Assembly (NCBI GenBank): GCA_029264305.1
Contig: JARICA010000009.1
Span: 140,971-204,970, forward strand
Source: Faecalimonas sp.
GTDB lineage: Bacteria; Bacillota; Clostridia; Lachnospirales; Lachnospiraceae
Length of the DNA stretch: 64,000 bases
Direction of reading: 5' to 3'
The position numbers were made by a program, and so were the translations under genes. The notes beneath the pieces are model-generated. The model had not been told where the DNA came from, made no database searches, and saw only the letters and a list, made by a program, of their open reading frames with translations. Position 1 is the stretch's first letter. Every line of letters begins with the position of its first letter. This document shows positions 1-64,000 of this stretch, one piece after another.

Positions 1-816
1 AGAAATACACTGTATGCTTACGTGGAGAAAAAAGAACAATTTTCAAAAGTGGTTTGTAACGAGTCTGTTGAGAGAATCTATATTGACTGTACAATGATAG
101 AACATGCATGGGAAAATAAGATGTTAGAAGAAATTGTTTCTATAGCTAAGGTGAATAGAAAAGAAATATATTTTGCAATGCCGTATATTTTTAGAGAAGA
201 TACGAAAAAGAAATATAAAGAAATGTTTGACGCATCTATATTCGATGGAGTGTTAATAAGGAACTATGAAAGTTTTTATTATATAAGAGAACAATTCCCG
301 CAAATGAGTATTGTTTTAGATGCTAATATGTATCAGTTTAATCGCGAAGCGAAAATATTTTGGGAAGAACAAAAAGTGCAAGATTTTACTGCACCATTGG
401 AATTGAATTGCAGAGAATTGGGAAACTTGGGGTGTGAACAAAGTGAATTGATTGTATATGGATATTTGCAAATGATGGTTTCTGCACAGTGTATTCATAA
501 AACAATTGGAAAATGTACACATCAGAGTGGGTATACTCAAATAACGGATAGATATAACAAACAGTTTACAGCAAAGAATTGTTGTGATTATTGTTATAAT
601 ATAATTTATAATGCGGAACCATTAAGTTTACTTGAACAAAAAGATGATATTTTACAGTTAGATCCAAGAAAATTACGACTACATTTTACGATAGAAAATG
701 GAAGAGAAACTGAAAAAATATTAAAGCAGTTCGAAGAAGTTTTTGTTAAGAATAAAGAAGTAGAGGAGTTTGAAAAGTCATTCACGAGAGGGCATTTTAA
801 ACGTGGAGTAAAGTAG
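1..816 (+). CDS. U32 family peptidase, C-terminal part (5' truncated by window edge)
   Basis: The frame is open from base 1 (reads RNTLYAY before the track's GTG at 22), so this is the 3' part of a longer gene that starts outside the window; the GTG is not a real start. The C-terminal half has the U32 arrangement: a VYGYLQMMVSAQC segment followed by spaced cysteines (KCTH, NCCDYC), probably a metal or Fe-S site, and the family-typical RLHFTIEN close to the end. U32 proteins are collagenase-like peptidases or, in some members, Fe-S-dependent tRNA or cofactor hydroxylases, so the reaction is not settled by sequence alone. The ftsW-like gene follows after 8 bases, which suggests co-transcription. 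Confidence 0.75.
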   Translation, partial: RNTLYAYVEKKEQFSKVVCNESVERIYIDCTMIEHAWENKMLEEIVSIAKVNRKEIYFAMPYIFREDTKKKYKEMFDASIFDGVLIRNYESFYYIREQFPQMSIVLDANMYQFNREAKIFWEEQKVQDFTAPLELNCRELGNLGCEQSELIVYGYLQMMVSAQCIHKTIGKCTHQSGYTQITDRYNKQFTAKNCCDYCYNIIYNAEPLSLLEQKDDILQLDPRKLRLHFTIENGRETEKILKQFEEVFVKNKEVEEFEKSFTRGHFKRGVK

Positions 817-824
817 GTGAAAAT

Positions 825-2285
825 TTGGTAAATATTATAGTTGAATTATCCAAATATTTAATGATTATTTGTATAGCGATTTATACATATCTTTGTTTTG
901 CAGTTTTTGGTTATGAAGATGAATATAAGAAGAGAAAATTATTAAGAAGACAGAATAGATTGATGTTTTCAATCCATTTTATGGCGTATTTAGTGTTATA
1001 CTTAAAAATGGATGAGGTGAAAGTAATTGTTTTCTATTTTGTACAGGTTCTATTGCTTGGCGGAATAATTATACTTTATACGAAGATATATCCTAAAATC
1101 TCAAGATTAGTTGTAAATAATATGTGTATGCTTTTAACGGTTGGATTTATTATTTTGACAAGGTTATCTTTTCAAAGGGCAATAAAGCAATGTGTGATTG
1201 TAGCTGGTTCATTTTTGCTTAGTTTGGTGATACCAGTTATCATAAGGAAGATGAAAAAGTTAGAACAATACACATATCTGTATGCTATTTTAGGAATAGG
1301 AGCGCTTCTTTTAGTGCTTGTTTTGGCAAGTACATCGGGGGGAGCGAAACTTGGATTTACTGTTGCAGGAATCGGTATTCAGCCATCTGAATTTGTGAAA
1401 ATTTCTTTTGTTTTTTTCGTAGCAAGCAGGTTACAACGTTCATCAGAATTTAAAGATGTGGTCATTACAACAATTATAGCAGCAGCACATGTTATTATTC
1501 TTGTTTTAAGTACAGATTTGGGGGCTGCATTAATTTTATTTGTTGTATATTTGATGATGCTCTATGTTGCAACTCGACAGCCGTTATATTTGCTGGCTGG
1601 AATGTCAGGAGGAGGAATTGCTGCCGTAGCAGGATATTTTTTGTTTGGACATGTGCGTACTCGTGTTGCTGTTTGGAAAGGACCTATTAGTCCTGAAGCG
1701 GCAGGTGGACATCAGATTGCACAGTCATTATTTGCTATTGGAACGGGAAGTTGGTTCGGTATGGGACTTATGCAAGGGGCAGCAAATAAAATACCGGTTG
1801 CAACAGAAGATTTTGTTTTTGCAGCGATTGCAGAAGAATTAGGATTAATTTTTGCACTTTGTTTAATGCTGATTTGTGTAAGTTGTTATGTAATGTTTCT
1901 TAATATTGCAATGCAATTGAGAAATACTTTTTATAAATTGGTTGCACTTGGCCTTGGAACATGTTATATTTTCCAAATCTTTTTAACAATTGGAGGAGTA
2001 ACTAAATTTATTCCGTTGACGGGTGTTACGCTTCCGTTGGTAAGTTATGGTGGGAGTTCGGTGCTAAGTACCATTATGATGTTTGCAATTATTCAGGGAT
2101 TATATGTATTTAGAGAAGACGAGGAAGAGATCATTGAGAGAAAAAAAGAAAGACAAAAAACAAAGAAACAACCGTCTGACAGACGACGATATTATGATTT
2201 TGAGGGAAAACGATCTGGACGCACGGCTAGAACGTCTTCCGAACAGTCGAGACGTAGAACAGGCGCCAAAAAGACCATCCACTAA
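825..2285 (+). CDS. FtsW/RodA/SpoVE family peptidoglycan polymerase
   Basis: SEDS-family integral membrane glycosyltransferase that polymerises lipid II together with a class B PBP. The start is TTG at 825, preceded by AGGTGA at a good distance. About four extra N-terminal membrane segments (roughly residues 1-130) precede the SEDS core. Core landmarks are IQPSEFVKISFVFF, STDLGAALILF, GHQIAQSLFAIGTGSWFG, ATEDFVFAAIAEELG and GVTLPLVSYGGSS. The tail of about 50 residues is highly basic and probably cytoplasmic. Its 3' end overlaps the following class B PBP gene, the usual SEDS partner. Motifs do not decide whether it serves division, elongation or sporulation. Confidence 0.92.
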   Translation: MVNIIVELSKYLMIICIAIYTYLCFAVFGYEDEYKKRKLLRRQNRLMFSIHFMAYLVLYLKMDEVKVIVFYFVQVLLLGGIIILYTKIYPKISRLVVNNMCMLLTVGFIILTRLSFQRAIKQCVIVAGSFLLSLVIPVIIRKMKKLEQYTYLYAILGIGALLLVLVLASTSGGAKLGFTVAGIGIQPSEFVKISFVFFVASRLQRSSEFKDVVITTIIAAAHVIILVLSTDLGAALILFVVYLMMLYVATRQPLYLLAGMSGGGIAAVAGYFLFGHVRTRVAVWKGPISPEAAGGHQIAQSLFAIGTGSWFGMGLMQGAANKIPVATEDFVFAAIAEELGLIFALCLMLICVSCYVMFLNIAMQLRNTFYKLVALGLGTCYIFQIFLTIGGVTKFIPLTGVTLPLVSYGGSSVLSTIMMFAIIQGLYVFREDEEEIIERKKERQKTKKQPSDRRRYYDFEGKRSGRTARTSSEQSRRRTGAKKTIH

Positions 2286-3711
2286 AAAACAAGTACAGAA
2301 AAAGAAAAGACGAAAAAAAGTAACAAATAAAGAATTTGCAAGAATTACATACTTGTTTGTTAGTTTGTTTCTTATTTTGATGGGATATATTGTATATTTT
2401 AATGCATTTAAGGCGAAAACTATTATTAATAGCCCATATAATGTAAGGCAAGATCTTTTGGCAAACAGAATCATACGTGGAAAAATTTTAGATAAAAATG
2501 GAGAAGTACTGGCAAAAACGACAGTAGATGAAGCGGGAAAAGAACAAAGAGAATATCCTTATGGAGATTTATATGCGCATGTTGTAGGATATGCTTCAAA
2601 AGGTAAAGCGGGACTGGAATCAAAAGAAAATTTCAATCTTCTTACATCTAATGCCTTCATTTTGGAAAAAATCATGAAAGAGTTTAAAGGGGAAAAAAAT
2701 ATAGGAGATAACGTAGTAACAACTCTTGATACAAATTTGCAACAAGCAGCATATGATGCACTTGGAAATAATAAAGGAGCAGTTGTTGTTATGGAGGCAG
2801 ATACAGGAAAGATTTTATCTCTTGTTTCAAAACCTACTTTTGATCCTAATTATGTAGCTGAAAATTGGCTGGAATTGAATCAAGATAAGGATAGTGTTAT
2901 GCTAAACCGTGCAATGCAAGGGAAATATGCACCGGGATCTACATTTAAAATTGTAACTGCTTTAGAATATATGAGAGAAAATAAAGATTACAATTCTTAT
3001 CAGTATAAATGTACAGGAAAAATTGAGCATAAAGGAACGGTTATTCATTGTAACAACAAAAAGGTACATGGAATGCAAGATTTGAGAAGTTCGTTTGCAA
3101 ATTCTTGTAATAGTTCTTTTTCTAATATTGGCTTACAATTAGATATTTCTAAATATAAAAAAACTGCAAAACAATTACTTTTTAATAGAGATTTACCGTC
3201 TCCACTTATGTATAGTGAAAGCAAATTTATGCTATCTCCAAATGATCCTACCTCGGAGGTGATGATGACTGCCATGGGACAAGGAAAAACACAGGTAAGT
3301 CCATATCACATGGCACTAATTACTTCGGCTATTGCGAATGGTGGGAAATTAATGAAACCATACTTGGTTGATAAAGTTGTAAATTATTCTGGAACAACAG
3401 TAACAAAGAATATGCCAGAGGAATATGGGACATTAATGACGAGAGAAGAAGCGGCGCAATTAACAGAGTATATGAAAGCTGTAGTTGAAGAAGGAACTGC
3501 AAAAACTTTAAAGGAACAAGGATATTCTGTTGCAGGAAAAACAGGAACGGCAGAGTATAGTGTGGACAAGGAAAAAGTACATTCTTGGTTTGTAGGTTTT
3601 ACGAATATAGATAATCCAGAGTTAGTTATTAGTGTTGTGGTAGAAGGATCAGATTCCACAGGAACAAAAGCGGTAAATGTTGCAAAAAAAGTTTTTAACA
3701 GTTATTATTAG
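2194..3711 (+). CDS. Class B penicillin-binding protein (transpeptidase)
   Basis: Monofunctional DD-transpeptidase that cross-links peptidoglycan made by the adjacent FtsW-like protein. It has a basic N-terminal cytoplasmic stretch, one membrane anchor (ITYLFVSLFLILMGYIVYF), a dimerisation/linker region and a transpeptidase domain with all three active-site boxes: STFK (SxxK, in GKYAPGSTFKIV), SCN (SxN) and KTGT. There is no PASTA repeat. The start is uncertain. The track uses TTG 2083; ATG 2104 has AGGGA four bases upstream; ATG 2194 is the last ATG before the membrane anchor and minimises overlap, but lacks a clear ribosome site. All three choices overlap the ftsW-like 3' end in another frame. 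Confidence 0.9.
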   Translation: MILRENDLDARLERLPNSRDVEQAPKRPSTKKQVQKKKRRKKVTNKEFARITYLFVSLFLILMGYIVYFNAFKAKTIINSPYNVRQDLLANRIIRGKILDKNGEVLAKTTVDEAGKEQREYPYGDLYAHVVGYASKGKAGLESKENFNLLTSNAFILEKIMKEFKGEKNIGDNVVTTLDTNLQQAAYDALGNNKGAVVVMEADTGKILSLVSKPTFDPNYVAENWLELNQDKDSVMLNRAMQGKYAPGSTFKIVTALEYMRENKDYNSYQYKCTGKIEHKGTVIHCNNKKVHGMQDLRSSFANSCNSSFSNIGLQLDISKYKKTAKQLLFNRDLPSPLMYSESKFMLSPNDPTSEVMMTAMGQGKTQVSPYHMALITSAIANGGKLMKPYLVDKVVNYSGTTVTKNMPEEYGTLMTREEAAQLTEYMKAVVEEGTAKTLKEQGYSVAGKTGTAEYSVDKEKVHSWFVGFTNIDNPELVISVVVEGSDSTGTKAVNVAKKVFNSYY

Positions 3712-3736
3712 TTAAAAGTTATAAAGAAGGAATTAG

Positions 3737-4060
3737 ATGAAATTTTATAAAAATATATATGTTGGAGATAGTTTAAAAACAAGGAAAGAAAAGGTTATAG
3801 ACAAATTAAAGAATGGTGAAGTGCAGTTTAGCTGTTATTTGATTGTACTTTGCGATAACCCGGTCGAGCAATTGGAATGTTATGATTCTATTTTGCTTTT
3901 ACAGAAAAAGTGGATGCCAGAACCGTTACTTGTTGTTGGCATAGCATCTAGTTATGTAGAGGCATTAGAACTCATAAAGAGGATTGCCGAAGATACTTAT
4001 CTTCGATATGGTGAAGCAAATTTACGAAAATATATTTTAGAAACGCAACAGGAATTTTAG
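3737..4060 (+). CDS. Conserved hypothetical protein, 107 aa
   Basis: Not recognised. A soluble alpha/beta-looking protein without signal peptide or membrane segment. It begins MKFYKNIYVG after a GAAGGA ribosome site, and has a hydrophobic strand CYLIVLCDN, a PLLVVGIAS strand and a C-terminal helix (EALELIKRIAEDTYLRYGE). It lies 25 bases after the PBP stop and 23 before the DUF2953 gene, so it probably belongs to the same operon of envelope and sporulation genes. No function is assigned. Confidence 0.7.
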   Translation: MKFYKNIYVGDSLKTRKEKVIDKLKNGEVQFSCYLIVLCDNPVEQLECYDSILLLQKKWMPEPLLVVGIASSYVEALELIKRIAEDTYLRYGEANLRKYILETQQEF

Positions 4061-4083
4061 GAAAGTAAAGTATAGGTGTTTGC

Positions 4084-4974
4084 ATGCTACATATTTTATG
4101 TATACTACTAAAAATAATAGGAATATTGATTTTAGTTCTCCTTGGATTGTTTTTTCTTTTGACAGGGATTATATTGTTTGTACCAGTTCGCTATCACATA
4201 GAGGCAAAAGGTAAGGGTACAGTACAGTCTTTGGAAATGAAAATGAGATTTTCATGGCTGTTACATTTGTTATCAGGATATGTGTGTTATAGGGAGAAAA
4301 AGATTGAGTGGCAAGTGAGAACGGTATGGAAAAAATGGAATGTACCTGAAGTAGAGAAAATATCGAAAGTGGAAATACAACCTCAGAATTTAAAAGAATC
4401 TGAAGAATTTCAAAATCAAAAAAAAGAAAAGAAACAAGAGAAGATAATCGAAGAGACAAAAATACAACAATCCAAACCTGCAGTAGACAAAGAAGAAAAA
4501 CAGCGGAGTAAAAAGGAAAAGGATTCATTTGCAAATAAATTTAAAAAATTATTTCAAAAAATAAAATGTATAATAAGTGATTTTTTTGATAAGATAAAAT
4601 TACTTCGAGAGAAAAAAGATAAAGTGGTAGAGTTTTTGAAGAATGAAACACATCAGAAAGCGTGGAAAATTCTGAAAAAGGAGATTATAAGAACCCTGAA
4701 ACATTTGAGACCAAAGAAGATAAAGGGGAAAATACGGTTTGGTTTTTCGGATCCATATCTTACGGGAAAAGTATTAGCGATAATTAGTATGTGTTATCCA
4801 TTTTATGGAAATGAGATTTATGTTGAACCTGATTTTGAGAACGATGTTTTGGAAGGAGAAGTTAATATAAAAGGTCATGTAAGAGGGATATGTTTTTTGG
4901 TTGTTGTTTTTAATATTTTTCGTAGTAAAGAAATAAGGCAAACTTATAAAAATATGCAGTTATTTAAACTATAA
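4084..4974 (+). CDS. DUF2953 domain-containing membrane protein
   Basis: The N-terminal hydrophobic helix (about residues 8-35, LVLLGLFFLLTGIILFVPV) is followed by RYHIEAKG, a long Lys/Glu-rich middle segment (about 95-160), and a C-terminal DUF2953 core (FGFSDPYLTGKVLAIIS, GNEIYVEPDFEN). The family has no known biochemical function; in clostridia and bacilli it is commonly found directly upstream of the GerW/YtfJ gene, as here (23 bases). That arrangement suggests a sporulation or spore-envelope role. The start ATG is preceded by AGGTG. Confidence 0.8.
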   Translation: MLHILCILLKIIGILILVLLGLFFLLTGIILFVPVRYHIEAKGKGTVQSLEMKMRFSWLLHLLSGYVCYREKKIEWQVRTVWKKWNVPEVEKISKVEIQPQNLKESEEFQNQKKEKKQEKIIEETKIQQSKPAVDKEEKQRSKKEKDSFANKFKKLFQKIKCIISDFFDKIKLLREKKDKVVEFLKNETHQKAWKILKKEIIRTLKHLRPKKIKGKIRFGFSDPYLTGKVLAIISMCYPFYGNEIYVEPDFENDVLEGEVNIKGHVRGICFLVVVFNIFRSKEIRQTYKNMQLFKL

Positions 4975-4997
4975 TTATAATGAATGGAGGAATCAGA

Positions 4998-5393
4998 ATG
5001 GCAGAAAACAATTTTAGAAATACGGTAGATTCTCTTTTTAAAGGGATGAATAGTGTTATTTCATCAAAGACAGTGGTGGGAGAAGCAATTCATATTGGAG
5101 AAACAATTATTTTGCCTTTAGTCGATGTGTCTTTTGCAGTTGGGGCAGGAGCTTTTGAACAAGAAAAGAAGAATAGAGGAGCTGGCGGACTAGGAGGGAA
5201 AATGACGCCTAGTGCAGTTCTTGTTATCCAAGATGGAAAGACAAGACTTGTGAATATAAGAAATCAAGATACCATTACAAAAATTTTAGATATGGTTCCT
5301 GATGTAGTGGAGCGCTTTAGTAGTCAAAAAGAAGAGAAGAAAATGACAGAAGAAGATTTGGCAGAAATTTTAGATGAAAAAATTGATTCATAG
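4998..5393 (+). CDS. ytfJ: GerW/YtfJ family sporulation protein
   Basis: 131 aa. The start is ATG 4998, preceded by GGAGG at 4986-4990; the track's ATG 4980 lies ahead of that ribosome site and is rejected. Family landmarks are VVGEAIHIGETIILPLVDVS, the Gly-rich FAVGAGAF segment, a GAGGLGGKM segment and PSAVLVIQDG. In Bacillus YtfJ/GerW is made in the forespore and is needed for efficient germination. It follows DUF2953, a common spore-former pairing. The gene supports the conclusion that this organism sporulates. Confidence 0.9.
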   Translation: MAENNFRNTVDSLFKGMNSVISSKTVVGEAIHIGETIILPLVDVSFAVGAGAFEQEKKNRGAGGLGGKMTPSAVLVIQDGKTRLVNIRNQDTITKILDMVPDVVERFSSQKEEKKMTEEDLAEILDEKIDS

Positions 5394-5416
5394 AAAGATA
5401 AGTGTGTTCATACAAT
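5388..5416 (+). promoter_or_regulatory. Putative sigma-E-type promoter for the 48-aa peptide gene
   Basis: TCATAGA, 14 bases, then CATACAAT. The Bacillus sigma-E consensus is KMATATW-N14-15-CATACAHT, so the -10 is a perfect match and the -35 matches 6 of 7. The predicted RNA start is about 20 bases upstream of ATG 5445. It overlaps the ytfJ stop codon. The sigma assignment is inferred from consensus only. Confidence 0.5.
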
Positions 5417-5444
5417 AAAATAAAAGTGTAGTTAGAAGTGTAAA

Positions 5445-5591
5445 ATGAAGAGGTTAATTGGATTTTCGCTATTTTGGATAGGAATTGGTTTGCTAATTTC
5501 CATGTGTCTTTCTAGTATATTTTTAGAGATAGCGATTATTATTATTTGCTTTTTGTTGGGATATATATTGTTTTGTTGTGGTGGAAAATAA
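5445..5591 (+). CDS. Small hydrophobic membrane peptide, 48 aa (not in ORF track)
   Basis: MKRLIGFSLFWIGIGLLI begins a peptide made almost entirely of two hydrophobic helices (about residues 4-20 and 24-43) separated by SSIFLE and ending CCGGK. A complete ATG-to-TAA frame fills the gap between ytfJ and the terminator shared with rpmB. The ribosome site is weak (AGAAG). A near-consensus sigma-E promoter lies immediately upstream, and the neighbours are DUF2953 and ytfJ, so a mother-cell sporulation membrane peptide is the best guess. No family is named with confidence. Confidence 0.6.
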   Translation: MKRLIGFSLFWIGIGLLISMCLSSIFLEIAIIIICFLLGYILFCCGGK

Positions 5592-5604
5592 AAAATATGG
5601 CACA

Positions 5605-5637
5605 AAAAAACGAGGTGATTTTAAATCATCTCGTTTT
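5605..5637. terminator. Bidirectional intrinsic terminator
   Basis: AACGAGGTGATTT and AAATCATCTCGTT form a stem of about 13 bp with a very short loop, flanked by A-run and T-run. It lies between the converging 48-aa gene and rpmB and can serve both. Confidence 0.8.
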
Positions 5638-5651
5638 ATCATTGTGTAAAA

Positions 5652-5837
5652 TTAAGCACGTTCAACTCTTCCTGATTTTAAGCAAGAAGTACATACGTAC
5701 ATTTTTTTAGAACCACCTTCAGTTTTAACTCTTACTGATTTTACATTAGATTTCCACATTTTTGGTGTTTTTCTATGAGAGTGACTTACGTTGTTTCCGA
5801 AATGAGCACCCTTTTCACAAATAGCACATTTAGCCAT
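5652..5837 (-). CDS. rpmB: 50S ribosomal protein L28
   Basis: 61 aa, MAKCAICEKGAHFGNNVSHS to the C-terminus GRVERA. The track's 88-aa version adds an upstream extension that contains the ribosome site (AGGAGGTGCAATC before ATG), so the start is at 5837. It keeps both zinc-binding CxxC pairs (CAIC near the start and CTSC near the end), so it is a zinc-type (C+) L28. It is transcribed divergently from the Asp23-DAK2-recG genes, an arrangement seen in many Firmicutes. Confidence 0.97.
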   Translation of the reverse strand: MAKCAICEKGAHFGNNVSHSHRKTPKMWKSNVKSVRVKTEGGSKKMYVCTSCLKSGRVERA

Positions 5838-5889
5838 GATTGCACCTCCTAACGATATTAATAGCCATAATAGACTCACAACAATAAGT

Positions 5890-5918
5890 ATTTTAGCAGA
5901 AAAATATAAAATATGCAA
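5890..5918 (-). promoter_or_regulatory. Putative sigma-A promoter of rpmB
   Basis: On the minus strand: TTGCAT, 17 bases, TAAAAT, with a TG one base before the -10 (extended -10). About 50 bases upstream of the rpmB start. Confidence 0.6.
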
Positions 5919-5955
5919 GGGTTTATTTTCCTCTTATTTAACTTTTCGGAAAATG

Positions 5956-5984
5956 TTGTAAAAAATGTTGAAACAGAGTATAAT
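5956..5984 (+). promoter_or_regulatory. Putative sigma-A promoter of the Asp23-DAK2 operon
   Basis: TTGTAA, 17 bases, TATAAT, ending 47 bases before the Asp23-family ATG. It is divergent from the rpmB promoter. Confidence 0.6.
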
Positions 5985-6031
5985 ACAAATGTTAAGTATG
6001 TTTAAATCCAGAAAGAATTGGAGGTATAGAT

Positions 6032-6391
6032 ATGAAAGGTAGTATGAGTACAGACTTGGGAATTATTACAATTGATCCAGAAGTTATTGCAAAATATGCA
6101 GGTTCTGTTGCTGTAGAATGCTTTGGAATAGTTGGAATGGCAGCAGTAAATATGAAAGATGGTCTTGTGAGATTATTAAAGAAAGAAAGTCTAACACATG
6201 GAATTCAGGTATATATTTCAGAAGATAATAAAATTACTTTAGATTTTCATGTAATCGTTTCTTATGGTGTTAGTATTTCCGCTGTTACAGAAAATTTAAT
6301 TAGTAATGTAAAATATAAAGTAGAAGAGTTTACAGGTATGTCAGTAGATAAAATAAACATCTACATCGAGGGCGTAAGAGTAATCGATTAG
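6032..6391 (+). CDS. Asp23/Gls24 family envelope stress protein (YloU-like)
   Basis: 119 aa, start ATG with TTGGAGG upstream. Family features: DLGIITIDPEVIAKYAG near the N-terminus, AVECFGIVGMAAVNMKDG, DFHVIVSYGVSISAVTENL, and the terminal VDKINIYIEGVRVID. Asp23/YloU proteins form a membrane-tethered cytoplasmic assembly linked to envelope stress. It directly precedes the DAK2 gene (18 bases), the same order as yloU-yloV in Bacillus subtilis, and is probably co-transcribed with it. Confidence 0.92.
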   Translation: MKGSMSTDLGIITIDPEVIAKYAGSVAVECFGIVGMAAVNMKDGLVRLLKKESLTHGIQVYISEDNKITLDFHVIVSYGVSISAVTENLISNVKYKVEEFTGMSVDKINIYIEGVRVID

Positions 6392-6409
6392 TTTAAGGAG
6401 GATTTTGTT

Positions 6410-8071
6410 GTGGCAACAAAAACAATAAATGCAGAAATGCTTGCCAAGATGTTTTTGTCTGGTGCAGGTAATATAGAGGCCAAAAAAGAATTTATCAATG
6501 AATTGAACGTATTTCCGGTTCCGGATGGTGATACTGGAACCAATATGTCTTTGACTATTATGGCGGCGGCAAAAGAAGTGGCAGGAATTGCAGAATTTGA
6601 TATGGTATCGCTAGCAAAAGCAATTTCGTCTGGTTCTCTTCGTGGAGCAAGAGGAAATTCAGGAGTTATTCTTTCGCAGTTGTTTAGAGGATTTACAAAA
6701 GAAATTAAAGAACATAAAGAAATAGATACTGTGATTTTAGCGAAAGCTTGTATGAAAGCTAAGGAAACTGCTTATAAGGCTGTTATGAAGCCAAAAGAAG
6801 GTACAATTTTAACTGTAGCAAGAGGAATTGCTGAAAAAGCAATTGAATTAGCAGAAACTACAGATGATCTAGAAATCTTTATTCCACAAGTAATTGAGCA
6901 TGCAGAGAATGTCCTTTCTCAAACACCAGATATGCTTCCGGTTTTGAAAGAAGCAGGTGTTGTAGATTCAGGTGGACAAGGATTGTTGGAAGTATTAAAA
7001 GGTGCATATGATGCTTTTTTAGGAAAAGAAATTGATTATAGTAAGATTACTCCAAATACAAGTAAGGGTAACTTGAAATTGAGTAATGATGTACCAGCAG
7101 ATATTAAGTTTGGTTATTGTACAGAATTCATTATCATGACTGAAAAAGAATTTACAGAAAAAGACGAAAAAGAATTTAAAGCGTATTTGGAATCGATAGG
7201 AGATTCGATAGTATGTGTTGCTGATGATGAAATTGTAAAAATTCATGTGCATACAAATGATCCAGGGCTTGCTATTCAGAAAGCATTGACCTTTGGCCAA
7301 TTGTCTAGAATGAAAATTGATAATATGCGTGAAGAACACCAAGAAAAATTAATTCGCGATGCAGAAAAACTCGCTCAAGAACAAGCTAAACAAAAGGAAG
7401 AAGAACCTAGAAAAGAAATGGGATTTATTGCTGTTTCTATAGGGGAAGGCTTAAATGAAATTTTTAGAGAATTAGGTGCTGATTATATTATTGAAGGTGG
7501 TCAGACAATGAATCCAAGTACGGAAGATATGCTTGCGGCAATTGATGCCGTGAATGCTGAACATATCTTTATTTTGCCAAATAATAAAAATATTGTTATG
7601 GCAGCAAATCAAGCACAGTCTTTAACAGAAGACAAAGATATTATTGTGATTCCTACAAAGACAGTTCCACAAGGAATTACAGCTATTATCAATTATATGC
7701 CTGAAATGGATGCAAAAACTAATGAAGAAACAATGCTTGAAGAAATTAAAAAAGTAAAAACAGGTCAAGTAACTTATGCAGTTAGAGACACCCATATTGA
7801 TGATAAAGAAATCCATGAAGGAGATATTATGGGAATTGGAGATTCAGGTATTCTTTCTGTTGGAACTTCTATAGAAGAAACTACAAAAGATATGCTATCA
7901 CAATTGGTGGATGAAGAGTCTGAATTGATTAGTTTATATTTTGGTCAAGAAATCTCAGAAGAAGAAGCAGAGAAACTTTCAGCAGAGATTGAAGAATTAT
8001 ATCCGGATACAGATGTAGATACACATTTTGGTGGTCAACCGATTTATTATTATGTACTAGCAGTAGAATAA
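6410..8071 (+). CDS. DAK2 domain protein, YloV/FakA-like fatty acid kinase
   Basis: 553 aa, GTG start with GGAGG upstream. The N-terminal DAK2 domain (about 1-200) carries the metal/ATP ligands NVFPVPDGDTGTNM, the glycine turn LRGARGNSGVILSQ and KEGTILTVARG. A middle domain follows (DEIVKIHVHTNDPG), and a C-terminal DegV-like lobe (from about 340, MGFIAVSIGEGL, ILPNNKNI, YFGQEIS). In Staphylococcus the homologue FakA phosphorylates acyl chains bound to FakB partners; no FakB is in the window. Likely operon with the preceding Asp23 gene. The fatty-acid substrate is inferred from the family. Confidence 0.88.
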   Translation: MATKTINAEMLAKMFLSGAGNIEAKKEFINELNVFPVPDGDTGTNMSLTIMAAAKEVAGIAEFDMVSLAKAISSGSLRGARGNSGVILSQLFRGFTKEIKEHKEIDTVILAKACMKAKETAYKAVMKPKEGTILTVARGIAEKAIELAETTDDLEIFIPQVIEHAENVLSQTPDMLPVLKEAGVVDSGGQGLLEVLKGAYDAFLGKEIDYSKITPNTSKGNLKLSNDVPADIKFGYCTEFIIMTEKEFTEKDEKEFKAYLESIGDSIVCVADDEIVKIHVHTNDPGLAIQKALTFGQLSRMKIDNMREEHQEKLIRDAEKLAQEQAKQKEEEPRKEMGFIAVSIGEGLNEIFRELGADYIIEGGQTMNPSTEDMLAAIDAVNAEHIFILPNNKNIVMAANQAQSLTEDKDIIVIPTKTVPQGITAIINYMPEMDAKTNEETMLEEIKKVKTGQVTYAVRDTHIDDKEIHEGDIMGIGDSGILSVGTSIEETTKDMLSQLVDEESELISLYFGQEISEEEAEKLSAEIEELYPDTDVDTHFGGQPIYYYVLAVE

Positions 8072-8086
8072 AAAATATGACATTAG

Positions 8087-8115
8087 AAAAGCGATTCTTT
8101 GGAGTCGCTTTTTCT
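8087..8115 (+). terminator. Intrinsic terminator-like hairpin between DAK2 gene and recG
   Basis: AAAAGCGATTC, TTTG loop, GAGTCGCTTTT, then more T. An 11-bp stem with one G-U pair. It ends 22 bases before the recG start and leaves no room for another promoter, so recG must depend on read-through or an internal promoter. Confidence 0.65.
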
Positions 8116-8137
8116 ATTAAAGGAACAGGAAAAGAGT

Positions 8138-10198
8138 ATGAATGAGTTAGCAAATATTTCAGAGTTAAAAGGTGTTGGTGAGAAAACAGAAAAATTATTT
8201 TATAAATTGGGTGTTTTTACTGTTGGAGATTTGATTCGGTATTTTCCAAGGACATATGACGTATACGAAAAATCAAAAGAAATATCTGAGATAGAAGAAG
8301 GAAAAATTATTACAGTTACAGGAACAATTTGGGGACCGGTTCAATTTTCGGGAACACGTACATTGCAGATTACTACTTTGACTTTGAAGGATTGTACAGG
8401 ACAGTTAAAAGTAGTATGGTTTCGAATGCCTTTTTTAAAAAATACGCTTCGCTCAGGAAGCGTTATTACTTTGAGAGGAAAAGTGTCCAATAGAAAAGGA
8501 ATACTGACAATGGAACAACCGGAAATATTTTATCCAAGCATAAAATATCAAGAGAAAGAAAATACGCTTCAGCCAGTATATCCTTTGACAGCAGGTATAA
8601 CGAACAATACTATTACAAAGTTGGTGCGACAGATTTTAGAAAATCTAGATTTAAAACAGGAAATTTTGCCTGACTATATGAGGATGAAGTATCAGTTGGC
8701 AGAATACAATTATGCTGTAAGAGGAATACATTTTCCTTCAAATAAAGAGGAATATTATCATGCAAGGGAAAGACTTGTTTTTGAAGAGTTTTTGCTATTT
8801 CTTTTATCACTAAGACGACTGAAAGAAAATAAGGAAAGAACAGAAAATGTTTTTTCTTTTACAACTCCAAAAGAAATTGAAAAATTTTTGAATCAGCTTC
8901 CATATGAATTAACAACTGCACAGAAGAAAGTGTGGGAAGAAATTAAAGGAGATCTCGTTGGGAAAACTGCGATGGCAAGACTTGTGCAAGGGGACGTGGG
9001 TTCTGGAAAAACAATAATTGCTTTACTTGGATTAATGTTTGTAGGTTTGAATGGATATCAAGGAGCGTTGATGGCTCCGACAGAAGTATTAGCAAAACAA
9101 CATTATCAATCTATATGTGAAATGTTTGATAAGTATGAAATTCCGTTACAAACAGAATTATTGACAGGCTCAATGACTTTAAAGGAAAAGAGATTGGTAT
9201 ATGAAAAAATTGAGCAAGGGGAAGTAAATCTGATTATAGGAACGCATGCTTTAATTCAAGAAAAAGTAAAATATAAGAAACTTGCACTTGTGATTACTGA
9301 TGAGCAACATAGATTTGGGGTGAAGCAGAGAGAAAAATTAGCAGAAAAAGGGGAAACTCCACATATTCTTGTTATGAGTGCAACTCCTATTCCAAGAACT
9401 TTGGCGATTATTTTGTATGGTGATCTTGATATTTCTGTTATTGATGAACTTCCGGCGAACCGATTGCCGATAAAAAATTGCGTAGTAGATACATCGTATA
9501 GAAAAACGGCTTATAATTTTATGAAAAAACAAATAGGACAGGGAAGACAATGTTATGTAATTTGCCCCATGGTGGAAGAGAGCGAAACGCTAGAAGTAGA
9601 AAATGTGACAGATTATGCAAAAACACTTCAAGAAGAGTTGGGAAATCAAATACATGTACAATATTTACATGGAAAGATGAAGCAAAGACAAAAAGATGAG
9701 ATCATGGAAAAATTTGCAAGAAATGAAATACAAGTATTAGTTTCTACAACAGTGATTGAAGTGGGAATTAATGTACCAAATGCGACTATAATGATGATTG
9801 AAAATGCAGAAAGATTTGGATTGGCTCAATTGCATCAGTTAAGAGGACGTGTTGGTAGAGGGGATTACCAATCATATTGCATTTTTATGACGGCAACAAA
9901 ATCGAAAGAAACAAAAAAACGATTAGAAATTTTAAATAAATCTAATGATGGATTTTATATAGCAGGAGAAGATTTGAAATTGAGAGGACCAGGAGATTTG
10001 TTTGGTATAAGGCAAAGTGGGATTTTGGATTTTAAACTTGCAGATGTATTTCAAGACACAAAAACATTACAAAAGGCAAATGAAGCGGCAACGCAATTGC
10101 TTGAAAATGATCCCGATTTAGAGGCGAAAGAAAATGAAAATTTAAGACAATATTTACAGAAATATATGCAAAATATATTGTTGGAAACAACGCTTTAA
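8138..10198 (+). CDS. recG: ATP-dependent DNA helicase RecG
   Basis: 686 aa. The start is ATG 8138 (MNELANISELKGVG); the track's TTG 8099 would run through the upstream hairpin. An N-terminal wedge/OB domain (VTGTIWGPVQFSG) precedes a superfamily 2 helicase core: Walker A LVQGDVGSGKT, DEQH box, SATPIPRT, motif V STTVIEVGINVPNA and motif VI LHQLRGRVGRG, then the RecG C-terminal segment GEDLKLRGPGDLFGIRQSG. It reverses stalled replication forks and processes Holliday junctions. Gene order after YloV is as in Bacillus. Confidence 0.97.
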   Translation: MNELANISELKGVGEKTEKLFYKLGVFTVGDLIRYFPRTYDVYEKSKEISEIEEGKIITVTGTIWGPVQFSGTRTLQITTLTLKDCTGQLKVVWFRMPFLKNTLRSGSVITLRGKVSNRKGILTMEQPEIFYPSIKYQEKENTLQPVYPLTAGITNNTITKLVRQILENLDLKQEILPDYMRMKYQLAEYNYAVRGIHFPSNKEEYYHARERLVFEEFLLFLLSLRRLKENKERTENVFSFTTPKEIEKFLNQLPYELTTAQKKVWEEIKGDLVGKTAMARLVQGDVGSGKTIIALLGLMFVGLNGYQGALMAPTEVLAKQHYQSICEMFDKYEIPLQTELLTGSMTLKEKRLVYEKIEQGEVNLIIGTHALIQEKVKYKKLALVITDEQHRFGVKQREKLAEKGETPHILVMSATPIPRTLAIILYGDLDISVIDELPANRLPIKNCVVDTSYRKTAYNFMKKQIGQGRQCYVICPMVEESETLEVENVTDYAKTLQEELGNQIHVQYLHGKMKQRQKDEIMEKFARNEIQVLVSTTVIEVGINVPNATIMMIENAERFGLAQLHQLRGRVGRGDYQSYCIFMTATKSKETKKRLEILNKSNDGFYIAGEDLKLRGPGDLFGIRQSGILDFKLADVFQDTKTLQKANEAATQLLENDPDLEAKENENLRQYLQKYMQNILLETTL

Positions 10199-10260
10199 AT
10201 AAACGATTATATATAGAAAATACTCATAACAAATTTTATCAAAATAAGAAATAATTTCTA

Positions 10261-10289
10261 GTGTAATTTAAATAATATTCCACATACTA
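10261..10289 (+). promoter_or_regulatory. Putative sigma-G-type promoter of the SASP gene
   Basis: GTGTA, 17 bases, CATACTA. The Bacillus sigma-G consensus is GHATR-N17-18-CATNHTA, so the -10 is perfect and the -35 has one mismatch. SASP genes are classical sigma-G targets, which supports the reading. Confidence 0.5.
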
Positions 10290-10351
10290 TCTTTGTAACA
10301 AACAACAAGATGTTACAAAATATATTATATTATTTAAAGGAGGAAATTATC

Positions 10352-10615
10352 ATGACAAGTCGTTCATCAAACAAGGCTGCTGTACCTGAAGCAAAAACAG
10401 CATTAGACAAATTTAAATATGAGGTAGCGAGTGAACTTGGAGTTCCATTGACTGATGGTTACAATGGAGATCTCACATCAAGACAGAATGGTTCTGTTGG
10501 TGGGTATATGGTTAATGTAATAGTCGCTGAAGGACACAAAGAGTTCAAACGAAATTTAAGATCAGTTGCAAATCACGCAAGGATAATTGAATATGATTAT
10601 AGGATAACATTTTGA
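10352..10615 (+). CDS. Alpha/beta-type small acid-soluble spore protein
   Basis: 87 aa, start ATG 10352 with AAAGGAGGAAAT upstream; the track's extra 14 residues precede that ribosome site. SASP signatures: LDKFKYEVASELGVPL containing the germination-protease cleavage region, GYNGDLTSRQNGSVGGYMV and a final segment corresponding to the DNA-binding second helix. The protein coats forespore DNA in its A-like form and gives UV resistance and an amino-acid reserve. It is a stand-alone gene with a sigma-G-like promoter, direct evidence that the organism sporulates. Confidence 0.93.
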   Translation: MTSRSSNKAAVPEAKTALDKFKYEVASELGVPLTDGYNGDLTSRQNGSVGGYMVNVIVAEGHKEFKRNLRSVANHARIIEYDYRITF

Positions 10616-10770
10616 ATTTAGGCTATATGCGTTACCAAAAGAAGTATACATATATTCTGTACCCCGTTCTTTTGAATATATTTTTCCATAAAAATACCGA
10701 CCTCTCAATCGTTAGATTTTTAGTATAACTTTTTGAGGGAGGTGCATATTGTTTTATGTACTTTTTCTTG
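10616..10770. other. Intergenic region before the antiporter gene
   Basis: AT-rich with two imperfect dyads: AAAAGAA/TTCTTTT around 10636-10673, possibly a weak SASP terminator, and ACCTCTCAA/TTGAGGGAGGT around 10700-10745. I could not match either to a known riboswitch. Confidence 0.3.
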
Positions 10771-10799
10771 TTGTAAAAAAATAGTGAGAGTGATATTAT
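10771..10799 (+). promoter_or_regulatory. Putative sigma-A promoter of the Na/Ca exchanger gene
   Basis: TTGTAA, 17 bases, TATTAT, with an extended -10 (TGA before the hexamer). It ends 41 bases before the ATG. Confidence 0.55.
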
Positions 10800-10840
10800 A
10801 TTTTTTAGGCAACTTTTTATGAAGAAAAGGAGAAGAAAAA

Positions 10841-11806
10841 ATGAATATGTTTGTTGCGTTGATCTGCTTAATAGTTGGATTCGTTTTATTAGTAAAAGGG
10901 GCAGATTTTTTTGTTGATGGAGCCTCAGCCATCGCAAAACAGTTACATATACCAGCTATAGTTATTGGACTTACGATTGTTGCTTTTGGAACAAGTGCTC
11001 CGGAACTTGCGGTTAGTATATCAGCAGCTATGAAAGGAAGTAACGATATTGCTGTTGGAAATGTTGTTGGTTCAAATCTTTTTAATTTGTTGATTGTGGT
11101 AGGGGTGAGTGCATTTATTTATCCATTGCATGTAAAGAAGAGCATGATTAAGAAAGATTACCCAATTGCACTTATTGGAGCAGTATTGCTTGGAGTTCTT
11201 GCTATGGATACATTGTTTGGAAAGACAAGTATGGAACTTAGTAGAGCAGATGGAGTTATTCTATTGATTGGTTTTACTATTTTTATGTATCTTGCTATAC
11301 GAGAGGGATTGAAAGGAAGAGCTGAACATAAAGAGAACGAAGAAAAAATAGAAGTTCAATATACTCTCGGAAAAAGTATTTTCATATGCATTATTGGTTT
11401 GGCAGGAATTATTATTGGTGGGAATATGGTTGTAGATGGAGCAAAAGAAATTGCTAGAGCATTTGGATTAAGTGAAGCTTTCATTGGTTTAACAATAGTT
11501 GCTTTCGGAACATCTCTTCCTGAACTTGTTACGTCTATTGTGGCTGCAAGAAAAGGAGAAAGCGATATTTCGCTTGGAAATGTTATAGGTTCGAATATTT
11601 TTAATATCTTTTTTATTTTAGGTGTTTCAGGAACGATTCTTCCAATGGCTGTTGCAAATACATATCTATATGATATTGCCATTTTAATTGTAGTTTCAAT
11701 TATATTTTTCATTCCAATTTGCAAAAAACAAAAGGTGTCTAGAGCGATGGGAGGAACAATGGTAGCAACTTATATGGCGTATATGGTATATTTGTTTGTT
11801 AGATAA
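10841..11806 (+). CDS. Calcium/sodium antiporter (CaCA family)
   Basis: 321 aa, ATG preceded by AAAAGGAGAAG. It has the duplicated cation/Ca exchanger fold: repeat 1 IVAFGTSAPELAVSI with GNVVGSNLFN, and repeat 2 IVAFGTSLPELVTSI with GNVIGSNIFNI, the paired alpha-repeats that form the ion site. About ten membrane helices. It exchanges cytoplasmic Ca2+ for Na+ or H+. Monocistronic, with its own promoter and a terminator behind it. A K+-dependent (NCKX-like) or YrbG-like label is possible; the ion specificity is not visible. Confidence 0.93.
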   Translation: MNMFVALICLIVGFVLLVKGADFFVDGASAIAKQLHIPAIVIGLTIVAFGTSAPELAVSISAAMKGSNDIAVGNVVGSNLFNLLIVVGVSAFIYPLHVKKSMIKKDYPIALIGAVLLGVLAMDTLFGKTSMELSRADGVILLIGFTIFMYLAIREGLKGRAEHKENEEKIEVQYTLGKSIFICIIGLAGIIIGGNMVVDGAKEIARAFGLSEAFIGLTIVAFGTSLPELVTSIVAARKGESDISLGNVIGSNIFNIFFILGVSGTILPMAVANTYLYDIAILIVVSIIFFIPICKKQKVSRAMGGTMVATYMAYMVYLFVR

Positions 11807-11810
11807 AGGA

Positions 11811-11838
11811 AACCAGTCACATTAGTGGCTGGTTTTTT
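11811..11838. terminator. Bidirectional intrinsic terminator
   Basis: AACCAGTCAC, ATTA, GTGGCTGGTT then TTTT. A 10-bp stem with one G-U pair between converging genes. Confidence 0.8.
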
Positions 11839-11842
11839 GTGT

Positions 11843-12937
11843 TCAATTACATATTTCTTCTAGACAGTTGAGGAGTCGGTCATTGTCCGCTGGATTCATA
11901 ATGCAAAAGCGAATAAATTCCCCATCTAATCCGGTAAATGTAGAACAGTCACGAATCATTAGTCCATTTTTAATTGCATGGACAAATACATCATTTGAAG
12001 TAAGATTATTTTTACAGAGTTTTAGCAAAATAAAGTTTGCTGTAGGTTCATACACACGTATAAAAGGAAAAGTGTGGAGCCTTTTACAAATACGTTTTCT
12101 TTCAGAAGAAATCAGAGAATGCGTTTTTTGTATGTAATCAGTATCGGAAAGAAGAAGTTCTCCCGCATAAGCGCCTATACTATTTAAACTCCAAGGGTTT
12201 TTAATTTTATTTAATTTTTCAAGAAGAGTGGAATTTCCAGTAATTCCATACCCAAACCGTAAACCCGGTGCTGCAAAAAATTTAGAAACACCACGGAGTA
12301 CAATTAGATTGTCGAAAAGACTTATTAATGGCGTGGCAGTGGTTTCCGTAATATTGTCTACAAATTCTATATATGTTTCGTCAATAATAACAAAAATATT
12401 TCTTTTTTTACAAAAGGACAAAATATTCTTTAGTTGTTCCACATACAAAGTAGTAGAAGTTGGATTGTTTGGGTTGCACAAAATAAATAAATCAATATCT
12501 TTCTCCAATGATGTATATAAATTAGATAAAGAAAAAGAAAAATTATTTTCCGCAGGAAGAGGAAAATATTCTATTTTACCTCCAATAAGTGAAATTTCTT
12601 TTTCGTATTCAGAATAACTAGGAATAGGAAGTAAGACTTTTTTGGGGTTTAAAACTTGGATAAAAAGAGAAATTAATTCTGTACACCCATTTCCGACAAC
12701 AATGTCTTGTGAAGAAACATGACAGTAGGAAGCAATTTTCTTTTTCAAGGAAGCATAATCTCTATCAGGATAAGAAGAAATAATATCAAGATTCTGAGCC
12801 AATTTATTTTTGACATTGGAAGATAAGCCAAGAGGATTTACATTTGCTCCAAAACAAATAATTTCTTCTTGTGGAAGATGAAAATATTCAGCGACCGCCT
12901 CTAAATCACTTCCATGGAATTGAGGTATTTTATTCAT
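11843..12937 (-). CDS. PLP-dependent class I/II aminotransferase (HisC/CobD-like)
   Basis: 364 aa from ATG 12937, preceded on the minus strand by AAAGGTGG; the track's 433-aa version reaches into the divergent promoter region. Fold-type I features: a GNGCTELIS cofactor loop, CNPNNPTS, the DETYIEF aspartate segment, and LRGVSKFFAAPGLRFGYG with the Schiff-base lysine. The short N-terminus FHGSDLEAVAEYF and the family pattern resemble histidinol-phosphate aminotransferase and threonine-phosphate decarboxylase (CobD). There are no his or cob neighbours, so the substrate is not resolved. It is divergent from the DUF5717 gene with overlapping promoters. Confidence 0.85.
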   Translation of the reverse strand: MNKIPQFHGSDLEAVAEYFHLPQEEIICFGANVNPLGLSSNVKNKLAQNLDIISSYPDRDYASLKKKIASYCHVSSQDIVVGNGCTELISLFIQVLNPKKVLLPIPSYSEYEKEISLIGGKIEYFPLPAENNFSFSLSNLYTSLEKDIDLFILCNPNNPTSTTLYVEQLKNILSFCKKRNIFVIIDETYIEFVDNITETTATPLISLFDNLIVLRGVSKFFAAPGLRFGYGITGNSTLLEKLNKIKNPWSLNSIGAYAGELLLSDTDYIQKTHSLISSERKRICKRLHTFPFIRVYEPTANFILLKLCKNNLTSNDVFVHAIKNGLMIRDCSTFTGLDGEFIRFCIMNPADNDRLLNCLEEICN

Positions 12938-12969
12938 ATAAAGACCACCTTTCTGATTCATATAAAAAC

Positions 12970-12999
12970 TTGCCATAAATGAAATAATAATGCTATAAT
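12970..12999 (+). promoter_or_regulatory. Putative promoter of the DUF5717 cassette
   Basis: TTGCCA, 18 bases, TATAAT with TGC before it (extended -10). The -10 lies in a near-perfect palindrome (12992-13012) that also holds the opposing promoter's -10. Confidence 0.6.
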
Positions 13000-13004
13000 A
13001 ATTT

Positions 13005-13032
13005 ATTATAGCGTGAAATTGATGAAATGCAA
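13005..13032 (-). promoter_or_regulatory. Putative promoter of the aminotransferase gene
   Basis: On the minus strand: TTGCAT, 16 bases, TATAAT. It overlaps the divergent promoter, so polymerase occupancy of the two should be mutually exclusive. Confidence 0.55.
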
Positions 13033-13064
13033 TGCAAGAAACAAATGAGTAGCAGGTGGATAGC

Positions 13065-16000
13065 ATGAAGAATAAAATTAAGAGAATTTCAAAAGGAGAT
13101 TTTGAAGTAATACAGCCAGACGTACAATTTTCGGAAACCCACATTATAATGCAAATTAGTGAAGGGGAAATTTATCAAGGAAGTTTTACGTTGAAAAATA
13201 GAAAAGACGAGGAGATTCGAGGATTAATTTATCCGTCTTCTTTTCGTATACAATTAAAAAATCAAGGATTTCAAGGGAATCCAGTGGAAGTGAATTATAC
13301 CTTTGATGGAAGTGGAATGAAACCTGGAGATGTGGAAAAAGGAAAATTCACCGTGGTTTGCGATGGAGGAGAGTATGATATAGCATACACTGCAGTGGTA
13401 GAAAAACCATTTGTCATAACGGAATATGGAAAGGTGCAAACACTTAGAGAATTTAAAGAACTTGCTGAAATAGATTATGTTGAAGCTTGGAATTTATTTC
13501 GTTCAAAAAAATTTTCTGAATTATTGAAATATGAAGAAGAAAGAATAGTAGCCCTTTATAGTAATATGAGAAAATGGTCTCTAGATAAACAGGCTTTAGA
13601 AGAATTTTTAGTTTCAAGTAAACAAAAAGAAAGGATTTATTTGCTTTTTCAGGAAGAAGAGGCGATACTCTCTTATTATTCAGAAACAACTAAGGAAACA
13701 ATCGTTTTGACAAAAAACACTTGGGGATATTTGCCAGTGAAAATTTTTGTGGTTGGAGAGTTTTTAAGTGTTGAAAAAAATCAGATTACAACAGAAGATT
13801 TTATTGGTAATGATTATTATTTGGAGTATATAGTTAATGTAGAAAAATTGCATGCAGGATATAATTATGGGAAAATTATAGTAGAAACTCCTTTTGAAAC
13901 AATGGAATATCCAGTAACAGTACGCCAACAATCAATTCATACTGAAAAACATGGAGAAGAAAAGTTAATGTTTGGCTGTCTTTTAAAAAGTTACATGGCG
14001 TGTGTTTCGGGTAACTTGGAAATAAAACAGTGGACAAAACAAGCAGTAGAACTTGTAAAAAAATTACAGGAAATAGCACCGGATAACGAATTTTATGAAT
14101 TGCTTATGGCACATGTATATTTAAGAGGTGGATGTAAAGAAGAAGGGAAATGGCTTTTAGAAAATTATAATTACAATCGTTTTGCTATTGGAAAAAAGAC
14201 AGAACTGGGTTCGTATTATTTGTTTCTAACAGGACTTCTAGCAAAAGATGAGAGTTATATTAAAAAGGTTACAGAAGAATTAAATAAAGCTTATGAAAAA
14301 CATCCTACATCTTGGCAATTGTTATGCATGTTGTTGAATGTAGATTTGAAGTATCGTAATTATAGTGAGAAAATTCGTGTATTACAAAAGCAGTTTTCAG
14401 AAGGGGCGAATCAAATTCCTTTATACATTGAGGCGTATCTTTGTTTTCAAGAAAAAAGTAGTTTGTTGAAAAAAATAGGGCAATTCGAGATGAAAGTATT
14501 AGATTTTGCCACAAAATACCGCATGATTACAAAAGAATTGGCGCTGTATACAGCGAATCTTGCCAGCCAGGAAAAAACTTATAAAGAAAATTTATATCAG
14601 ATATTATCCCGTTCTTATTGTTTGTATCCTGAAAAAATGATTTTAAATGCGATCTGTACATTACTTATCAAAGGAGATAAGAAAGAAAATAAGTATTTTG
14701 TTTGGTATGATAGAGCGGTGACAGCAGGTCTTAGAATTGCAAAATTGTATGAATATTATGTAATGTCTGCTGATAAAGATAGGATGAACAAAGCATTCCC
14801 AAGAACTGTATGGCTATATTTTGTGCATGGAAGTTCTTTGGATTATAAAAATACAGCATTTTTATATGCGAATATATTAACATATGAGGATAAGAAAAGC
14901 AGATTATTTTTAAACTATTTTGAACAAATGGAAAGGTTTTCGTGGAAGCAACTTGAAAAAAGAAGAATTAACGAAAATCTCAGATTATTATATAAGTATT
15001 TCTGTAATGAACCAAATTTAAATATGGAGAGAATGAAAGCTATTTATGATATTTCTCATATATATCTAGTGAAGACAAATGCATCCCATATGAAATATGT
15101 GCTCGTTCTTGAGAAAAATGGCACAATCAGTCAGCGTGTTGCTTATGGAAAAGAAGGAGCGAAAATTTTATTATATCATAAAACGTCACGAATTGTATGG
15201 GAAGCAGATGATGGAAAATTTTATGCAGATTCTATTCAATATGAACTTACAAGGCTTTGTTTTGAGACACAGTTTGTAGAAATGTATAAGGATAAAGAAG
15301 ATTTACTTGAAACAGGCGTGGAAGAAAGTAAAGAAAAATTGACGTTTGAAAATGTAAAAAAATACGGTGTTGATTATTTTGGGGAAGAAAAAGTTTTCCG
15401 TTTATGTAGTAAATGTATTCGGGAAGAAAACAAGGAAAATGATTACCTTACTTATCTCTGTTTTTCTCTTTTAAATAGAGGAGTATACGACAATATGACA
15501 CTTCTTTATTTGGCAAAATATTATTGTGGTGCGACAAAAGACATGAAAAAAGTTTGGAATATTGCAAAAGAATATGGAGTTAAAAGTGATACACTTGCAG
15601 AAAGAATTATTACACAGATGTTATATACGGAAACGATGTTTAATGAAGAAAAATTTTTCATGGATTATTGTAAGGAAAGCAAATGTTCTCATTTAAAACA
15701 AGCATATTTATCGTATATTTCGAATGAATATATTGTAAAATCAAGAGAAATTAAAAAAGAAATTATAGAAGTGATTTTAAATGAATATGAAAAAGGAAAT
15801 GAACTTCCAATAGTATGTAAAATTGCGGTAATAAAATTTTATGCAAGACATTCTTATCCAAAAGAATGGGAAGATAGATTAAAACTATTTTTACAGGAAC
15901 TTTGTGAACAACAACTTATTTTTCCGTTTTATTTGGAGTATAAAGAAAAATGGTTACAGGAAGTTCTGCTTCACGATAAAATTATGATTCAATATAAAGC

Positions 16001-16328
16001 GAAAAAAGCTGGAAAAGTGAAATTATTATATAAAATAGGAAGAGATACTATTGTAGAAGAACTTCAACCTACCTATGCGAATATTTATGTAAAAGAATTT
16101 GTTCTTTTTGAAGGAGAAAGTTTATCATATAGTTTTCAAGAAGAAAAGGGAGAAACTATAATCTACGAAGAAAAGGGAGAATGCAGACAGCGAAAAAAAG
16201 TGGAACCGATTGGAAAATACGGACGTTTAAATGCTATGAATAAAATGGAGAGGGAGAAGCTGGAAAAAGAACTTTTTCAATACTGTTTGGAAGAAAAGAT
16301 GGCAGAAGAATTATTCGAAATATATTAG
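13065..16328 (+). CDS. DUF5717 family large helical-repeat protein
   Basis: 1087 aa from ATG 13065, six bases after AGGTGG; the track's GTG start lies in the ribosome site. There is no signal peptide or membrane helix. Residues about 1-120 and 195-300 look like two beta-sandwich (Ig-like) domains (ISEGEIYQGSFTLKNR; LHAGYNYGKIIVETP). From about 310 onward it is a long alpha-solenoid of TPR-like pairs (EFYELLMAHVYLRGG, ESYIKKVTEELNKAYEKHP). A beta-rich insert near 690-740 (YVLVLEKNGTISQRVAYG) and a terminal beta domain (FVLFEGESLSYSFQEE) follow. It matches my recollection of DUF5717, a Lachnospiraceae family of unknown function paired with DUF5716. Probably a cytoplasmic scaffold. Confidence 0.8.
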   Translation: MKNKIKRISKGDFEVIQPDVQFSETHIIMQISEGEIYQGSFTLKNRKDEEIRGLIYPSSFRIQLKNQGFQGNPVEVNYTFDGSGMKPGDVEKGKFTVVCDGGEYDIAYTAVVEKPFVITEYGKVQTLREFKELAEIDYVEAWNLFRSKKFSELLKYEEERIVALYSNMRKWSLDKQALEEFLVSSKQKERIYLLFQEEEAILSYYSETTKETIVLTKNTWGYLPVKIFVVGEFLSVEKNQITTEDFIGNDYYLEYIVNVEKLHAGYNYGKIIVETPFETMEYPVTVRQQSIHTEKHGEEKLMFGCLLKSYMACVSGNLEIKQWTKQAVELVKKLQEIAPDNEFYELLMAHVYLRGGCKEEGKWLLENYNYNRFAIGKKTELGSYYLFLTGLLAKDESYIKKVTEELNKAYEKHPTSWQLLCMLLNVDLKYRNYSEKIRVLQKQFSEGANQIPLYIEAYLCFQEKSSLLKKIGQFEMKVLDFATKYRMITKELALYTANLASQEKTYKENLYQILSRSYCLYPEKMILNAICTLLIKGDKKENKYFVWYDRAVTAGLRIAKLYEYYVMSADKDRMNKAFPRTVWLYFVHGSSLDYKNTAFLYANILTYEDKKSRLFLNYFEQMERFSWKQLEKRRINENLRLLYKYFCNEPNLNMERMKAIYDISHIYLVKTNASHMKYVLVLEKNGTISQRVAYGKEGAKILLYHKTSRIVWEADDGKFYADSIQYELTRLCFETQFVEMYKDKEDLLETGVEESKEKLTFENVKKYGVDYFGEEKVFRLCSKCIREENKENDYLTYLCFSLLNRGVYDNMTLLYLAKYYCGATKDMKKVWNIAKEYGVKSDTLAERIITQMLYTETMFNEEKFFMDYCKESKCSHLKQAYLSYISNEYIVKSREIKKEIIEVILNEYEKGNELPIVCKIAVIKFYARHSYPKEWEDRLKLFLQELCEQQLIFPFYLEYKEKWLQEVLLHDKIMIQYKAKKAGKVKLLYKIGRDTIVEELQPTYANIYVKEFVLFEGESLSYSFQEEKGETIIYEEKGECRQRKKVEPIGKYGRLNAMNKMEREKLEKELFQYCLEEKMAEELFEIY

Positions 16329-16345
16329 AAGAAAGAGGGAGAAAG

Positions 16346-17587
16346 ATGCAAAGGGGATATGTGATTGGAGTGGAGTTAAATCATCATACTTGCCAAATAA
16401 GTTATGGTGATGCAGAACAACAAGAACCGAAGACAATAGAGCGAATTCCGCTTGTTATTAGAAAAAAGGAACAAGAATGGATATTTGGAGAAGAAGAGGA
16501 AGAGGGAATTTATGACTTGTTGTCTCTTGCGATGAAACATGAATTAATTCAGGTAGCGGAAAAGACATATGAGGGGGTTTGGTTACTATCTTTATATATT
16601 CAACTTGTTTTGAAACGATTTCAAAATATAGATGCCATCGCATTTACTCTTCCGTATATAGATGAGGACATTGTACATCTTTTAAAAAGTGTTGGACAGA
16701 AATTAGGTGTGTCTAAAGAAAACGTGTATGTACAAGATAATAAAGAAAGTTTTTGCTATTATATGTTTTATCAACAGAAAGAATTATGGCAATATGAATC
16801 AGCGCTTTTTCAGTGTGATGGAAATGGTGTGCAAACGTATATGTTAAAGAAGTTACATATGAAGTGTGAAAATAAACAAGATACATTTATAGTTGTAGAT
16901 GAGGTTGCAAATGTAGATTGGGAAGAACTTTCTATAATATATCCACCGAACAATGAAGAGGAACAAAAGAAAGCAGATGAATATTTTAACCGTTTTATTA
17001 AAAATATTTTTCATAGAAGATTAATTTCTTCTGTCTTTCTAATAGGGGATGAATTTGAAAAAAAATGGTATCCGAATTCTTTAAGAACGCTTTGTAATGG
17101 AAGAAGAGTATTTCAAGGGGACAATTTATATAGTAAGGGTGCGTATTATAGTGTACAATATAAGACGAACGGGAAAAGAAGTAACCTTATTTATTTAGAT
17201 CAAACAAAATTAATGGAACAGATTTGTTTGAAATTTAGAATAAATGGAAGAGACATGTGGTATCCAATTGTACAATGGGGAACAAAATGGTATGAAAATG
17301 ATAGACAATTTGAAATACTTTTGGAAAACACAGATGATATAGAACTTCGCATTGAATCTTTACTAGAAAATTCAATTAGATTTGTGAATGTACCGCTTGG
17401 AAATCTTTCAAACAGAGAAAAATATACATTTCGTTTGCAAGTAAATATTATTTTCCGAGATGAACAAACATGTGTGATTACATGGAAAGATATTGGATTT
17501 GGTAATTTTTTTGCTTCATCAGGATTTCATACGCAAACAGTGATAAAGTTAGGAGGACGAAATGGGAAGTTTAATTCTTTGTCATAG
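16346..17587 (+). CDS. DUF5716 family protein, divergent Hsp70/actin-fold
   Basis: 413 aa, ATG with GAAAGAGGGAGA upstream, 17 bases after DUF5717. It can be laid on an Hsp70 nucleotide-binding domain: YVIGVELNHHTCQISY (phosphate-1 position, residues 5-20), DAIAFTLPYID (96-106, like Hsp70 VITVPAYF), ALFQCDGNGVQTYML (phosphate-2 position, about 153-167) and SVFLIGDEFEK (adenosine motif, about 230-240) followed by GRRVFQGDNLYSKGAYYS. The C-terminal 140 residues form a beta-rich domain (IVQWGTKWYENDR, WKDIGFGNFFASSG) like the Hsp70 substrate-binding lobe. Both phosphate loops are degenerate, so ATP hydrolysis is doubtful. The chaperone-like role is inferred. Confidence 0.78.
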   Translation: MQRGYVIGVELNHHTCQISYGDAEQQEPKTIERIPLVIRKKEQEWIFGEEEEEGIYDLLSLAMKHELIQVAEKTYEGVWLLSLYIQLVLKRFQNIDAIAFTLPYIDEDIVHLLKSVGQKLGVSKENVYVQDNKESFCYYMFYQQKELWQYESALFQCDGNGVQTYMLKKLHMKCENKQDTFIVVDEVANVDWEELSIIYPPNNEEEQKKADEYFNRFIKNIFHRRLISSVFLIGDEFEKKWYPNSLRTLCNGRRVFQGDNLYSKGAYYSVQYKTNGKRSNLIYLDQTKLMEQICLKFRINGRDMWYPIVQWGTKWYENDRQFEILLENTDDIELRIESLLENSIRFVNVPLGNLSNREKYTFRLQVNIIFRDEQTCVITWKDIGFGNFFASSGFHTQTVIKLGGRNGKFNSLS

Positions 17588-18320
17588 AAAAAAAGCAAAA
17601 CAACCATATGAAATTACGCGAGTACATAAAAAGATCTATACATTAGAGGAACTTTGTTACTATATTTGTAATTTTCTATATTTAGTAGATGAGACATTGA
17701 TTAATAAAAACTTGTGTAAATGGATTGAGGAAGAATTGGAGAAAGAAAATCTTGCGAAACAATTGAATGATTGTTTGAAGTCAAATAGTTCTATGGAACA
17801 ATTTGTATTATATATTTTACGAGATAGTAATATATATACAGCAAAAGAAATTAGTACTATTGAGGGAAGATTGAATCGATTTAAAAATCAGAAAGAAATC
17901 GAAAAGAAAAAATACAAAGCGGATAGTCTTTTGAAAATTGGAGAAATAGAAGAGGCAATTAGAATTTATCTTTCTCTTTTGCAAGAAAATGATGAATCGG
18001 TATCTTCTCAGTTTTACGGGAAAGTATACGGATGTCTCGGAACTGCCTATGGAAGAATTTTTTTATACCAAGAAGCAAGTGATAGATTTTTGTCAGCATT
18101 TCAAATATGCGAAGAAAAATCTATGTTATATGCATATTTATATTGTTGTCATTGCTATATGGATAATGAAGAATATGAAAAACTTTTAGCGGATAATAAG
18201 ATGTTTAAAGATGCAGATAGATTTCTCGTAGAGAAAGAAGAGGCGAAAAAAGCGCAAATTTGTATTGAAAATCCAAAGAATATACTTGATTCATATAAAC
18301 AGGTATATAAGTTTAACTAA
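17562..18320 (+). CDS. Small TPR-like helical protein of the DUF5716/5717 cassette
   Basis: 252 aa. ATG 17562 follows GGAGGACGAA and overlaps the DUF5716 stop by 26 bases, so the two are translationally coupled. The N-terminal half has YTLEELCYYICNFLYLVDE and a helical bundle. The second half (about 125-215) carries TPR-like helix pairs (KADSLLKIGEIEEAIRIYLS, GKVYGCLGTAYGRIFLYQEA). It has no membrane segment. No precise family is named. Third member of the cassette and a likely adaptor. No convincing terminator follows it before purC. Confidence 0.72.
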   Translation: MGSLILCHRKKAKQPYEITRVHKKIYTLEELCYYICNFLYLVDETLINKNLCKWIEEELEKENLAKQLNDCLKSNSSMEQFVLYILRDSNIYTAKEISTIEGRLNRFKNQKEIEKKKYKADSLLKIGEIEEAIRIYLSLLQENDESVSSQFYGKVYGCLGTAYGRIFLYQEASDRFLSAFQICEEKSMLYAYLYCCHCYMDNEEYEKLLADNKMFKDADRFLVEKEEAKKAQICIENPKNILDSYKQVYKFN

Positions 18321-18356
18321 TGAATTTGATTTATAATAAATAATGATAGTCAGGGC

Positions 18357-18399
18357 ATATAAGGCAGGTGGAAAGGTTGCATTTCTATTTGCCTTGTAT
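18357..18399 (+). promoter_or_regulatory. Structured dyad upstream of purC
   Basis: ATATAAGGCA pairs with TGCCTTGTAT (10 bp, one G-U). Inside, after a 2x2 internal loop, TGGAAA pairs with TTTCTA (6 bp, one G-U) around a 7-base loop. It overlaps the putative purC promoter. It could be a regulator operator or a structure in read-through RNA from the DUF5717 cassette. Confidence 0.5.
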
Positions 18400-18405
18400 T
18401 ATACT
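18377..18405 (+). promoter_or_regulatory. Putative sigma-A promoter of purC-purB
   Basis: TTGCAT, 17 bases, TATACT. It lies 48 bases before the purC ATG and inside the 3' half of the dyad at 18357-18399. Confidence 0.5.
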
Positions 18406-18452
18406 TTTCGTGTAAACAAGTTAAAAATCAAGAAAAGGATTGGTGTAAACGT

Positions 18453-19160
18453 ATGAAGAAATTAGAGCAGTTATATGAAGGAAAAGCGAAGAAAGTATTT
18501 ATGACAGATGATCCAGATGTTGTTATTGTAGACTACAAGGATGATGCAACTGCTTTTAACGGAGAGAAAAAGGGAACTATTGTGGGAAAAGGTGTTGTAA
18601 ATAACCGTATGACAAACCATGTGTTTAAGTTAATGGAAAAAGAAGGGGTTCCTACACATTTAGTTGAAGAATTAAGTGATCGTGAAACGGCAGTTAAGAA
18701 AGTAGATATTGTTCCGCTTGAAGTTATTGTTCGTAATGTAGCAGCAGGAAGTTTTTCTAAGAGAATGGGTGTAGAAGAAGGAAAAGAACTTCTTTGTCCA
18801 ATCCTTGAATTTAGTTATAAAAATGATGATTTAGGTGATCCATTTATTAATGATGATTATGCTTTGGCACTTGGACTTGCAACACAAGAAGAGATTGATA
18901 CTATTAAAACATATACAAGAAAAGTAAATGAAGTATTGAAAGCATATTTCCTTCAAGCAGATATGAAATTAATCGATTTTAAGATTGAATTTGGTCGTTT
19001 GAAAGATGGTACAATTATTCTTGCAGATGAAATCTCACCAGATACTTGTAGATTATGGGATGTACATACAAATGAAAAATTAGATAAAGATCGTTTCCGT
19101 CGTGATATGGGAAATGTAGAAGAAGCATATAATGAAGTATTTAAACGTTTAGGAATCTAA
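18453..19160 (+). CDS. purC: Phosphoribosylaminoimidazole-succinocarboxamide synthase
   Basis: 235 aa, the normal length for bacterial SAICAR synthase, which condenses CAIR with aspartate using ATP in purine synthesis. Diagnostic stretches: [10 protein letters not shown], the lysine loop [39 protein letters not shown] and [15 protein letters not shown]. It lies 19 bases upstream of purB, with which it should be co-transcribed; the products act in consecutive steps. Confidence 0.97.
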
Positions 19161-19179
19161 TTTTGAAGGAGATTACAGA

Positions 19180-20613
19180 ATGAGTACACATAGATATCAG
19201 AGCCCATTATCAGAACGTTATGCGAGTAAAGAAATGCAATATATTTTTTCTCCAGATATGAAATTTAAAACATGGAGAAAATTGTGGATTGCACTCGCCG
19301 AAACAGAACGTGAACTTGGATTAAATATTACTGAAGAACAGATCGAAGAATTAAAAGCAAATGTGGATAACATTAACTATGATGTTGCAAAAGAAAGAGA
19401 AAAACTTGTTCGACATGATGTAATGTCACATGTATATGCTTATGGACAACAGTGTCCAAAAGCTAAAGGTATTATACATCTTGGTGCAACTTCGTGTTAT
19501 GTAGGTGATAATACGGATATTATTATCATGGCAGAAGCATTGAAATTAGTGAAGAAAAAATTAGTTAATGTTATTGCGGAACTTGCTAAGTTTGCAGAAC
19601 AATATAAAGAACTTCCTACATTGGCTTTTACGCATTTTCAACCAGCACAACCTACAACAGTTGGGAAAAGGGCAACACTTTGGTTGCAAGAATTTATGCT
19701 TGATTTGGAAGATTTAGATTATGTACTAGCTAATCTTAAATTGTTAGGTTCGAAAGGAACTACAGGAACTCAAGCAAGTTTCCTTGAACTATTTGATGGT
19801 GATCAAGAAATTATTGATAAGATTGATCCGATGATTGCAAAAAAAATGGGATTTGAACAATGCTATGCAGTTTCCGGACAGACATATTCAAGAAAAGTTG
19901 ATACAAGAGTTGTCAATATTCTTGCTGGAATTGCAGCGAGTGCTCATAAAATGTCAAATGATATTCGACTTTTACAACATTTGAAAGAAGTAGAAGAGCC
20001 TTTTGAGAAAACACAAATTGGCTCATCGGCAATGGCATATAAGAGAAATCCAATGAGAAGTGAGCGTATTGCTTCATTGGCACGTTATGTTATGGTAGAT
20101 GCAATGAATCCGGCCATTACATCGGCAACGCAGTGGTTTGAAAGAACTTTAGATGATTCTGCTAATAAACGCTTAAGTGTACCAGAAGGATTTTTGGCAA
20201 TAGATGGAATTTTAGATCTTTGCTTAAATGTTGTAGATGGTCTTGTTGTGTATCCGAAAGTTATTGAAAAACGTTTAATGTCAGAACTTCCATTTATGGC
20301 CACAGAAAATATTATGATGGATGCTGTAAAAGCGGGTGGAGATAGACAAGAACTTCATGAAAGAATTCGTGAGCTTTCAATGGAAGCTGGAAGAAATGTA
20401 AAAGAAAAAGGATTAGATAATAATTTGTTGGAATTAATTGCAGCAGATGCAGCATTTAATTTAACTTTAGAAGATTTACAAAAAACGATGGATCCTTCTA
20501 AATATGTAGGACGTTCAAAAGAACAGGTAGAGGCTTTCTTAAAAAATGTAGTAAATCCTATGTTAGAAGAAAATAAAAATATACTTGGCATGAAAGCTGA
20601 GATTAATGTATAA
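19180..20613 (+). CDS. purB: Adenylosuccinate lyase
   Basis: 477 aa, ATG after GAAGGAGAT. It cleaves SAICAR (from purC) and adenylosuccinate. Fumarase/aspartase-superfamily features: HLGATSCYVGDNTDI, THFQPAQPTTVGKR, GTTGTQASFLELF and the signature loop GSSAMAYKRNPMRSERI with the catalytic serine. The length fits the longer subtype of roughly 470-480 residues also found in animals, rather than the usual 430-residue Bacillus type. A strong terminator follows. Confidence 0.97.
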   Translation: MSTHRYQSPLSERYASKEMQYIFSPDMKFKTWRKLWIALAETERELGLNITEEQIEELKANVDNINYDVAKEREKLVRHDVMSHVYAYGQQCPKAKGIIHLGATSCYVGDNTDIIIMAEALKLVKKKLVNVIAELAKFAEQYKELPTLAFTHFQPAQPTTVGKRATLWLQEFMLDLEDLDYVLANLKLLGSKGTTGTQASFLELFDGDQEIIDKIDPMIAKKMGFEQCYAVSGQTYSRKVDTRVVNILAGIAASAHKMSNDIRLLQHLKEVEEPFEKTQIGSSAMAYKRNPMRSERIASLARYVMVDAMNPAITSATQWFERTLDDSANKRLSVPEGFLAIDGILDLCLNVVDGLVVYPKVIEKRLMSELPFMATENIMMDAVKAGGDRQELHERIRELSMEAGRNVKEKGLDNNLLELIAADAAFNLTLEDLQKTMDPSKYVGRSKEQVEAFLKNVVNPMLEENKNILGMKAEINV

Positions 20614-20622
20614 TAGTAAAGT

Positions 20623-20655
20623 AAAAATAGAATGTGCTATGCACATTCTATTTTT
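20623..20655 (+). terminator. Intrinsic terminator after purB
   Basis: AAAAATAGAATGTGC, TAT loop, GCACATTCTATTTTT. A perfect 15-bp stem ending in T5. Confidence 0.85.
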
Positions 20656-20696
20656 AAATACATAAAAAGTTTTCATGAATAAGGAGTAGACAGAAG

Positions 20697-21485
20697 ATGA
20701 AAGATGAACAACTAATGGAAACAGCAATGCTAGCAGGCGAAATTATGTTATGTAGTGGAGCGGAAACGTATCGGGTGGAAGATACGATGAGCCATATTTT
20801 AAAGAACGCTGATGCAGAACAGAAAGAAGTGCTAGTGATGATGACAGGGATTATGGCATCTTTAAAAAAGGAAGGACAAAAACCATCTACGCTTATAAAG
20901 AGAGTGACAGATAGGGGAACAAATCTAAATAGAGTTATGCGAGTGAATGAAGTTTCTAGAAAACTCTGTAGTGGAGAGGTCACAGCTGAAGAAGCATATA
21001 AAGAATTAAAGCATATTGCATCAGGGAGATATAAAGAGTTTACGTCGCCTTTATATCATTTTTTTGCTACAGTTATAGCGGTAATCGGATTTACGATGAT
21101 GTTTGGAGGAAAGGTGAATGATATTTGGGCTTCAGCTATAGTTGGTGCTATACTTGGAATTTCAATGGAAGTTGGTAGAAAGTTAGAAGTGCATGATTTT
21201 GTAATGGATGCTATATCATCAATGGTGATCACCGTGTTTTCTGTGCTTCTTAAAGCATATCTTCCTGTTCCCATAAATATGGATACAATTATTATTAGTG
21301 CTATTATGCCACTTGTTCCTGGAGTGGCAATAACAAATGCGGTAAGAGATACTTTGCAAGGTGACTATATTACCGGAGGATCAAGGATGCTAGAAGCATT
21401 CATTAAGGCAGCATCAATAGCGTTAGGAGTAGGGATTGGAATGATGCTATTTGGCAGTAAATTTATTGGGAGGACAGTTTTATGA
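20697..21485 (+). CDS. Threonine/serine exporter, ThrE N-terminal half
   Basis: 262 aa. The first ~110 residues form the ThrE cytoplasmic hydrolase-like domain (LAGEIMLCSGAETYRVEDTM, MTGIMASLKKEGQ, VNEVSRKLCSGE). About five membrane helices follow, ending IMPLVPGVAITNAVRDTLQGDYITGG. In actinobacterial ThrE this domain and a second membrane half form one protein; here the second half is the next gene, overlapping by 4 bases (ATGA). The transported amino acid is inferred from the family. Confidence 0.88.
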   Translation: MKDEQLMETAMLAGEIMLCSGAETYRVEDTMSHILKNADAEQKEVLVMMTGIMASLKKEGQKPSTLIKRVTDRGTNLNRVMRVNEVSRKLCSGEVTAEEAYKELKHIASGRYKEFTSPLYHFFATVIAVIGFTMMFGGKVNDIWASAIVGAILGISMEVGRKLEVHDFVMDAISSMVITVFSVLLKAYLPVPINMDTIIISAIMPLVPGVAITNAVRDTLQGDYITGGSRMLEAFIKAASIALGVGIGMMLFGSKFIGRTVL

Positions 21486-21955
21486 TATTGCAAATTATAG
21501 GAGCATTTATTGCTATTTTTGGATTTTCCATTTTACTTGAAATTCCAAAAAAATATTTAGTACTCGCAGGAATCGTTGCAGCAATCGGATGGTCAATATA
21601 TTTGTTTAGCGATAAAATGGGAACAGGAATAGTGTTCGCGTCTTTCTTTTCAGCATTAACAGTTACGTTGATTTCGCATTTGTTTGCCAGAATGATGAAA
21701 ACTCCTGTTACCATTTTTTTAATTGCAGGAATCATTCCTACTGTACCAGGGGCGGGAATGTATCGCATAGCATACTATATGATTATGGGAAATAGTGAGA
21801 TGTATTCACATTATTTTACGGAAACCTTAAAAATTGCGGGAGTCATTGCACTGGCGATTTTTATTATGGATACTATTTTTAAATTTTTTATGAAAAATGG
21901 AATTAAGCAAAATTCGTTGTCCTATACAAAAAGAAAAATGAATAAAAGAAAATAA
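21482..21955 (+). CDS. Threonine/serine exporter, ThrE C-terminal half (ThrE_2/DUF3815)
   Basis: 157 aa, five predicted membrane helices. Landmarks: IGAFIAIFGFSILLEIPKKY and the conserved PTVPGAGMYRIAYYMIMGN loop, matching the PGVAI loop of the partner. Its ATG overlaps the partner's stop codon, so the two are translationally coupled and should form one transporter. Confidence 0.88.
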   Translation: MILQIIGAFIAIFGFSILLEIPKKYLVLAGIVAAIGWSIYLFSDKMGTGIVFASFFSALTVTLISHLFARMMKTPVTIFLIAGIIPTVPGAGMYRIAYYMIMGNSEMYSHYFTETLKIAGVIALAIFIMDTIFKFFMKNGIKQNSLSYTKRKMNKRK

Positions 21956-22012
21956 AAAATTGCATAAAATACCTATACAGAACAAAAAACAAAAGAAAAA
22001 TGAAAGAAATGA

Positions 22013-22041
22013 TTGACTAAAAGTCAAAAAGAATATAAAAT
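22013..22041 (+). promoter_or_regulatory. Putative sigma-A promoter of the aspartate aminotransferase gene
   Basis: TTGACT, 17 bases, TAAAAT, ending 29 bases before the ATG. Confidence 0.6.
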
Positions 22042-22070
22042 ACTAGTAATAACAAAATAGGAGGTCTGTG

Positions 22071-23360
22071 ATGGTATCGTATAGCGAATTAAGTAAAGAA
22101 GAACTTTTGAATTTGAAAATTCAATTAGAGGAACAATTTTCTGAAGTGAAGGCAAAGGGTCTAAAATTAGATATGTCTCGTGGGAAACCTTCAGCTGCAC
22201 AACTTGACTTGGCAATGGGAATGATGGATGTATTAAATAGTAAGTCTGACTTAAAATGCCAGGAAGGTGTAGATTGTAGAAATTATGGGGTTTTAGACGG
22301 TATTCAGGAAGCAAAACAGTTACTTGCTGATATGATGGAAGTACCAAAAGATAATATTGTCATTTTTGGCAACTCTAGTTTGAATGTGATGTATGATACA
22401 ATTGCACGATCTATGACACATGGAGTGATGGGAAGTACACCTTGGTGTAAGTTAGACAAAGTGAAATTTTTATGTCCTGTTCCAGGGTATGATAGACATT
22501 TTGCAATTACAGAGCATTTTGGAATTGAAATGATTAATATTCCAATGACTGAAAATGGACCAGATATGGATTTGGTTGAAAAACTTGTCAGTGAAGATGA
22601 GGCAATTAAAGGGATTTGGTGTGTTCCGAAATACTCTAATCCACAAGGAATTACTTATTCTGATGAGACAGTGCATCGTTTTGCAAAATTAAAACCAGCA
22701 GCAAAAGATTTTCGAATTTATTGGGATAATGCATATGGAATTCATCATTTATATGAAGACAAGCAGGATTATTTAATTGAAATTTTAATGGAGTGCAAAA
22801 AAGAAGGTAATCCAGATATGGTATATAAATTTTGTTCTACATCAAAAGTGAGTTTTCCAGGGTCGGGTGTATCAGCGATTGCAGCATCGGATGCTAATCT
22901 TGTTGCAATTCGTAAGCAGATGACTATTCAAACAATTGGACATGATAAATTAAATCAATTGCGTCATGCAAGATTTTATAAAGATATTCATGGTATGGTT
23001 GAACATATGAAATTACATGCAGATATTTTAAGACCTAAATTTGAAACAGTTTTAAGTGTTCTTGAAAAAGAATTAGGGGGCCTTGAAATTGGATCATGGC
23101 TCGCACCTAGAGGAGGATATTTTATTTCTTTTGATGCTATGGAAGGGTGTGCAAAAGCAATTGTGAGTAAAGCAAAAGAAGCGGGAGTGATTATGACTCC
23201 AGCAGGAGCTACCTTTCCATATGGGAAAGATCCAAAAGACAGCAATATTCGTATTGCCCCATCTTATCCGACTCCAGATGAATTGAAAATAGCAGCGGAA
23301 ATATTTGTTTTAAGTGTAAAACTTGTAAGTATTGATAAATTGTTAAAAGAAAAGAAATAA
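22071..23360 (+). CDS. Aspartate aminotransferase, type Ic (PF12897-like)
   Basis: 429 aa from ATG 22071 just after AGGAGG; the track starts at a GTG one codon earlier. It belongs to the bacterial subgroup Ic: LKLDMSRGKPSAAQLDLAMG at the N-terminus, IVIFGNSSLNVMYDTIA, WCVPKYSNPQG (substrate/PLP loop), YWDNAYGIHHL with the PLP-ring aspartate and FCSTSKVSFPGSGVSAIAAS with the Schiff-base lysine. It interconverts aspartate and oxaloacetate. Monocistronic, with its own promoter and terminator. Confidence 0.93.
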   Translation: MVSYSELSKEELLNLKIQLEEQFSEVKAKGLKLDMSRGKPSAAQLDLAMGMMDVLNSKSDLKCQEGVDCRNYGVLDGIQEAKQLLADMMEVPKDNIVIFGNSSLNVMYDTIARSMTHGVMGSTPWCKLDKVKFLCPVPGYDRHFAITEHFGIEMINIPMTENGPDMDLVEKLVSEDEAIKGIWCVPKYSNPQGITYSDETVHRFAKLKPAAKDFRIYWDNAYGIHHLYEDKQDYLIEILMECKKEGNPDMVYKFCSTSKVSFPGSGVSAIAASDANLVAIRKQMTIQTIGHDKLNQLRHARFYKDIHGMVEHMKLHADILRPKFETVLSVLEKELGGLEIGSWLAPRGGYFISFDAMEGCAKAIVSKAKEAGVIMTPAGATFPYGKDPKDSNIRIAPSYPTPDELKIAAEIFVLSVKLVSIDKLLKEKK

Positions 23361-23370
23361 ATATGTATAT

Positions 23371-23412
23371 AAAAAGATAGCAATAAGATGGATACTTATA
23401 GCTATCTTTTTA
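23371..23412 (+). terminator. Intrinsic terminator after the aminotransferase gene
   Basis: AAAAAGATAGC pairs with GCTATCTTTTT; within it ATAAG pairs with CTTAT. It ends in T5. Confidence 0.85.
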
Positions 23413-23441
23413 TAGTTGAAAAAGAAGATTGTTAAATAACC

Positions 23442-23470
23442 TTGTCAATTCTCTGCTTCCTATATATAAT
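23442..23470 (+). promoter_or_regulatory. Strong sigma-A promoter of gltX
   Basis: TTGTCA, 17 bases, TATAAT. The transcript would begin about 28 bases before the ATG, leaving no room for a T-box leader. Confidence 0.75.
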
Positions 23471-23504
23471 AGAAAACAGAGTACATAGAATAGGAGAGTT
23501 GAAA

Positions 23505-24962
23505 ATGAGTAAAGTAAGAACGAGATTTGCACCAAGTCCTACAGGAAGGATGCATGTTGGAAATTTGAGAACAGCATTGTATGCGTATTTAATTGCAAAA
23601 CATGAAGATGGAGATTTTCTTCTTCGTATAGAGGATACAGATCAAGAACGTTATGTAGAGGGTGCAATTGATATTATATATAGAACATTGGAAAAAACAG
23701 GACTTATTCATGATGAAGGTCCAGATAAAGACGGCGGATATGGACCATATGTACAAAGCGAACGTAATGCATCAGGATTGTATTTGAAATATGCAAAACA
23801 GTTAGTAGAGCAAGGAGATGCATATTATTGTTTTTGTGATAAAGAAAGATTGGAATCATTAAAGAGTACAGTCGCAGAAAGTGGGACGGAAATTGTTGTT
23901 TATGACAAACATTGCTTGCATTTGAGTAAAGAAGAAGTAGAAAAGAATCTTGCAGATGGAAAACCTTATGTTATCCGTATCAATATGCCAACGGAAGGAA
24001 CAACAACATTTCATGATGATATTTATGGGGATATTACAGTTCCGAATGAAGAATTAGATGATATGATTTTAATTAAATCCGATGGATTTCCAACATATAA
24101 TTTTGCAAATGTGGTAGATGATCATTTGCAAGGAATTACACATGTTGTACGTGGAAATGAATATTTATCTTCAGCACCTAAATATAATCGTTTATATGAA
24201 GCGTTCGGGTGGGAAGTACCAACATATGTACACTGTCCACTTATTACAGACGAAAGCCATAAAAAATTAAGTAAACGCTGTGGACATTCTTCGTATGAAG
24301 ATTTAGTGGAACAAGGATATTTAACAGAGGCCATTGTAAATTATGTTGCGTTATTAGGATGGAGTCCTACAGATAATCGAGAAATTTTTTCATTAGAAGA
24401 ATTGGTAAAAGCATTTGATTACCATCATATGAGTAAATCTCCAGCAGTATTTGATACTGTAAAATTAAAATGGATGAATGGAGAGTATTTGAAAGCAATG
24501 GATTTTGAAAAATTCTTTGAATTGGCAAAACCATATATTCAAGAGACGGTGACGAAAGATTATGATTTAAAGAAAATTGCAACTCTTGTGAAGACAAGAA
24601 TTGAAATTTTCCCAGATATTAAAGAACATATTGATTTCTTTGAAGAATTACCAGAATATGATATAGCAATGTATACGCATAAAAAGATGAAAACGAATGA
24701 GGAAACTTCTTTGGAAGTATTGAAAGAAATTCTTCCATTGTTTGAAGCACAGGAAGATTATAGTAATGATGCCTTATATGCGGTTTTAAAGAAGTATGTA
24801 GAAGAAAAAGGTTGCAAAAATGGATATGCGATGTGGCCTGTAAGAACAGCTGTATCAGGAAAGCAAAACACTCCAGGTGGTGCGACAGAAATCATGGAAA
24901 TTTTAGGAAAAGAAGAATCATTAAGACGTATTCGAAAAGGTATTGAGTTGCTAAGTAAGTAA
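23505..24962 (+). CDS. gltX: Glutamyl-tRNA synthetase
   Basis: 485 aa from ATG 23505 with AGGAGAG upstream; the track's 21-residue extension runs back through the promoter. Class I aaRS motifs: [20 protein letters not shown] (HIGH equivalent HVGN), [13 protein letters not shown], and [10 protein letters not shown] in the KMSKS position. It charges tRNA-Glu and, in many Firmicutes, also tRNA-Gln for the amidotransferase route. The UvrD-like helicase gene follows after 9 bases. Confidence 0.97.
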
Positions 24963-24971
24963 GGAGAAAGT

Positions 24972-26801
24972 ATGGGATTTAATAAAGCACAAATAGACGC
25001 GATTACACATCATAATGGTCCCATGTTAGTTTTGGCTGGTCCTGGATCAGGAAAAACACTTGTTATTACGAAAAGAATAGAATATTTAATTCAGAAACGA
25101 AAAGTAAGACCAGAAGAAATTCTGGTCATTACTTTTACTAAGGCAGCAACAAATGAAATGCGTGAAAGATTTAAAAAATTAATGCAAGGAAGATATTTTC
25201 CTGTTACTTTTGGAACTTTTCATGGTATTTATTATGGTATATTAAAGTGGGCATATAAACTGTCAGCAGATAATATTTTCTCGGAAGAAGAGAAAACTCG
25301 TCTTTTAAAAGAAATATTAGAACATGTAGAGGTGGAAATAGATGATGAAAATGATTTTTTGGAAGGAATTAAAGGAGAAATAAGTTGTATCAAGAATAAT
25401 CAATTAGATATATCTCGATTTCAATCAGCATACTGTAGACCAAATATATTTAGAGAAATTTATTATACATATGAAAGAGAGCGAAATCGAAGAAAAAAAT
25501 TAGATTTTGACGATATGCTTGTTTTGTGTTATGACTTATTTGTAAAAAGGCCAGATATATTAAAAAAGTGGCAAGAGAAATATAGCTATATATTGATTGA
25601 TGAATTTCAAGATATAAATAAAGTGCAATATGATGTGATTCGTATGCTATCTCTTCCGCAAAACAATTTATTTATTGTTGGAGATGACGATCAATCGATT
25701 TATAAATTTAGAGGGGCAAGACCAGAAATTATGCTCGGTTTTGAAAAAGATTACCCCAATGCAAAAAAAGTGTTATTAGATGTAAATTATCGTTGCACAA
25801 AAGCAATTGTAAATGGTGCAAAAAAAATTATTCAAAAGAATAGAAATAGGTATGTGAAGAATCTTATTACTTCAAATGAACAAGGAGCAGATATTCATAT
25901 ACAAGAAGTGAGGAATCTTTTAGAAGAAAGTCAATATGTGTTAAATGAAATTCGCGAAGAAATGAAGAGAGGAGTTCCAGCTACAGAAATAGCAGTACTA
26001 TTTCGTACCAATATGGAACCGCGTATGTTGGCAGAAACATTTATGGAATATAATCTCCCCTTTCAAATGAAAGAACATCTTCCGAATCTATATGAACATT
26101 TTATTGGAAAAAATTTTTGTGCATATTTAAGAATGGCAGTTGGTAAAAAAGAGAGAAAAGATTTTTTGGAGGTAATGAATCGTCCTATTCGATATATCAG
26201 TCGAAGTAGTGTTGAAAAGGCAGAGGTTTCTTTTGAAAGTTTGAGAAAATTTTACTGTGATAAAGAATGGATGTTAGATAGAATAGATCAATTAGATGTA
26301 GATTTACGTATAATGAAAAATATGACACCATATGCTGCTATTCAATATATTCGTAAAAAAATAGGATATGATGATTTTTTGAAAGATTATGCATATACAA
26401 GAAAAATAAAAGTAGAAGATTTATATGAAATTGCTAACGATATTCAAACAAAAGCAAAAGAATATAAAACAATAGAAGACTGGTTTGCTCATATTGAAAA
26501 ATATACAGAAGAACTAAAAAACAGATCAAAACAAACAGAAAAAAATAAGGATGCAGTTACATTTTTAACTATGCATAGTGCAAAAGGGCTTGAGTTTCAT
26601 ACGGTGTTTATTATTGAAGCCAATGAAGATATATGTCCTTATAAAAAGGCTGAAATTGTGGAAGATATGGAAGAGGAGAGACGTATGTTTTATGTTGCTA
26701 TGACGCGAGCAAAGAAAAAATTATATATTTCATATGTTAGGGAACGGAACGGGAAAGCAATGTTGCCATCACGTTTTGTGAATGATTTACTCTTTGAGTG
26801 A
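24972..26801 (+). CDS. UvrD/Rep-family ATP-dependent DNA helicase
   Basis: 609 aa, shorter than PcrA/UvrD (about 720-740), with no C-terminal extension. Superfamily 1A motifs are complete: Q motif FNKAQIDAI, Walker A AGPGSGKT, Ia ITFTKAATNEM, Walker B LIDEFQDINKVQ, III GDDDQSIYKFRGA, IV VLLDVNYRCT, V TMHSAKGLEFHTVFI and VI EERRMFYVAMTRAKKKL. A 3'-5' translocase is expected. It is probably co-transcribed with gltX, an unusual partner. The specific repair role is not evident. Confidence 0.92.
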   Translation: MGFNKAQIDAITHHNGPMLVLAGPGSGKTLVITKRIEYLIQKRKVRPEEILVITFTKAATNEMRERFKKLMQGRYFPVTFGTFHGIYYGILKWAYKLSADNIFSEEEKTRLLKEILEHVEVEIDDENDFLEGIKGEISCIKNNQLDISRFQSAYCRPNIFREIYYTYERERNRRKKLDFDDMLVLCYDLFVKRPDILKKWQEKYSYILIDEFQDINKVQYDVIRMLSLPQNNLFIVGDDDQSIYKFRGARPEIMLGFEKDYPNAKKVLLDVNYRCTKAIVNGAKKIIQKNRNRYVKNLITSNEQGADIHIQEVRNLLEESQYVLNEIREEMKRGVPATEIAVLFRTNMEPRMLAETFMEYNLPFQMKEHLPNLYEHFIGKNFCAYLRMAVGKKERKDFLEVMNRPIRYISRSSVEKAEVSFESLRKFYCDKEWMLDRIDQLDVDLRIMKNMTPYAAIQYIRKKIGYDDFLKDYAYTRKIKVEDLYEIANDIQTKAKEYKTIEDWFAHIEKYTEELKNRSKQTEKNKDAVTFLTMHSAKGLEFHTVFIIEANEDICPYKKAEIVEDMEEERRMFYVAMTRAKKKLYISYVRERNGKAMLPSRFVNDLLFE

Positions 26802-26846
26802 TTTTATTAAGTTTTGAAAATTAAGTTTGTTTTTTGCTAAAAAGAT

Positions 26847-26880
26847 AGGGAGAAGTGTTAAAAATTAATCACTTCTCCCT
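26847..26880. terminator. Bidirectional intrinsic terminator
   Basis: AGGGAGAAGTG, 12-base AT loop, CACTTCTCCCT. A perfect 11-bp stem between converging genes; the T-run is better on the minus strand. Confidence 0.75.
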
Positions 26881-26905
26881 GGCTTTTTAAAACCTCTAAA
26901 AACAA

Positions 26906-27238
26906 TTACTCTTCGTCAGACAATTCTTCGAATTCTTGAGCATCTAACCATTCATCAAATGCATCGGCAGCGATTTCATATTCATCATCATCCTCGATGT
27001 TATCTAATGTAGGTTCTCCATCTACTTCTGCATAACGGTAAAGATATACGTCGCCTTCTTCATTTTCTCCATCTTCATCAATAGGAAGAAGAGCAATGTA
27101 TTCCTTTCCGCCTGCCTCGTAAATTGTTAATACGACACATTCTACTTCTTCGTCGTTGTCTAATGTTAATGTTACAGTTACTTCTTCATCGTGGCAATTA
27201 CAATCATTTTGTCCACAGTTACAATTATGTTCGCTCAT
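26906..27238 (-). CDS. DUF1292 domain-containing acidic protein
   Basis: 110 aa from ATG 27238, preceded on the minus strand by AAAGGAGA. It opens with a Cys/Asn/His-rich tag (HNCNCGQNDCNCHDEE), then the DUF1292 core (VTVTLTLDNDEEVECVVLTI, EYIALLPIDEDGE, VYLYRYAEVDGEP), and ends in a very acidic helix (DEWLDAQEFEELSDEE). DUF1292 (YrzB-like) proteins are widespread in Firmicutes without known function. It is monocistronic and divergent from the sugar-binding lipoprotein gene. Confidence 0.88.
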   Translation of the reverse strand: MSEHNCNCGQNDCNCHDEEVTVTLTLDNDEEVECVVLTIYEAGGKEYIALLPIDEDGENEEGDVYLYRYAEVDGEPTLDNIEDDDEYEIAADAFDEWLDAQEFEELSDEE

Positions 27239-27269
27239 ATTTTTATCTCCTTTATAATTTGATATAATC

Positions 27270-27298
27270 ACTCTAACAGAATGAGCAAAGAATTGCAA
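27270..27298 (-). promoter_or_regulatory. Putative promoter of the DUF1292 gene
   Basis: On the minus strand: TTGCAA, 17 bases, TAGAGT, about 30 bases before the start. Confidence 0.45.
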
Positions 27299-27310
27299 GG
27301 ATAAAAACTA

Positions 27311-27338
27311 TTGACAACACATCAAAAAGAGATAAAAT
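27311..27338 (+). promoter_or_regulatory. Putative sigma-A promoter of the binding-protein operon
   Basis: TTGACA, 16 bases, TAAAAT, ending 47 bases before the lipoprotein ATG. Confidence 0.55.
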
Positions 27339-27385
27339 AAAATAATAGAAATGGAAGAAAACTGTAAAAGAAAGGGATAACAGTT

Positions 27386-28375
27386 ATGAATATAAAAAAA
27401 ATTAAGTTAATTTTATTGGTAGTTATGTGTGTTTTTGCGCTTGCAGGATGTAAGAAAAATGTAGGAGCAGAGGAAGATAACCCAGTTAAGTCGGAAAAAG
27501 AAGAAACGCAAGTTACATATAAGTTTGGTTTTTCGTGTGTGGCCAAAGATAATCCGTATTATATTACATTAGCAAATGCTATCTGGGAAAGTCTTCAGGA
27601 AGGCGGACATACAGTAATAGGAATGAATAAGGATACCCACTTAAGTTCTGCTGAACAGATAGAACAGATTAATGAAATGATACAACAAGGAATAGATGCT
27701 ATTTTTCTTGCACCTGTGGATTGGAAAGAGATTACGCCAGCATTGGAAGCTTTGAAGAAGGCTAATGTAAAGATTATTAATATAGACACAAAAGTGGAAA
27801 AACTAGATTATGTGGATGCTTATATTGGATCTGATAATAAGAATGCAGGAACAGTTTGTGGAAAAGATTTAGTTGAACAATGCAAGAATGGCGGTAAAAT
27901 TGTTATTTTAGAATGTCCTACAATGAATTCGATTAATGAAAGAATTACTGGATTTGAAGAAGCTATAGTAGGGAGTCCTTTTGAGGTTGTAGCAAGAAAA
28001 AATGTTAAAGGTGATTTGACACTTGCGAGAGAAGAAACAAAAAAAATTTTAGAAAAGAACAACGATATTACTGCGATAATGTGTGGAAATGATCCTTCAG
28101 CAATAGGAGCTTATATTGCTGCAAATGAACTTGGAATAAAAGATATTAAGATTTATGGAGTGGATGGTTCACCAGAATTGAAAAAAGAATTAGAAAAGCC
28201 AAACACACTCATTGCCGGAACAGCAGCACAATCACCTATTAATTTAGGCAAAACAGCAGTAAAAGTTGCTTTAAATATGTTGAATGGTGAAGAGTATGAG
28301 GAAGAAACATTTTTGGATACATATTTGATTACGAAAGAAAATATTGAAATGTATGGAACGGATGGTTGGCAATAG
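27386..28375 (+). CDS. Sugar-type ABC substrate-binding lipoprotein (RbsB-like)
   Basis: 329 aa. A lipoprotein signal peptide with lipobox LAGC (acyl Cys at residue 22) is followed by a periplasmic-binding-protein type I fold: YYITLANAIWESLQEGGHTV, IQQGIDAIFLAPVDW, YIGSDNKNAGTVCGKDLVEQ, AIMCGNDPSAIGAYIAANELG and IKIYGVDGSPE. Such proteins bind ribose, galactose, inositol or similar ligands outside the membrane. No permease or ATPase gene is adjacent, so it is an orphan here; the next gene is the degenerate GH13 protein (17-base gap). Ligand unknown. Confidence 0.88.
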   Translation: MNIKKIKLILLVVMCVFALAGCKKNVGAEEDNPVKSEKEETQVTYKFGFSCVAKDNPYYITLANAIWESLQEGGHTVIGMNKDTHLSSAEQIEQINEMIQQGIDAIFLAPVDWKEITPALEALKKANVKIINIDTKVEKLDYVDAYIGSDNKNAGTVCGKDLVEQCKNGGKIVILECPTMNSINERITGFEEAIVGSPFEVVARKNVKGDLTLAREETKKILEKNNDITAIMCGNDPSAIGAYIAANELGIKDIKIYGVDGSPELKKELEKPNTLIAGTAAQSPINLGKTAVKVALNMLNGEEYEEETFLDTYLITKENIEMYGTDGWQ

Positions 28376-28392
28376 AAAAGAGAGGAAAGTAT

Positions 28393-30084
28393 ATGAAACA
28401 ATGTAAAGGGATCCCGTTTCCTTTAGGTGTTACTGTAAAAGAAGATTGTGCTAATTTTTCCACAACAGTACAAAATGCAAAGGAATGTTTCCTTTTATTG
28501 TATAAAAAAGGCGAGATTACTCCTACATTTGAGATTGAGATGCAGGAAAATCGTGCTTTTGGAGAGATTAGAAGCATTATAATAAAAGGTATGGATTGGG
28601 CTCAGTGGGAATACAATTATAAAATAGATGGAAATATTGTGACGGATATATATGCAAAAGCGATTACAGGAAAAGAAGAGTGGTTAGGAGAAACTTCGAC
28701 TTTAGTAAAAGGGAAAATTCTAATGGATTCATATGATTGGGAGAGGGATGAGCCTCTCCTTATTCCTGAAAACGAGGTGGTTGCATATAGCCTTCATGTA
28801 AGAGGGTTTACAAAACATAAATCATCGAAAGTTAAACATGGTGGAACGTTTTTGGGCGTGAAGGAGAAACTTTCATATTTAAAAAAAATGGGCATCAATC
28901 AGATACATTGTATGCCAATATATGAATTTGAAGAAAAAGGTAGATATACGAATTATTGGGGCTATGGTCCGGCATTTTATTTTGCTCCAAAATCTTCGTA
29001 TGCAGCTACGAAAGATGCTGTATGCGAATTGAAAGATTTAGTAAAAGCATGTCATAAAAATGGTATAGAGATGATACTTGATTTACCGTTTACCCCAAGC
29101 GTACCTAAGCAAATGATGATAGATTGTATTCGGTATTATAAAATAGAATATCATATAGATGGATTTATCGTAAATCCGTTTCATGCACCTTTTAAAGAAT
29201 TACAAGAAGATCCACTATTAAAAAATACGAAAATATTAAAAAAACAAGATGATTTTCAAAATACTATGCGTCGATTTTTAAAAGGTGATGAGGGGATGAT
29301 TAAAAGTGTGATGTGGTGGACAAGACATATCTCTAAAGAAGAAGGCATTTTTAATTATATTACTACACACACAGGATTTACGCTTGCAGATTTAGTTTCT
29401 TATGATGGAAAACATAATGAAAAAAATGGTGAAAAAAATCAAGATGGACCAGATTATAATTATAGTTGGAATTGTGGAGCAGAAGGACCAAGCAGAAAGA
29501 AAACAGTTATCGCATTGAGAAAAAAGCAGATTAGAAATGCTTTTCTTTTATTGCTTACTTCTCAAGGTATGCCTTGTATTTTGGCAGGAGATGAATTTCG
29601 AAATTCACAGAATGGTAATAATAACGTATATTGTCAAGATAATGAGATTGGTTGGATAAATTGGGGGAATTCAGAAAAGGATCGAGAATTATTGTGTTTT
29701 GTGCGAGAATTGATTTGTTTTAGAAAAGAACACAAAGTATTGCATTTACCAGTAGAATTGCAGGGAATAGATAGCGTTTCGTGTGGAATCCCAGATGTAT
29801 CTTATCATGGAGAAGCTGCGTGGCAAATTCCTTCTCAAATTTCTAGTAGACAGTTAGGAATTTATTATTGTGGAGAGGGAATGGGTGAAAATAGTTGTTT
29901 CATAGCTTATAATATGCATTGGTTGAAACATTCATTTGCTTTACCAGCACTGAAAAATGGGAAAAAGTGGTATCGGGCTGTTTCGACAGATATGGGAGTG
30001 TTGGAAAGCATGGAATTATTAGATGATCAAAGAAAAGTCATGATAGGAGATAGAACAATAGAGATATTTGTAGGGAAGGTATAA
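28393..30084 (+). CDS. GH13 (isoamylase/GlgX-like) protein lacking catalytic residues
   Basis: 563 aa from ATG 28393. It has an N-terminal CBM48-like domain (about 1-100), then a GH13 barrel closest to debranching enzymes: GINQIHCMPIYEFEEK, NYWGYGPAFYFAPKSSYA, KHNEKNGEKNQDGPDYNYSW, ILAGDEFRNSQNGNNNVYCQ and IGWINW. The catalytic regions are altered. Region I reads DLPFTPS instead of DVVYNHT. Region II reads DGFIVNPF (256-263), so the nucleophile Asp is Asn261. The region III glutamate motif is absent. Region IV reads THTGF (325-329) instead of HDGF. It probably binds alpha-glucan without cleaving it. Confidence 0.85.
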   Translation: MKQCKGIPFPLGVTVKEDCANFSTTVQNAKECFLLLYKKGEITPTFEIEMQENRAFGEIRSIIIKGMDWAQWEYNYKIDGNIVTDIYAKAITGKEEWLGETSTLVKGKILMDSYDWERDEPLLIPENEVVAYSLHVRGFTKHKSSKVKHGGTFLGVKEKLSYLKKMGINQIHCMPIYEFEEKGRYTNYWGYGPAFYFAPKSSYAATKDAVCELKDLVKACHKNGIEMILDLPFTPSVPKQMMIDCIRYYKIEYHIDGFIVNPFHAPFKELQEDPLLKNTKILKKQDDFQNTMRRFLKGDEGMIKSVMWWTRHISKEEGIFNYITTHTGFTLADLVSYDGKHNEKNGEKNQDGPDYNYSWNCGAEGPSRKKTVIALRKKQIRNAFLLLLTSQGMPCILAGDEFRNSQNGNNNVYCQDNEIGWINWGNSEKDRELLCFVRELICFRKEHKVLHLPVELQGIDSVSCGIPDVSYHGEAAWQIPSQISSRQLGIYYCGEGMGENSCFIAYNMHWLKHSFALPALKNGKKWYRAVSTDMGVLESMELLDDQRKVMIGDRTIEIFVGKV

Positions 30085-30087
30085 TAG

Positions 30088-30732
30088 ATGAAGATTGGAT
30101 TAAATTCATTTCAACTAAAAATAATTGCAGTTATTACCATGATAATTGATCATGTGGGATTGTTTTTCTTCCCGCAATATACAATTTTTAGAATTATTGG
30201 GAGAATTTCATTTCCTATATTTGCTTTTTTGGTTGTGGAAGGCTTTTACCATACAAGTAATATTTTGAAGTATATGCTTCGATTAGGTGTATTTGCAATT
30301 TTTTCTGAAATTCCCTTTGATTTGTTGACGACAGGAAGAGTTTTAGATTTACGTCATCAGAATGTATTCTTTACTTTGCTTATAGGAGTGATTCTCTTAT
30401 ATTTTTATGAGAAACAGTATTCTAAATTTTCTAAAGTTAGTACAGTTTTTCTTATTATGCTTGCGGGAGATATCTTTAGAACAGATTATGGCGCGTGGGG
30501 CGTTTTGATGATTTTTTGCTTTTTTATTTTTAGAGAACGGTTGTTAGAAAAAATTGTTAGTATTTTAGTGATTAATGTATTTGTATTTGGAAATATTCAA
30601 ATGTTTGGTGCATTAGCACTTTTGCCGATTTGCTTATATAATGGTAAAAAAGGAAAAGGGTATAAATATTTCTTTTATTTTATATATCCAGTGCATTTAT
30701 GGATTATATGGGCGATAAAAATAATAATATAG
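30088..30732 (+). CDS. TraX family membrane protein
   Basis: 214 aa with six or seven hydrophobic helices and the TraX pattern: LKIIAVITMIIDHVGLFF, RIIGRISFPIFAFLVVEGFYH, RLGVFAIFSEIPFDL and QNVFFTLLIGV. In F plasmid TraX acetylates pilin; chromosomal Firmicute homologues are not tied to conjugation, and no conjugation gene is present here. It starts 3 bases after the preceding stop, hence the same operon. Role unknown. Confidence 0.85.
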   Translation: MKIGLNSFQLKIIAVITMIIDHVGLFFFPQYTIFRIIGRISFPIFAFLVVEGFYHTSNILKYMLRLGVFAIFSEIPFDLLTTGRVLDLRHQNVFFTLLIGVILLYFYEKQYSKFSKVSTVFLIMLAGDIFRTDYGAWGVLMIFCFFIFRERLLEKIVSILVINVFVFGNIQMFGALALLPICLYNGKKGKGYKYFFYFIYPVHLWIIWAIKIII

Positions 30733-30745
30733 GAGCGAAGACGGA

Positions 30746-31288
30746 ATGAAAGCATGGAAACATTTTTGTACAATTACACACCATAAAGTTTTAGTTATGA
30801 AGTACTGTTTTCAAGTGGGATTGTATAGACAAGGATTGTTGCATGATTTATCCAAATACAGTTTTTCGGAATTTTGGGTAGGCTGTAAGTATTATCAAGG
30901 AACGAGAAGCCCAAATAATGCAGAACGAGAAGCAATTGGATATTCAAGTGCATGGTTACATCACAAAGGAAGAAACAAACACCATTACGAATATTGGATT
31001 GACTATGGTATTGGAAAAGAAAAAGGATTGGTAGGAATGCCTATGCCTAAAAAATATGTTGTAGAAATGTTTATGGATAGAATAGCAGCATCAAAAACAT
31101 ATATGAGAGAAAAATATACGGATAGAAAACCACTGGAATATTATGAACAAGGGGCAAAATATGTGAGAAAAATGTTGCATAAAGACACGCAGGAATTACT
31201 CGAAACTCTTCTGAATATGCTAGCGGAACAGGGAGAAAAAATTACATTTGACTATATTCGAAAAGAAGTATTAAATAAAAAAGAGTAA
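30746..31288 (+). CDS. DUF5662 family protein
   Basis: 180 aa, no membrane segment. It is rich in His/Asp metal-ligand-like positions: FCTITHHKVLVMKYC, GLLHDLSKYSFSEFW, HHKGRNKHHYEYWIDYG and PMPKKYVVEMFMDRIAASK. The HD...H pattern resembles HD-domain metal sites, although some entries in this family are named catalase without support. Last gene of the run starting at 27386. Function unknown. Confidence 0.8.
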   Translation: MKAWKHFCTITHHKVLVMKYCFQVGLYRQGLLHDLSKYSFSEFWVGCKYYQGTRSPNNAEREAIGYSSAWLHHKGRNKHHYEYWIDYGIGKEKGLVGMPMPKKYVVEMFMDRIAASKTYMREKYTDRKPLEYYEQGAKYVRKMLHKDTQELLETLLNMLAEQGEKITFDYIRKEVLNKKE

Positions 31289-31336
31289 ACAATTAATGAT
31301 GAGGGAACCCCTCATATGATAATTTTGCTTACTCTT
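31281..31336. terminator. Dyad between DUF5662 and luxS genes
   Basis: Outer AAGAGTAA/TTACTCTT (8 bp) encloses ATGAGGG-AAC-CCCTCAT (7 bp). It lies between converging genes. T-runs are poor, so efficiency is uncertain. Confidence 0.55.
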
Positions 31337-31342
31337 CTTTAC

Positions 31343-31822
31343 TTAATTTGGATAAATAAGTTGTTCGGATTTAGGATTTGTCAATACATTATCTAAGTAT
31401 CTTTTTGCCAAGTAATTTGCCATTGGCAGATTCATATCTAAATAGTTACCACAATCTTTTGCACTTGCACCAGGTACTTCTCCAGTAAAATTCTCAATAA
31501 ATTGAAACAGTTCTCTTAGAAGAGGGAGAATGTCAGAAGAATGATAATCTCCGGCGAGGAGAAGGTAAAATCCTGTTCGACACCCCATAGGACCAAAGTA
31601 AATTACTTTTTCACCAAATATTTCATGATTTCTTAAAAATGTTGCTGCAAGATGCTCGATTGTATGGATTTCTGCAGTATTCATTACAGGTTCATCGTTT
31701 GGGCTTGTTAATCTTAAATCGAATGTAGTAATGATTTCTGTGCCTACAGTATCTTTTCGAGACACATAAACTCCAGGTTTTAATTTTAAATGATCAATTG
31801 TAAAACTTGTGATTTTTTCCAT
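31343..31822 (-). CDS. luxS: S-ribosylhomocysteine lyase
   Basis: 159 aa from ATG 31822, preceded by GGAGG; the track's 33 extra residues read through the promoter. LuxS splits S-ribosylhomocysteine into homocysteine and DPD, the precursor of AI-2. Metal ligands are visible: HTIEH (His53, His57) and the cysteine region GPMGCRTGFYL, with AKDCGNY completing the site. It stands alone, with no pfs/mtn or metE neighbour. Confidence 0.97.
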   Translation of the reverse strand: MEKITSFTIDHLKLKPGVYVSRKDTVGTEIITTFDLRLTSPNDEPVMNTAEIHTIEHLAATFLRNHEIFGEKVIYFGPMGCRTGFYLLLAGDYHSSDILPLLRELFQFIENFTGEVPGASAKDCGNYLDMNLPMANYLAKRYLDNVLTNPKSEQLIYPN

Positions 31823-31844
31823 TTTTTTTCCTCCAATCAGTTTT

Positions 31845-31873
31845 ATTATAGCGATTAAAAAAATAAAATGCAA
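31845..31873 (-). promoter_or_regulatory. Putative sigma-A promoter of luxS
   Basis: On the minus strand: TTGCAT, 17 bases, TATAAT, ending 22 bases before the luxS start codon. Confidence 0.7.
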
Positions 31874-31944
31874 TCTTTCTATAAAATATGATATAATGGA
31901 TTTATTCAATGCGATTTTCACATGGACAGTTTGGAGGGAGAAAA

Positions 31945-32577
31945 ATGAAATTGTACATTATGAGGCATGGCGAAACGGACTGGAATAAAGAAAAACGTTT
32001 GCAGGGACAATCGGATATTGACCTGAATGAATTCGGAAGAAAATTAGCTTATAAAACGAAAGAAGGATTGAAAGAGGTTCCTTTTGATTTGGTTATTACA
32101 AGTCCGTTGAAAAGAGCAAGAGAAACTGCTTTAATTGTGAAAGGAGATAGAGAGATTCCGATCATTGAAGATGCAAGAATTGAAGAAATGTGTTTTGGAG
32201 AATATGAGGGGCTTTATTGTAAAGGAGAAAAGTTTAATATTCCAGATGAGGAATTCAAGAATTTTTTTGATGCACCTGAGCGCTATAGAGCAACAAGAGG
32301 GGGAGAAAATTTCAGTGAATTTAATGAAAGAATAGAGCATTTTCTTGATGATGTACTCAATAATAAAGATTATCAGAATGATACGATTTTAGTGTCTGTA
32401 CATGGAGCGGTATTATGTGCGATTTTAAGAATAATAAAGAAGAATCCAATGCGATTGTTTTGGGGAAATGGTGTTCATAAAAATTGTGCAATAACAATTA
32501 TTCATGTGGAAAATGGAATTCCGACAATTGAAAAAGAAAATATAGTTTATTATGAAGATGAAGTGGCAGAATGGTAA
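31945..32577 (+). CDS. Histidine phosphatase family protein
   Basis: 210 aa from ATG 31945 with GGAGGGAG upstream; the track adds 12 residues. The catalytic loop MRHGETDWNKEKRLQGQSDI contains the phosphorylated His. It also has the second arginine region ITSPLKRARETA, the acid EEMCFGEYEG and the distal HGAVL histidine. A cofactor-independent phosphatase such as an alpha-ribazole or sugar-phosphate phosphatase is more likely than a glycolytic mutase. It precedes trpS by 19 bases. Substrate unresolved. Confidence 0.9.
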   Translation: MKLYIMRHGETDWNKEKRLQGQSDIDLNEFGRKLAYKTKEGLKEVPFDLVITSPLKRARETALIVKGDREIPIIEDARIEEMCFGEYEGLYCKGEKFNIPDEEFKNFFDAPERYRATRGGENFSEFNERIEHFLDDVLNNKDYQNDTILVSVHGAVLCAILRIIKKNPMRLFWGNGVHKNCAITIIHVENGIPTIEKENIVYYEDEVAEW

Positions 32578-32596
32578 TAAAAAGGAGGAGAACAAA

Positions 32597-33601
32597 ATGA
32601 TTAATGATAAAAAGGTATTATTCAGTGGAATGCAGGCGACAGGAAATCTTACATTAGGTAATTATCTTGGAGCGTTAAAAAACTGGATTACATTAAGTGA
32701 TGAATATGAATGTTTTTATAGTGTTGTAGATATGCATTCTATTACGGTAAGACAAGATCCACAAATACTTCGCAAAAGAGCAAGAGCATTGTTGACTTTA
32801 TATATTGCGGCAGGGCTTGATCCAGAGAAAAATTGTATTTATTATCAGTCACATGTGTCTGGGCATGCAGAATTATCATGGATTTTAAATTGCTATACTT
32901 ATATGGGAGAATTAAACCGAATGACGCAGTTTAAGGATAAATCAGCCAAACATGCAGACAATATTAATGCAGGGCTTTTTACATATCCAGTTTTAATGGC
33001 TTCGGATATTTTGTTGTTTCAAGCGGACGTAGTGCCAGTGGGAATTGATCAGATGCAACATTTGGAATTGACACGAGATATTGCACAGAGATTTAATTCA
33101 ATTTATGGAGATGTTTTTACTGTTCCAGAAGCATATATAGGTAAAGTTGGAGCTAAAATTATGAGTTTACAAGATCCAACAAAGAAAATGTCAAAGTCCG
33201 ATGAAAATCCAAATGGAAGTATTTATTTAATGGATGATCCGGATACAATTATGCGAAAATGTAAGCGTGCTGTAACGGATTCAGAAGCACAAATTCTTTA
33301 TCGTGATGAACAACCAGGAGTGAAAAATCTAATTGATATTTATTGTGCTTGTACAAACAAAACGGCAAATGAGGTTGTACGGGAATTTGATGGAAAAGGA
33401 TACGGAGATTTTAAAACAGCAGTAGGAGAAGTAGTAGTTTCTGTTTTAAAACCACTACAAGATGAAGTGGCAAGACTTGAAAAGGATAAAGTTTATATTG
33501 ATAGTATTATTAAAAATAATGCAGAAAAAGCCAATTACTATGCAACAAAAACCTTGCGTAAAGTACAACGTAAGGTAGGCTTTCCTGATAGAATAAGATA
33601 A
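32597..33601 (+). CDS. trpS: Tryptophanyl-tRNA synthetase
   Basis: 334 aa from ATG 32597, preceded by AAAGGAGG; the track start lies inside the upstream gene. Class Ic motifs: SGMQATGNLTLGNYLGA (HIGH equivalent) and KKMSKSDENPNGSI (KMSKS). Substrate-pocket segments include YSVVDMHSIT and PVGIDQMQHLELTRDIA. No T-box leader is present; it is co-transcribed with the phosphatase gene. Confidence 0.97.
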   Translation: MINDKKVLFSGMQATGNLTLGNYLGALKNWITLSDEYECFYSVVDMHSITVRQDPQILRKRARALLTLYIAAGLDPEKNCIYYQSHVSGHAELSWILNCYTYMGELNRMTQFKDKSAKHADNINAGLFTYPVLMASDILLFQADVVPVGIDQMQHLELTRDIAQRFNSIYGDVFTVPEAYIGKVGAKIMSLQDPTKKMSKSDENPNGSIYLMDDPDTIMRKCKRAVTDSEAQILYRDEQPGVKNLIDIYCACTNKTANEVVREFDGKGYGDFKTAVGEVVVSVLKPLQDEVARLEKDKVYIDSIIKNNAEKANYYATKTLRKVQRKVGFPDRIR

Positions 33602-33606
33602 ATGTA

Positions 33607-33638
33607 AAAATGACATTTCAGTTGAAATGTCATTTTTT
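33607..33638. terminator. Bidirectional intrinsic terminator
   Basis: AAAATGACATTTCA, GT, TGAAATGTCATTTT. A perfect 14-bp stem followed by T. The stop codon of the minus-strand PIG-L gene lies inside it. Confidence 0.85.
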
Positions 33639-34301
33639 ATAACTATCTTTATAAGAAGTCCATTCTTCGTATGGAAATATATGTTTTAAATGATCGCATA
33701 CCTTTTTTTGTGATGAATAAAGTTCAGATATTTTTGTTTTTGCTTTTAAATTCTTGTCAGTCATAGAGGTGAGTGTATGATTTTTTAATTCACTCTTTTT
33801 ATAGTATGGAGCAAAATAATATAAGTTATCTGTTTGGTTTTCGCGTTCACATACTTTGGTTACAAGTTGATTTACCATTTTATGGTGAATGTGGCCATAT
33901 TCTCCATTCATATTATGAGTTGTTATACTTTCCCAATTTTTAGCTTTTACATAATGGGTAATCATTTCCTCAATATTCTCTTTATCGTGTTTCCAATTAT
34001 CTCTTTTTCCAAATGTTTTATCTGGGAAATCTAAGATTATGCCTTCGTTTTTTGTTGCATCTAACATGGCATTGAATTCCTTTTTCCTAGTAGAGTTATT
34101 TTCGTTTGTTAGGCAAACAATAAAATATCCACCTTCAGAAATATGTGCACCACCAAATATAGTTTCATCATCTGGATGAGCGACAATCATTAACTTTTTT
34201 GACTTTTCAGTCGGTTCGGATAGCTTTTCCTTTTGACAACCAGATAAAAGGAAGAGACAAGCAAGCAATCCGCAAATAGTTACTTTTTTTAAGATACGCA
34301 T
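33630..34301 (-). CDS. PIG-L family deacetylase, lipoprotein
   Basis: 223 aa. A lipoprotein signal peptide with lipobox LSGC (Cys22) places the enzyme on the outer face of the membrane. The zinc/catalytic motif AHPDDE is at residues 41-46 and the third metal ligand region is GEYGHIHH. PIG-L/LmbE enzymes remove the N-acetyl group from GlcNAc-type substrates. It is the last gene of the YfhO-GtrA-GT2 operon and overlaps the GT2 gene by 13 bases, so it may deacetylate the GlcNAc that operon attaches to surface polymers (inference). Confidence 0.88.
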   Translation of the reverse strand: MRILKKVTICGLLACLFLLSGCQKEKLSEPTEKSKKLMIVAHPDDETIFGGAHISEGGYFIVCLTNENNSTRKKEFNAMLDATKNEGIILDFPDKTFGKRDNWKHDKENIEEMITHYVKAKNWESITTHNMNGEYGHIHHKMVNQLVTKVCERENQTDNLYYFAPYYKKSELKNHTLTSMTDKNLKAKTKISELYSSQKKVCDHLKHIFPYEEWTSYKDSYKK

Positions 34302-35230
34302 GGTTTATTACTCTCCTTTATAATATAAATTGGTCGATTTTTATTTTCCATATAATCTTTAGAAATATATTGTCCTAAAATGGAAACGAATAGCATTTGA
34401 ATTCCACTTAATACAAGGATAAGTAAAGTGATTGCTAATAAGCCATTGAATTTGTGATGTAAAAATAATGTGTCAATTCCAATATATCCAGCTAAAACGA
34501 AAGAAATCAATAATAAAAATGTGCCGAACATTCCAGAAAGCATTAATGGTTTTGTGGAAAAAGAGAAAATCCCTTCGCAAGCGTAAGAAAATAAGCTTTT
34601 TAATGTCCATTTTGTTTCACCGGCAACTCGTTCGATATTGTGGAATTCAATCCATTTTGTTTCAAACCCTACAAAAGAGAAGAGCCCTTTCATATATCGA
34701 TTATATTCTTTCATTTCCAAAATAGCATTTACCATTTGTCGAGACATCATACGAAAATCTCCTGCACCATCACTCATATCCATGTGTGTAAGACGCTGAA
34801 TAACACGATAAAAAGAGTGTGATAGAAAATTTCTTATTTTCCCTTCACCAGTACGATCTAGACGTTTACCGGCACAACAGTCATACCCTTCTTTATCAAC
34901 TGCGTAGAACATTTTTTTTAGTAATGTGGGTGGATGTTGCAAGTCGGCGTCCATAATGACACAATAATCACCCTCTGCATGAGATAATCCGGCATACATT
35001 GCAGCTTCTTTCCCGAAATTTCTTGAAAAAGAAAAATAGGAGATGTGAGGGTCTTTTGTAGCTAGAAATTTTATAATATCAATAGTACGATCTTTGCTTC
35101 CGTCATTAATAAATAGTAATTCATAATCAGCATCACTAATATCTTGTAAAACTTTTGTCACTTCTTTATGAAAAAGTGGTAAAGATTCTTCCTCGTTATA
35201 ACAAGGAACGATTACACTAATTTTTTTCAT
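34289..35230 (-). CDS. GT2 family glycosyltransferase, GtrB/CsbB-like
   Basis: 313 aa. The N-terminal GT-A domain has SVIVPCYNEEESLPLF, LFINDGSKDRT, the DADLQHPP metal-binding motif and DFRMMSRQ. Two C-terminal membrane helices follow (about 230-255 and 265-295). Homologues such as GtrB and CsbB load a sugar onto undecaprenyl phosphate at the inner face. It overlaps gtrA (14 bases) and the PIG-L gene, which indicates a tight operon. The transferred sugar is unknown; GlcNAc is suggested by the CsbB parallel and the deacetylase. Confidence 0.92.
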   Translation of the reverse strand: MKKISVIVPCYNEEESLPLFHKEVTKVLQDISDADYELLFINDGSKDRTIDIIKFLATKDPHISYFSFSRNFGKEAAMYAGLSHAEGDYCVIMDADLQHPPTLLKKMFYAVDKEGYDCCAGKRLDRTGEGKIRNFLSHSFYRVIQRLTHMDMSDGAGDFRMMSRQMVNAILEMKEYNRYMKGLFSFVGFETKWIEFHNIERVAGETKWTLKSLFSYACEGIFSFSTKPLMLSGMFGTFLLLISFVLAGYIGIDTLFLHHKFNGLLAITLLILVLSGIQMLFVSILGQYISKDYMENKNRPIYIIKESNKPCVS

Positions 35231-35630
35231 AAATCATTCCACCTTTCTCTTCTGTAAAAATTGCATATTTGCATAAAATATAATTTGCTAAAATAGTAAT
35301 TACGCTTACAATTAGTTTAGAAACAAGAGAATGAAGCTGTAATTGTTGTATGCATACATAGAGAAGAACATTTTCTATAAGTAAAGTAATAAGTCGCATT
35401 GAAAAAAAGGAAAGCGCTTCTTTCTCTGATTTTTTTGTTTTTTGAAATACAAAATGTTTGTTTGCATAAAAAGCAAAAAGGACAGCGAAAACCCAAGCTA
35501 TTGTATTTGCAAACAGATATTTTTTTTGAAAAAAGAATAAAACTCCAATATAAACAAAGTAATTGATTCCTGTTGTACAACCACCAATAAGGCAGTAACG
35601 TATAAATTCTCTTAATGTTTTCTTTTCCAT
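35217..35630 (-). CDS. GtrA family membrane protein (putative polyprenyl-sugar flippase)
   Basis: 137 aa with four hydrophobic helices. Family landmarks: REFIRYCLIGGCTTGINYFVY, WVFAVLFAFYANKHFVF and ILANYILCKYAIF. GtrA/GtcA proteins are thought to flip undecaprenyl-phosphate sugars across the membrane. It overlaps the GT2 gene by 14 bases and the YfhO gene by 19. It supplies the transport step between loading (GT2) and transfer (YfhO). Confidence 0.92.
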   Translation of the reverse strand: MEKKTLREFIRYCLIGGCTTGINYFVYIGVLFFFQKKYLFANTIAWVFAVLFAFYANKHFVFQKTKKSEKEALSFFSMRLITLLIENVLLYVCIQQLQLHSLVSKLIVSVITILANYILCKYAIFTEEKGGMIYEKN

Positions 35631-38020
35631 AAAAACCTCCTCTTGTAGTTGAAAAAAATAATAAATAGTATGAAAGAAAGACCACTTATAATAAGACCTA
35701 GTCGTTTTGTTGGTGCGTGAAATACAATTGAAATGGTGTGAGTTCCTTTGTCTATAGGAAATCCAACAAAGCAGGTATTTACTTTTTCAACAGGTATATT
35801 TTTCCCATCGATATAAGCTGTAAATCCTTTTTCATATGGTATAGATGTAATAAGATAACCATTGTTTGATACTTTTACATTTCCTTTTAAAACTTCTTTC
35901 TTTATGTTTTTTGTTAATTTAACTGTGTCGACAGTTTTGTTCCTTCTCTGTATATAAGTATACGGGAGAGAATAGAGTTGCACATGTTTGATTTGATAAT
36001 CCCCTCTAGAGGCATTTATATGCAGCTCTTTTATTGGATTGTTTGACGAAAGAACATAAGTAAAAGTTGTATTGTTGTTTGGGTAATTTGCATCTTTACC
36101 AGATAGTTTGTTTCGTATGCCGTTAATATCTATAATAACTTCTTTACTATCTTTTCTATCGATATCAAAAGAAAGAAGAAGTACTTGGTTTTTATATTCT
36201 TTTGGCAAAGAAACGGTTTGATTTTTATTATTTTTTATTGTAAAAGAAAAATTTTCTTTTTGCATTCTTTTTTTGAAATCCATTTTGTTGGTATTCACAA
36301 CTGCTGATTGTGTTAGAACATCTATATTTTCTGGATAAGATAATTTTGCAAACTCTTTTTCGCTATAGAGCGTATTTGTGACATAAGCAAAAGGCATAGA
36401 ATCTTCGGTTTTAGCAAGCACAATTCCGTTCCTTTTTTTGATAATGTTGTATCCAATCGGAAGTGTTTTTTCTTTACTCTCCATTGTTGTTACATGCATT
36501 AGATGTTGAAACAAAATATTCGGGTTTGATGAAAGTACCACTCGATTGCGAATACTGATTGGATTTTTCATATAATCATAATAGAAAGTATTGTATTCTC
36601 CATTGGAAAGAGAAGAATACATGGTTGTTTTATAAGTATTTGCACTAAAAATGTCGTTTACGTTTAGAAGTCCTGTAGTAGTGTCTAAAAATCTTCCGGT
36701 GTAAGTAGAACAAAGAGTACTTAACTCATTATTTGAAAAAATTTTTTTTTCTTTTGTAGGATATATTTCTGTTCCGTTTAATTGTATACAAATTATGAAT
36801 GGAAGTATACAGGAAAGAAATAGGTATACAGTGTTTCTTTTTTGATAGAAAAGAACGAGAAAAACAAGACTAACTACAATATCTAAAAAGATTGGAAGAT
36901 TCGTTTTTCTATGGTCGAATAAATAAATGGTTAAAACAGGTATTACAGCAAAGAAAAGAGGGTAAAAATGTAATTTCTTTTCTGAATAGTATATTTCCTG
37001 TAATGTTTTAGCAAAAACATATAAGATAAAAGGGAGAAAAACAAGGTAAATTTTGTAACGTACATATAATGTTCCATTTAGTATATAAGCAACAAGATTA
37101 CTAGATAGGCAAACTAAAAGGGTAGCTCCCATTTTTTTTGTTCGGCTATATTGTAGTGAAAGAATTAATACAAAAAGGACAATTATTGTAAGCCCAGCTC
37201 CGTAAGAGTAGTATAAAAGACCTCTTAAAGAAGGAGTGACACCTAATATTTCAATTAAAGAAAGGGAATTACCTTTATCTTTTTTTATATGCATCATATA
37301 GTATGCAGTTGGTAGAAGAAGAACTGCGCACATTCCGATTCCTATGGATATGGCTAGTGCATATTTTGCAATGAAAGATTTTTTTTCTGTTTTGTTTCCT
37401 AATTGAAAGAAAAAATAAACTGTACAAAGAATAATTGCTGTTACACTAAAAAAATAACTATGTAAAATAATAAGTGCAACGGATAAAGGAATCCATCGTA
37501 TTTTTTTTGTTTCCAAAAAGTTATCTATAGCGAGTAATGTACAAAATAAATAAGGCATGTAGTTGATAAACATAATTTGTCTGTGACTTTGGAATAAAAG
37601 AGAAGATGTTGCTAATAAAAGTGCAGAAACAAAGCAAATTTCTTTTTGTATGTTGTGTCTTTTTAACCAAATAAAGCAAAGATTAACACTTACAATATAT
37701 TCTAGGATAATGTAAGTGACAACAATATATTCCATAGATACGGAAGGGAATAAATAACTGATTAGTACATCTAAGCGAAAAAGGCCATAATAGGACAATG
37801 CGTAAATGTTTACTCCACTACCTAGGTGTGGGGCATAATCTGGAAAAAGTTGTCCGTTTTTAAAAAAGAGTGTGCGAAAATATTCTGCGATTTTAATATG
37901 TTGTTGTGCCCAATCTATCATGGAGCCAAAAGCTGTATTGTTTGGCCAAATAATAAAGATAAGAATACTGGCAAAAACAGTTAAAAATATATAAGGATAA
38001 AATTTTTGTGATTTTTTCAT
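35612..38020 (-). CDS. YfhO family GT-C type membrane glycosyltransferase
   Basis: 802 aa with about 12 N-terminal membrane helices, then a large extracytoplasmic domain (about 420-770) and a final helix (LGLIISGLSFILFIIFFNY). Landmarks: SMIDWAQQHIKIAEYFR in the first outside loop, with the acidic residue typical of GT-C enzymes, then PDYAPHLGSGVNIYALSYYG, and near the end FTAYIDGKNIPVEKVNTCFVGF. In B. subtilis YfhO works with CsbB to glycosylate lipoteichoic acid. First gene of the operon, GGGAGG before the ATG, divergent from the TPR fusion gene. Confidence 0.9.
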   Translation of the reverse strand: MKKSQKFYPYIFLTVFASILIFIIWPNNTAFGSMIDWAQQHIKIAEYFRTLFFKNGQLFPDYAPHLGSGVNIYALSYYGLFRLDVLISYLFPSVSMEYIVVTYIILEYIVSVNLCFIWLKRHNIQKEICFVSALLLATSSLLFQSHRQIMFINYMPYLFCTLLAIDNFLETKKIRWIPLSVALIILHSYFFSVTAIILCTVYFFFQLGNKTEKKSFIAKYALAISIGIGMCAVLLLPTAYYMMHIKKDKGNSLSLIEILGVTPSLRGLLYYSYGAGLTIIVLFVLILSLQYSRTKKMGATLLVCLSSNLVAYILNGTLYVRYKIYLVFLPFILYVFAKTLQEIYYSEKKLHFYPLFFAVIPVLTIYLFDHRKTNLPIFLDIVVSLVFLVLFYQKRNTVYLFLSCILPFIICIQLNGTEIYPTKEKKIFSNNELSTLCSTYTGRFLDTTTGLLNVNDIFSANTYKTTMYSSLSNGEYNTFYYDYMKNPISIRNRVVLSSNPNILFQHLMHVTTMESKEKTLPIGYNIIKKRNGIVLAKTEDSMPFAYVTNTLYSEKEFAKLSYPENIDVLTQSAVVNTNKMDFKKRMQKENFSFTIKNNKNQTVSLPKEYKNQVLLLSFDIDRKDSKEVIIDINGIRNKLSGKDANYPNNNTTFTYVLSSNNPIKELHINASRGDYQIKHVQLYSLPYTYIQRRNKTVDTVKLTKNIKKEVLKGNVKVSNNGYLITSIPYEKGFTAYIDGKNIPVEKVNTCFVGFPIDKGTHTISIVFHAPTKRLGLIISGLSFILFIIFFNYKRRFLWKRKH

Positions 38021-38065
38021 ATATAATTTTCCTCCCTCATTTCTGTATCATATTATGACAGATGA

Positions 38066-38136
38066 ATCTTAAGAACGGATTGAATAGAATGACGAATATT
38101 CTTAAAATTACCACCCTATTTCTTAATACTTCTTAA
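38066..38136. repeat. Four TTCTTAA-type direct repeats in a divergent promoter region
   Basis: ATCTTAA at 38066, TTCTTAA at 38099, 38120 and 38130. Start-to-start spacings are 33, 21 and 10 bases, near multiples of one helical turn. They lie between yfhO (minus) and the TPR fusion gene (plus), just upstream of a TATAAT with no recognisable -35. Probable regulator-binding sites; the protein is not identified. Confidence 0.5.
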
Positions 38137-38173
38137 GAAATAAAAGTTTATATGCGAAAAGAAGAAAAATATG

Positions 38174-38179
38174 TATAAT
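38174..38179 (+). promoter_or_regulatory. -10 element upstream of the TPR-DUF4037 gene
   Basis: TATAAT 24 bases before the ATG. The expected -35 position (TATGCG) has no match, which suggests dependence on an activator binding the repeats just upstream. Confidence 0.4.
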
Positions 38180-38197
38180 AAAGAAGGAGGATAGCAA

Positions 38198-40579
38198 ATG
38201 AATGAGAAAAATATATTAGGTCAATTAGATAGACTATTTCAGGAAAAAAGAATTTCAGAAGTAGAACCATTTTTAACAGGAAGTATTGAGTATGCGAAAA
38301 AAGAAGACGATAAACAATTGCTATTAAGTCTTTATAATGAACTAACAGGATATTATCGAAGCGTTGGGAAAACGGAGGAAGCAATTAAAAATGGTCGTAA
38401 GGCAGAAGCGGTAATTGAAGAATTAGAACTTTATAATACAAAATTTCATGCAACAACACTTGTAAATTTAGCAACAGCATATCGTTCTGCTGGAAAACAT
38501 AAAACATCTTTAGAAATTTATCAGAAAGCTCAGTGTATTTATGAAAATGTGCTTACGGAATCAGATGTAAACAAAGCCGGACTTTATAATAATATGAGCA
38601 TGGCATATCAAGGGTTAGGAGAGTATAGAAAAGCAATTAAATGTTTAAATACTGCATTAAAAATTGTTAAAAGTTTACCTAAATGCGAACAAGAGGTTGC
38701 ATCCACGTACATAAATTTTTCAACTGTATATTTTGAAATGAAAAATTATGAAGAAGGAATATTAGCTTTGCAGGAAGCGTTGAAAATATATGAAAATAAA
38801 GGGGAAAAAGATTCTCATTATTCGGCTCTTCTTGCCTCGTTAGCACATGGGTATTATTTGAAAAAAGATTTAGAAAAATCAGTGGAATATTATACAAAAG
38901 CTTTAAAAGAAATATTAGAATTTCATGGAGAATGTGAAAGTTATTCAATTACTTGTGAAAATTGCGCAATTGTACTAGAAGAAAGTGGTTTTTTGCAACA
39001 AGCTGAATATCTTCGAAAAAAAGCAAAAGATGCGCGAATAAAACAAAAAAGAAATAAAGGAATGGACATTTCTCGTATGTATTATGAAAAATACGGTGAA
39101 AAAATGTTGCGAGAAAAATTTCCAGAGTGTTTTTCTAGGATAACGGTTGGACTTATAGGACATGGATCGGAATGTTTTGGCTTTGATGATATATATTCCA
39201 CAGATCATGATTTTGGTCCTGCGTTTTGTGTTTGGTTAGAGGAAACAGATGCTGAAAAATATGCAAAAGAGATGAAAGAAGAGTATGAAAAACTTCCAAA
39301 ATCTTTTGGAAATATTCCGGCTAGAGAAATAAGTGCTCACGGAGAAAATAGAATCGGTATTTTGAAGGTTTCCACATTTTATGAAGAATTTTTGGGAAAG
39401 AAATTGTATGAAGTTTTATTATTGCCTCAAAATTATACGATAGAAGAAAAAGAGAATGCATGGGCTTCTGTTCCTGAAACAGCTTTGGCTCAGGTGACTG
39501 CAGGAGAAATTTTTAAAGATGGAGAAGGAACATTTTCTTACGTACAAAGGGAGTTGCAAAAAGGGTATCCATACGGATTGAAAATACGTAAAATTGCACA
39601 GATGACAGCGTTGACTGCGCAAGCTGGACAGTATAATTATCTTCGATGTGCGAAACGAGGAGAATATGCTGCGTCAGAAATGGCACTTCGCGAATTTGTC
39701 CAAGCAAGTTCTAATTTGATTTATTTGTTAAACAATACATTTATGCCTTATTACAAATGGATGTTTCGAAAAATGAAAACACTTCCTAAATTATCTGAAG
39801 CAAAAGAATATTATGATCAGTTATTTATTGCACAGACAGTTGAAGAAAAAAGTGAGATTATTGAAGAAATCTGTTCCATTATTTTGAAAGAATTAAAAAA
39901 ACAAAATTTAACGGAAGGCGAAGAAAGCTTTTTGGAAATTCATGTAGAAAGAATATTGCGGAGGGATAGCAAAATGAATATAATGGAAAAAATTGTAGAA
40001 TTAGAGTGGGAAATGTTTCAAAAGGTAAGAAATACAGGAGGGAGAGCTTCGTGTCAAGATGATTTTGAAACATTTGATATTATGAGAAAAAGTCAGTTTT
40101 CAGTATGGAGAGAAGATGTATTAAATTCTTATTGGAAAGATTTGACAGAGGGAGAAAAACAAGGTCGTAATTTAATTATGGAAAAATATGCTTATATGAT
40201 GGAAAGTTCATCAAAAGAAGAATACGAGACAATTAAAGATGATTTACCATTAGTTTCGGAAGAAAAAGCGAAAATAATAGAAGGGGTTGTTTCTATACAA
40301 GTAGAATGGAGAGAGGAGTTTGCAAGTAATTACCCATATTTGTCTAAACAAGCGAGATTGATTCACACATCAGAGGATGAAGAAAATAATATTTCTTTTG
40401 AAACGTATTTACGAGGGGAATTAAAAACATATTCATTAGAAACTCTTGTTAGATATGCAGCAATGGTCGTGGATTTCGCGAAACAGGGAATAAATATGGT
40501 AGAGGAAATTATGCGTCAAACAACGAAATACTATGGATATGCAACAATAGATGAAGCAGAAGAAAAACAAATAATGTAA
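38198..40579 (+). CDS. TPR - DUF4037 (nucleotidyltransferase-like) - DUF4125 fusion protein
   Basis: 793 aa, ATG after GGAGGATAGCAA. Residues 1 to about 285 are TPR repeats (GLYNNMSMAYQGLGEYRKAI, ALLASLAHGYYLKKDLEKSV). About 290-560 is DUF4037, a nucleotidyltransferase-fold domain with GLIGHGSECFGFDD and STDHDFGPAF, where GS...D.D metal-ligand positions are retained. A link of about 30 residues leads to DUF4125 from about 593 (ELEWEMFQKVRNTGGRASCQ, YGYATIDEAEE). These domains occur elsewhere as separate proteins. The transferred nucleotide and target are unknown. An in-frame internal ribosome site precedes Met593. Confidence 0.85.
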   Translation: MNEKNILGQLDRLFQEKRISEVEPFLTGSIEYAKKEDDKQLLLSLYNELTGYYRSVGKTEEAIKNGRKAEAVIEELELYNTKFHATTLVNLATAYRSAGKHKTSLEIYQKAQCIYENVLTESDVNKAGLYNNMSMAYQGLGEYRKAIKCLNTALKIVKSLPKCEQEVASTYINFSTVYFEMKNYEEGILALQEALKIYENKGEKDSHYSALLASLAHGYYLKKDLEKSVEYYTKALKEILEFHGECESYSITCENCAIVLEESGFLQQAEYLRKKAKDARIKQKRNKGMDISRMYYEKYGEKMLREKFPECFSRITVGLIGHGSECFGFDDIYSTDHDFGPAFCVWLEETDAEKYAKEMKEEYEKLPKSFGNIPAREISAHGENRIGILKVSTFYEEFLGKKLYEVLLLPQNYTIEEKENAWASVPETALAQVTAGEIFKDGEGTFSYVQRELQKGYPYGLKIRKIAQMTALTAQAGQYNYLRCAKRGEYAASEMALREFVQASSNLIYLLNNTFMPYYKWMFRKMKTLPKLSEAKEYYDQLFIAQTVEEKSEIIEEICSIILKELKKQNLTEGEESFLEIHVERILRRDSKMNIMEKIVELEWEMFQKVRNTGGRASCQDDFETFDIMRKSQFSVWREDVLNSYWKDLTEGEKQGRNLIMEKYAYMMESSSKEEYETIKDDLPLVSEEKAKIIEGVVSIQVEWREEFASNYPYLSKQARLIHTSEDEENNISFETYLRGELKTYSLETLVRYAAMVVDFAKQGINMVEEIMRQTTKYYGYATIDEAEEKQIM
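39960..39976 (+). promoter_or_regulatory. In-frame internal ribosome site and ATG for the DUF4125 part
   Basis: GGAGGGATAGCAAAATG, in frame with the fusion gene at Met593. It is almost the same as the gene's own start region (GGAGGATAGCAAATG), differing by two single-base insertions. It could yield a separate 201-aa DUF4125 protein. Confidence 0.5.
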
Positions 40580-40583
40580 AAAG

Positions 40584-40626
40584 AGCGTTATGCTTTTACT
40601 AACTAGGTAAGAGCATAACGCTTTTA
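40584..40626. terminator. Bidirectional intrinsic terminator
   Basis: AGCGTTATGCTTTTAC and GTAAGAGCATAACGCT form a 16-bp stem with one G-U pair, followed by TTTT. It lies between converging genes. Confidence 0.85.
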
Positions 40627-40632
40627 AAATTT

Positions 40633-42270
40633 TTAGTTATCTTCTTCAGAATTATCCATAGAGTAAGTTTGACGTTTTCTTGCCATTTCGTCACTTGCGA
40701 GATATTCATCGTAAGTTGTAATTTTGTCGATTAACTTTCCGCCAGGAACGATTTCCATAATACGATTTGCAGTTGTCTGTACAATTTGGTGATCTCGAGA
40801 AGCAAACAAGATTACACCAGGAAACTTAATCAAACCATTATTTAAAGCAGTGATTGATTCCATGTCTAAGTGGTCGGTAGGTTCGTCTAAGATAAGGATA
40901 TTTGCTCCAGAAATCATCATTTTCGATAAAAGACATCTAACTTTTTCACCACCAGAAAGAACTTTAACTTTTTTAACCCCATCTTCGCCAGCAAAAAGCA
41001 TTCGTCCTAAGAAACCACGAACATAAGTTGCATCTTTATTTTCTGAATATTGTGTAAGCCAATCAACAATAGTATAATCGTTATCAAATTCTTTGGAACT
41101 ATCTTTAGGGAAGTATGCTTGTGTAGTTGTGACTCCCCATTTGTAAGTGCCTTCATCAGCTTCCATTTCACCGGCTAAAATTTTGAACAATACTGTTTTA
41201 GCTGCTTCGTTTCCTCCGACAAATGCAACTTTTTCTTCGCGAGTAATTGTAAATGATAAATTATCTAAAACTTTTACACCGTCAATTGTTTTGGAAAGGT
41301 TTTCGACGGTGAGAACTTCATTTCCAATTTCACGATTTGGTCTAAAATCAATATAAGGATACTTACGACTAGATGGGCGAATATCGTCAAGTTGAATTTT
41401 TTCCAAAGCTTTTTTACGCGATGTTGCTTGTTTTGATTTTGAAGCGTTGGCACTGAAACGAGAAATAAATTCTTGTAATTCTTTGATTTTTTCTTCTTTT
41501 TTACGATTGGCTTCTTTCATTTGGCGAATAATCAACTGGCTTGATTCGTACCAAAAATCATAATTACCTGCATAAAGTTGAATTTTACCATAATCAATAT
41601 CTGCAATTTGTGTACAAACTTTATTTAAAAAGTATCTATCGTGAGATACAACAATAACTGTATTGTCAAAATTAATTAAGAATTCTTCAAGCCATGCGAT
41701 TGCATCTAAATCTAAATGGTTTGTAGGCTCATCAAGAAGAAGAATGTCTGGATTTCCAAATAAAGCCTGTGCGAGAAGCACCTTAACTTTTTCTGCGCCT
41801 GTTAAATCTTTCAAATATTTATAATGTAAATCTGTTTCAATTCCTAATCCGTTTAGTAAAGTGGCAGCATCTGATTCTGCTTCCCAGCCGTTCATAGAAG
41901 CAAATTCTCCTTCTAACTCACTTGCCTTCATTCCGTCTTCGTCAGTAAAGTCTTCCTTAGCGTAAATTTCTTCCTTTTCTTTCATGATTTCATATAATCT
42001 TGCATTTCCCATGATAACAGTATCAAGGACAAGATAATCGTCATATTTAAAATGATCTTGTTGCAAGAATGAGAGACGTTCGCCAGGGGAGATAACAACT
42101 TCACCGCTTGTTGGTTCGATTTGTCCTGAAAGTATTTTTAAGAAAGTAGATTTCCCTGCACCGTTGGCACCGATCATTCCGTAACAGTTACCTGCAGTAA
42201 ATTTAATGTTTACATCTTCAAACAAGGCTTTTTTACCAAGACGTAATGTGACATTGTTTGCACTAATCAT
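40633..42270 (-). CDS. ABC-F family ATP-binding protein (YkpA/YbiT type)
   Basis: 545 aa, two nucleotide-binding domains without membrane part. NBD1 has Walker A GANGAGKS, an atypical signature LTGAEK, and LLLDEPTNHLDLDAIAW. A charged linker (about 240-300, IRQMKEANRKKEEKIKELQE) separates it from NBD2, which has Walker A VGGNEAAKT (Ala in place of the last Gly), LSGGEK, ILILDEPTDHLDMESI and ASRDHQIV. ABC-F proteins act on the ribosome E site in translation, and some give antibiotic protection; the YkpA/YbiT subgroup is mostly housekeeping. Resistance is not indicated. Confidence 0.92.
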   Translation of the reverse strand: MISANNVTLRLGKKALFEDVNIKFTAGNCYGMIGANGAGKSTFLKILSGQIEPTSGEVVISPGERLSFLQQDHFKYDDYLVLDTVIMGNARLYEIMKEKEEIYAKEDFTDEDGMKASELEGEFASMNGWEAESDAATLLNGLGIETDLHYKYLKDLTGAEKVKVLLAQALFGNPDILLLDEPTNHLDLDAIAWLEEFLINFDNTVIVVSHDRYFLNKVCTQIADIDYGKIQLYAGNYDFWYESSQLIIRQMKEANRKKEEKIKELQEFISRFSANASKSKQATSRKKALEKIQLDDIRPSSRKYPYIDFRPNREIGNEVLTVENLSKTIDGVKVLDNLSFTITREEKVAFVGGNEAAKTVLFKILAGEMEADEGTYKWGVTTTQAYFPKDSSKEFDNDYTIVDWLTQYSENKDATYVRGFLGRMLFAGEDGVKKVKVLSGGEKVRCLLSKMMISGANILILDEPTDHLDMESITALNNGLIKFPGVILFASRDHQIVQTTANRIMEIVPGGKLIDKITTYDEYLASDEMARKRQTYSMDNSEEDN

Positions 42271-42326
42271 AATGATTCTCCTTTATTATAAAATATTGTT
42301 TCTTAAATAATAGTATTCCAACGCTT

Positions 42327-42355
42327 ATCTTAGCATGAGAGTGGTAAAATGGCAA
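42327..42355 (-). promoter_or_regulatory. Putative promoter of the ABC-F gene
   Basis: On the minus strand: TTGCCA, 17 bases, TAAGAT with TGC before it (extended -10). Confidence 0.5.
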
Positions 42356-42453
42356 GGTTTACAAAAAGTTTAGGAAAAAATAATGGGAAGAGGTATGCAT
42401 AAATAAGAAAAGGGTATATAATTTAGAAAAAATAAAAATGGGGAGTGAAAGAA

Positions 42454-43311
42454 ATGGAAAAAGGAACGTTAATTTTAGAAGGAGGAGCAGTAAGAGGGGT
42501 GTTTACATCAGGTGTGTTGGATTACTTGATAGAAAAGGATATGTATCTATCTCATGTTGTGGGTGTATCTGCAGGAGCGTGTAATGGGGTGAGTTATGTT
42601 TCAAAACAGAAAGAAAGAACAAAAAAATGTATGATACATCAAAAGGAAGAGTATGATTATTATGAAGGAATAAGCGGATTTATTAAAGAAAAGAGCCTAT
42701 TAAATATGGATATGATTTTCGATAAATTTCCTAATGAAATTTATCCATTTGATTACAACACGTATTTTGATTCGGAAATTTTTACAGAATGGGTAACAAC
42801 GAATTGTATTACAGGAAAAGCGGAATATATGGATGATAGAAAGAACAAAGAAAGGCTTATGAAGATATGTAGAGCTTCTAGTAGTATGCCATTAATTTCT
42901 CCGATTGTAAATATAGATGGTGTTCCTTATTTGGATGGGGGATTGGCTGATTCAATTCCAATTAGAAGAGCGATGAAATATGGAAATAGAAAAATAGTTC
43001 TTGTATTAACAAAAAATAAAGGATATAGAAAGAAATTTGTAACAAAGGCTAGAAGAAAATTATATGAGTCTGCTTATAAAAAATATCCTGAGCTGGTGAA
43101 AACATTAATTAAACGTCCAGTAATTTACAATCGAACACTAGAAAAAATTGAGAAATTAGAAGAACAAGGGAAAATTTTTGTTATTCGGCCAGAAGCAATG
43201 ATGATTTCTAGATTGGAAAGAAATGTTGAAAAACAAGAAGAGTTTTATAAATATGGTTATAATGAGATGGAAAAGAAATATGAAGATCTTGTTAAATATC
43301 TAAGACAGTAG
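42454..43311 (+). CDS. Patatin-like phospholipase family protein
   Basis: 285 aa from ATG 42454, eight bases after GGGAG; the track's GTG start overlaps that site. It has the Ser-Asp dyad of patatins: oxyanion loop LEGGAVRGVFTSGVLD, nucleophile GVSAG, and the DGG motif in YLDGGLADSIPI. RASSSMPLISPIV is also typical. Patatins hydrolyse acyl ester bonds in membrane lipids or related substrates. It has no signal peptide, so it is cytoplasmic. Monocistronic with a strong terminator. Physiological substrate unknown. Confidence 0.92.
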   Translation: MEKGTLILEGGAVRGVFTSGVLDYLIEKDMYLSHVVGVSAGACNGVSYVSKQKERTKKCMIHQKEEYDYYEGISGFIKEKSLLNMDMIFDKFPNEIYPFDYNTYFDSEIFTEWVTTNCITGKAEYMDDRKNKERLMKICRASSSMPLISPIVNIDGVPYLDGGLADSIPIRRAMKYGNRKIVLVLTKNKGYRKKFVTKARRKLYESAYKKYPELVKTLIKRPVIYNRTLEKIEKLEEQGKIFVIRPEAMMISRLERNVEKQEEFYKYGYNEMEKKYEDLVKYLRQ

Positions 43312-43313
43312 TA

Positions 43314-43345
43314 GGGGAGTACCAAATTGTACTCCCCATTATTTT
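43314..43345. terminator. Intrinsic terminator after the patatin gene
   Basis: GGGGAGTAC, CAAATT, GTACTCCCC then ATTATTTT. A perfect 9-bp stem between converging genes. Confidence 0.8.
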
Positions 43346-43347
43346 GG

Positions 43348-44091
43348 TTAGTTATATAAAACCTCTTGTAGATATAGTCCTTTTGGATCACATGGGACGC
43401 TAGATTGCGTTGTGGAATTTGTATTGAAAATTTCTTCGATTTCTTCTTTTTTACGATTTCCAAGACCAATATCAATTAATGTGCCAATAATCATACGAGC
43501 CATATTATGCAAAAAGTCGTTGGCATGTATAGTAATCTGGATTTCTACATCATCAGAATAGATGTCTATATCATAGATTTCTTTGATAGTGGATTTGTTT
43601 TTCTTTACTGTCGAGAATTTTTTGAAATCATGTTTGCCCACAAGTAAAATAGAGGCTTGTTTCATTATATCTATATCAGGTTTTTTGAATGAATAATAGG
43701 TGTATTTGCGCTCAAACACACTGGGAACTTCTCCAACTGCTATGCGATACATATATATTTTTGATGTGGCATTTAGTGAAGAATGGAATCGTTCTGGTTT
43801 TTCTTCAATATGAGTAATTGCGATATCCATTGGAAGATAACGATTTAGATATTGTTTCATTTCCCAAAGTTTCATATCTGATGTTGTCTTAAAGTTGACA
43901 GTTTGTGCATATGCATGAACACCTACTTCTGTTCTTGCGCCACAGAAAAGTTCGGTGGTTTCATTAGTCATTTTGTGCAATACTTCAATAATTTTGTTGG
44001 AAATCGTATTAGATGATTCGGTTTTTCCTAAACGTTGCCATCCCTGATAGCGACTCCCATCATATTCAAGTGTTAATTTGATATTTCTCAT
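43348..44091 (-). CDS. TruA-family pseudouridine synthase homologue with Asp-to-Glu at the catalytic position
   Basis: 247 aa. Full-length TruA fold: IKLTLEYDGSRYQGWQR, motif II, FHSSLNATSKIYMYRI, and FLHNMARMIIGTLIDIG in the C-terminal domain. In TruA the nucleophile lies in GRTDAGVHA; here the same position reads ARTEVGVHA, with Glu55 (codon GAA) replacing the invariant Asp. The two genes upstream on the same strand (44435-44926 and 44154-44432) encode proteins of unknown function. It may be a paralogue beside a conventional truA elsewhere in the genome. Activity is doubtful; tRNA binding is likely retained. Confidence 0.88.
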   Translation of the reverse strand: MRNIKLTLEYDGSRYQGWQRLGKTESSNTISNKIIEVLHKMTNETTELFCGARTEVGVHAYAQTVNFKTTSDMKLWEMKQYLNRYLPMDIAITHIEEKPERFHSSLNATSKIYMYRIAVGEVPSVFERKYTYYSFKKPDIDIMKQASILLVGKHDFKKFSTVKKNKSTIKEIYDIDIYSDDVEIQITIHANDFLHNMARMIIGTLIDIGLGNRKKEEIEEIFNTNSTTQSSVPCDPKGLYLQEVLYN

Positions 44092-44153
44092 AACGGCTCC
44101 TTTGTAAATTGAATTTCTTATAGTATAACAGATGTTGTATATTTCTGTCGATT

Positions 44154-44432
44154 TTATTTTTTCTTGAGAGCAGATTGAATCATTTTTGCTGTTTTGTCAA
44201 TGTTAGTTTGTTCCTCTGAAGATTTTCCTGCTTTCATTAACTCCATAATAAACGAAATTTCGTCTGTAGAAAAACGAATGTTTTCTTTGTTCGCTGTCAT
44301 AATTAGTGAGAGTAGAATGGGGGGCAAATCATTTTTACTTTTCCCATTGGTTTTTGCAATAACATTTTTTAATAGATTTAGTTTAGCAGGATCAATCTCT
44401 TTTAATTTTGGGTGATTAAGCCAATCTTCCAT
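44154..44432 (-). CDS. Conserved hypothetical protein, 92 aa
   Basis: Not recognised. An all-helical soluble protein: MEDWLNHPKLKEIDPAKLNL, a Pro turn NDLPPILLSLIMTANKENI, then FSTDEISFIMELMKAGKSSE and a Lys-rich end. It starts two bases after the stop of the 163-aa gene, and the two look like a functional pair. It lies 62 bases upstream of the TruA homologue on the same strand. Confidence 0.65.
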   Translation of the reverse strand: MEDWLNHPKLKEIDPAKLNLLKNVIAKTNGKSKNDLPPILLSLIMTANKENIRFSTDEISFIMELMKAGKSSEEQTNIDKTAKMIQSALKKK

Positions 44433-44434
44433 AT

Positions 44435-44926
44435 TTAATGTTCTCCTTTTTCATTGTTTGAATTATTGTTTTCTTGAAACATTGTGCTATACATTTGGAA
44501 CATCTCTTGTTGTTCGGGAGTGAGCATTTCTTTTACCATATCTTTGGGATCAAATGCAGCAGTATCAGATTGTTCATCATTTTGAGAAGTCATTTTTGCC
44601 ATTGCTTGTAGCATTTGCATCATATTAAATACATTTAAAATAGAATCTAGCGAATTTTTTTCCTCTTCAGACAGGTAAGGTCGAATTTCGTCAACGATAT
44701 CTAGGGGTGAAGAAAAAGATTTTTCAAAAGTTTGTGTGTGAATGTTTTGTTGTGAGTGCTGAAAAAAATTTATTGTTCGATGTAACTCTAGAAATCTCAC
44801 AAAAATGGCTAATATATGTTGATTTGATAGAGGGGTATAGGGAATAATTAATTTCATTAATTGTAAATCGCTTGATGAAATTAATTTATCAAATGGCGTT
44901 AGTTTATCGGTTGGTTTTTCTTCCAT
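44435..44926 (-). CDS. Conserved hypothetical protein, 163 aa
   Basis: Not recognised. The N-terminal helices (FDKLISSSDLQLMKLIIPYT, HILAIFVRFLELHRTINFF) are followed by a disordered stretch, an acidic helix (DEIRPYLSEEEKNSLDS), a Met/Gln-rich segment (VFNMMQMLQAMAKM) and a Gln/Asn-rich tail (EMFQMYSTMFQENNNSNN). It has no signal peptide. First gene of the minus-strand run leading to the TruA homologue; preceded by AAGGAG. It is divergent from the 43-aa ORF. Confidence 0.65.
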   Translation of the reverse strand: MEEKPTDKLTPFDKLISSSDLQLMKLIIPYTPLSNQHILAIFVRFLELHRTINFFQHSQQNIHTQTFEKSFSSPLDIVDEIRPYLSEEEKNSLDSILNVFNMMQMLQAMAKMTSQNDEQSDTAAFDPKDMVKEMLTPEQQEMFQMYSTMFQENNNSNNEKGEH

Positions 44927-44972
44927 AGTACTCCTTAAAAAGATAGCGTTGTAGATATATATGTATAAAAAA

Positions 44973-44998
44973 ACAAAAATATGAAATGCTCATATAGT
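44973..44998 (+). promoter_or_regulatory. Possible sigma-K-like promoter for the 43-aa ORF
   Basis: AC, 16 bases, CATATAGT, fitting AC-N16-17-CATANNNT. The consensus is loose and the region AT-rich, so chance occurrence is possible. Confidence 0.25.
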
Positions 44999-45028
44999 AA
45001 TATTAGAAATGGAGAAAGGGGTAAAAAT

Positions 45029-45160
45029 ATGAGAAAACTAATTATTGATGGGAATGCTGTATATGAGCTGGATGAAAATTGCATGTTAAAGAAAAAACTT
45101 TCAGAAAAAAGTGGAAATCAAAAAGAAAAGCAAGAGCAAAATAAAAAAGTGAAGAAATAA
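45029..45160 (+). CDS. Small charged protein, 43 aa (not in ORF track)
   Basis: MRKLIIDGNAVYELDENCML followed by a Lys/Gln-rich tail ending KKVKK. It has a complete ATG-to-TAA frame, with GGAGAAAGGGG eight bases upstream. The first 20 residues look like a short folded strand-turn motif; the rest is likely disordered. It lies between the divergent unknown-gene/TruA operon and the PTS operon. Function unknown, but the ribosome site and conserved-looking head support a real gene. Confidence 0.55.
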   Translation: MRKLIIDGNAVYELDENCMLKKKLSEKSGNQKEKQEQNKKVKK

Positions 45161-45231
45161 GATGTATAATATAAAGTATTATTTGTGCAATCTTGACAAA
45201 AAAATGATGTTGTTTTCGTAAAAAATAAAAC

Positions 45232-45260
45232 TTGCCTATATTATTGCAATATGATATAGT
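45232..45260 (+). promoter_or_regulatory. Putative sigma-A promoter of the PTS operon
   Basis: TTGCCT, 17 bases, TATAGT, located about 30 bases before the RAT element. Confidence 0.55.
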
Positions 45261-45288
45261 AAAAAAAGACAATCGAGAATGCATATAA

Positions 45289-45318
45289 TAGTGTGTTACT
45301 GGTAAGCAGGCATAAACT
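45289..45318 (+). promoter_or_regulatory. Ribonucleic antiterminator (RAT) element
   Basis: Contains TGTTACTGGTAAGCAGGCA, the conserved core seen in BglG/LicT/GlcT RAT hairpins (TGTTACTG...CAGGCA). Its 3' arm overlaps the 5' arm of the terminator that follows, the classical mutually exclusive arrangement. The adjacent antiterminator should bind here. Confidence 0.85.
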
Positions 45319-45379
45319 ATTCCGCAGTTCAATGTATACCTTATAAGATTGGATAAGCAGGATATGTTTATGTCTTTTT
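45308..45379 (+). terminator. Conditional terminator overlapping the RAT
   Basis: GGCATAAAC (45309-45317) pairs with GTTTATGTC (45366-45374), followed by T5. The left arm is shared with the RAT, so RAT folding prevents termination. Confidence 0.75.
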
Positions 45380-45406
45380 AATTGATGAAGTGAAGGGGTT
45401 TGTTTC

Positions 45407-46225
45407 ATGTATCAAATTGTGAAAGTTTTAAATAACAATGCTTTTCTTGCAAAACATGGTAAGGATGAGAGAATTTTAGTGGGGAAGGGCATTGGATTTG
45501 GGAAAAAACCAGGTGATACATTTTCTGCGATTGAAGATGCAAAAATTTATACTTTAGCGGTCAAAGAGAATGAAAGATCAATGATTAATGCTGTCAAGGG
45601 TATCGAACCTAAATACTTAGAAGCAGCAGGACGGATTATTGATGAGGCGCAGGTTGTTTTTGAAACAATCAATCCAGATATATTGATTCCATTAGCAGAT
45701 CATATAGCTTTTGCAGCAAAAAGAGCAAAAGAGAATATTTATCTGCCAAATCCATTTATTGCGGACATTAAAGCATTGTTCGGCAAAGAATACACAGTGG
45801 TTGTGAAAAGTCGAGAGATAATTGAAAAGATGACAGGATATAGAATTACCGATGATGAAGCGGGATTTATTGCATTACATGTGCATTCAGGCCTGTCTGA
45901 TGTGGAAGTGTCAGAAACACTTAAAATCACGCAAATTATTGATAAATGTATGTTAGATATAGAAAAAATGCTTGAACAGACTATTAACCGAGAATCTTTG
46001 GGTGGTATTAGGCTGATGAGTCAACTATATTATATGATAGCGAGAGCAAAAGCAAAAGAACAGATTAATATAGAGTTGAATCAGTTTGTTCAAGAACATT
46101 ATGCGAAAGCAGGCATGGTCGCACATCACATATGCAAGTATGTGGAAAAGGAATTGAAAATACCAATTGAAAATCAAGAAGAAGGATTCCTTGCGATACA
46201 TATTCAGACAATCATTATTCCATAA
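45407..46225 (+). CDS. BglG/GlcT family transcription antiterminator with PRDs
   Basis: 272 aa. The N-terminal CAT RNA-binding domain (about 1-55: MYQIVKVLNNNAFLAK, VGKGIGFGKKPGD) is followed by two PTS regulation domains (about 65-170 and 175-272) with candidate phospho-His residues in LADHIAFAAKR, FIALHVHSGL, AHHICKYVEKEL and LAIHIQTI. It binds the RAT upstream of its own gene to permit read-through, and its activity is set by phosphorylation from the PTS proteins encoded downstream. Autoregulated first gene of the operon. Confidence 0.93.
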   Translation: MYQIVKVLNNNAFLAKHGKDERILVGKGIGFGKKPGDTFSAIEDAKIYTLAVKENERSMINAVKGIEPKYLEAAGRIIDEAQVVFETINPDILIPLADHIAFAAKRAKENIYLPNPFIADIKALFGKEYTVVVKSREIIEKMTGYRITDDEAGFIALHVHSGLSDVEVSETLKITQIIDKCMLDIEKMLEQTINRESLGGIRLMSQLYYMIARAKAKEQINIELNQFVQEHYAKAGMVAHHICKYVEKELKIPIENQEEGFLAIHIQTIIIP

Positions 46226-46261
46226 ATGATATACAAAAAGAGTAAAAAGGAGTTAAAGACA

Positions 46262-46519
46262 ATGAAAAAATTTGAGTACACTATTAAAGATGAGTTAGGA
46301 ATCCATGCAAGACCAGCAGGAATGCTTGCAAAAGAGGCAAAAAATTATAAAAGTATAATTACAATCACAAAAGAGGGTAAATCAGCAGAAGCAACAAGAC
46401 TTATGTCGGTTATGTCATTAGCAGTTAAGTGCGGACAAACTGTAGAAGTTTCTGTAGAAGGTGAAGATGAAGATGTAGCATTTGAAGGTGTGAAAACATT
46501 TTTTGAAACAAATTTGTAA
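46262..46519 (+). CDS. ptsH: Phosphocarrier protein HPr
   Basis: 85 aa from ATG 46262 after AAGGAG; the track's 12-residue extension is rejected. The phosphorylation loop LGIHARPAG places His15 as the EI phosphorylation site. At position 46, where B. subtilis HPr has the HprK-phosphorylated serine (KSIMGVMSL), this protein has arginine (TRLMSVMSL). It should carry phosphate normally but not act as a Ser46-P corepressor. Such variants occur in clostridia. Second gene of the PTS operon. Confidence 0.93.
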   Translation: MKKFEYTIKDELGIHARPAGMLAKEAKNYKSIITITKEGKSAEATRLMSVMSLAVKCGQTVEVSVEGEDEDVAFEGVKTFFETNL

Positions 46520-46549
46520 GAGTTATAAAAGGTGATGGGAACAGAAAAG

Positions 46550-48169
46550 ATGGAATGTTTAAAAGGGAAATCAGTTTATAAAGGGATTGCTCTTGGTAAA
46601 ATTTCTGTGTTAAAGAAATCAGATTATGTTGTAAAACGTACAAAGGTAGAAAGTGCAGAAGAAGAAATCGAGAGGGTGAATCAAGCGAAAGAGGCTGCTT
46701 GTAACCAGTTACAAAAATTATATGAAAAGGCTTTGAAAGAAGTTGGAGAAGCAAGTGCTGCTATTTTTGAAGTTCATCAAATGATGTTGGATGATGCGGA
46801 TTTTAATGAAGCGATTGAAAATATCATACGTACACAAGAGGTAAATGCAGAGTATGCAGTTGCTTCAGTAGGCGATAGTTTTTCAGAAATGTTTGCTAGC
46901 ATGGATGATGATTATATGCGTGCGAGAGCAGCAGATATTAAAGATATTTCAGAAAGACTTGTGAAAAATCTTGTTGGTGGAGAAACAGATTCTATGGATT
47001 TTGAAGAACCTGTAATCGTAGTTGCCGATGATTTAACTCCAAGCGAAACTGTGCAAATGGATAAAGATAAAATCCTTGCGTTTGTTACAGTGCATGGTTC
47101 AACGAATTCACATACAGCTATTTTGGCACGTATGATGAATATTCCAGCGTTGATTGGAGTAGATATGAATTTAGAAGCATTAAAAAGTGGTATGGAAGCT
47201 GTTGTAGATGGTTTCACAGGAGAAATGATTCTAGAACCAACAGAAGAAGTGAAATGCACTGCTTTAACTAAAATTTCTGAAGAAGAAGAAAAGAGAAATT
47301 TACTTTTGGAATTAAAAGGAAAAGAGAATGTAACGCTTGGTGGCAAGAAAATTGAACTTTATGCAAATATTGGAAGCGTTTCTGATGTTGGATATGTATT
47401 AGAAAATGATGCTGGAGGAATTGGTTTATTTAGAAGTGAATTCCTTTATATTGGACGTAATGATCTTCCAAGCGAAGAAGAACAATTCCAGGCGTACAAA
47501 CAAGTTGCTCAAAATATGGCTGGTAAAAAAGTTATTATTAGAACGCTAGATATTGGAGCTGATAAGCAAGCTGATTATCTTGATTTGGGTGAGGAAGAAA
47601 ATCCGGCATTAGGATACAGAGCAATTCGTATTTGCCTTTCGCAACCAGAAATTTTCAAAACACAATTAAGAGCAATTTTTAGAGCATCTACATATGGAAA
47701 TATTTCTATTATGTATCCGATGATTACATCTGTGGAAGAAGTGAAAAAAATTCAAAAAATTGTAGCAGAAGTCAAAAAAGAACTTTATGAATGTGATATT
47801 CCGTATAAAGATGTAGAAGAAGGTGTAATGATTGAAACGCCAGCAGCAGTTATGATTAGTGATGAATTGGCTGAGTTGGTAGATTTCTTTAGTATAGGAA
47901 CAAATGATTTGACGCAATATACACTTGCTATTGACCGTCAGAATGAAAAATTAGATCCGTTTTATAATCCGCACCATAAAGCAGTTTTAAAAATGATCCA
48001 AATGGTTGTGGATAATTCTCACAAAGCAGGAAAATGGACAGGTATTTGTGGTGAACTTGGTGCAGATCTAGAATTAACTGAAACATTTGTGAGAATGGGA
48101 GTAGATGAGTTATCAGTTGCTCCGTCAATGGTTTTAAAACTTAGAAAAATCATTCGAGAAATGAAATAG
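46550..48169 (+). CDS. ptsI: PTS Enzyme I (phosphoenolpyruvate-protein phosphotransferase)
   Basis: It transfers phosphate from PEP to HPr. N-terminal swivelling domain with the active His in VHGSTNSHTAILAR; PEP-binding barrel with GIGLFRSEFLYIGR, RTLDIGADKQ, NPALGYRAIRI, SIGTNDLTQYTLAIDR and GICGELGAD (active Cys). The start is uncertain. The track uses GTG 46532; ATG 46535 and ATG 46550 are also possible. ATG 46550 gives MECLKGKSVYKGIALGK, the natural family N-terminus, though no ribosome site is well spaced for any of them. Confidence 0.95.
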   Translation: MECLKGKSVYKGIALGKISVLKKSDYVVKRTKVESAEEEIERVNQAKEAACNQLQKLYEKALKEVGEASAAIFEVHQMMLDDADFNEAIENIIRTQEVNAEYAVASVGDSFSEMFASMDDDYMRARAADIKDISERLVKNLVGGETDSMDFEEPVIVVADDLTPSETVQMDKDKILAFVTVHGSTNSHTAILARMMNIPALIGVDMNLEALKSGMEAVVDGFTGEMILEPTEEVKCTALTKISEEEEKRNLLLELKGKENVTLGGKKIELYANIGSVSDVGYVLENDAGGIGLFRSEFLYIGRNDLPSEEEQFQAYKQVAQNMAGKKVIIRTLDIGADKQADYLDLGEEENPALGYRAIRICLSQPEIFKTQLRAIFRASTYGNISIMYPMITSVEEVKKIQKIVAEVKKELYECDIPYKDVEEGVMIETPAAVMISDELAELVDFFSIGTNDLTQYTLAIDRQNEKLDPFYNPHHKAVLKMIQMVVDNSHKAGKWTGICGELGADLELTETFVRMGVDELSVAPSMVLKLRKIIREMK

Positions 48170-48186
48170 AGAAAGAGGAAAAGAAA

Positions 48187-48681
48187 ATGCTTGGTTCATT
48201 AAAAGAAAAGTTAGGATTTGGAAAAAAAGGAGAAATTTTATATGCTCCAATCGAAGGGGAAGCGATTGAACTTGCAAAAGTAAGCGATCCAACTTTTGGA
48301 GAAGAAATCTTAGGAAAAGGTATAGCTATAGTTCCGACAATTGGAAAAGTATATGCTCCAATTGATGGAACAGTAGAAATGGTATTTGATACAAAACATG
48401 CAATTTCGATGAAATCGGAAAGTGGAATTGAAATTCTTATTCATGTAGGATTAGACACAGTTACATTAAAAGGTGAACCATTCACAGAACATGTAGCAGC
48501 TGGTGATAAAGTGAAAACTGGAGATTTATTATTAGAATTTGATATTGATGCAATTAAAACTGCAGGTTTAGAAGTGGTTTCTCCAGTTATTATTTGTAAT
48601 ACAGCAGATTACAGTGAAATTAAAACTACAACTGGAAAAGTAGTTAATACAAAGGATGAAGTGATGACAATCATCAAATAG
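48187..48681 (+). CDS. crr: PTS glucose-type EIIA component
   Basis: 164 aa, free-standing IIA-Glc domain. ILYAPIEGEAIELAKVSDPT is the N-terminal strand pair, followed by GKGIAIVPTIGKVYAPIDG, and the active-site HVGLDTVTLKGEPF with the phospho-His in ILIHVG. It receives phosphate from HPr and passes it to the EIIB domain of the next gene. It is placed between EI and EIICB, so the operon encodes the whole relay. Confidence 0.95.
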   Translation: MLGSLKEKLGFGKKGEILYAPIEGEAIELAKVSDPTFGEEILGKGIAIVPTIGKVYAPIDGTVEMVFDTKHAISMKSESGIEILIHVGLDTVTLKGEPFTEHVAAGDKVKTGDLLLEFDIDAIKTAGLEVVSPVIICNTADYSEIKTTTGKVVNTKDEVMTIIK

Positions 48682-48761
48682 TACAGGTATTGAACTTCGC
48701 TTTTGTGAGGTTTTATATAAGAGAAGATATCATGAAAATGAGAGAAAAGGAGGAGAAAGTT

Positions 48762-50234
48762 ATGAAATATCTTCAAAAATTAGGTAAAGCATTAATGCTT
48801 CCAGTAGCATGCTTACCTATCTGTGGTATCCTTATGGGTATCGGATACTTTTTGTGTCCTGCAACAATGCAGGGTGGTGATATCAATGGTATGAAAGAAA
48901 TCATTGGTATGTTTCTTGTAAAAGCAGGAGGAGCTTTAATTGATAATATGGCAATCCTGTTTGCAATCGGTGTAGGTGTAGGTATGGCAGATGACAATGA
49001 CGGTACAGCTGGACTTGCTGCCATGGTATCTTGGTTAATGATTACAACTCTTCTTTCAGAAGGTGTAGTAACAATTATTAGACCATCAGTTGCTGAAAAT
49101 GCAAAATATTTACTTGCATTCCAGAAAATTGCTAACCCATTCATCGGTATTATTTCTGGTATTATTGGTTCTACTTGTTACAACAAGTTTAAAGGAACTA
49201 AATTACCTTCATGGCTTGCATTCTTTAGTGGAAAACGTAGTGTAGCCATCGTAGCAGGTGTTGTTTCTATTTTAACATCAGCAGTATTATTATTTGTATG
49301 GCCACTTATTTTTGCTGGTCTTGTTACAATTGGTGAATCAATCGTGAAATTAGATGCAGTAGGTGCTGGTATCTATGCATTCTTAAACCGTTTATTAATT
49401 CCAACAGGTTTACATCACGCATTAAACAATGTATTCTGGTTTGATACTATTGGACTTGGTGATTTACAAGCATTCTGGGCTGGAAAAACATCAGCAGATG
49501 TTTCTTGGAGTTTAGGTATGTATATGTCTGGATTCTTCCCATGTATGATGTTCGGTGTTCCAGGTGCAGCTTTAGCTATGATTCATACAGCAAAATCTAA
49601 CAAGAAAAAAGTTGCAATTGGTTTAGTTGCTTCAGCAGCTGTTTGTGCATTCCTTTGTGGTGTTACAGAACCATTTGAATTTGGTTTCATGTTCTTAGCA
49701 CCAGCATTATATGTAGTTTATGCTTTATTATACGGTATTTTTGTAGCAGTTACTGCTGCTTTAGGATTCCGTGCAGGATTCTCATTCTCAGCAGGTGCAA
49801 CTGACTTATTCTTCTCAGCTTCATTACCAGCTGCTCAGAAAACATGGATGATTATTCCTTTAGGTATTGCTGCATTCATTATTTTCTATGTAGTATTCCG
49901 TTTCGCTATTGTGAAATTTGATTTAAAAACTCCAGGTAGAGAAGATGATGACGACGTAGAAGCAGAAGCAAAAGCAGTATTAGCAAATAATGACTTTACA
50001 GAAGTTGCTAAAATTATTTTAGAAGGTTTAGGTGGAAAAGATAATATCACTTCTATCGATAACTGTATTACAAGACTTCGTCTTGAAGTAAAAGATAATA
50101 CTTTAGTAAATGAAAAGAAAATTAAATCTGCAGGTGTTGCAGGTGTAATCCGTCCTGGAAAAACAAGTGTACAGGTAATTATCGGAACACAAGTACAACA
50201 TGTAGCTGATGAATTTAAAGTATTGTGTAAATAA
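48762..50234 (+). CDS. PTS EIICB permease, N-acetylglucosamine/glucose type
   Basis: 490 aa from ATG 48762 with AAAGGAGG upstream; the track's TTG start adds 24 unsupported residues. The EIIC membrane domain (about 1-390) opens LGKALMLPVACLPICGILMG and holds the substrate signature GVTEPFEFGFMFLAP. The EIIB domain (about 410-490) has the phospho-Cys in DNCITRLRLEV. The segments LHHALNNVFWF and YMSGFFPCMMFGVPGAAL resemble NagE more than PtsG, so GlcNAc is a likely substrate (inference). No IIA domain is attached; the preceding gene supplies it. Confidence 0.92.
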   Translation: MKYLQKLGKALMLPVACLPICGILMGIGYFLCPATMQGGDINGMKEIIGMFLVKAGGALIDNMAILFAIGVGVGMADDNDGTAGLAAMVSWLMITTLLSEGVVTIIRPSVAENAKYLLAFQKIANPFIGIISGIIGSTCYNKFKGTKLPSWLAFFSGKRSVAIVAGVVSILTSAVLLFVWPLIFAGLVTIGESIVKLDAVGAGIYAFLNRLLIPTGLHHALNNVFWFDTIGLGDLQAFWAGKTSADVSWSLGMYMSGFFPCMMFGVPGAALAMIHTAKSNKKKVAIGLVASAAVCAFLCGVTEPFEFGFMFLAPALYVVYALLYGIFVAVTAALGFRAGFSFSAGATDLFFSASLPAAQKTWMIIPLGIAAFIIFYVVFRFAIVKFDLKTPGREDDDDVEAEAKAVLANNDFTEVAKIILEGLGGKDNITSIDNCITRLRLEVKDNTLVNEKKIKSAGVAGVIRPGKTSVQVIIGTQVQHVADEFKVLCK

Positions 50235-50267
50235 TTTCTATATTTATAAATAGAAAATACATAAGGC

Positions 50268-50304
50268 AAGAATAAGGAAATGCAAGTTGCATTTCCTTAT
50301 TCTT
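50268..50304 (+). terminator. Intrinsic terminator of the PTS operon
   Basis: AAGAATAAGGAAATGCA and TGCATTTCCTTATTCTT form a 17-bp stem with a very short loop, then ATTT. Confidence 0.85.
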
Positions 50305-50344
50305 ATTTAAAAACTAAAATATTTCATATGAAAAGGAGAAACCT

Positions 50345-51088
50345 ATGAAAAAGGTATTAGAATGTTGTGTGGATTCGGTTGAATCGGCTATAGCCGCAAA
50401 AGAAGGTGGGGCAGATAGAATAGAATTATGTAGTGGTCTAGTTATAGGAGGGCTTTCTCCATCCATAGCATTGTTTAAAAAAATAAAAGAGGTAGTAGAT
50501 ATTCCTATACGCCCATTACTTAGAACAAGATTTGGTGATTTTTGCTATACGACATACGAACATGAAATATTAAAAGAAGAAGTGAAAATTTTCCGACAGT
50601 TAGGAGCAGAAGGAATTGTTATTGGAAGTCTTACGTCAGAAGGAAGATTAGATTTACAACAAATGAGTGAATTGATGGAAGAAGCTGGAGAAATGAGAGT
50701 CACCTTGCATAGGGCTTTTGATATGTGCAAAAATCCGATAGAAACATTAGAGCAAGCAAAAAAATTAGGAATTGATACCATATTGACTTCAGGACAAAAA
50801 AATTGTGCAAAAGAAGGAGTAGAACTTTTAAAACAATTAGTAGAAAACAGTGAAAATCAAATTGAAATTCTTGTTGGCGGAGGCGTTGATGCTAAAACAA
50901 TTCCTATGCTTTATGAAAAAGCAAACACAACTTCATATCATATGTCAGGTAAAATTAGTTTAGAAAGTCAAATGAAATATAGAAATGCAAATGTTAATAT
51001 GGGAGTTGCTTCTGTTAGTGAATATGAGATCTGGAGAACAAGTAAAGAACGCATTCAAGAAGCAAGAAGTACTTTAGATAGTTTATAA
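50345..51088 (+). CDS. cutC: CutC family protein
   Basis: 247 aa TIM-barrel: VLECCVDSVESAIAAKEGGA, RIELCSGLVIGGLSPS, IRPLLRTRFGDFCYT, VTLHRAFDMCKNP, IDTILTSGQK and ILVGGGVDAKTI. It was linked to copper homeostasis by early E. coli work, but later evidence is weak and the enzymatic role is unknown. Monocistronic, ATG after AAAAGGAGAAA, strong terminator behind. Confidence 0.92.
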   Translation: MKKVLECCVDSVESAIAAKEGGADRIELCSGLVIGGLSPSIALFKKIKEVVDIPIRPLLRTRFGDFCYTTYEHEILKEEVKIFRQLGAEGIVIGSLTSEGRLDLQQMSELMEEAGEMRVTLHRAFDMCKNPIETLEQAKKLGIDTILTSGQKNCAKEGVELLKQLVENSENQIEILVGGGVDAKTIPMLYEKANTTSYHMSGKISLESQMKYRNANVNMGVASVSEYEIWRTSKERIQEARSTLDSL

Positions 51089-51089
51089 G

Positions 51090-51120
51090 AAAAGGGGATT
51101 CCACATGAATCCCCTTTTTT
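51090..51120. terminator. Bidirectional intrinsic terminator
   Basis: AAAGGGGATT, CCACATG, AATCCCCTTTTTT. A stem of 10 bp between converging cutC and the Cys-rich gene. Confidence 0.85.
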
Positions 51121-51131
51121 GATGCTAAATA

Positions 51132-51365
51132 TTAGCAGCATCCACATCCGCCATTAGTATTTCCAATTCCATTTCCACCACAGCAGAATAAAAGTAATAA
51201 AATTAAAAGGCAGCAATCGTTTCCACAAGTGTTCATGCCATTATATCCATTGTTACCACCACAACAGAATAAGAGAAGAATAATCCATAAACAAGAATTA
51301 TTTAATCCACATTCTCTTCCGTCATTACATCCACATCCACAGTTTGTTGCACTTAAATCGCTCAT
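51132..51365 (-). CDS. High-cysteine, glycine-rich small protein (spore-coat-like)
   Basis: 77 aa, about 14 Cys, start ATG with GGAGGCTTTAAT upstream. It has an internal duplication: IILLLFCCGGNNGYNG and LILLLLFCCGGNGIGN, each with a short hydrophobic strand, a CCGG turn and an Asn/Gly stretch, and it ends GGCGCC. Similar proteins in clostridial genomes are annotated as chorion-class high-cysteine proteins. Cysteine-driven cross-linking in a spore coat or exosporium is the likely role, supported by a sigma-K-like promoter. Function inferred. Confidence 0.7.
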   Translation of the reverse strand: MSDLSATNCGCGCNDGRECGLNNSCLWIILLLFCCGGNNGYNGMNTCGNDCCLLILLLLFCCGGNGIGNTNGGCGCC

Positions 51366-51400
51366 ATTAAAGCCTCCATAAATTGTTTATTTACAATGTT

Positions 51401-51427
51401 ATCATATGTAAGAGGAGGGATTTATGT
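51401..51427 (-). promoter_or_regulatory. Putative sigma-K-type promoter of the Cys-rich gene
   Basis: On the minus strand: AC, 17 bases, CATATGAT, fitting AC-N16-17-CATANNNT. The predicted RNA start is about 30 bases upstream of the ATG. Sigma-K drives late mother-cell coat genes in Bacillus. Confidence 0.45.
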
Positions 51428-51455
51428 TTCTAAAAAGTGAAAAAAATTTCATTTA

Positions 51456-51484
51456 TTGCAAAACAAAGCCGTTGTGAATAAATT
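51456..51484 (+). promoter_or_regulatory. Possible promoter of the subtilisin gene
   Basis: TTGCAA, 17 bases, TAAATT, ending 19 bases before ATG 51504. The track's TTG start at 51456 falls on the -35. Confidence 0.4.
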
Positions 51485-51503
51485 AAATAAAAAAGGAAAT
51501 GAA

Positions 51504-52421
51504 ATGGAACAGGTAAAAGAGCGTGTATCATATTGGTGTGATGATACAAATGAGCATAAAGTAGAAGGAAAAGAAATAGGTGTTGCTATATTGGACACGG
51601 GGATAGCACTACATCCTGATTTTGATAAAAGAATTCTTTGCTTTAGAGATTTTGTAAATGATCAAGAAATGTTTTACGATGATAATGGCCATGGAACGCA
51701 TATAGCCGGAATAATAGGTGGGAGTGGGAAATTATCGGGAGGAAAATACGCGGGAATTGCACCAAAGTGTAATTTGATTCCATTAAAAGTATTAGATAAG
51801 AGAGGAAATGGCGAAATTAATCATGTCATACAAGGAAGTAAATGGATATTAAAAAATGCAAAAAAGTATCATATAAGGATAGTCAACATTTCTGTTGGAA
51901 CACTTCCTGATACGAATAGAATTGAGGAAGAAAAGTTACTGATGGCGGTAGAAGAAATGTGGGATGAAGGACTTGTTGTTGTTGTCGCGGCTGGAAACTA
52001 TGGACCAAAAGGGCAAAGCATTACTGTTCCTGGAGTAAGTAAAAAAGTAATTACAGTAGGTGCTTCTGATGATAAAATAGAACTTTTTACAATAAAAGGA
52101 AGACTCAAAGATTATTCAGGAAGAGGTCCGACGAAAGAGTGTGTGATGAAACCAGATTTAGTAGCACCAGGTTCGAAAATATATTCGTGTAATAGTAGAT
52201 ATGGGAAAAAGGGAAGAGAATATTCATGCAAAAGTGGAACGTCTATGGCGACCCCAGTTGTATCTGGAGCAATTGCACTTCTTTTATCAAAATATCCTGA
52301 AATGACGAATGTTGAGGTGAAGTTAAGATTACGTCAAACATGTGTAGACTTAGGTCAATGTAAAAATCAACAAGGGTGGGGTGAACTTTGTATAAAAAAA
52401 CTTTTATCTATACAGAACTAG
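51504..52421 (+). CDS. S8 family serine protease (intracellular subtilisin type)
   Basis: 305 aa from ATG 51504 with AAGGA six bases upstream. The catalytic triad is complete: Asp31 in AILDTGIALHPDF, His63 in NGHGTHIAGIIGG, Ser247 in SGTSMATPVVSGA; the oxyanion Asn is in VVVAAGNYGP. There is no signal peptide and no inhibitor-type propeptide, so the enzyme should be cytoplasmic, like Bacillus Isp or AprX. The 30-residue head could hold a short inhibitory extension. A role in protein turnover at sporulation is plausible but inferred. Confidence 0.92.
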   Translation: MEQVKERVSYWCDDTNEHKVEGKEIGVAILDTGIALHPDFDKRILCFRDFVNDQEMFYDDNGHGTHIAGIIGGSGKLSGGKYAGIAPKCNLIPLKVLDKRGNGEINHVIQGSKWILKNAKKYHIRIVNISVGTLPDTNRIEEEKLLMAVEEMWDEGLVVVVAAGNYGPKGQSITVPGVSKKVITVGASDDKIELFTIKGRLKDYSGRGPTKECVMKPDLVAPGSKIYSCNSRYGKKGREYSCKSGTSMATPVVSGAIALLLSKYPEMTNVEVKLRLRQTCVDLGQCKNQQGWGELCIKKLLSIQN

Positions 52422-52450
52422 TGTCAAGAAAAAATACTTGACACCAGTTT
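52416..52450 (+). terminator. Terminator after the subtilisin gene, overlapping the ylxM promoter
   Basis: AACTAGTGTCAAG and CTTGACACCAGTT form a 13-bp stem with one mismatch around AAAAAATA. The 3' arm contains the TTGACA used as -35 by the next promoter, and the 5' arm contains the subtilisin stop codon. Confidence 0.65.
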
Positions 52451-52466
52451 GTATATGAGGTATTAT
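52438..52466 (+). promoter_or_regulatory. Strong sigma-A promoter of the ylxM-ffh operon
   Basis: TTGACA, 17 bases, TATTAT, 17 bases before ATG 52483. Confidence 0.75.
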
Positions 52467-52482
52467 ACTAAAGGTGATGAAA

Positions 52483-52824
52483 ATGAATGACATTTTAGAA
52501 CAGGCTTTATTATATGATTTTTATGGTGAATTATTAAACGAACACCAGAAAAATATTTATGAACAATTTGTACTTGAAGATTTATCTTTGAGTGAGATAG
52601 CATCGAGCGAAGGAATCAGTAGACAAGGGGTTCATGATTTGGTAAAGCGGTGTAATAAGACGTTATCTAGCTATGAAGCAAAACTACATCTAGTAGAAAA
52701 GTTCTTAGCGATTAAGGAAAAGGTTCATCAGATTAATGAAGTTTTGGAAGCAGAACAGACAGAAACAGGAATGTTGATAGAAAGTATTAAAAAAATATCG
52801 ACAGAAATTCTAGAGGAGTTATGA
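52483..52824 (+). CDS. ylxM: YlxM family SRP-associated DNA-binding-like protein
   Basis: 113 aa from ATG 52483 with AGGTGAT upstream; the track includes a GTG that lies in the ribosome site. [20 protein letters not shown] is the family N-terminus. A sigma-70 region 4-like helix-turn-helix follows ([20 protein letters not shown]), then a coiled-coil end. In streptococci YlxM binds the SRP particle and modulates its GTPase activity. The gene is one base from ffh, so the two are translationally coupled. Confidence 0.93.
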
Positions 52825-52825
52825 T

Positions 52826-54175
52826 ATGGCGTTTGATAGTTTAACAGAAAAACTACAAAATGTATTTAAAAATTTAAGAAGTAAAGGACGCCTGACGGAA
52901 GATGACGTAAAGACGGCATTGAGAGAGGTTAAAATGGCTCTTTTAGAGGCGGACGTAAACTTCAAAGTAGTAAAAGGATTTATAAAAGATGTTCAGGAGC
53001 GTGCGGTTGGACAGGACGTGATGAATGGATTAAATCCTGGACAGATGGTAATTAAAATTGTAAATGAAGAACTTGTAAAACTTATGGGTTCAGAAACAAC
53101 AGAAATCAAGTTGGAACCAGGTCAAGCTACCACAGTCATTATGATGGCTGGTCTTCAAGGGGCTGGTAAAACAACAACGACAGCTAAACTTGCTGGAAAA
53201 TTCAAGCTAAAAGGGAAAAAACCATTATTAGTTGCTTGTGATGTATATCGTCCGGCAGCAATCAAGCAGTTACAAGTAAATGGAGAAAAACAAGGCGTTG
53301 AAGTTTTTACAATGGGTGATACACATAAACCTGTGAATATAGCAAAAGCCGCCTTAGAACATGCAACAAAAAATGGAAATAATATTGTGATTTTAGATAC
53401 AGCAGGTCGCCTTCATGTAGACGAAGAGATGATGTTAGAATTACAAGAAATTAAAGAAGCTGTCACTGTACATCAGACAATTTTGGTTGTAGACGCAATG
53501 ACAGGACAGGATGCCGTAAATGTAGCAGGAACATTTAATGAGAAAATTGGAATTGACGGTGTAATTGTTACAAAATTAGACGGTGATACTAGAGGTGGTG
53601 CGGCTTTATCTATCCGAGCAGTAACTGGTAAGCCAATTCTTTATGTTGGTATGGGTGAAAAATTATCTGATTTAGAGCAATTTTATCCAGATAGAATGGC
53701 ATCACGAATTTTAGGAATGGGTGATGTTTTAAGTCTTATTGAAAAAGCAAGTGCTGAAATTGATGAAAATAAGGCAAAAGAGATGGCTCAGAAAATGAAG
53801 AAAGCTCAGTTCGATTTTGAAGATTATTTAGAAAGTATGAAGCAAATGAGAAATATGGGTGGTCTGTCGAGTATATTAAGTATGATGCCAGGAGTAAAAG
53901 GAAACATGTTAAAAGACTTGGATTCCGAGGAAAATGAAAAGAAGATGGCTAGAATTGAGGCAATTATTTACTCAATGACAATAAAAGAACGTCAGAATCC
54001 GGATATTTTAAATCCATCAAGAAAACACCGAATTGCAAAAGGTGCAGGAGTGGATATTAGTGAAGTGAACAGATTAGTAAAACAGTTTGAACAATCAAAA
54101 AAAATGATGAAACAAATGCCGGGATTGATGGGTGGTAAAGGTGGTAAGAAAGGCAAATTTAAATTTCCTTTTTAA
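52826..54175 (+). CDS. ffh: Signal recognition particle protein Ffh
   Basis: 449 aa. N domain (1-90), GTPase G domain with GLQGAGKTTTTAKLAG (G1), VACDVYRPAAIKQL, DTAGRLHVDEEMM (G3), TKLDGDTRGGAALSI (G4 and closing loop), and an M domain rich in Met (KKMMKQMPGLMGGKGGKKG) that binds 4.5S RNA and signal peptides. It directs nascent membrane proteins to the translocon. Second gene of the conserved Firmicute ribosome/SRP operon. Confidence 0.98.
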   Translation: MAFDSLTEKLQNVFKNLRSKGRLTEDDVKTALREVKMALLEADVNFKVVKGFIKDVQERAVGQDVMNGLNPGQMVIKIVNEELVKLMGSETTEIKLEPGQATTVIMMAGLQGAGKTTTTAKLAGKFKLKGKKPLLVACDVYRPAAIKQLQVNGEKQGVEVFTMGDTHKPVNIAKAALEHATKNGNNIVILDTAGRLHVDEEMMLELQEIKEAVTVHQTILVVDAMTGQDAVNVAGTFNEKIGIDGVIVTKLDGDTRGGAALSIRAVTGKPILYVGMGEKLSDLEQFYPDRMASRILGMGDVLSLIEKASAEIDENKAKEMAQKMKKAQFDFEDYLESMKQMRNMGGLSSILSMMPGVKGNMLKDLDSEENEKKMARIEAIIYSMTIKERQNPDILNPSRKHRIAKGAGVDISEVNRLVKQFEQSKKMMKQMPGLMGGKGGKKGKFKFPF

Positions 54176-54212
54176 CACATAGATAAAAGAATTTTAAGAA
54201 GAGGTGAATGAA

Positions 54213-54458
54213 ATGGCAGTAAAAATTAGATTAAAAAGAATGGGACAGAAAAAAGCTCCTTTTTATCGTATCGTAGTAGCAGATGCTAGATCACCAAGAG
54301 ATGGTAGATTTATCGATGAAATCGGAACATATGATCCAAATCAAAATCCAAGTGTATTCAAAGTAGACGAAGAAGCAGCTAAAAAATGGTTACAAAATGG
54401 TGCACAGCCTACAGAAACAGTTGGGAAAATCTTTAAAGCAGCAGGAATTGAAAAATAA
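54213..54458 (+). CDS. rpsP: 30S ribosomal protein S16
   Basis: 81 aa from ATG 54213 ([20 protein letters not shown]); the track adds three residues from an ATG within the ribosome-site region AGAGGTGAATGA. Family pattern [20 protein letters not shown] is complete, and the length is standard. It is placed between ffh and khpA as in Bacillus. Confidence 0.98.
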
Positions 54459-54481
54459 TCTAAATCGCGGAGGTACGCGTA

Positions 54482-54709
54482 ATGAGAGAATTAGTAGAAG
54501 TAATTACGAAAGCATTAGTAGATGACCCTGACAGTGTTGTTGTTACAGAAAAGACAGAAGGAAAGACAATTGTAATCGAAGTGCACGTGGCAGAATCTGA
54601 CATGGGTAAAGTGATTGGAAAACAAGGTCGTATTGCAAAGGCAATTCGTTCTGTTGTAAAAGCAGCAGCTGCAAAAGAAGACAAGAAAGTAGTAGTAGAC
54701 ATCGCATAA
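54482..54709 (+). CDS. khpA: KH domain RNA-binding protein KhpA
   Basis: 75 aa, ATG with CGGAGG upstream. A single KH domain of the YlqC/KhpA family: MRELVEVITKALVDDPDSVV, and the GxxG loop in MGKVIGKQGRIAKAIR. It binds RNA, usually with KhpB, and affects cell division and envelope balance in streptococci. Position between rpsP and rimM is conserved in Firmicutes. Confidence 0.95.
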   Translation: MRELVEVITKALVDDPDSVVVTEKTEGKTIVIEVHVAESDMGKVIGKQGRIAKAIRSVVKAAAAKEDKKVVVDIA

Positions 54710-54750
54710 GCGGTGTCTATTTGTAACTTAATGCTAATAAAGGAGCGCAT

Positions 54751-55257
54751 ATGGAAAAGTTATTGCAAGTGGGAGTTATATCTTCGACACATGGTGTGCG
54801 TGGAGAAGTAAAAGTTTTTCCGACAACTGACGATGTGAATCGTTTTAAAAAATTGAAGCAGGTTATCCTCGATACAGGAAAAGAAAAAATGGTTTTAGAA
54901 GTGCAAGGGGTAAAATTCTTTAAGCAGTTTGCAATTTTGAAATTTAAGGGGATCGACAGTATAAATGAGATTGAAAAATACAAAGGCAAAAGTCTTTTTG
55001 TTGATAGAGAGAATGCAGTAAAATTGAAGAAAGATGAGTATTTTATTGCGGATATGATAGGAATAGATGTATATACCGAGGATGATAAATTTTTTGGTGT
55101 GTTAAAAGATGTAATTGAAACGGGAGCGAATGATGTATATATGATTTCTTCAGAAGAACATGGGGAAGTCTTGGTTCCTGCAATTAAACAGTGCATTTTA
55201 AACGTAGATATTGAAAATAGAAAAATGATAATTCATTTATTAGAAGGATTGATATAA
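54751..55257 (+). CDS. rimM: Ribosome maturation factor RimM
   Basis: 168 aa, ATG after AAAGGAG. The N-terminal RimM domain has LLQVGVISSTHGVRGEVKVF and the PTTDD motif, and the C-terminal PRC-barrel has YFIADMIGIDVYTED and VLVPAIKQCILNVDIENRKM. It assists assembly of the 30S head and binds S19. It is 2 bases upstream of trmD. Confidence 0.96.
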   Translation: MEKLLQVGVISSTHGVRGEVKVFPTTDDVNRFKKLKQVILDTGKEKMVLEVQGVKFFKQFAILKFKGIDSINEIEKYKGKSLFVDRENAVKLKKDEYFIADMIGIDVYTEDDKFFGVLKDVIETGANDVYMISSEEHGEVLVPAIKQCILNVDIENRKMIIHLLEGLI

Positions 55258-55259
55258 AA

Positions 55260-55991
55260 ATGAACTTTCATATATTAACATTATTTCCAGACATGGTTAT
55301 GGATGGGTTAAATACAAGTATTATCGGAAGAGCTATTGCAAATAAATTATTGACAATTGAGGCGGTAAATATAAGAGATTTTGCAGTGAATAAACATAAT
55401 CGTGTGGATGATTATACATATGGCGGAGGTGCAGGTATGCTTATGCAAGCAGAACCGGTTTATCTCGCTTATAAATCCATTGAAGAAAAATGTAAAAAAA
55501 TGCCAAGGGTTATTTATCTTTCTCCGCAAGGCAAAACATTTTCGCAAGAAATGGCAGAAGAGTTTGCTAAAGAAGAAGAATTGATATTTTTGTGTGGACA
55601 TTATGAAGGTATTGATGAGAGAGTTCTAGAAGATATTGTGACAGATTATGTTTCTATTGGCGATTATGTTTTGACAGGTGGAGAACTCCCTTCTATGGTT
55701 ATGATTGATGCTATTTCTAGATTGATTCCAGGAGTGTTACATAATAATGTGTCAGCAGAATTTGAAACATTTCAAGATAATTTATTAGAATATCCTCAAT
55801 ATACACGCCCGGAAGAATGGAGAGGTAAAAAAGTACCTGAGATTTTATTATCAGGTCACCATGCAAACATTGAAAAGTGGAGACGAGAACAATCTATCAT
55901 TAGAACGGCAAAAGCAAGACCTGATTTATTAGAAAAGGCAGAATTAACAGAAAAAGAAAAGAAAATACTTGCAAATCATTCTGAAATATGA
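55260..55991 (+). CDS. trmD: tRNA (guanine-N1)-methyltransferase TrmD
   Basis: 243 aa SPOUT methyltransferase that makes m1G37. MNFHILTLFPDMV is the family start; then DDYTYGGGAGMLMQAEPVY, LSPQGKTFSQEMA, FLCGHYEGIDERVLE and the knotted SAM site SIGDYVLTGGELPSM. The C-terminal RREQSIIRT helix is present. The 3' end carries the putative promoter of rplS. Confidence 0.97.
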   Translation: MNFHILTLFPDMVMDGLNTSIIGRAIANKLLTIEAVNIRDFAVNKHNRVDDYTYGGGAGMLMQAEPVYLAYKSIEEKCKKMPRVIYLSPQGKTFSQEMAEEFAKEEELIFLCGHYEGIDERVLEDIVTDYVSIGDYVLTGGELPSMVMIDAISRLIPGVLHNNVSAEFETFQDNLLEYPQYTRPEEWRGKKVPEILLSGHHANIEKWRREQSIIRTAKARPDLLEKAELTEKEKKILANHSEI

Positions 55992-55997
55992 TAAAAT
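55969..55997 (+). promoter_or_regulatory. Putative independent promoter of rplS
   Basis: TTGCAA, 17 bases, TAAAAT with TGA before it (extended -10). It spans the trmD stop codon and would start RNA at about the first base pairs of the rplS leader. Confidence 0.6.
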
Positions 55998-56000
55998 ACT

Positions 56001-56063
56001 AACGTTGTGAGAAGAACAGAGATGGTCCTCTAATACACTTATAAAGTTGTATTAAGAACGTCC
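56001..56063 (+). ncRNA. Structured 5' leader of rplS (L19 leader-like)
   Basis: A three-helix arrangement: outer ACGTT (56002-56006) with AACGT (56057-56061), AGAG with CTCT, and TAATACA with TGTATTA. It lies directly upstream of the L19 ribosome site AAGGAGGTCA. Position and shape fit the L19 autoregulatory leader class of Firmicutes; membership was not checked against a covariance model. Confidence 0.5.
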
Positions 56064-56086
56064 AAATTATAAGGAGGTCACACAAG

Positions 56087-56434
56087 ATGAACGAAATTAT
56101 TAAAAAAATCGAAGCAGAACAATTAAAAGCAGAAGTGCCACAATTTAACGTAGGTGATACTGTAAGAGTATACGGTAAAATTAAAGAAGGTAACCGTGAA
56201 AGAATTCAGGTTTTCGAAGGTACTGTATTAAAGAAACAAGGTGGAAGCACTAGAGCAACATTTACAGTAAGAAAGAATTCTAATGGAATCGGCGTTGAAA
56301 AAACATGGCCATTACACTCACCAAACGTAGAAAGAGTTGAAGTAGTAAGAAGAGGTAAAGTAAGAAGAGCTAAATTGAACTACTTAAGAGAACGTGTTGG
56401 TAAGAGAGCAAAAGTAAAAGAATTAGTAAAATAG
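56087..56434 (+). CDS. rplS: 50S ribosomal protein L19
   Basis: 115 aa, ATG after AAGGAGGTCACACAAG. Diagnostic segments: [60 protein letters not shown] and [16 protein letters not shown]. Standard length. It probably has both read-through from the trmD operon and its own promoter with a structured leader for autoregulation. Confidence 0.98.
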
Positions 56435-56446
56435 TAAATGAGAGAG

Positions 56447-56480
56447 AGGGGCAAATACAATACTGTATATTGTCCCTTTT
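56447..56480 (+). terminator. Intrinsic terminator between rplS and rbgA
   Basis: AGGGGCAAATACA, ATAC, TGTATATTGTCCCT with a one-base bulge and one G-U pair, followed by TTTTT. Confidence 0.75.
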
Positions 56481-56503
56481 TCCACATATAGAGGAGAAAT
56501 AGT

Positions 56504-57355
56504 ATGCACTTTCAGTGGTATCCAGGGCACATGACAAAAGCAAAGCGCATGATGCAGGAAAATATTAAACTAATTGATTTGGTAATTGAACTTGTTGATG
56601 CAAGAATACCAATAAGTAGTAGAAATCCAGATATAGATGAACTTGGAAAAAATAAAGCGAGGCTTATTTTATTAAATAAGTCAGATTTAGCAGAAGATAG
56701 ACAAAATATTGCTTGGGCAGAATATTTTTCTAAGAAGGGATATTCTGTTGTGAAAGTCAACTCTAAAAGAGGTGGTGGGATTAAATCTATCCAAGGTGTT
56801 ATTCAAGAAGCATGTAAAGAAAAAATTGAACGTGATAGAAAAAGAGGAATTTTAAATCGTCCAGTTAGAGCAATGGTGGTAGGAATTCCTAATGTGGGAA
56901 AATCCACGTTTATAAATGCTTTAGCAGGAAAAGCTTGTGCAAAAACAGGAAATAAACCAGGGGTAACAAAGGGAAAACAATGGATCCGTTTAAATAAAAA
57001 CGTTGAATTACTTGATACACCAGGAATTTTGTGGCCTAAATTTGAAGATCAACAAGTTGGTTTAAAATTAGCGTTTATCGGTTCAATTAAGGATGAAATT
57101 TTAAATACAGAAGAACTTGCGGGAGAATTGATCAAGTTTTTAACTACACACTATGCTGGTGTTTTGGAAGAAAAATATGAAATAAAAGAGCAAGAAGATC
57201 CATATGCATGTCTTATGGAAATTGCAAAAAATAGACATTGTTTATTAAAAGGAAATGAATTAGATACGGAAAAAGCGGCGATGATGATTACTGACGATTT
57301 TAGAAATGGGAGATTAGGGAAAATTACGCTTGAATTTCCTGAAGATTATGAATAA
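56504..57355 (+). CDS. rbgA: Ribosome biogenesis GTPase RbgA (YlqF)
   Basis: 283 aa circularly permuted GTPase; G4 (LNKSDL) comes before G1 (GIPNVGKSTF) and G3 (DTPGILWP). It starts MHFQWYPGHMTKAKRMMQE, the family hallmark. The C-terminal RNA-binding part includes GNELDTEKAAMMITDDFRNG. It is required for late 50S assembly in Bacillus, where the gene also lies beside rplS and rnhB. It begins after the rplS terminator. Confidence 0.97.
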   Translation: MHFQWYPGHMTKAKRMMQENIKLIDLVIELVDARIPISSRNPDIDELGKNKARLILLNKSDLAEDRQNIAWAEYFSKKGYSVVKVNSKRGGGIKSIQGVIQEACKEKIERDRKRGILNRPVRAMVVGIPNVGKSTFINALAGKACAKTGNKPGVTKGKQWIRLNKNVELLDTPGILWPKFEDQQVGLKLAFIGSIKDEILNTEELAGELIKFLTTHYAGVLEEKYEIKEQEDPYACLMEIAKNRHCLLKGNELDTEKAAMMITDDFRNGRLGKITLEFPEDYE

Positions 57356-57374
57356 AGGGGAATAGAAACGGAGT

Positions 57375-57929
57375 ATGGAAGATAAGGAAAAATCAAAAAG
57401 CATTTTAAAAGAAATATTAGATTGGATCATTTATATAGGAGTTATTTTACTATTTACTTATTTAATCATTACATATGTAGGGGTGCGCACACGAGTAAGT
57501 GGTCAGTCTATGCAACCAACATTACATGATGGTGATAATCTTTTGGTAGATAAATTAACATATCGTTTTAGAGAACCAGAAAGATATGAAATTGTTGTAT
57601 TTCCATACAAATATGAGGAAGATACGTATTATATTAAACGAATTATTGGTCTTCCGGGAGAAAAGATACAGATTATAGAGGGATATGTTTACATAAATGG
57701 TAAAAAGTTGGAAAAGGATTATGGTGCTGAAGTTATGCAAGATGCAGGAATTGCTGAGGAACCGATCACATTAGGAGAAGATGAGTATTTTGTTTTAGGT
57801 GATAATAGAAACCATAGTTCTGATAGTAGAGTGCCAAATGTAGGTGTGCTGAAAAGAAAAGATTTAATGGGAAGAGCATGGATAAGAATTTGGCCATTTG
57901 ATAGTATTGGAGTGATTTCCCATGAGTAA
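57375..57929 (+). CDS. lepB: Signal peptidase I
   Basis: 184 aa type I signal peptidase. One N-terminal membrane helix (WIIYIGVILLFTYLIITYVG) is followed by the catalytic Ser box SGQSMQPTLHDGD, YYIKRIIGLPGEKI with the catalytic Lys, and the conserved GDNRNHSSDSR box. It removes signal peptides outside the membrane. It overlaps rnhB by 8 bases. Placement next to the SRP genes fits an export role. Confidence 0.96.
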   Translation: MEDKEKSKSILKEILDWIIYIGVILLFTYLIITYVGVRTRVSGQSMQPTLHDGDNLLVDKLTYRFREPERYEIVVFPYKYEEDTYYIKRIIGLPGEKIQIIEGYVYINGKKLEKDYGAEVMQDAGIAEEPITLGEDEYFVLGDNRNHSSDSRVPNVGVLKRKDLMGRAWIRIWPFDSIGVISHE

Positions 57930-58680
57930 AAGTATCCGTGAAATTAAAGAAGAATTTGAAAAGGCTGAAAGAGAAATGATCCCTTCACTATATGAAAAGT
58001 ATGCTAAAGATAGTAGAAATGGTGTTATTAATCTAATTATAAAATATAAAAAGAGGGAAGAAAAATTTCAAGAAGAAATCAAACGGATAGAGAAAATGAG
58101 TTTTTACGAACAGGAGAACTGTGCGGAAAAATATATTTGTGGAATTGATGAAGTAGGAAGAGGTCCGTTGGCAGGACCGGTTGTAGCAGGTGCGGTTATT
58201 CTTCCAAAAGATGAAATGATTTTGTATTTAAATGATTCTAAGAAACTTTCGGAAAAAAAGAGAGAAGAATTGTATGACATTATTATGGAAAAGGCTGTTG
58301 CAACTGGTATTGGCATTGTTAGTCCAGCAAGAATTGATGAAATAAATATTTTGCAGGCAACATATGAAGCAATGAGAATAGCTATCGATCAATTAAAAGT
58401 AAAACCGACTTTGCTGTTAAATGATGCAGTTACGATACCAAAAGTGGATATTCCGCAGATACCAATTATTAAAGGTGATGGAAAAAGTGTGTCTATTGCA
58501 GCAGCAAGTATTATTGCAAAGGTAACAAGAGATCGGCTTATGAAAGAATATGATAAAGTGATTCCTGGATACGATTTTGCAAGTAATAAAGGATATGGAT
58601 CAGCTGCACACATTGAAGCACTAAAAGAAAATGGTGCAACACCAATTCATCGAAAAACATTTATTAAAAAATTTATATAA
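57922..58680 (+). CDS. rnhB: Ribonuclease HII
   Basis: 252 aa. The catalytic domain starts at about residue 70 with ICGIDEVGRGPLAGPVVAGA; the other acidic ligands are in LNDSKKLS and LLLNDAVTIP, with KGDGKSVSIAAASIIAKVTR also present. It removes RNA from RNA-DNA hybrids, including single ribonucleotides. The ~70-residue helical N-terminal extension (IREIKEEFEKAEREMIPSLY) also occurs in Bacillus RNase HII, so it is not a new fusion. Coupled to lepB and yraN. Confidence 0.97.
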   Translation: MSKSIREIKEEFEKAEREMIPSLYEKYAKDSRNGVINLIIKYKKREEKFQEEIKRIEKMSFYEQENCAEKYICGIDEVGRGPLAGPVVAGAVILPKDEMILYLNDSKKLSEKKREELYDIIMEKAVATGIGIVSPARIDEINILQATYEAMRIAIDQLKVKPTLLLNDAVTIPKVDIPQIPIIKGDGKSVSIAAASIIAKVTRDRLMKEYDKVIPGYDFASNKGYGSAAHIEALKENGATPIHRKTFIKKFI

Positions 58681-58682
58681 TT

Positions 58683-59039
58683 ATGATAAAAAATACAAGA
58701 AACATTGGAAGTATATTTGAAAAGCAGGCGGGTGAATATTTGCAAACGAAAGGGTATTCTATACTAGAATATAATTTTCGTAGTAAAATGGGTGAGATTG
58801 ATATTATTGCCATGGATGGAGAAGTCCTTGTATTCTGTGAAGTGAAATATCGATCAGATAATAGAAAAGGGACACCTTTTGAGGCAGTGACAATACATAA
58901 ACAGAAAAAGATATGTAAAACAGCGCTGTATTATATTACAAAACACCAGATAACGAATATCTCCTGCCGTTTTGATGTTATAGGGATTATTGGAAATAAA
59001 ATAGAATTAATTAAAAATGCATTTGAATATATTATATAG
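58683..59039 (+). CDS. YraN family (UPF0102) endonuclease-fold protein
   Basis: 118 aa. PD-(D/E)xK-like fold: GSIFEKQAGEYLQTKGYSIL, YNFRSKMGEIDIIAMDGEVLVFCEVKYR with the GEIDII and EVK catalytic-like residues. The family resembles Holliday-junction resolvases, but its activity is not established. It starts 2 bases after rnhB, a common neighbour. Confidence 0.93.
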   Translation: MIKNTRNIGSIFEKQAGEYLQTKGYSILEYNFRSKMGEIDIIAMDGEVLVFCEVKYRSDNRKGTPFEAVTIHKQKKICKTALYYITKHQITNISCRFDVIGIIGNKIELIKNAFEYII

Positions 59040-59047
59040 GTAGAAAA

Positions 59048-59893
59048 ATGAATATTAAATATAAAAACAAAGAGAAAGTGTTTAATGAAAAAGAAAAAAG
59101 TGGAGTGTACTATTTAACGTATCCTTTATTTGAACAAACAGGAATGGTGCAACATGCATTTTCTACACGTCTCGGAGGTGTAAGTAAAGGTGTATGTAGT
59201 ACAATGAACCTTAGTTTTTCTAGAGGGGATAAAGAAGAAGATGTACGTGAAAATTTCAGAAGAATGGCAAATGTTTTGAATGTAGAAGAAACCGATTTCG
59301 TTTTTTCTAAACAAACACATACAACAAATGTGAGAGTTGTCACAAGTGAAGATAAAGGAAAGGGAATTGTGAAATCCTTGGATTATGATGATGTGGATGG
59401 TCTTATCACAAATGTTCCGGGAATTTGTCTGGTGACTTTTTATGCCGATTGTGTTCCGTTATTTTTTGTTGATCCTGTAAAAAAAGTGATTGGTCTTAGC
59501 CATTCGGGATGGAGAGGAACTGTAGGAAAAATAGGGAAGAAAACTGTGGAAAAAATGCAGAAAGAGTATGGTTCAAATCCAAAAGATATTCTTGCGGCAA
59601 TTGGTCCGTCTATTTGTCAGGATTGTTATGAAGTTAGTGAAGATGTGATTGATGAATTTAAAAGAGCATTTGCCGAAGAATATTGGACAGAGTTGTTTTA
59701 TCGGAAAGAAAATGGAAAGTACCAGTTAAATCTTTGGAAAGCAAATGAATACATATTTTTGGAATCTGGCATTGAAAAAGATCATATTGAAGTAACAAAT
59801 ATTTGTACTTGTTGTAATAATGAAATTCTTTTTTCGCATCGAGCATCCTGTGGGAAACGAGGAAATTTAGCCGCATTTTTAGCCATACAATAA
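59048..59893 (+). CDS. pgeF: Peptidoglycan editing factor PgeF (YfiH/laccase domain)
   Basis: 281 aa. The multicopper-oxidase-like YlmD/YfiH family pattern is clear: QHAFSTRLGGVSKGVCSTMN, SKQTHTTNVRVV, DGLITNVPGICLVTFYADCV with the zinc Cys, IGLSHSGWRGTVGKIGKKTV, IGPSICQDCYEVSEDV and HRASCGKRGNLAAFLAIQ. Once named polyphenol oxidase; now linked to removing L-Ser-containing muropeptides. Last but one in the rbgA-mscS run. Confidence 0.94.
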   Translation: MNIKYKNKEKVFNEKEKSGVYYLTYPLFEQTGMVQHAFSTRLGGVSKGVCSTMNLSFSRGDKEEDVRENFRRMANVLNVEETDFVFSKQTHTTNVRVVTSEDKGKGIVKSLDYDDVDGLITNVPGICLVTFYADCVPLFFVDPVKKVIGLSHSGWRGTVGKIGKKTVEKMQKEYGSNPKDILAAIGPSICQDCYEVSEDVIDEFKRAFAEEYWTELFYRKENGKYQLNLWKANEYIFLESGIEKDHIEVTNICTCCNNEILFSHRASCGKRGNLAAFLAIQ

Positions 59894-59905
59894 GGAGGTA
59901 AAACA

Positions 59906-60841
59906 ATGTTTTTAGCAAATACGGCAAAAGGTGAAGTACCAAAAGAAGTCGCTGAAGTGACAACAGAGGCTGCAAAGGAAATGGGGAAATTTGCACAATA
60001 TGTAAATGAAAATATTCCTGCTTTGATAGGATTTGGAGTAAAAGTTCTTTTAGCAATTATTTTCTTTTTTATCGGAAGAAAAGTAATTAAAATTATTCGT
60101 AAAATTATTCGTCGCTCTTTTGAACGTTCTAGTGCAGATAAAGGGGTACAACAATTTATTGATTCTATGGTAAAAGTTCTTCTTTATGCGTTATTGATTT
60201 TTTCTATTGCGGCGAAATTTGGTGTAGATACGGCTTCAGTTGCTGCTCTGTTAGCATCAGGTGGTGTTGCTATTGGTCTTGCACTGCAAGGGAGCTTGTC
60301 AAATTTTGCAGGCGGCGTTTTGATTCTCATGTTAAAGCCATTTGTTGTTGGAGACTATATTATAGAAGATAGTCAAAAAAATGAAGGTACAGTAAAAGAA
60401 ATCCAAATTTTTTATACAAAATTATCAACTGTGGATAACAAAACGATTGTTATTCCAAATGGAACGTTGGCTAACACAAGTTTAACAAATGTGACAGCTA
60501 AGGATATTAGAAGATTGGATTTAAGTATTGATATCGCTTATGAAGCAAATTTGCGAAAAGCAAAAGAGATTATCGAAAGTCTTCTTAAAGAAGATCAAAG
60601 CATTTTAAAGGATGAAGAAATATTAGTATTTGTAGATAAATTAGGTACAAGTTCAGTTGTAATAGGAACACGTGCGTGGGTTAAAACAGAAGAATATTGG
60701 CCGACAAGATGGAGATTGCTAGAAGAAATCAAATTGGCGTTAGATGAAAATCATATTGAAATACCTTACCAGCAGATTACCCTTCATATGAAAGAAAATG
60801 AGGGAAAAAAACAGTTGCAAAATTCTGAAAATAGTATATAA
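59906..60841 (+). CDS. Small-conductance mechanosensitive channel (MscS family)
   Basis: 311 aa, ATG after AAGGAGG. It has an amphipathic N-terminus, then TM1 (IPALIGFGVKVLLAIIFFFI), TM2 (MVKVLLYALLIFSIAAKFGV) and the Gly/Ala-rich pore helix ASVAALLASGGVAIGLALQG, followed by the MscS hinge LSNFAGGVLILMLKPFVVGD and the cytoplasmic beta and alpha/beta domains (ARAWVKTEEYWPTRW-like region). It releases solutes on osmotic downshock. The 3' end contains the putative tRNA-Thr promoter. Confidence 0.95.
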   Translation: MFLANTAKGEVPKEVAEVTTEAAKEMGKFAQYVNENIPALIGFGVKVLLAIIFFFIGRKVIKIIRKIIRRSFERSSADKGVQQFIDSMVKVLLYALLIFSIAAKFGVDTASVAALLASGGVAIGLALQGSLSNFAGGVLILMLKPFVVGDYIIEDSQKNEGTVKEIQIFYTKLSTVDNKTIVIPNGTLANTSLTNVTAKDIRRLDLSIDIAYEANLRKAKEIIESLLKEDQSILKDEEILVFVDKLGTSSVVIGTRAWVKTEEYWPTRWRLLEEIKLALDENHIEIPYQQITLHMKENEGKKQLQNSENSI

Positions 60842-60842
60842 T
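60815..60842 (+). promoter_or_regulatory. Putative promoter of tRNA-Thr
   Basis: TTGCAA, 16 bases, TATAAT, inside the last codons of mscS. RNA would start about 27 bases before the mature tRNA. Confidence 0.55.
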
Positions 60843-60875
60843 ATTATTTGGTGGTTGCTATGAATGCAACCAAAT

Positions 60876-60948
60876 GCTGAAATAGCTCAGTTGGTAGAGC
60901 ACTTCACTCGTAATGAAGGGGTCGTCGGTTCAAGTCCGATTTTCAGCT
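60876..60948 (+). tRNA. tRNA-Thr (anticodon CGT)
   Basis: All four arms fold. Acceptor GCTGAAA with TTTCAGC; D arm GCTC-AGTTGGTA-GAGC; anticodon stem CTTCA with TGAAG around loop CTCGTAA (anticodon CGT, reads ACG); T arm GTCGG-TTCAAGT-CCGAT; discriminator T. CCA is not encoded, as in many Firmicute tRNA genes. It is a single gene followed by a terminator. Confidence 0.95.
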
Positions 60949-60960
60949 TTAATTAATAAG

Positions 60961-60991
60961 AAAAGTCACAGATATAGTCTGTGACTTTTTT
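60961..60991 (+). terminator. Intrinsic terminator after tRNA-Thr
   Basis: AAAAGTCACAGA, TATAG, TCTGTGACTTTTTT. A perfect 12-bp stem with T6. Confidence 0.85.
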
Positions 60992-60993
60992 GA

Positions 60994-62538
<1,545 letters not shown>

Positions 62539-62550
62539 AAGTATGTAAGG

Positions 62551-62572
62551 CAGTTGCGGATTTCCGCAACTG
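62551..62572. terminator. Hairpin between glpK and the ABC permease gene
   Basis: CAGTTGCGGA, TT, TCCGCAACTG. A perfect 10-bp stem but with a poor T-run (TATTTGATTT). A probable bidirectional terminator. Confidence 0.6.
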
Positions 62573-62580
62573 TATTTGAT

Positions 62581-63375
62581 TTAGAAATGTTTTTGGTATT
62601 GCTTTTGGATAAATGAAATAAGAGTATAAAGTACCATTGCCATAATACAAAGTAAGACAATAGACATTAATAACCAATCCATCTTAAAAACTTGACTAGA
62701 ATAAATAATTAAATAACCAAGGCCACTTTTGGCTGCTAAAAATTCACCAATAATTACTCCGACAAGACAGAGTCCAATATTTACTTTCATCATATTAATA
62801 ATGGCAGGAACAGAACTTGGTAAAACTACTTTTGTTAAAATATGAAAGCGGTTACCATGCAGTGTGTAAATAAGTTTTAATTTTTCCTCATCCACATGAA
62901 TGAAATTAGTATATAAATTTAAAATACTTCCAAAAATAGCTATGGACATTCCACAAACAATAATAGTGGTAGGCTTTGCACCAAGCCATACAATTAATAG
63001 TGGAGCAAGGGCAGATTTTGGAAGACTGTTTAGAACAACAAGATAAGGTTCTACTATATCAGATAATTTTTGACTGGACCACAGTAAGATAGCAAAAAAT
63101 AGGCTAAAAAAAATAACAAGCAGAAAACTACTAATAGTTTCATAAAGAGTTATTTTTGTGTGGAAAAAGATACTTTTATCTAAAACCATAGACCAAAAGC
63201 ATTTTATAATTTTATATGGACTACTAAAGATAAAAGAATCAATAATTCCGTAATATGAAGTAATTTCCCACAAGACTAAAAAGAAAATTAAAATAAATAT
63301 GCGAGAAAAATAAACGATATATTTGTGATGTTTTTGTTTTTTGAGATAAAGAATTTGTGAAATAGAGTCACTCAT
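62581..63375 (-). CDS. NitT/TauT-type ABC transporter permease
   Basis: 264 aa with about six membrane helices. It belongs to the SsuC/TauC/ThiX permease group: FFLVLWEITSYYGIIDSFIF near the start, LPKSALAPLLIVWLGAKPTT, and the EAA-type loop GEFLAAKSGLGYLIIYSSQVF. It pairs with the ATPase gene immediately upstream (8-base overlap). The substrate (sulfonate, taurine, nitrate, or a thiamine precursor) cannot be read from the permease; the binding-protein gene is not in the window. Confidence 0.9.
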   Translation of the reverse strand: MSDSISQILYLKKQKHHKYIVYFSRIFILIFFLVLWEITSYYGIIDSFIFSSPYKIIKCFWSMVLDKSIFFHTKITLYETISSFLLVIFFSLFFAILLWSSQKLSDIVEPYLVVLNSLPKSALAPLLIVWLGAKPTTIIVCGMSIAIFGSILNLYTNFIHVDEEKLKLIYTLHGNRFHILTKVVLPSSVPAIINMMKVNIGLCLVGVIIGEFLAAKSGLGYLIIYSSQVFKMDWLLMSIVLLCIMAMVLYTLISFIQKQYQKHF

Positions 63376-64000
63376 TTATATTTAGCTCCTTCCATATTGA
63401 ATTAAAATAGTCTTTAAATTCGGGCGTATTTCTTCGTTGGAGAGGTGTGTCGTTTTCTAAATCAAAATTAAGTAAAATATTTTTTTGAATCGTAGCAGGG
63501 CGCTTAGATAAAATTAATACTTTATCTCCTAAACTAATTGCTTCTGATAAATCATGTGTAACAAGAATGGCTGTTTTCTTTTCTTTTCGGATAATCTGTC
63601 CAATGTCATCTCCTACTTTTAGTCTTGTTTGATAATCAAGAGCAGAAAAAGGTTCATCTAAGAGTAAAAGTTCAGGTTCGAATACCAATGTTCGAGCGAG
63701 AGCAGCACGTTGTCTCATTCCTCCTGACAATTGAGATGGTTTTGCGTTAGAAAATGCTTTTAGTCCGTAAAGTTCAAGTAATTGATGTGCTTTTTCTTTG
63801 GTTTTTGGAGAAAGTTTGTGTTGAATTTCTAATCCTAAAAGTACATTTTGATAAATTGTGCGCCATTCGAAGAGATGATCATGTTGAAGCATATAGCCAA
63901 TTTTATCAGTATTTTCTTTTAGAGGTTTCCCTTGAAATAAAACGGCTGGGAAATCAGGCGTTAATAGACCGCAGATAATGGAAAGTAAGGTTGATTTGCC
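63368..64000 (-). CDS. NitT/TauT-type ABC transporter ATPase (N-terminus cut by window edge)
   Basis: The minus-strand frame is open to base 64000, reading GKSTLLSIICGLLTPDFPAV; this is the end of Walker A, so the gene begins beyond the window and the track's ATG at 63892 is internal. It then has the Q-loop GYMLQHDHLFEWRT, signature LSGGMRQRAALARTL, Walker B LLLLDEPFSALD and the H-loop LVTHDLSEAISLGDKV. The SsuB/TauB-type ATPase powers the permease encoded after it. Confidence 0.93.
   Translation of the reverse strand, partial: GKSTLLSIICGLLTPDFPAVLFQGKPLKENTDKIGYMLQHDHLFEWRTIYQNVLLGLEIQHKLSPKTKEKAHQLLELYGLKAFSNAKPSQLSGGMRQRAALARTLVFEPELLLLDEPFSALDYQTRLKVGDDIGQIIRKEKKTAILVTHDLSEAISLGDKVLILSKRPATIQKNILLNFDLENDTPLQRRNTPEFKDYFNSIWKELNINE

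Follow-up and report, generated by a model that had tools for sequence, protein, structure and literature searches.

Does an exported PIG-L deacetylase belong to the glycosylation machinery that it is encoded with, and on what would it act? This question is raised by an operon of Faecalimonas sp. that lies in a stretch of 64,000 nucleotides, analysed as a whole and referred to here as the window.

Organization of the operon

The operon consists of four overlapping minus-strand ORFs at 33630–38020 in the order YfhO, GtrA, GT2, and PIG-L. The overlaps amount to 19 bp (yfhO/gtrA), 14 bp (gtrA/GT2), and 13 bp (GT2/PIG-L). The initial annotation had described four genes running end to end, and this arrangement is found, with all Pfam families above their curated cut-offs. 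The genes and local features are as follows.

35612–38020, minus strand: first gene, a GT-C glycosyltransferase of the YfhO family with 802 aa (PF09586, 5e-53; AlphaFold; Foldseek)
37898–37915, minus strand: candidate GT-C catalytic site of YfhO, the motif D36-W-x-x-Q-H41, expected to lie in the first outer loop
35217–35630, minus strand: small membrane protein of the GtrA family with 137 aa, presumed to be a flippase (PF04138, 4e-24)
34289–35230, minus strand: GT2 polyprenyl-phosphate glycosyltransferase of the GtrB/CsbB/PgfS type, 313 aa (PF00535, 9e-36)
34943–34951, minus strand: D94-A-D96 nucleotide-sugar/metal motif of GT2, from sequence
33630–34301, minus strand: PIG-L de-N-acetylase lipoprotein, 223 aa (PF02585, 5e-11; AlphaFold; Foldseek)
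34236–34247, minus strand: lipobox L-S-G-C, PIG-L residues 19–22, from sequence
34164–34181, minus strand: PIG-L motif 1, A41-H-P-D-D-E46, whose residues A41 to D45 do not vary among 38 relatives; aligns with AHPDDE of MshB
33882–33917, minus strand: PIG-L motif 2, H129-N...G-E-Y-G-H137-x-H-H140, with H129, N130, H137, and H140 invariant in 38 relatives; aligns with GYGHPDH of MshB
33606–33637, no strand assigned: 14-pair hairpin with a T tail, located between the operon end and trpS; the score refers to the minus strand, and the plus strand has a T run as well

The hairpin is a probable terminator serving both the operon and trpS. A promoter scan gave matches at no higher frequency than in shuffled sequence and was left unused. 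No second PIG-L, YfhO, or full-length GtrB-type GT2 was found in the 1.95 Mb genome. Elsewhere in the window, at 13056–17587, two large uncharacterized proteins, DUF5717 and DUF5716, are encoded side by side; three ORFs resembling them lie just upstream of the PIG-L gene of another locus (L103, 125–5689).

The three-component glycosylation system

A CsbB/GtcA/YfhO-type system features a polyprenyl-phosphate transferase of the GT-A fold (GT2), a small membrane protein of the GtrA family, and a GT-C transferase of the YfhO family, and all three are found here. GT2 aligns along almost its whole length with GtrB (sll0501), a polyprenyl-phosphate transferase of solved structure (8e-66), and carries two C-terminal hydrophobic segments besides the D94-A-D96 motif. 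GtrA belongs to the GtrA/DPMS-TM Pfam family and has three clear hydrophobic segments as judged by a simple scan. The AlphaFold model of YfhO (pLDDT 84.5) has AftD, EmbB, OST, AftA, and ArnT as its best Foldseek matches; YfhO is, on the basis of these model matches, a GT-C transferase with a large β-rich C-terminal part. Within its candidate catalytic motif, D36, W37, and H41 are invariant and Q40 is nearly so among 25 aligned sequences. The families, the intact catalytic residues, and the predicted folds support the earlier view of a complete three-component system consisting of a GT2, a GtrA flippase, and a GT-C transferase.

Fold, motifs, and sidedness of the PIG-L enzyme

The PIG-L protein scores 43.7 bits against the profile PF02585, for which the curated cut-off is 28.2. 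The Foldseek matches of its AlphaFold model (pLDDT 91) are GalB at the top, MshB, and diacetylchitobiose deacetylases. At the sequence level, phmmer gave no direct match to solved structures, and only a profile search found MshB. The enzyme shares the PIG-L fold and the catalytic motifs HPDD and GHxxH with MshB and the diacetylchitobiose deacetylases; the Zn-site and catalytic residues H42, D44, D45, H137, and H140 are invariant in 38 relatives. It differs from MshB, which has a cytoplasmic small-molecule substrate, by being an exported lipoprotein and by a deviation that is consistent throughout the subfamily: the Asp of the MshB motif GHPDH is replaced by His (rarely Gln). In two relatives of the Big_2 type (L020, 1492–3063; L024, 1477–3012), Lys replaces the first His of GHxxH, and these proteins may be inactive or altered. 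One further ORF, directly before a YfhO gene, contains two PIG-L domains in tandem (L101, 6851–8173).

The lipobox cysteine of the window protein, Cys22, follows an N-terminal hydrophobic segment. Such a segment is present in 99 of the 99 PIG-L ORFs examined; the lipobox is clear in the window protein only, and the relatives mostly carry an N-terminal membrane anchor or signal sequence. In addition, the PIG-L domain is preceded by choline-binding-type cell-wall repeats in three relatives (L043, L044, and L095) and by Big_2 Ig-like domains in five (L020, L022, L023, L024, and L090)—both architectures of surface proteins. As judged by these sequence features, PIG-L very probably faces outward and toward the wall, and the membrane-anchored, outward-facing enzyme of the initial annotation is borne out to this extent.

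Linkage of PIG-L and YfhO across genomes

A contig collection with one genome per species (84,980 species) was scanned with the PIG-L alignment. The scan patterns were built from PIG-L alone and are therefore not biased toward YfhO. At least 157 PIG-L relatives were found, and 80 of these loci were examined. In 63 of the 80 loci, PIG-L has YfhO as its immediate neighbor, at a distance of at most 261 bp and often overlapping, in several orders and orientations: PIG-L is upstream in 44 pairs, downstream in 14, and divergent in 5. One further locus (L090) features the row PIG-L, GtrA, GT2, and YfhO. YfhO genes that lack a PIG-L neighbor usually adjoin a GT2 or GtrA gene, which is the classical arrangement.

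A second sample, an even selection of 397 Lachnospiraceae-type genomes, shares members with the first (L056 is identical to L113 and L029 to L134). Of these genomes, 18 have PIG-L, 84 have a close YfhO, and 14 have the two together (Fisher 2e-7). As determined from coordinates and profile searches, PIG-L has YfhO, GT2, or GtrA beside it in 15 of these 18 genomes, which come from almost as many genera. The placement of PIG-L next to YfhO, for which a recurrence of the gene order had been suggested as a check, thus recurs far beyond chance and is not a local accident.

The PIG-L gene might merely be cotranscribed and its product act on an unrelated small or environmental molecule. Such a reading could draw on the remaining 16 of the 80 relatives, which have no glycosylation gene in direct contact, and on GalB, a hydratase showing that the PIG-L fold can carry other chemistry. 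The recurrence of the adjacency over many genera, gene orders, and YfhO lineages, together with the co-occurrence given above, speaks against it and makes it highly improbable. A functional tie of the outward-facing PIG-L to the three-component system is supported by the recurrent adjacency, the wall-binding domains on relatives, the intact catalytic residues, and the predicted folds.

In three separate lineages, a response regulator and an apparent kinase are encoded beside the PIG-L/YfhO pair (L025, 7582–10111; L081, 1280–4225; L098, 4757–6420). These neighbors would fit a regulated, stress-induced expression of the pair, and they prove nothing.

Proposed mechanism and order of reactions

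The operon probably encodes a four-component transmembrane system for glycosylation with N-acetylhexosamine, in which a dedicated extracytoplasmic N-deacetylase yields a cationic decoration of the GlcN type. In the cytoplasm, GT2 would use a UDP-activated N-acetylhexosamine, most likely UDP-GlcNAc, to charge undecaprenyl phosphate. GtrA would then carry the lipid-linked sugar to the outer leaflet, where YfhO would pass it to a surface glycoconjugate. These three steps follow the CsbB/GtcA/YfhO paradigm (PMC5836110, PMC8035078). In the fourth step, at the outer face, the membrane-anchored PIG-L would strip the N-acetyl group and leave a cationic amino sugar; this step is based on the chemistry of the PIG-L family and on the genomic link. 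The same link suggests that the sugar transferred by YfhO is an N-acetylhexosamine. Observed directly are the gene content, the overlaps, the motifs, the predicted folds, the recurrent pairing of PIG-L with YfhO, and the export signals; what we infer comprises the donor sugar, its flipping, catalysis, the order of transfer and deacetylation, and the effect on charge.

The order could also be reversed. The substrate of PIG-L would then be undecaprenyl-phosphate-GlcNAc of the outer leaflet, and YfhO would transfer free GlcN, in a manner resembling NaxD, which prepares Und-P-GalN for lipid A. The membrane anchor places PIG-L close to the Und-P-sugars, and the known enzymes MshB and PIG-L use small glycosides or glycolipids as substrates. 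NaxD, however, is cytoplasmic and not a member of the PIG-L family, and the wall-binding and Ig-like repeats on some PIG-L relatives point to a wall substrate. The precedent for the reversed order, the Und-P-hexosamine deacetylase NaxD of Francisella, is cited in PMC8149597. Overall, deacetylation ahead of transfer appears quite unlikely.

The acceptor

The genome bears no match to PF04464 (TagB/F-type teichoic-acid polymerase) and none to DltD. Among solved structures, GacH (2e-20) is a closer match than LtaP or LtaS to its single LtaS-superfamily membrane transferase. This transferase of 719 aa is encoded on another contig of the same genome (C4; L111, 667–2826), directly upstream of a folC-like gene, and is a candidate for the enzyme that makes the acceptor polymer. 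A plausible acceptor is an LTA-like surface polymer or another one that contains phosphate (glycerol-phosphate-bearing); a polysaccharide may also serve. The initial interpretation, decoration of teichoic acid or a similar polymer followed by deacetylation, is supported as to the machinery and the outward-facing deacetylase; teichoic acid as the acceptor, deacetylation after transfer, GlcNAc as the sugar, and lysozyme or peptide resistance are conjectures. Acceptor machinery of the classical teichoic type is missing from the genome. Two-component systems in three lineages aside, no conserved neighbor able to name the acceptor was found past species-level synteny.

With the same chemistry, the acceptor could be a surface protein or a membrane glycolipid and no wall polymer. 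The top-scoring NCBIfam model of GT2 is PgfS, and the C-terminus of YfhO matches PgfM1 and PgfM2, all of streptococcal protein glycosylation; among glycolipid systems, HexSDF leads to an aminohexosyl glycolipid in C. difficile and GpgSDF to GlcN-PG. However, the scores fall below the curated cut-offs (317 against 500 bits for PgfS; 47 and 50 against 1400 and 1500 bits for PgfM1 and PgfM2), and membership in the Pgf system was rejected on these values. Moreover, HexSDF and GpgSDF rely on unrelated transferases and lack a GT-C enzyme, and the operon encodes no substrate protein. Overall, a protein or glycolipid acceptor is unlikely, though less so than the reversed order of reactions.

A role of the PIG-L system as a replacement of D-alanylation was considered as well. 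DltD is matched in 26 of the 397 Lachnospiraceae genomes and in 1 of the 18 with PIG-L; since it is rare family-wide, there is no contrast to draw on, and the idea was set aside.

Gain or loss of the cassette

Among 92 YfhO proteins placed in a tree, that of the window falls into a clade of 12. Two other members are linked to PIG-L, those of Holdemanella porci (L025) and an uncultured clostridium (L026), and the remaining nine have no adjacent PIG-L and mostly a GT2 and GtrA. Since nine of the 12 do without it, related systems may dispense with deacetylation of the sugar. The two linked loci also supply the two best PIG-L matches; their closeness in both proteins is consistent with movement of the cassette as a unit.

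A bigger set of YfhO–PIG-L pairs, from Ruminococcus-type bacteria, lies elsewhere in the tree. The hypothesis that all PIG-L-linked YfhO proteins form a single clade fails (AU p 5e-7), and the tree requires three changes or more; the long branches L043, L044, and L090 call for caution with this rejection and weaken the exact count. The pairing has therefore originated or persisted in at least two YfhO lineages; repeated loss instead of repeated gain is possible.

In a congener (G005; L149, 3647–7169), the flanks are collinear with window positions 33601–38198, and the whole four-gene operon is absent: trpS is followed directly by the TPR/DUF4037/DUF4125 gene, about 17 bp apart. PIG-L is found in none of the nine sampled congeners (0/9). 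As judged by this sequence comparison, the empty site and the absence from the congeners mark the operon as an accessory cassette that was either acquired as a block in the window genome or lost as a block in the congener.

Comparison with known systems

CsbB/GtcA/YfhO systems glycosylate LTA or WTA with GlcNAc in B. subtilis, S. aureus, and L. monocytogenes (PMC5836110, PMC7389260, PMC8035078). They share with the window operon the GT2, the GtrA-family protein, and the YfhO-family GT-C, as well as the extracellular addition of an Und-P-linked sugar. They differ in that all genes are here united in a single overlapping operon with a fourth gene, the exported PIG-L. The words "deacetyl" and "glucosamine" are absent from the text of a review of multicomponent transmembrane glycosylation.

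PplD of group A Streptococcus is likewise a membrane-anchored extracellular GlcNAc de-N-acetylase; it acts on the GlcNAc of the wall polysaccharide and increases resistance to cationic proteins (PMC8807736). Unlike the window enzyme, it is not a PIG-L; it belongs to the polysaccharide deacetylases, targets the GlcNAc-1-phosphate linkage unit, and has no YfhO partner.

HexSDF of C. difficile also combines sugar transfer with subsequent deacetylation, for which the outer face is the presumed site, and alters antibiotic resistance (PMC10128005). In contrast to the window operon, it has a glycolipid product, an MGDG-synthase-type transferase, an MprF-like flippase, and an annotated polysaccharide deacetylase in place of PIG-L.

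GpgSDF of P. aeruginosa resembles the window operon in uniting transferase, deacetylase, and flippase in one predicted operon, which yields a GlcN-modified membrane component (PMC12713373). It differs by a GT4 transferase, a COG3233 deacetylase predicted to be cytoplasmic, and phosphatidylglycerol as acceptor.

The Pgf operon of S. mutans, which serves protein glycosylation (PMC5856776), features PgfS, a relative of the GT2 described here, and, in PgfM1/M2, a large membrane protein whose C-terminus is related to that of YfhO. Its acceptors are proteins, it encodes an epimerase in place of the deacetylase, and its operon lacks GtrA.

Meaning of the PIG-L/YfhO pair

All components are of known kinds, and their coupling appears new. 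Among 5.39 million open-access papers, none was found to mention both YfhO and PIG-L; the titles and abstracts of the three that name YfhO together with "deacetylase" draw no link between them. It is an even call whether the pair represents an undescribed class of surface glycosylation in gut Firmicutes—a dedicated extracytoplasmic PIG-L turning the HexNAc installed by YfhO into a cationic amino sugar—spread over Lachnospiraceae, Ruminococcus-type Oscillospiraceae, and Erysipelotrichaceae. Altered surface charge and resistance to cationic peptides as consequences would follow by analogy with PplD (PMC8807736) and HexSDF (PMC10128005).

If true, PIG-L would have a role in surface-polymer tailoring that is undescribed in the searchable literature. 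Gram-positive bacteria change their surface charge by D-alanylation, lysinylation, and deacetylation of the polysaccharide-deacetylase type. The widely distributed PIG-L/YfhO pair would be a further charge-changing route in gut commensals largely lacking dlt and would bear on their survival against host cationic peptides. It would also provide a testable function for at least 157 exported PIG-L relatives and predict N-acetylhexosamine as the donor of their YfhO partners.
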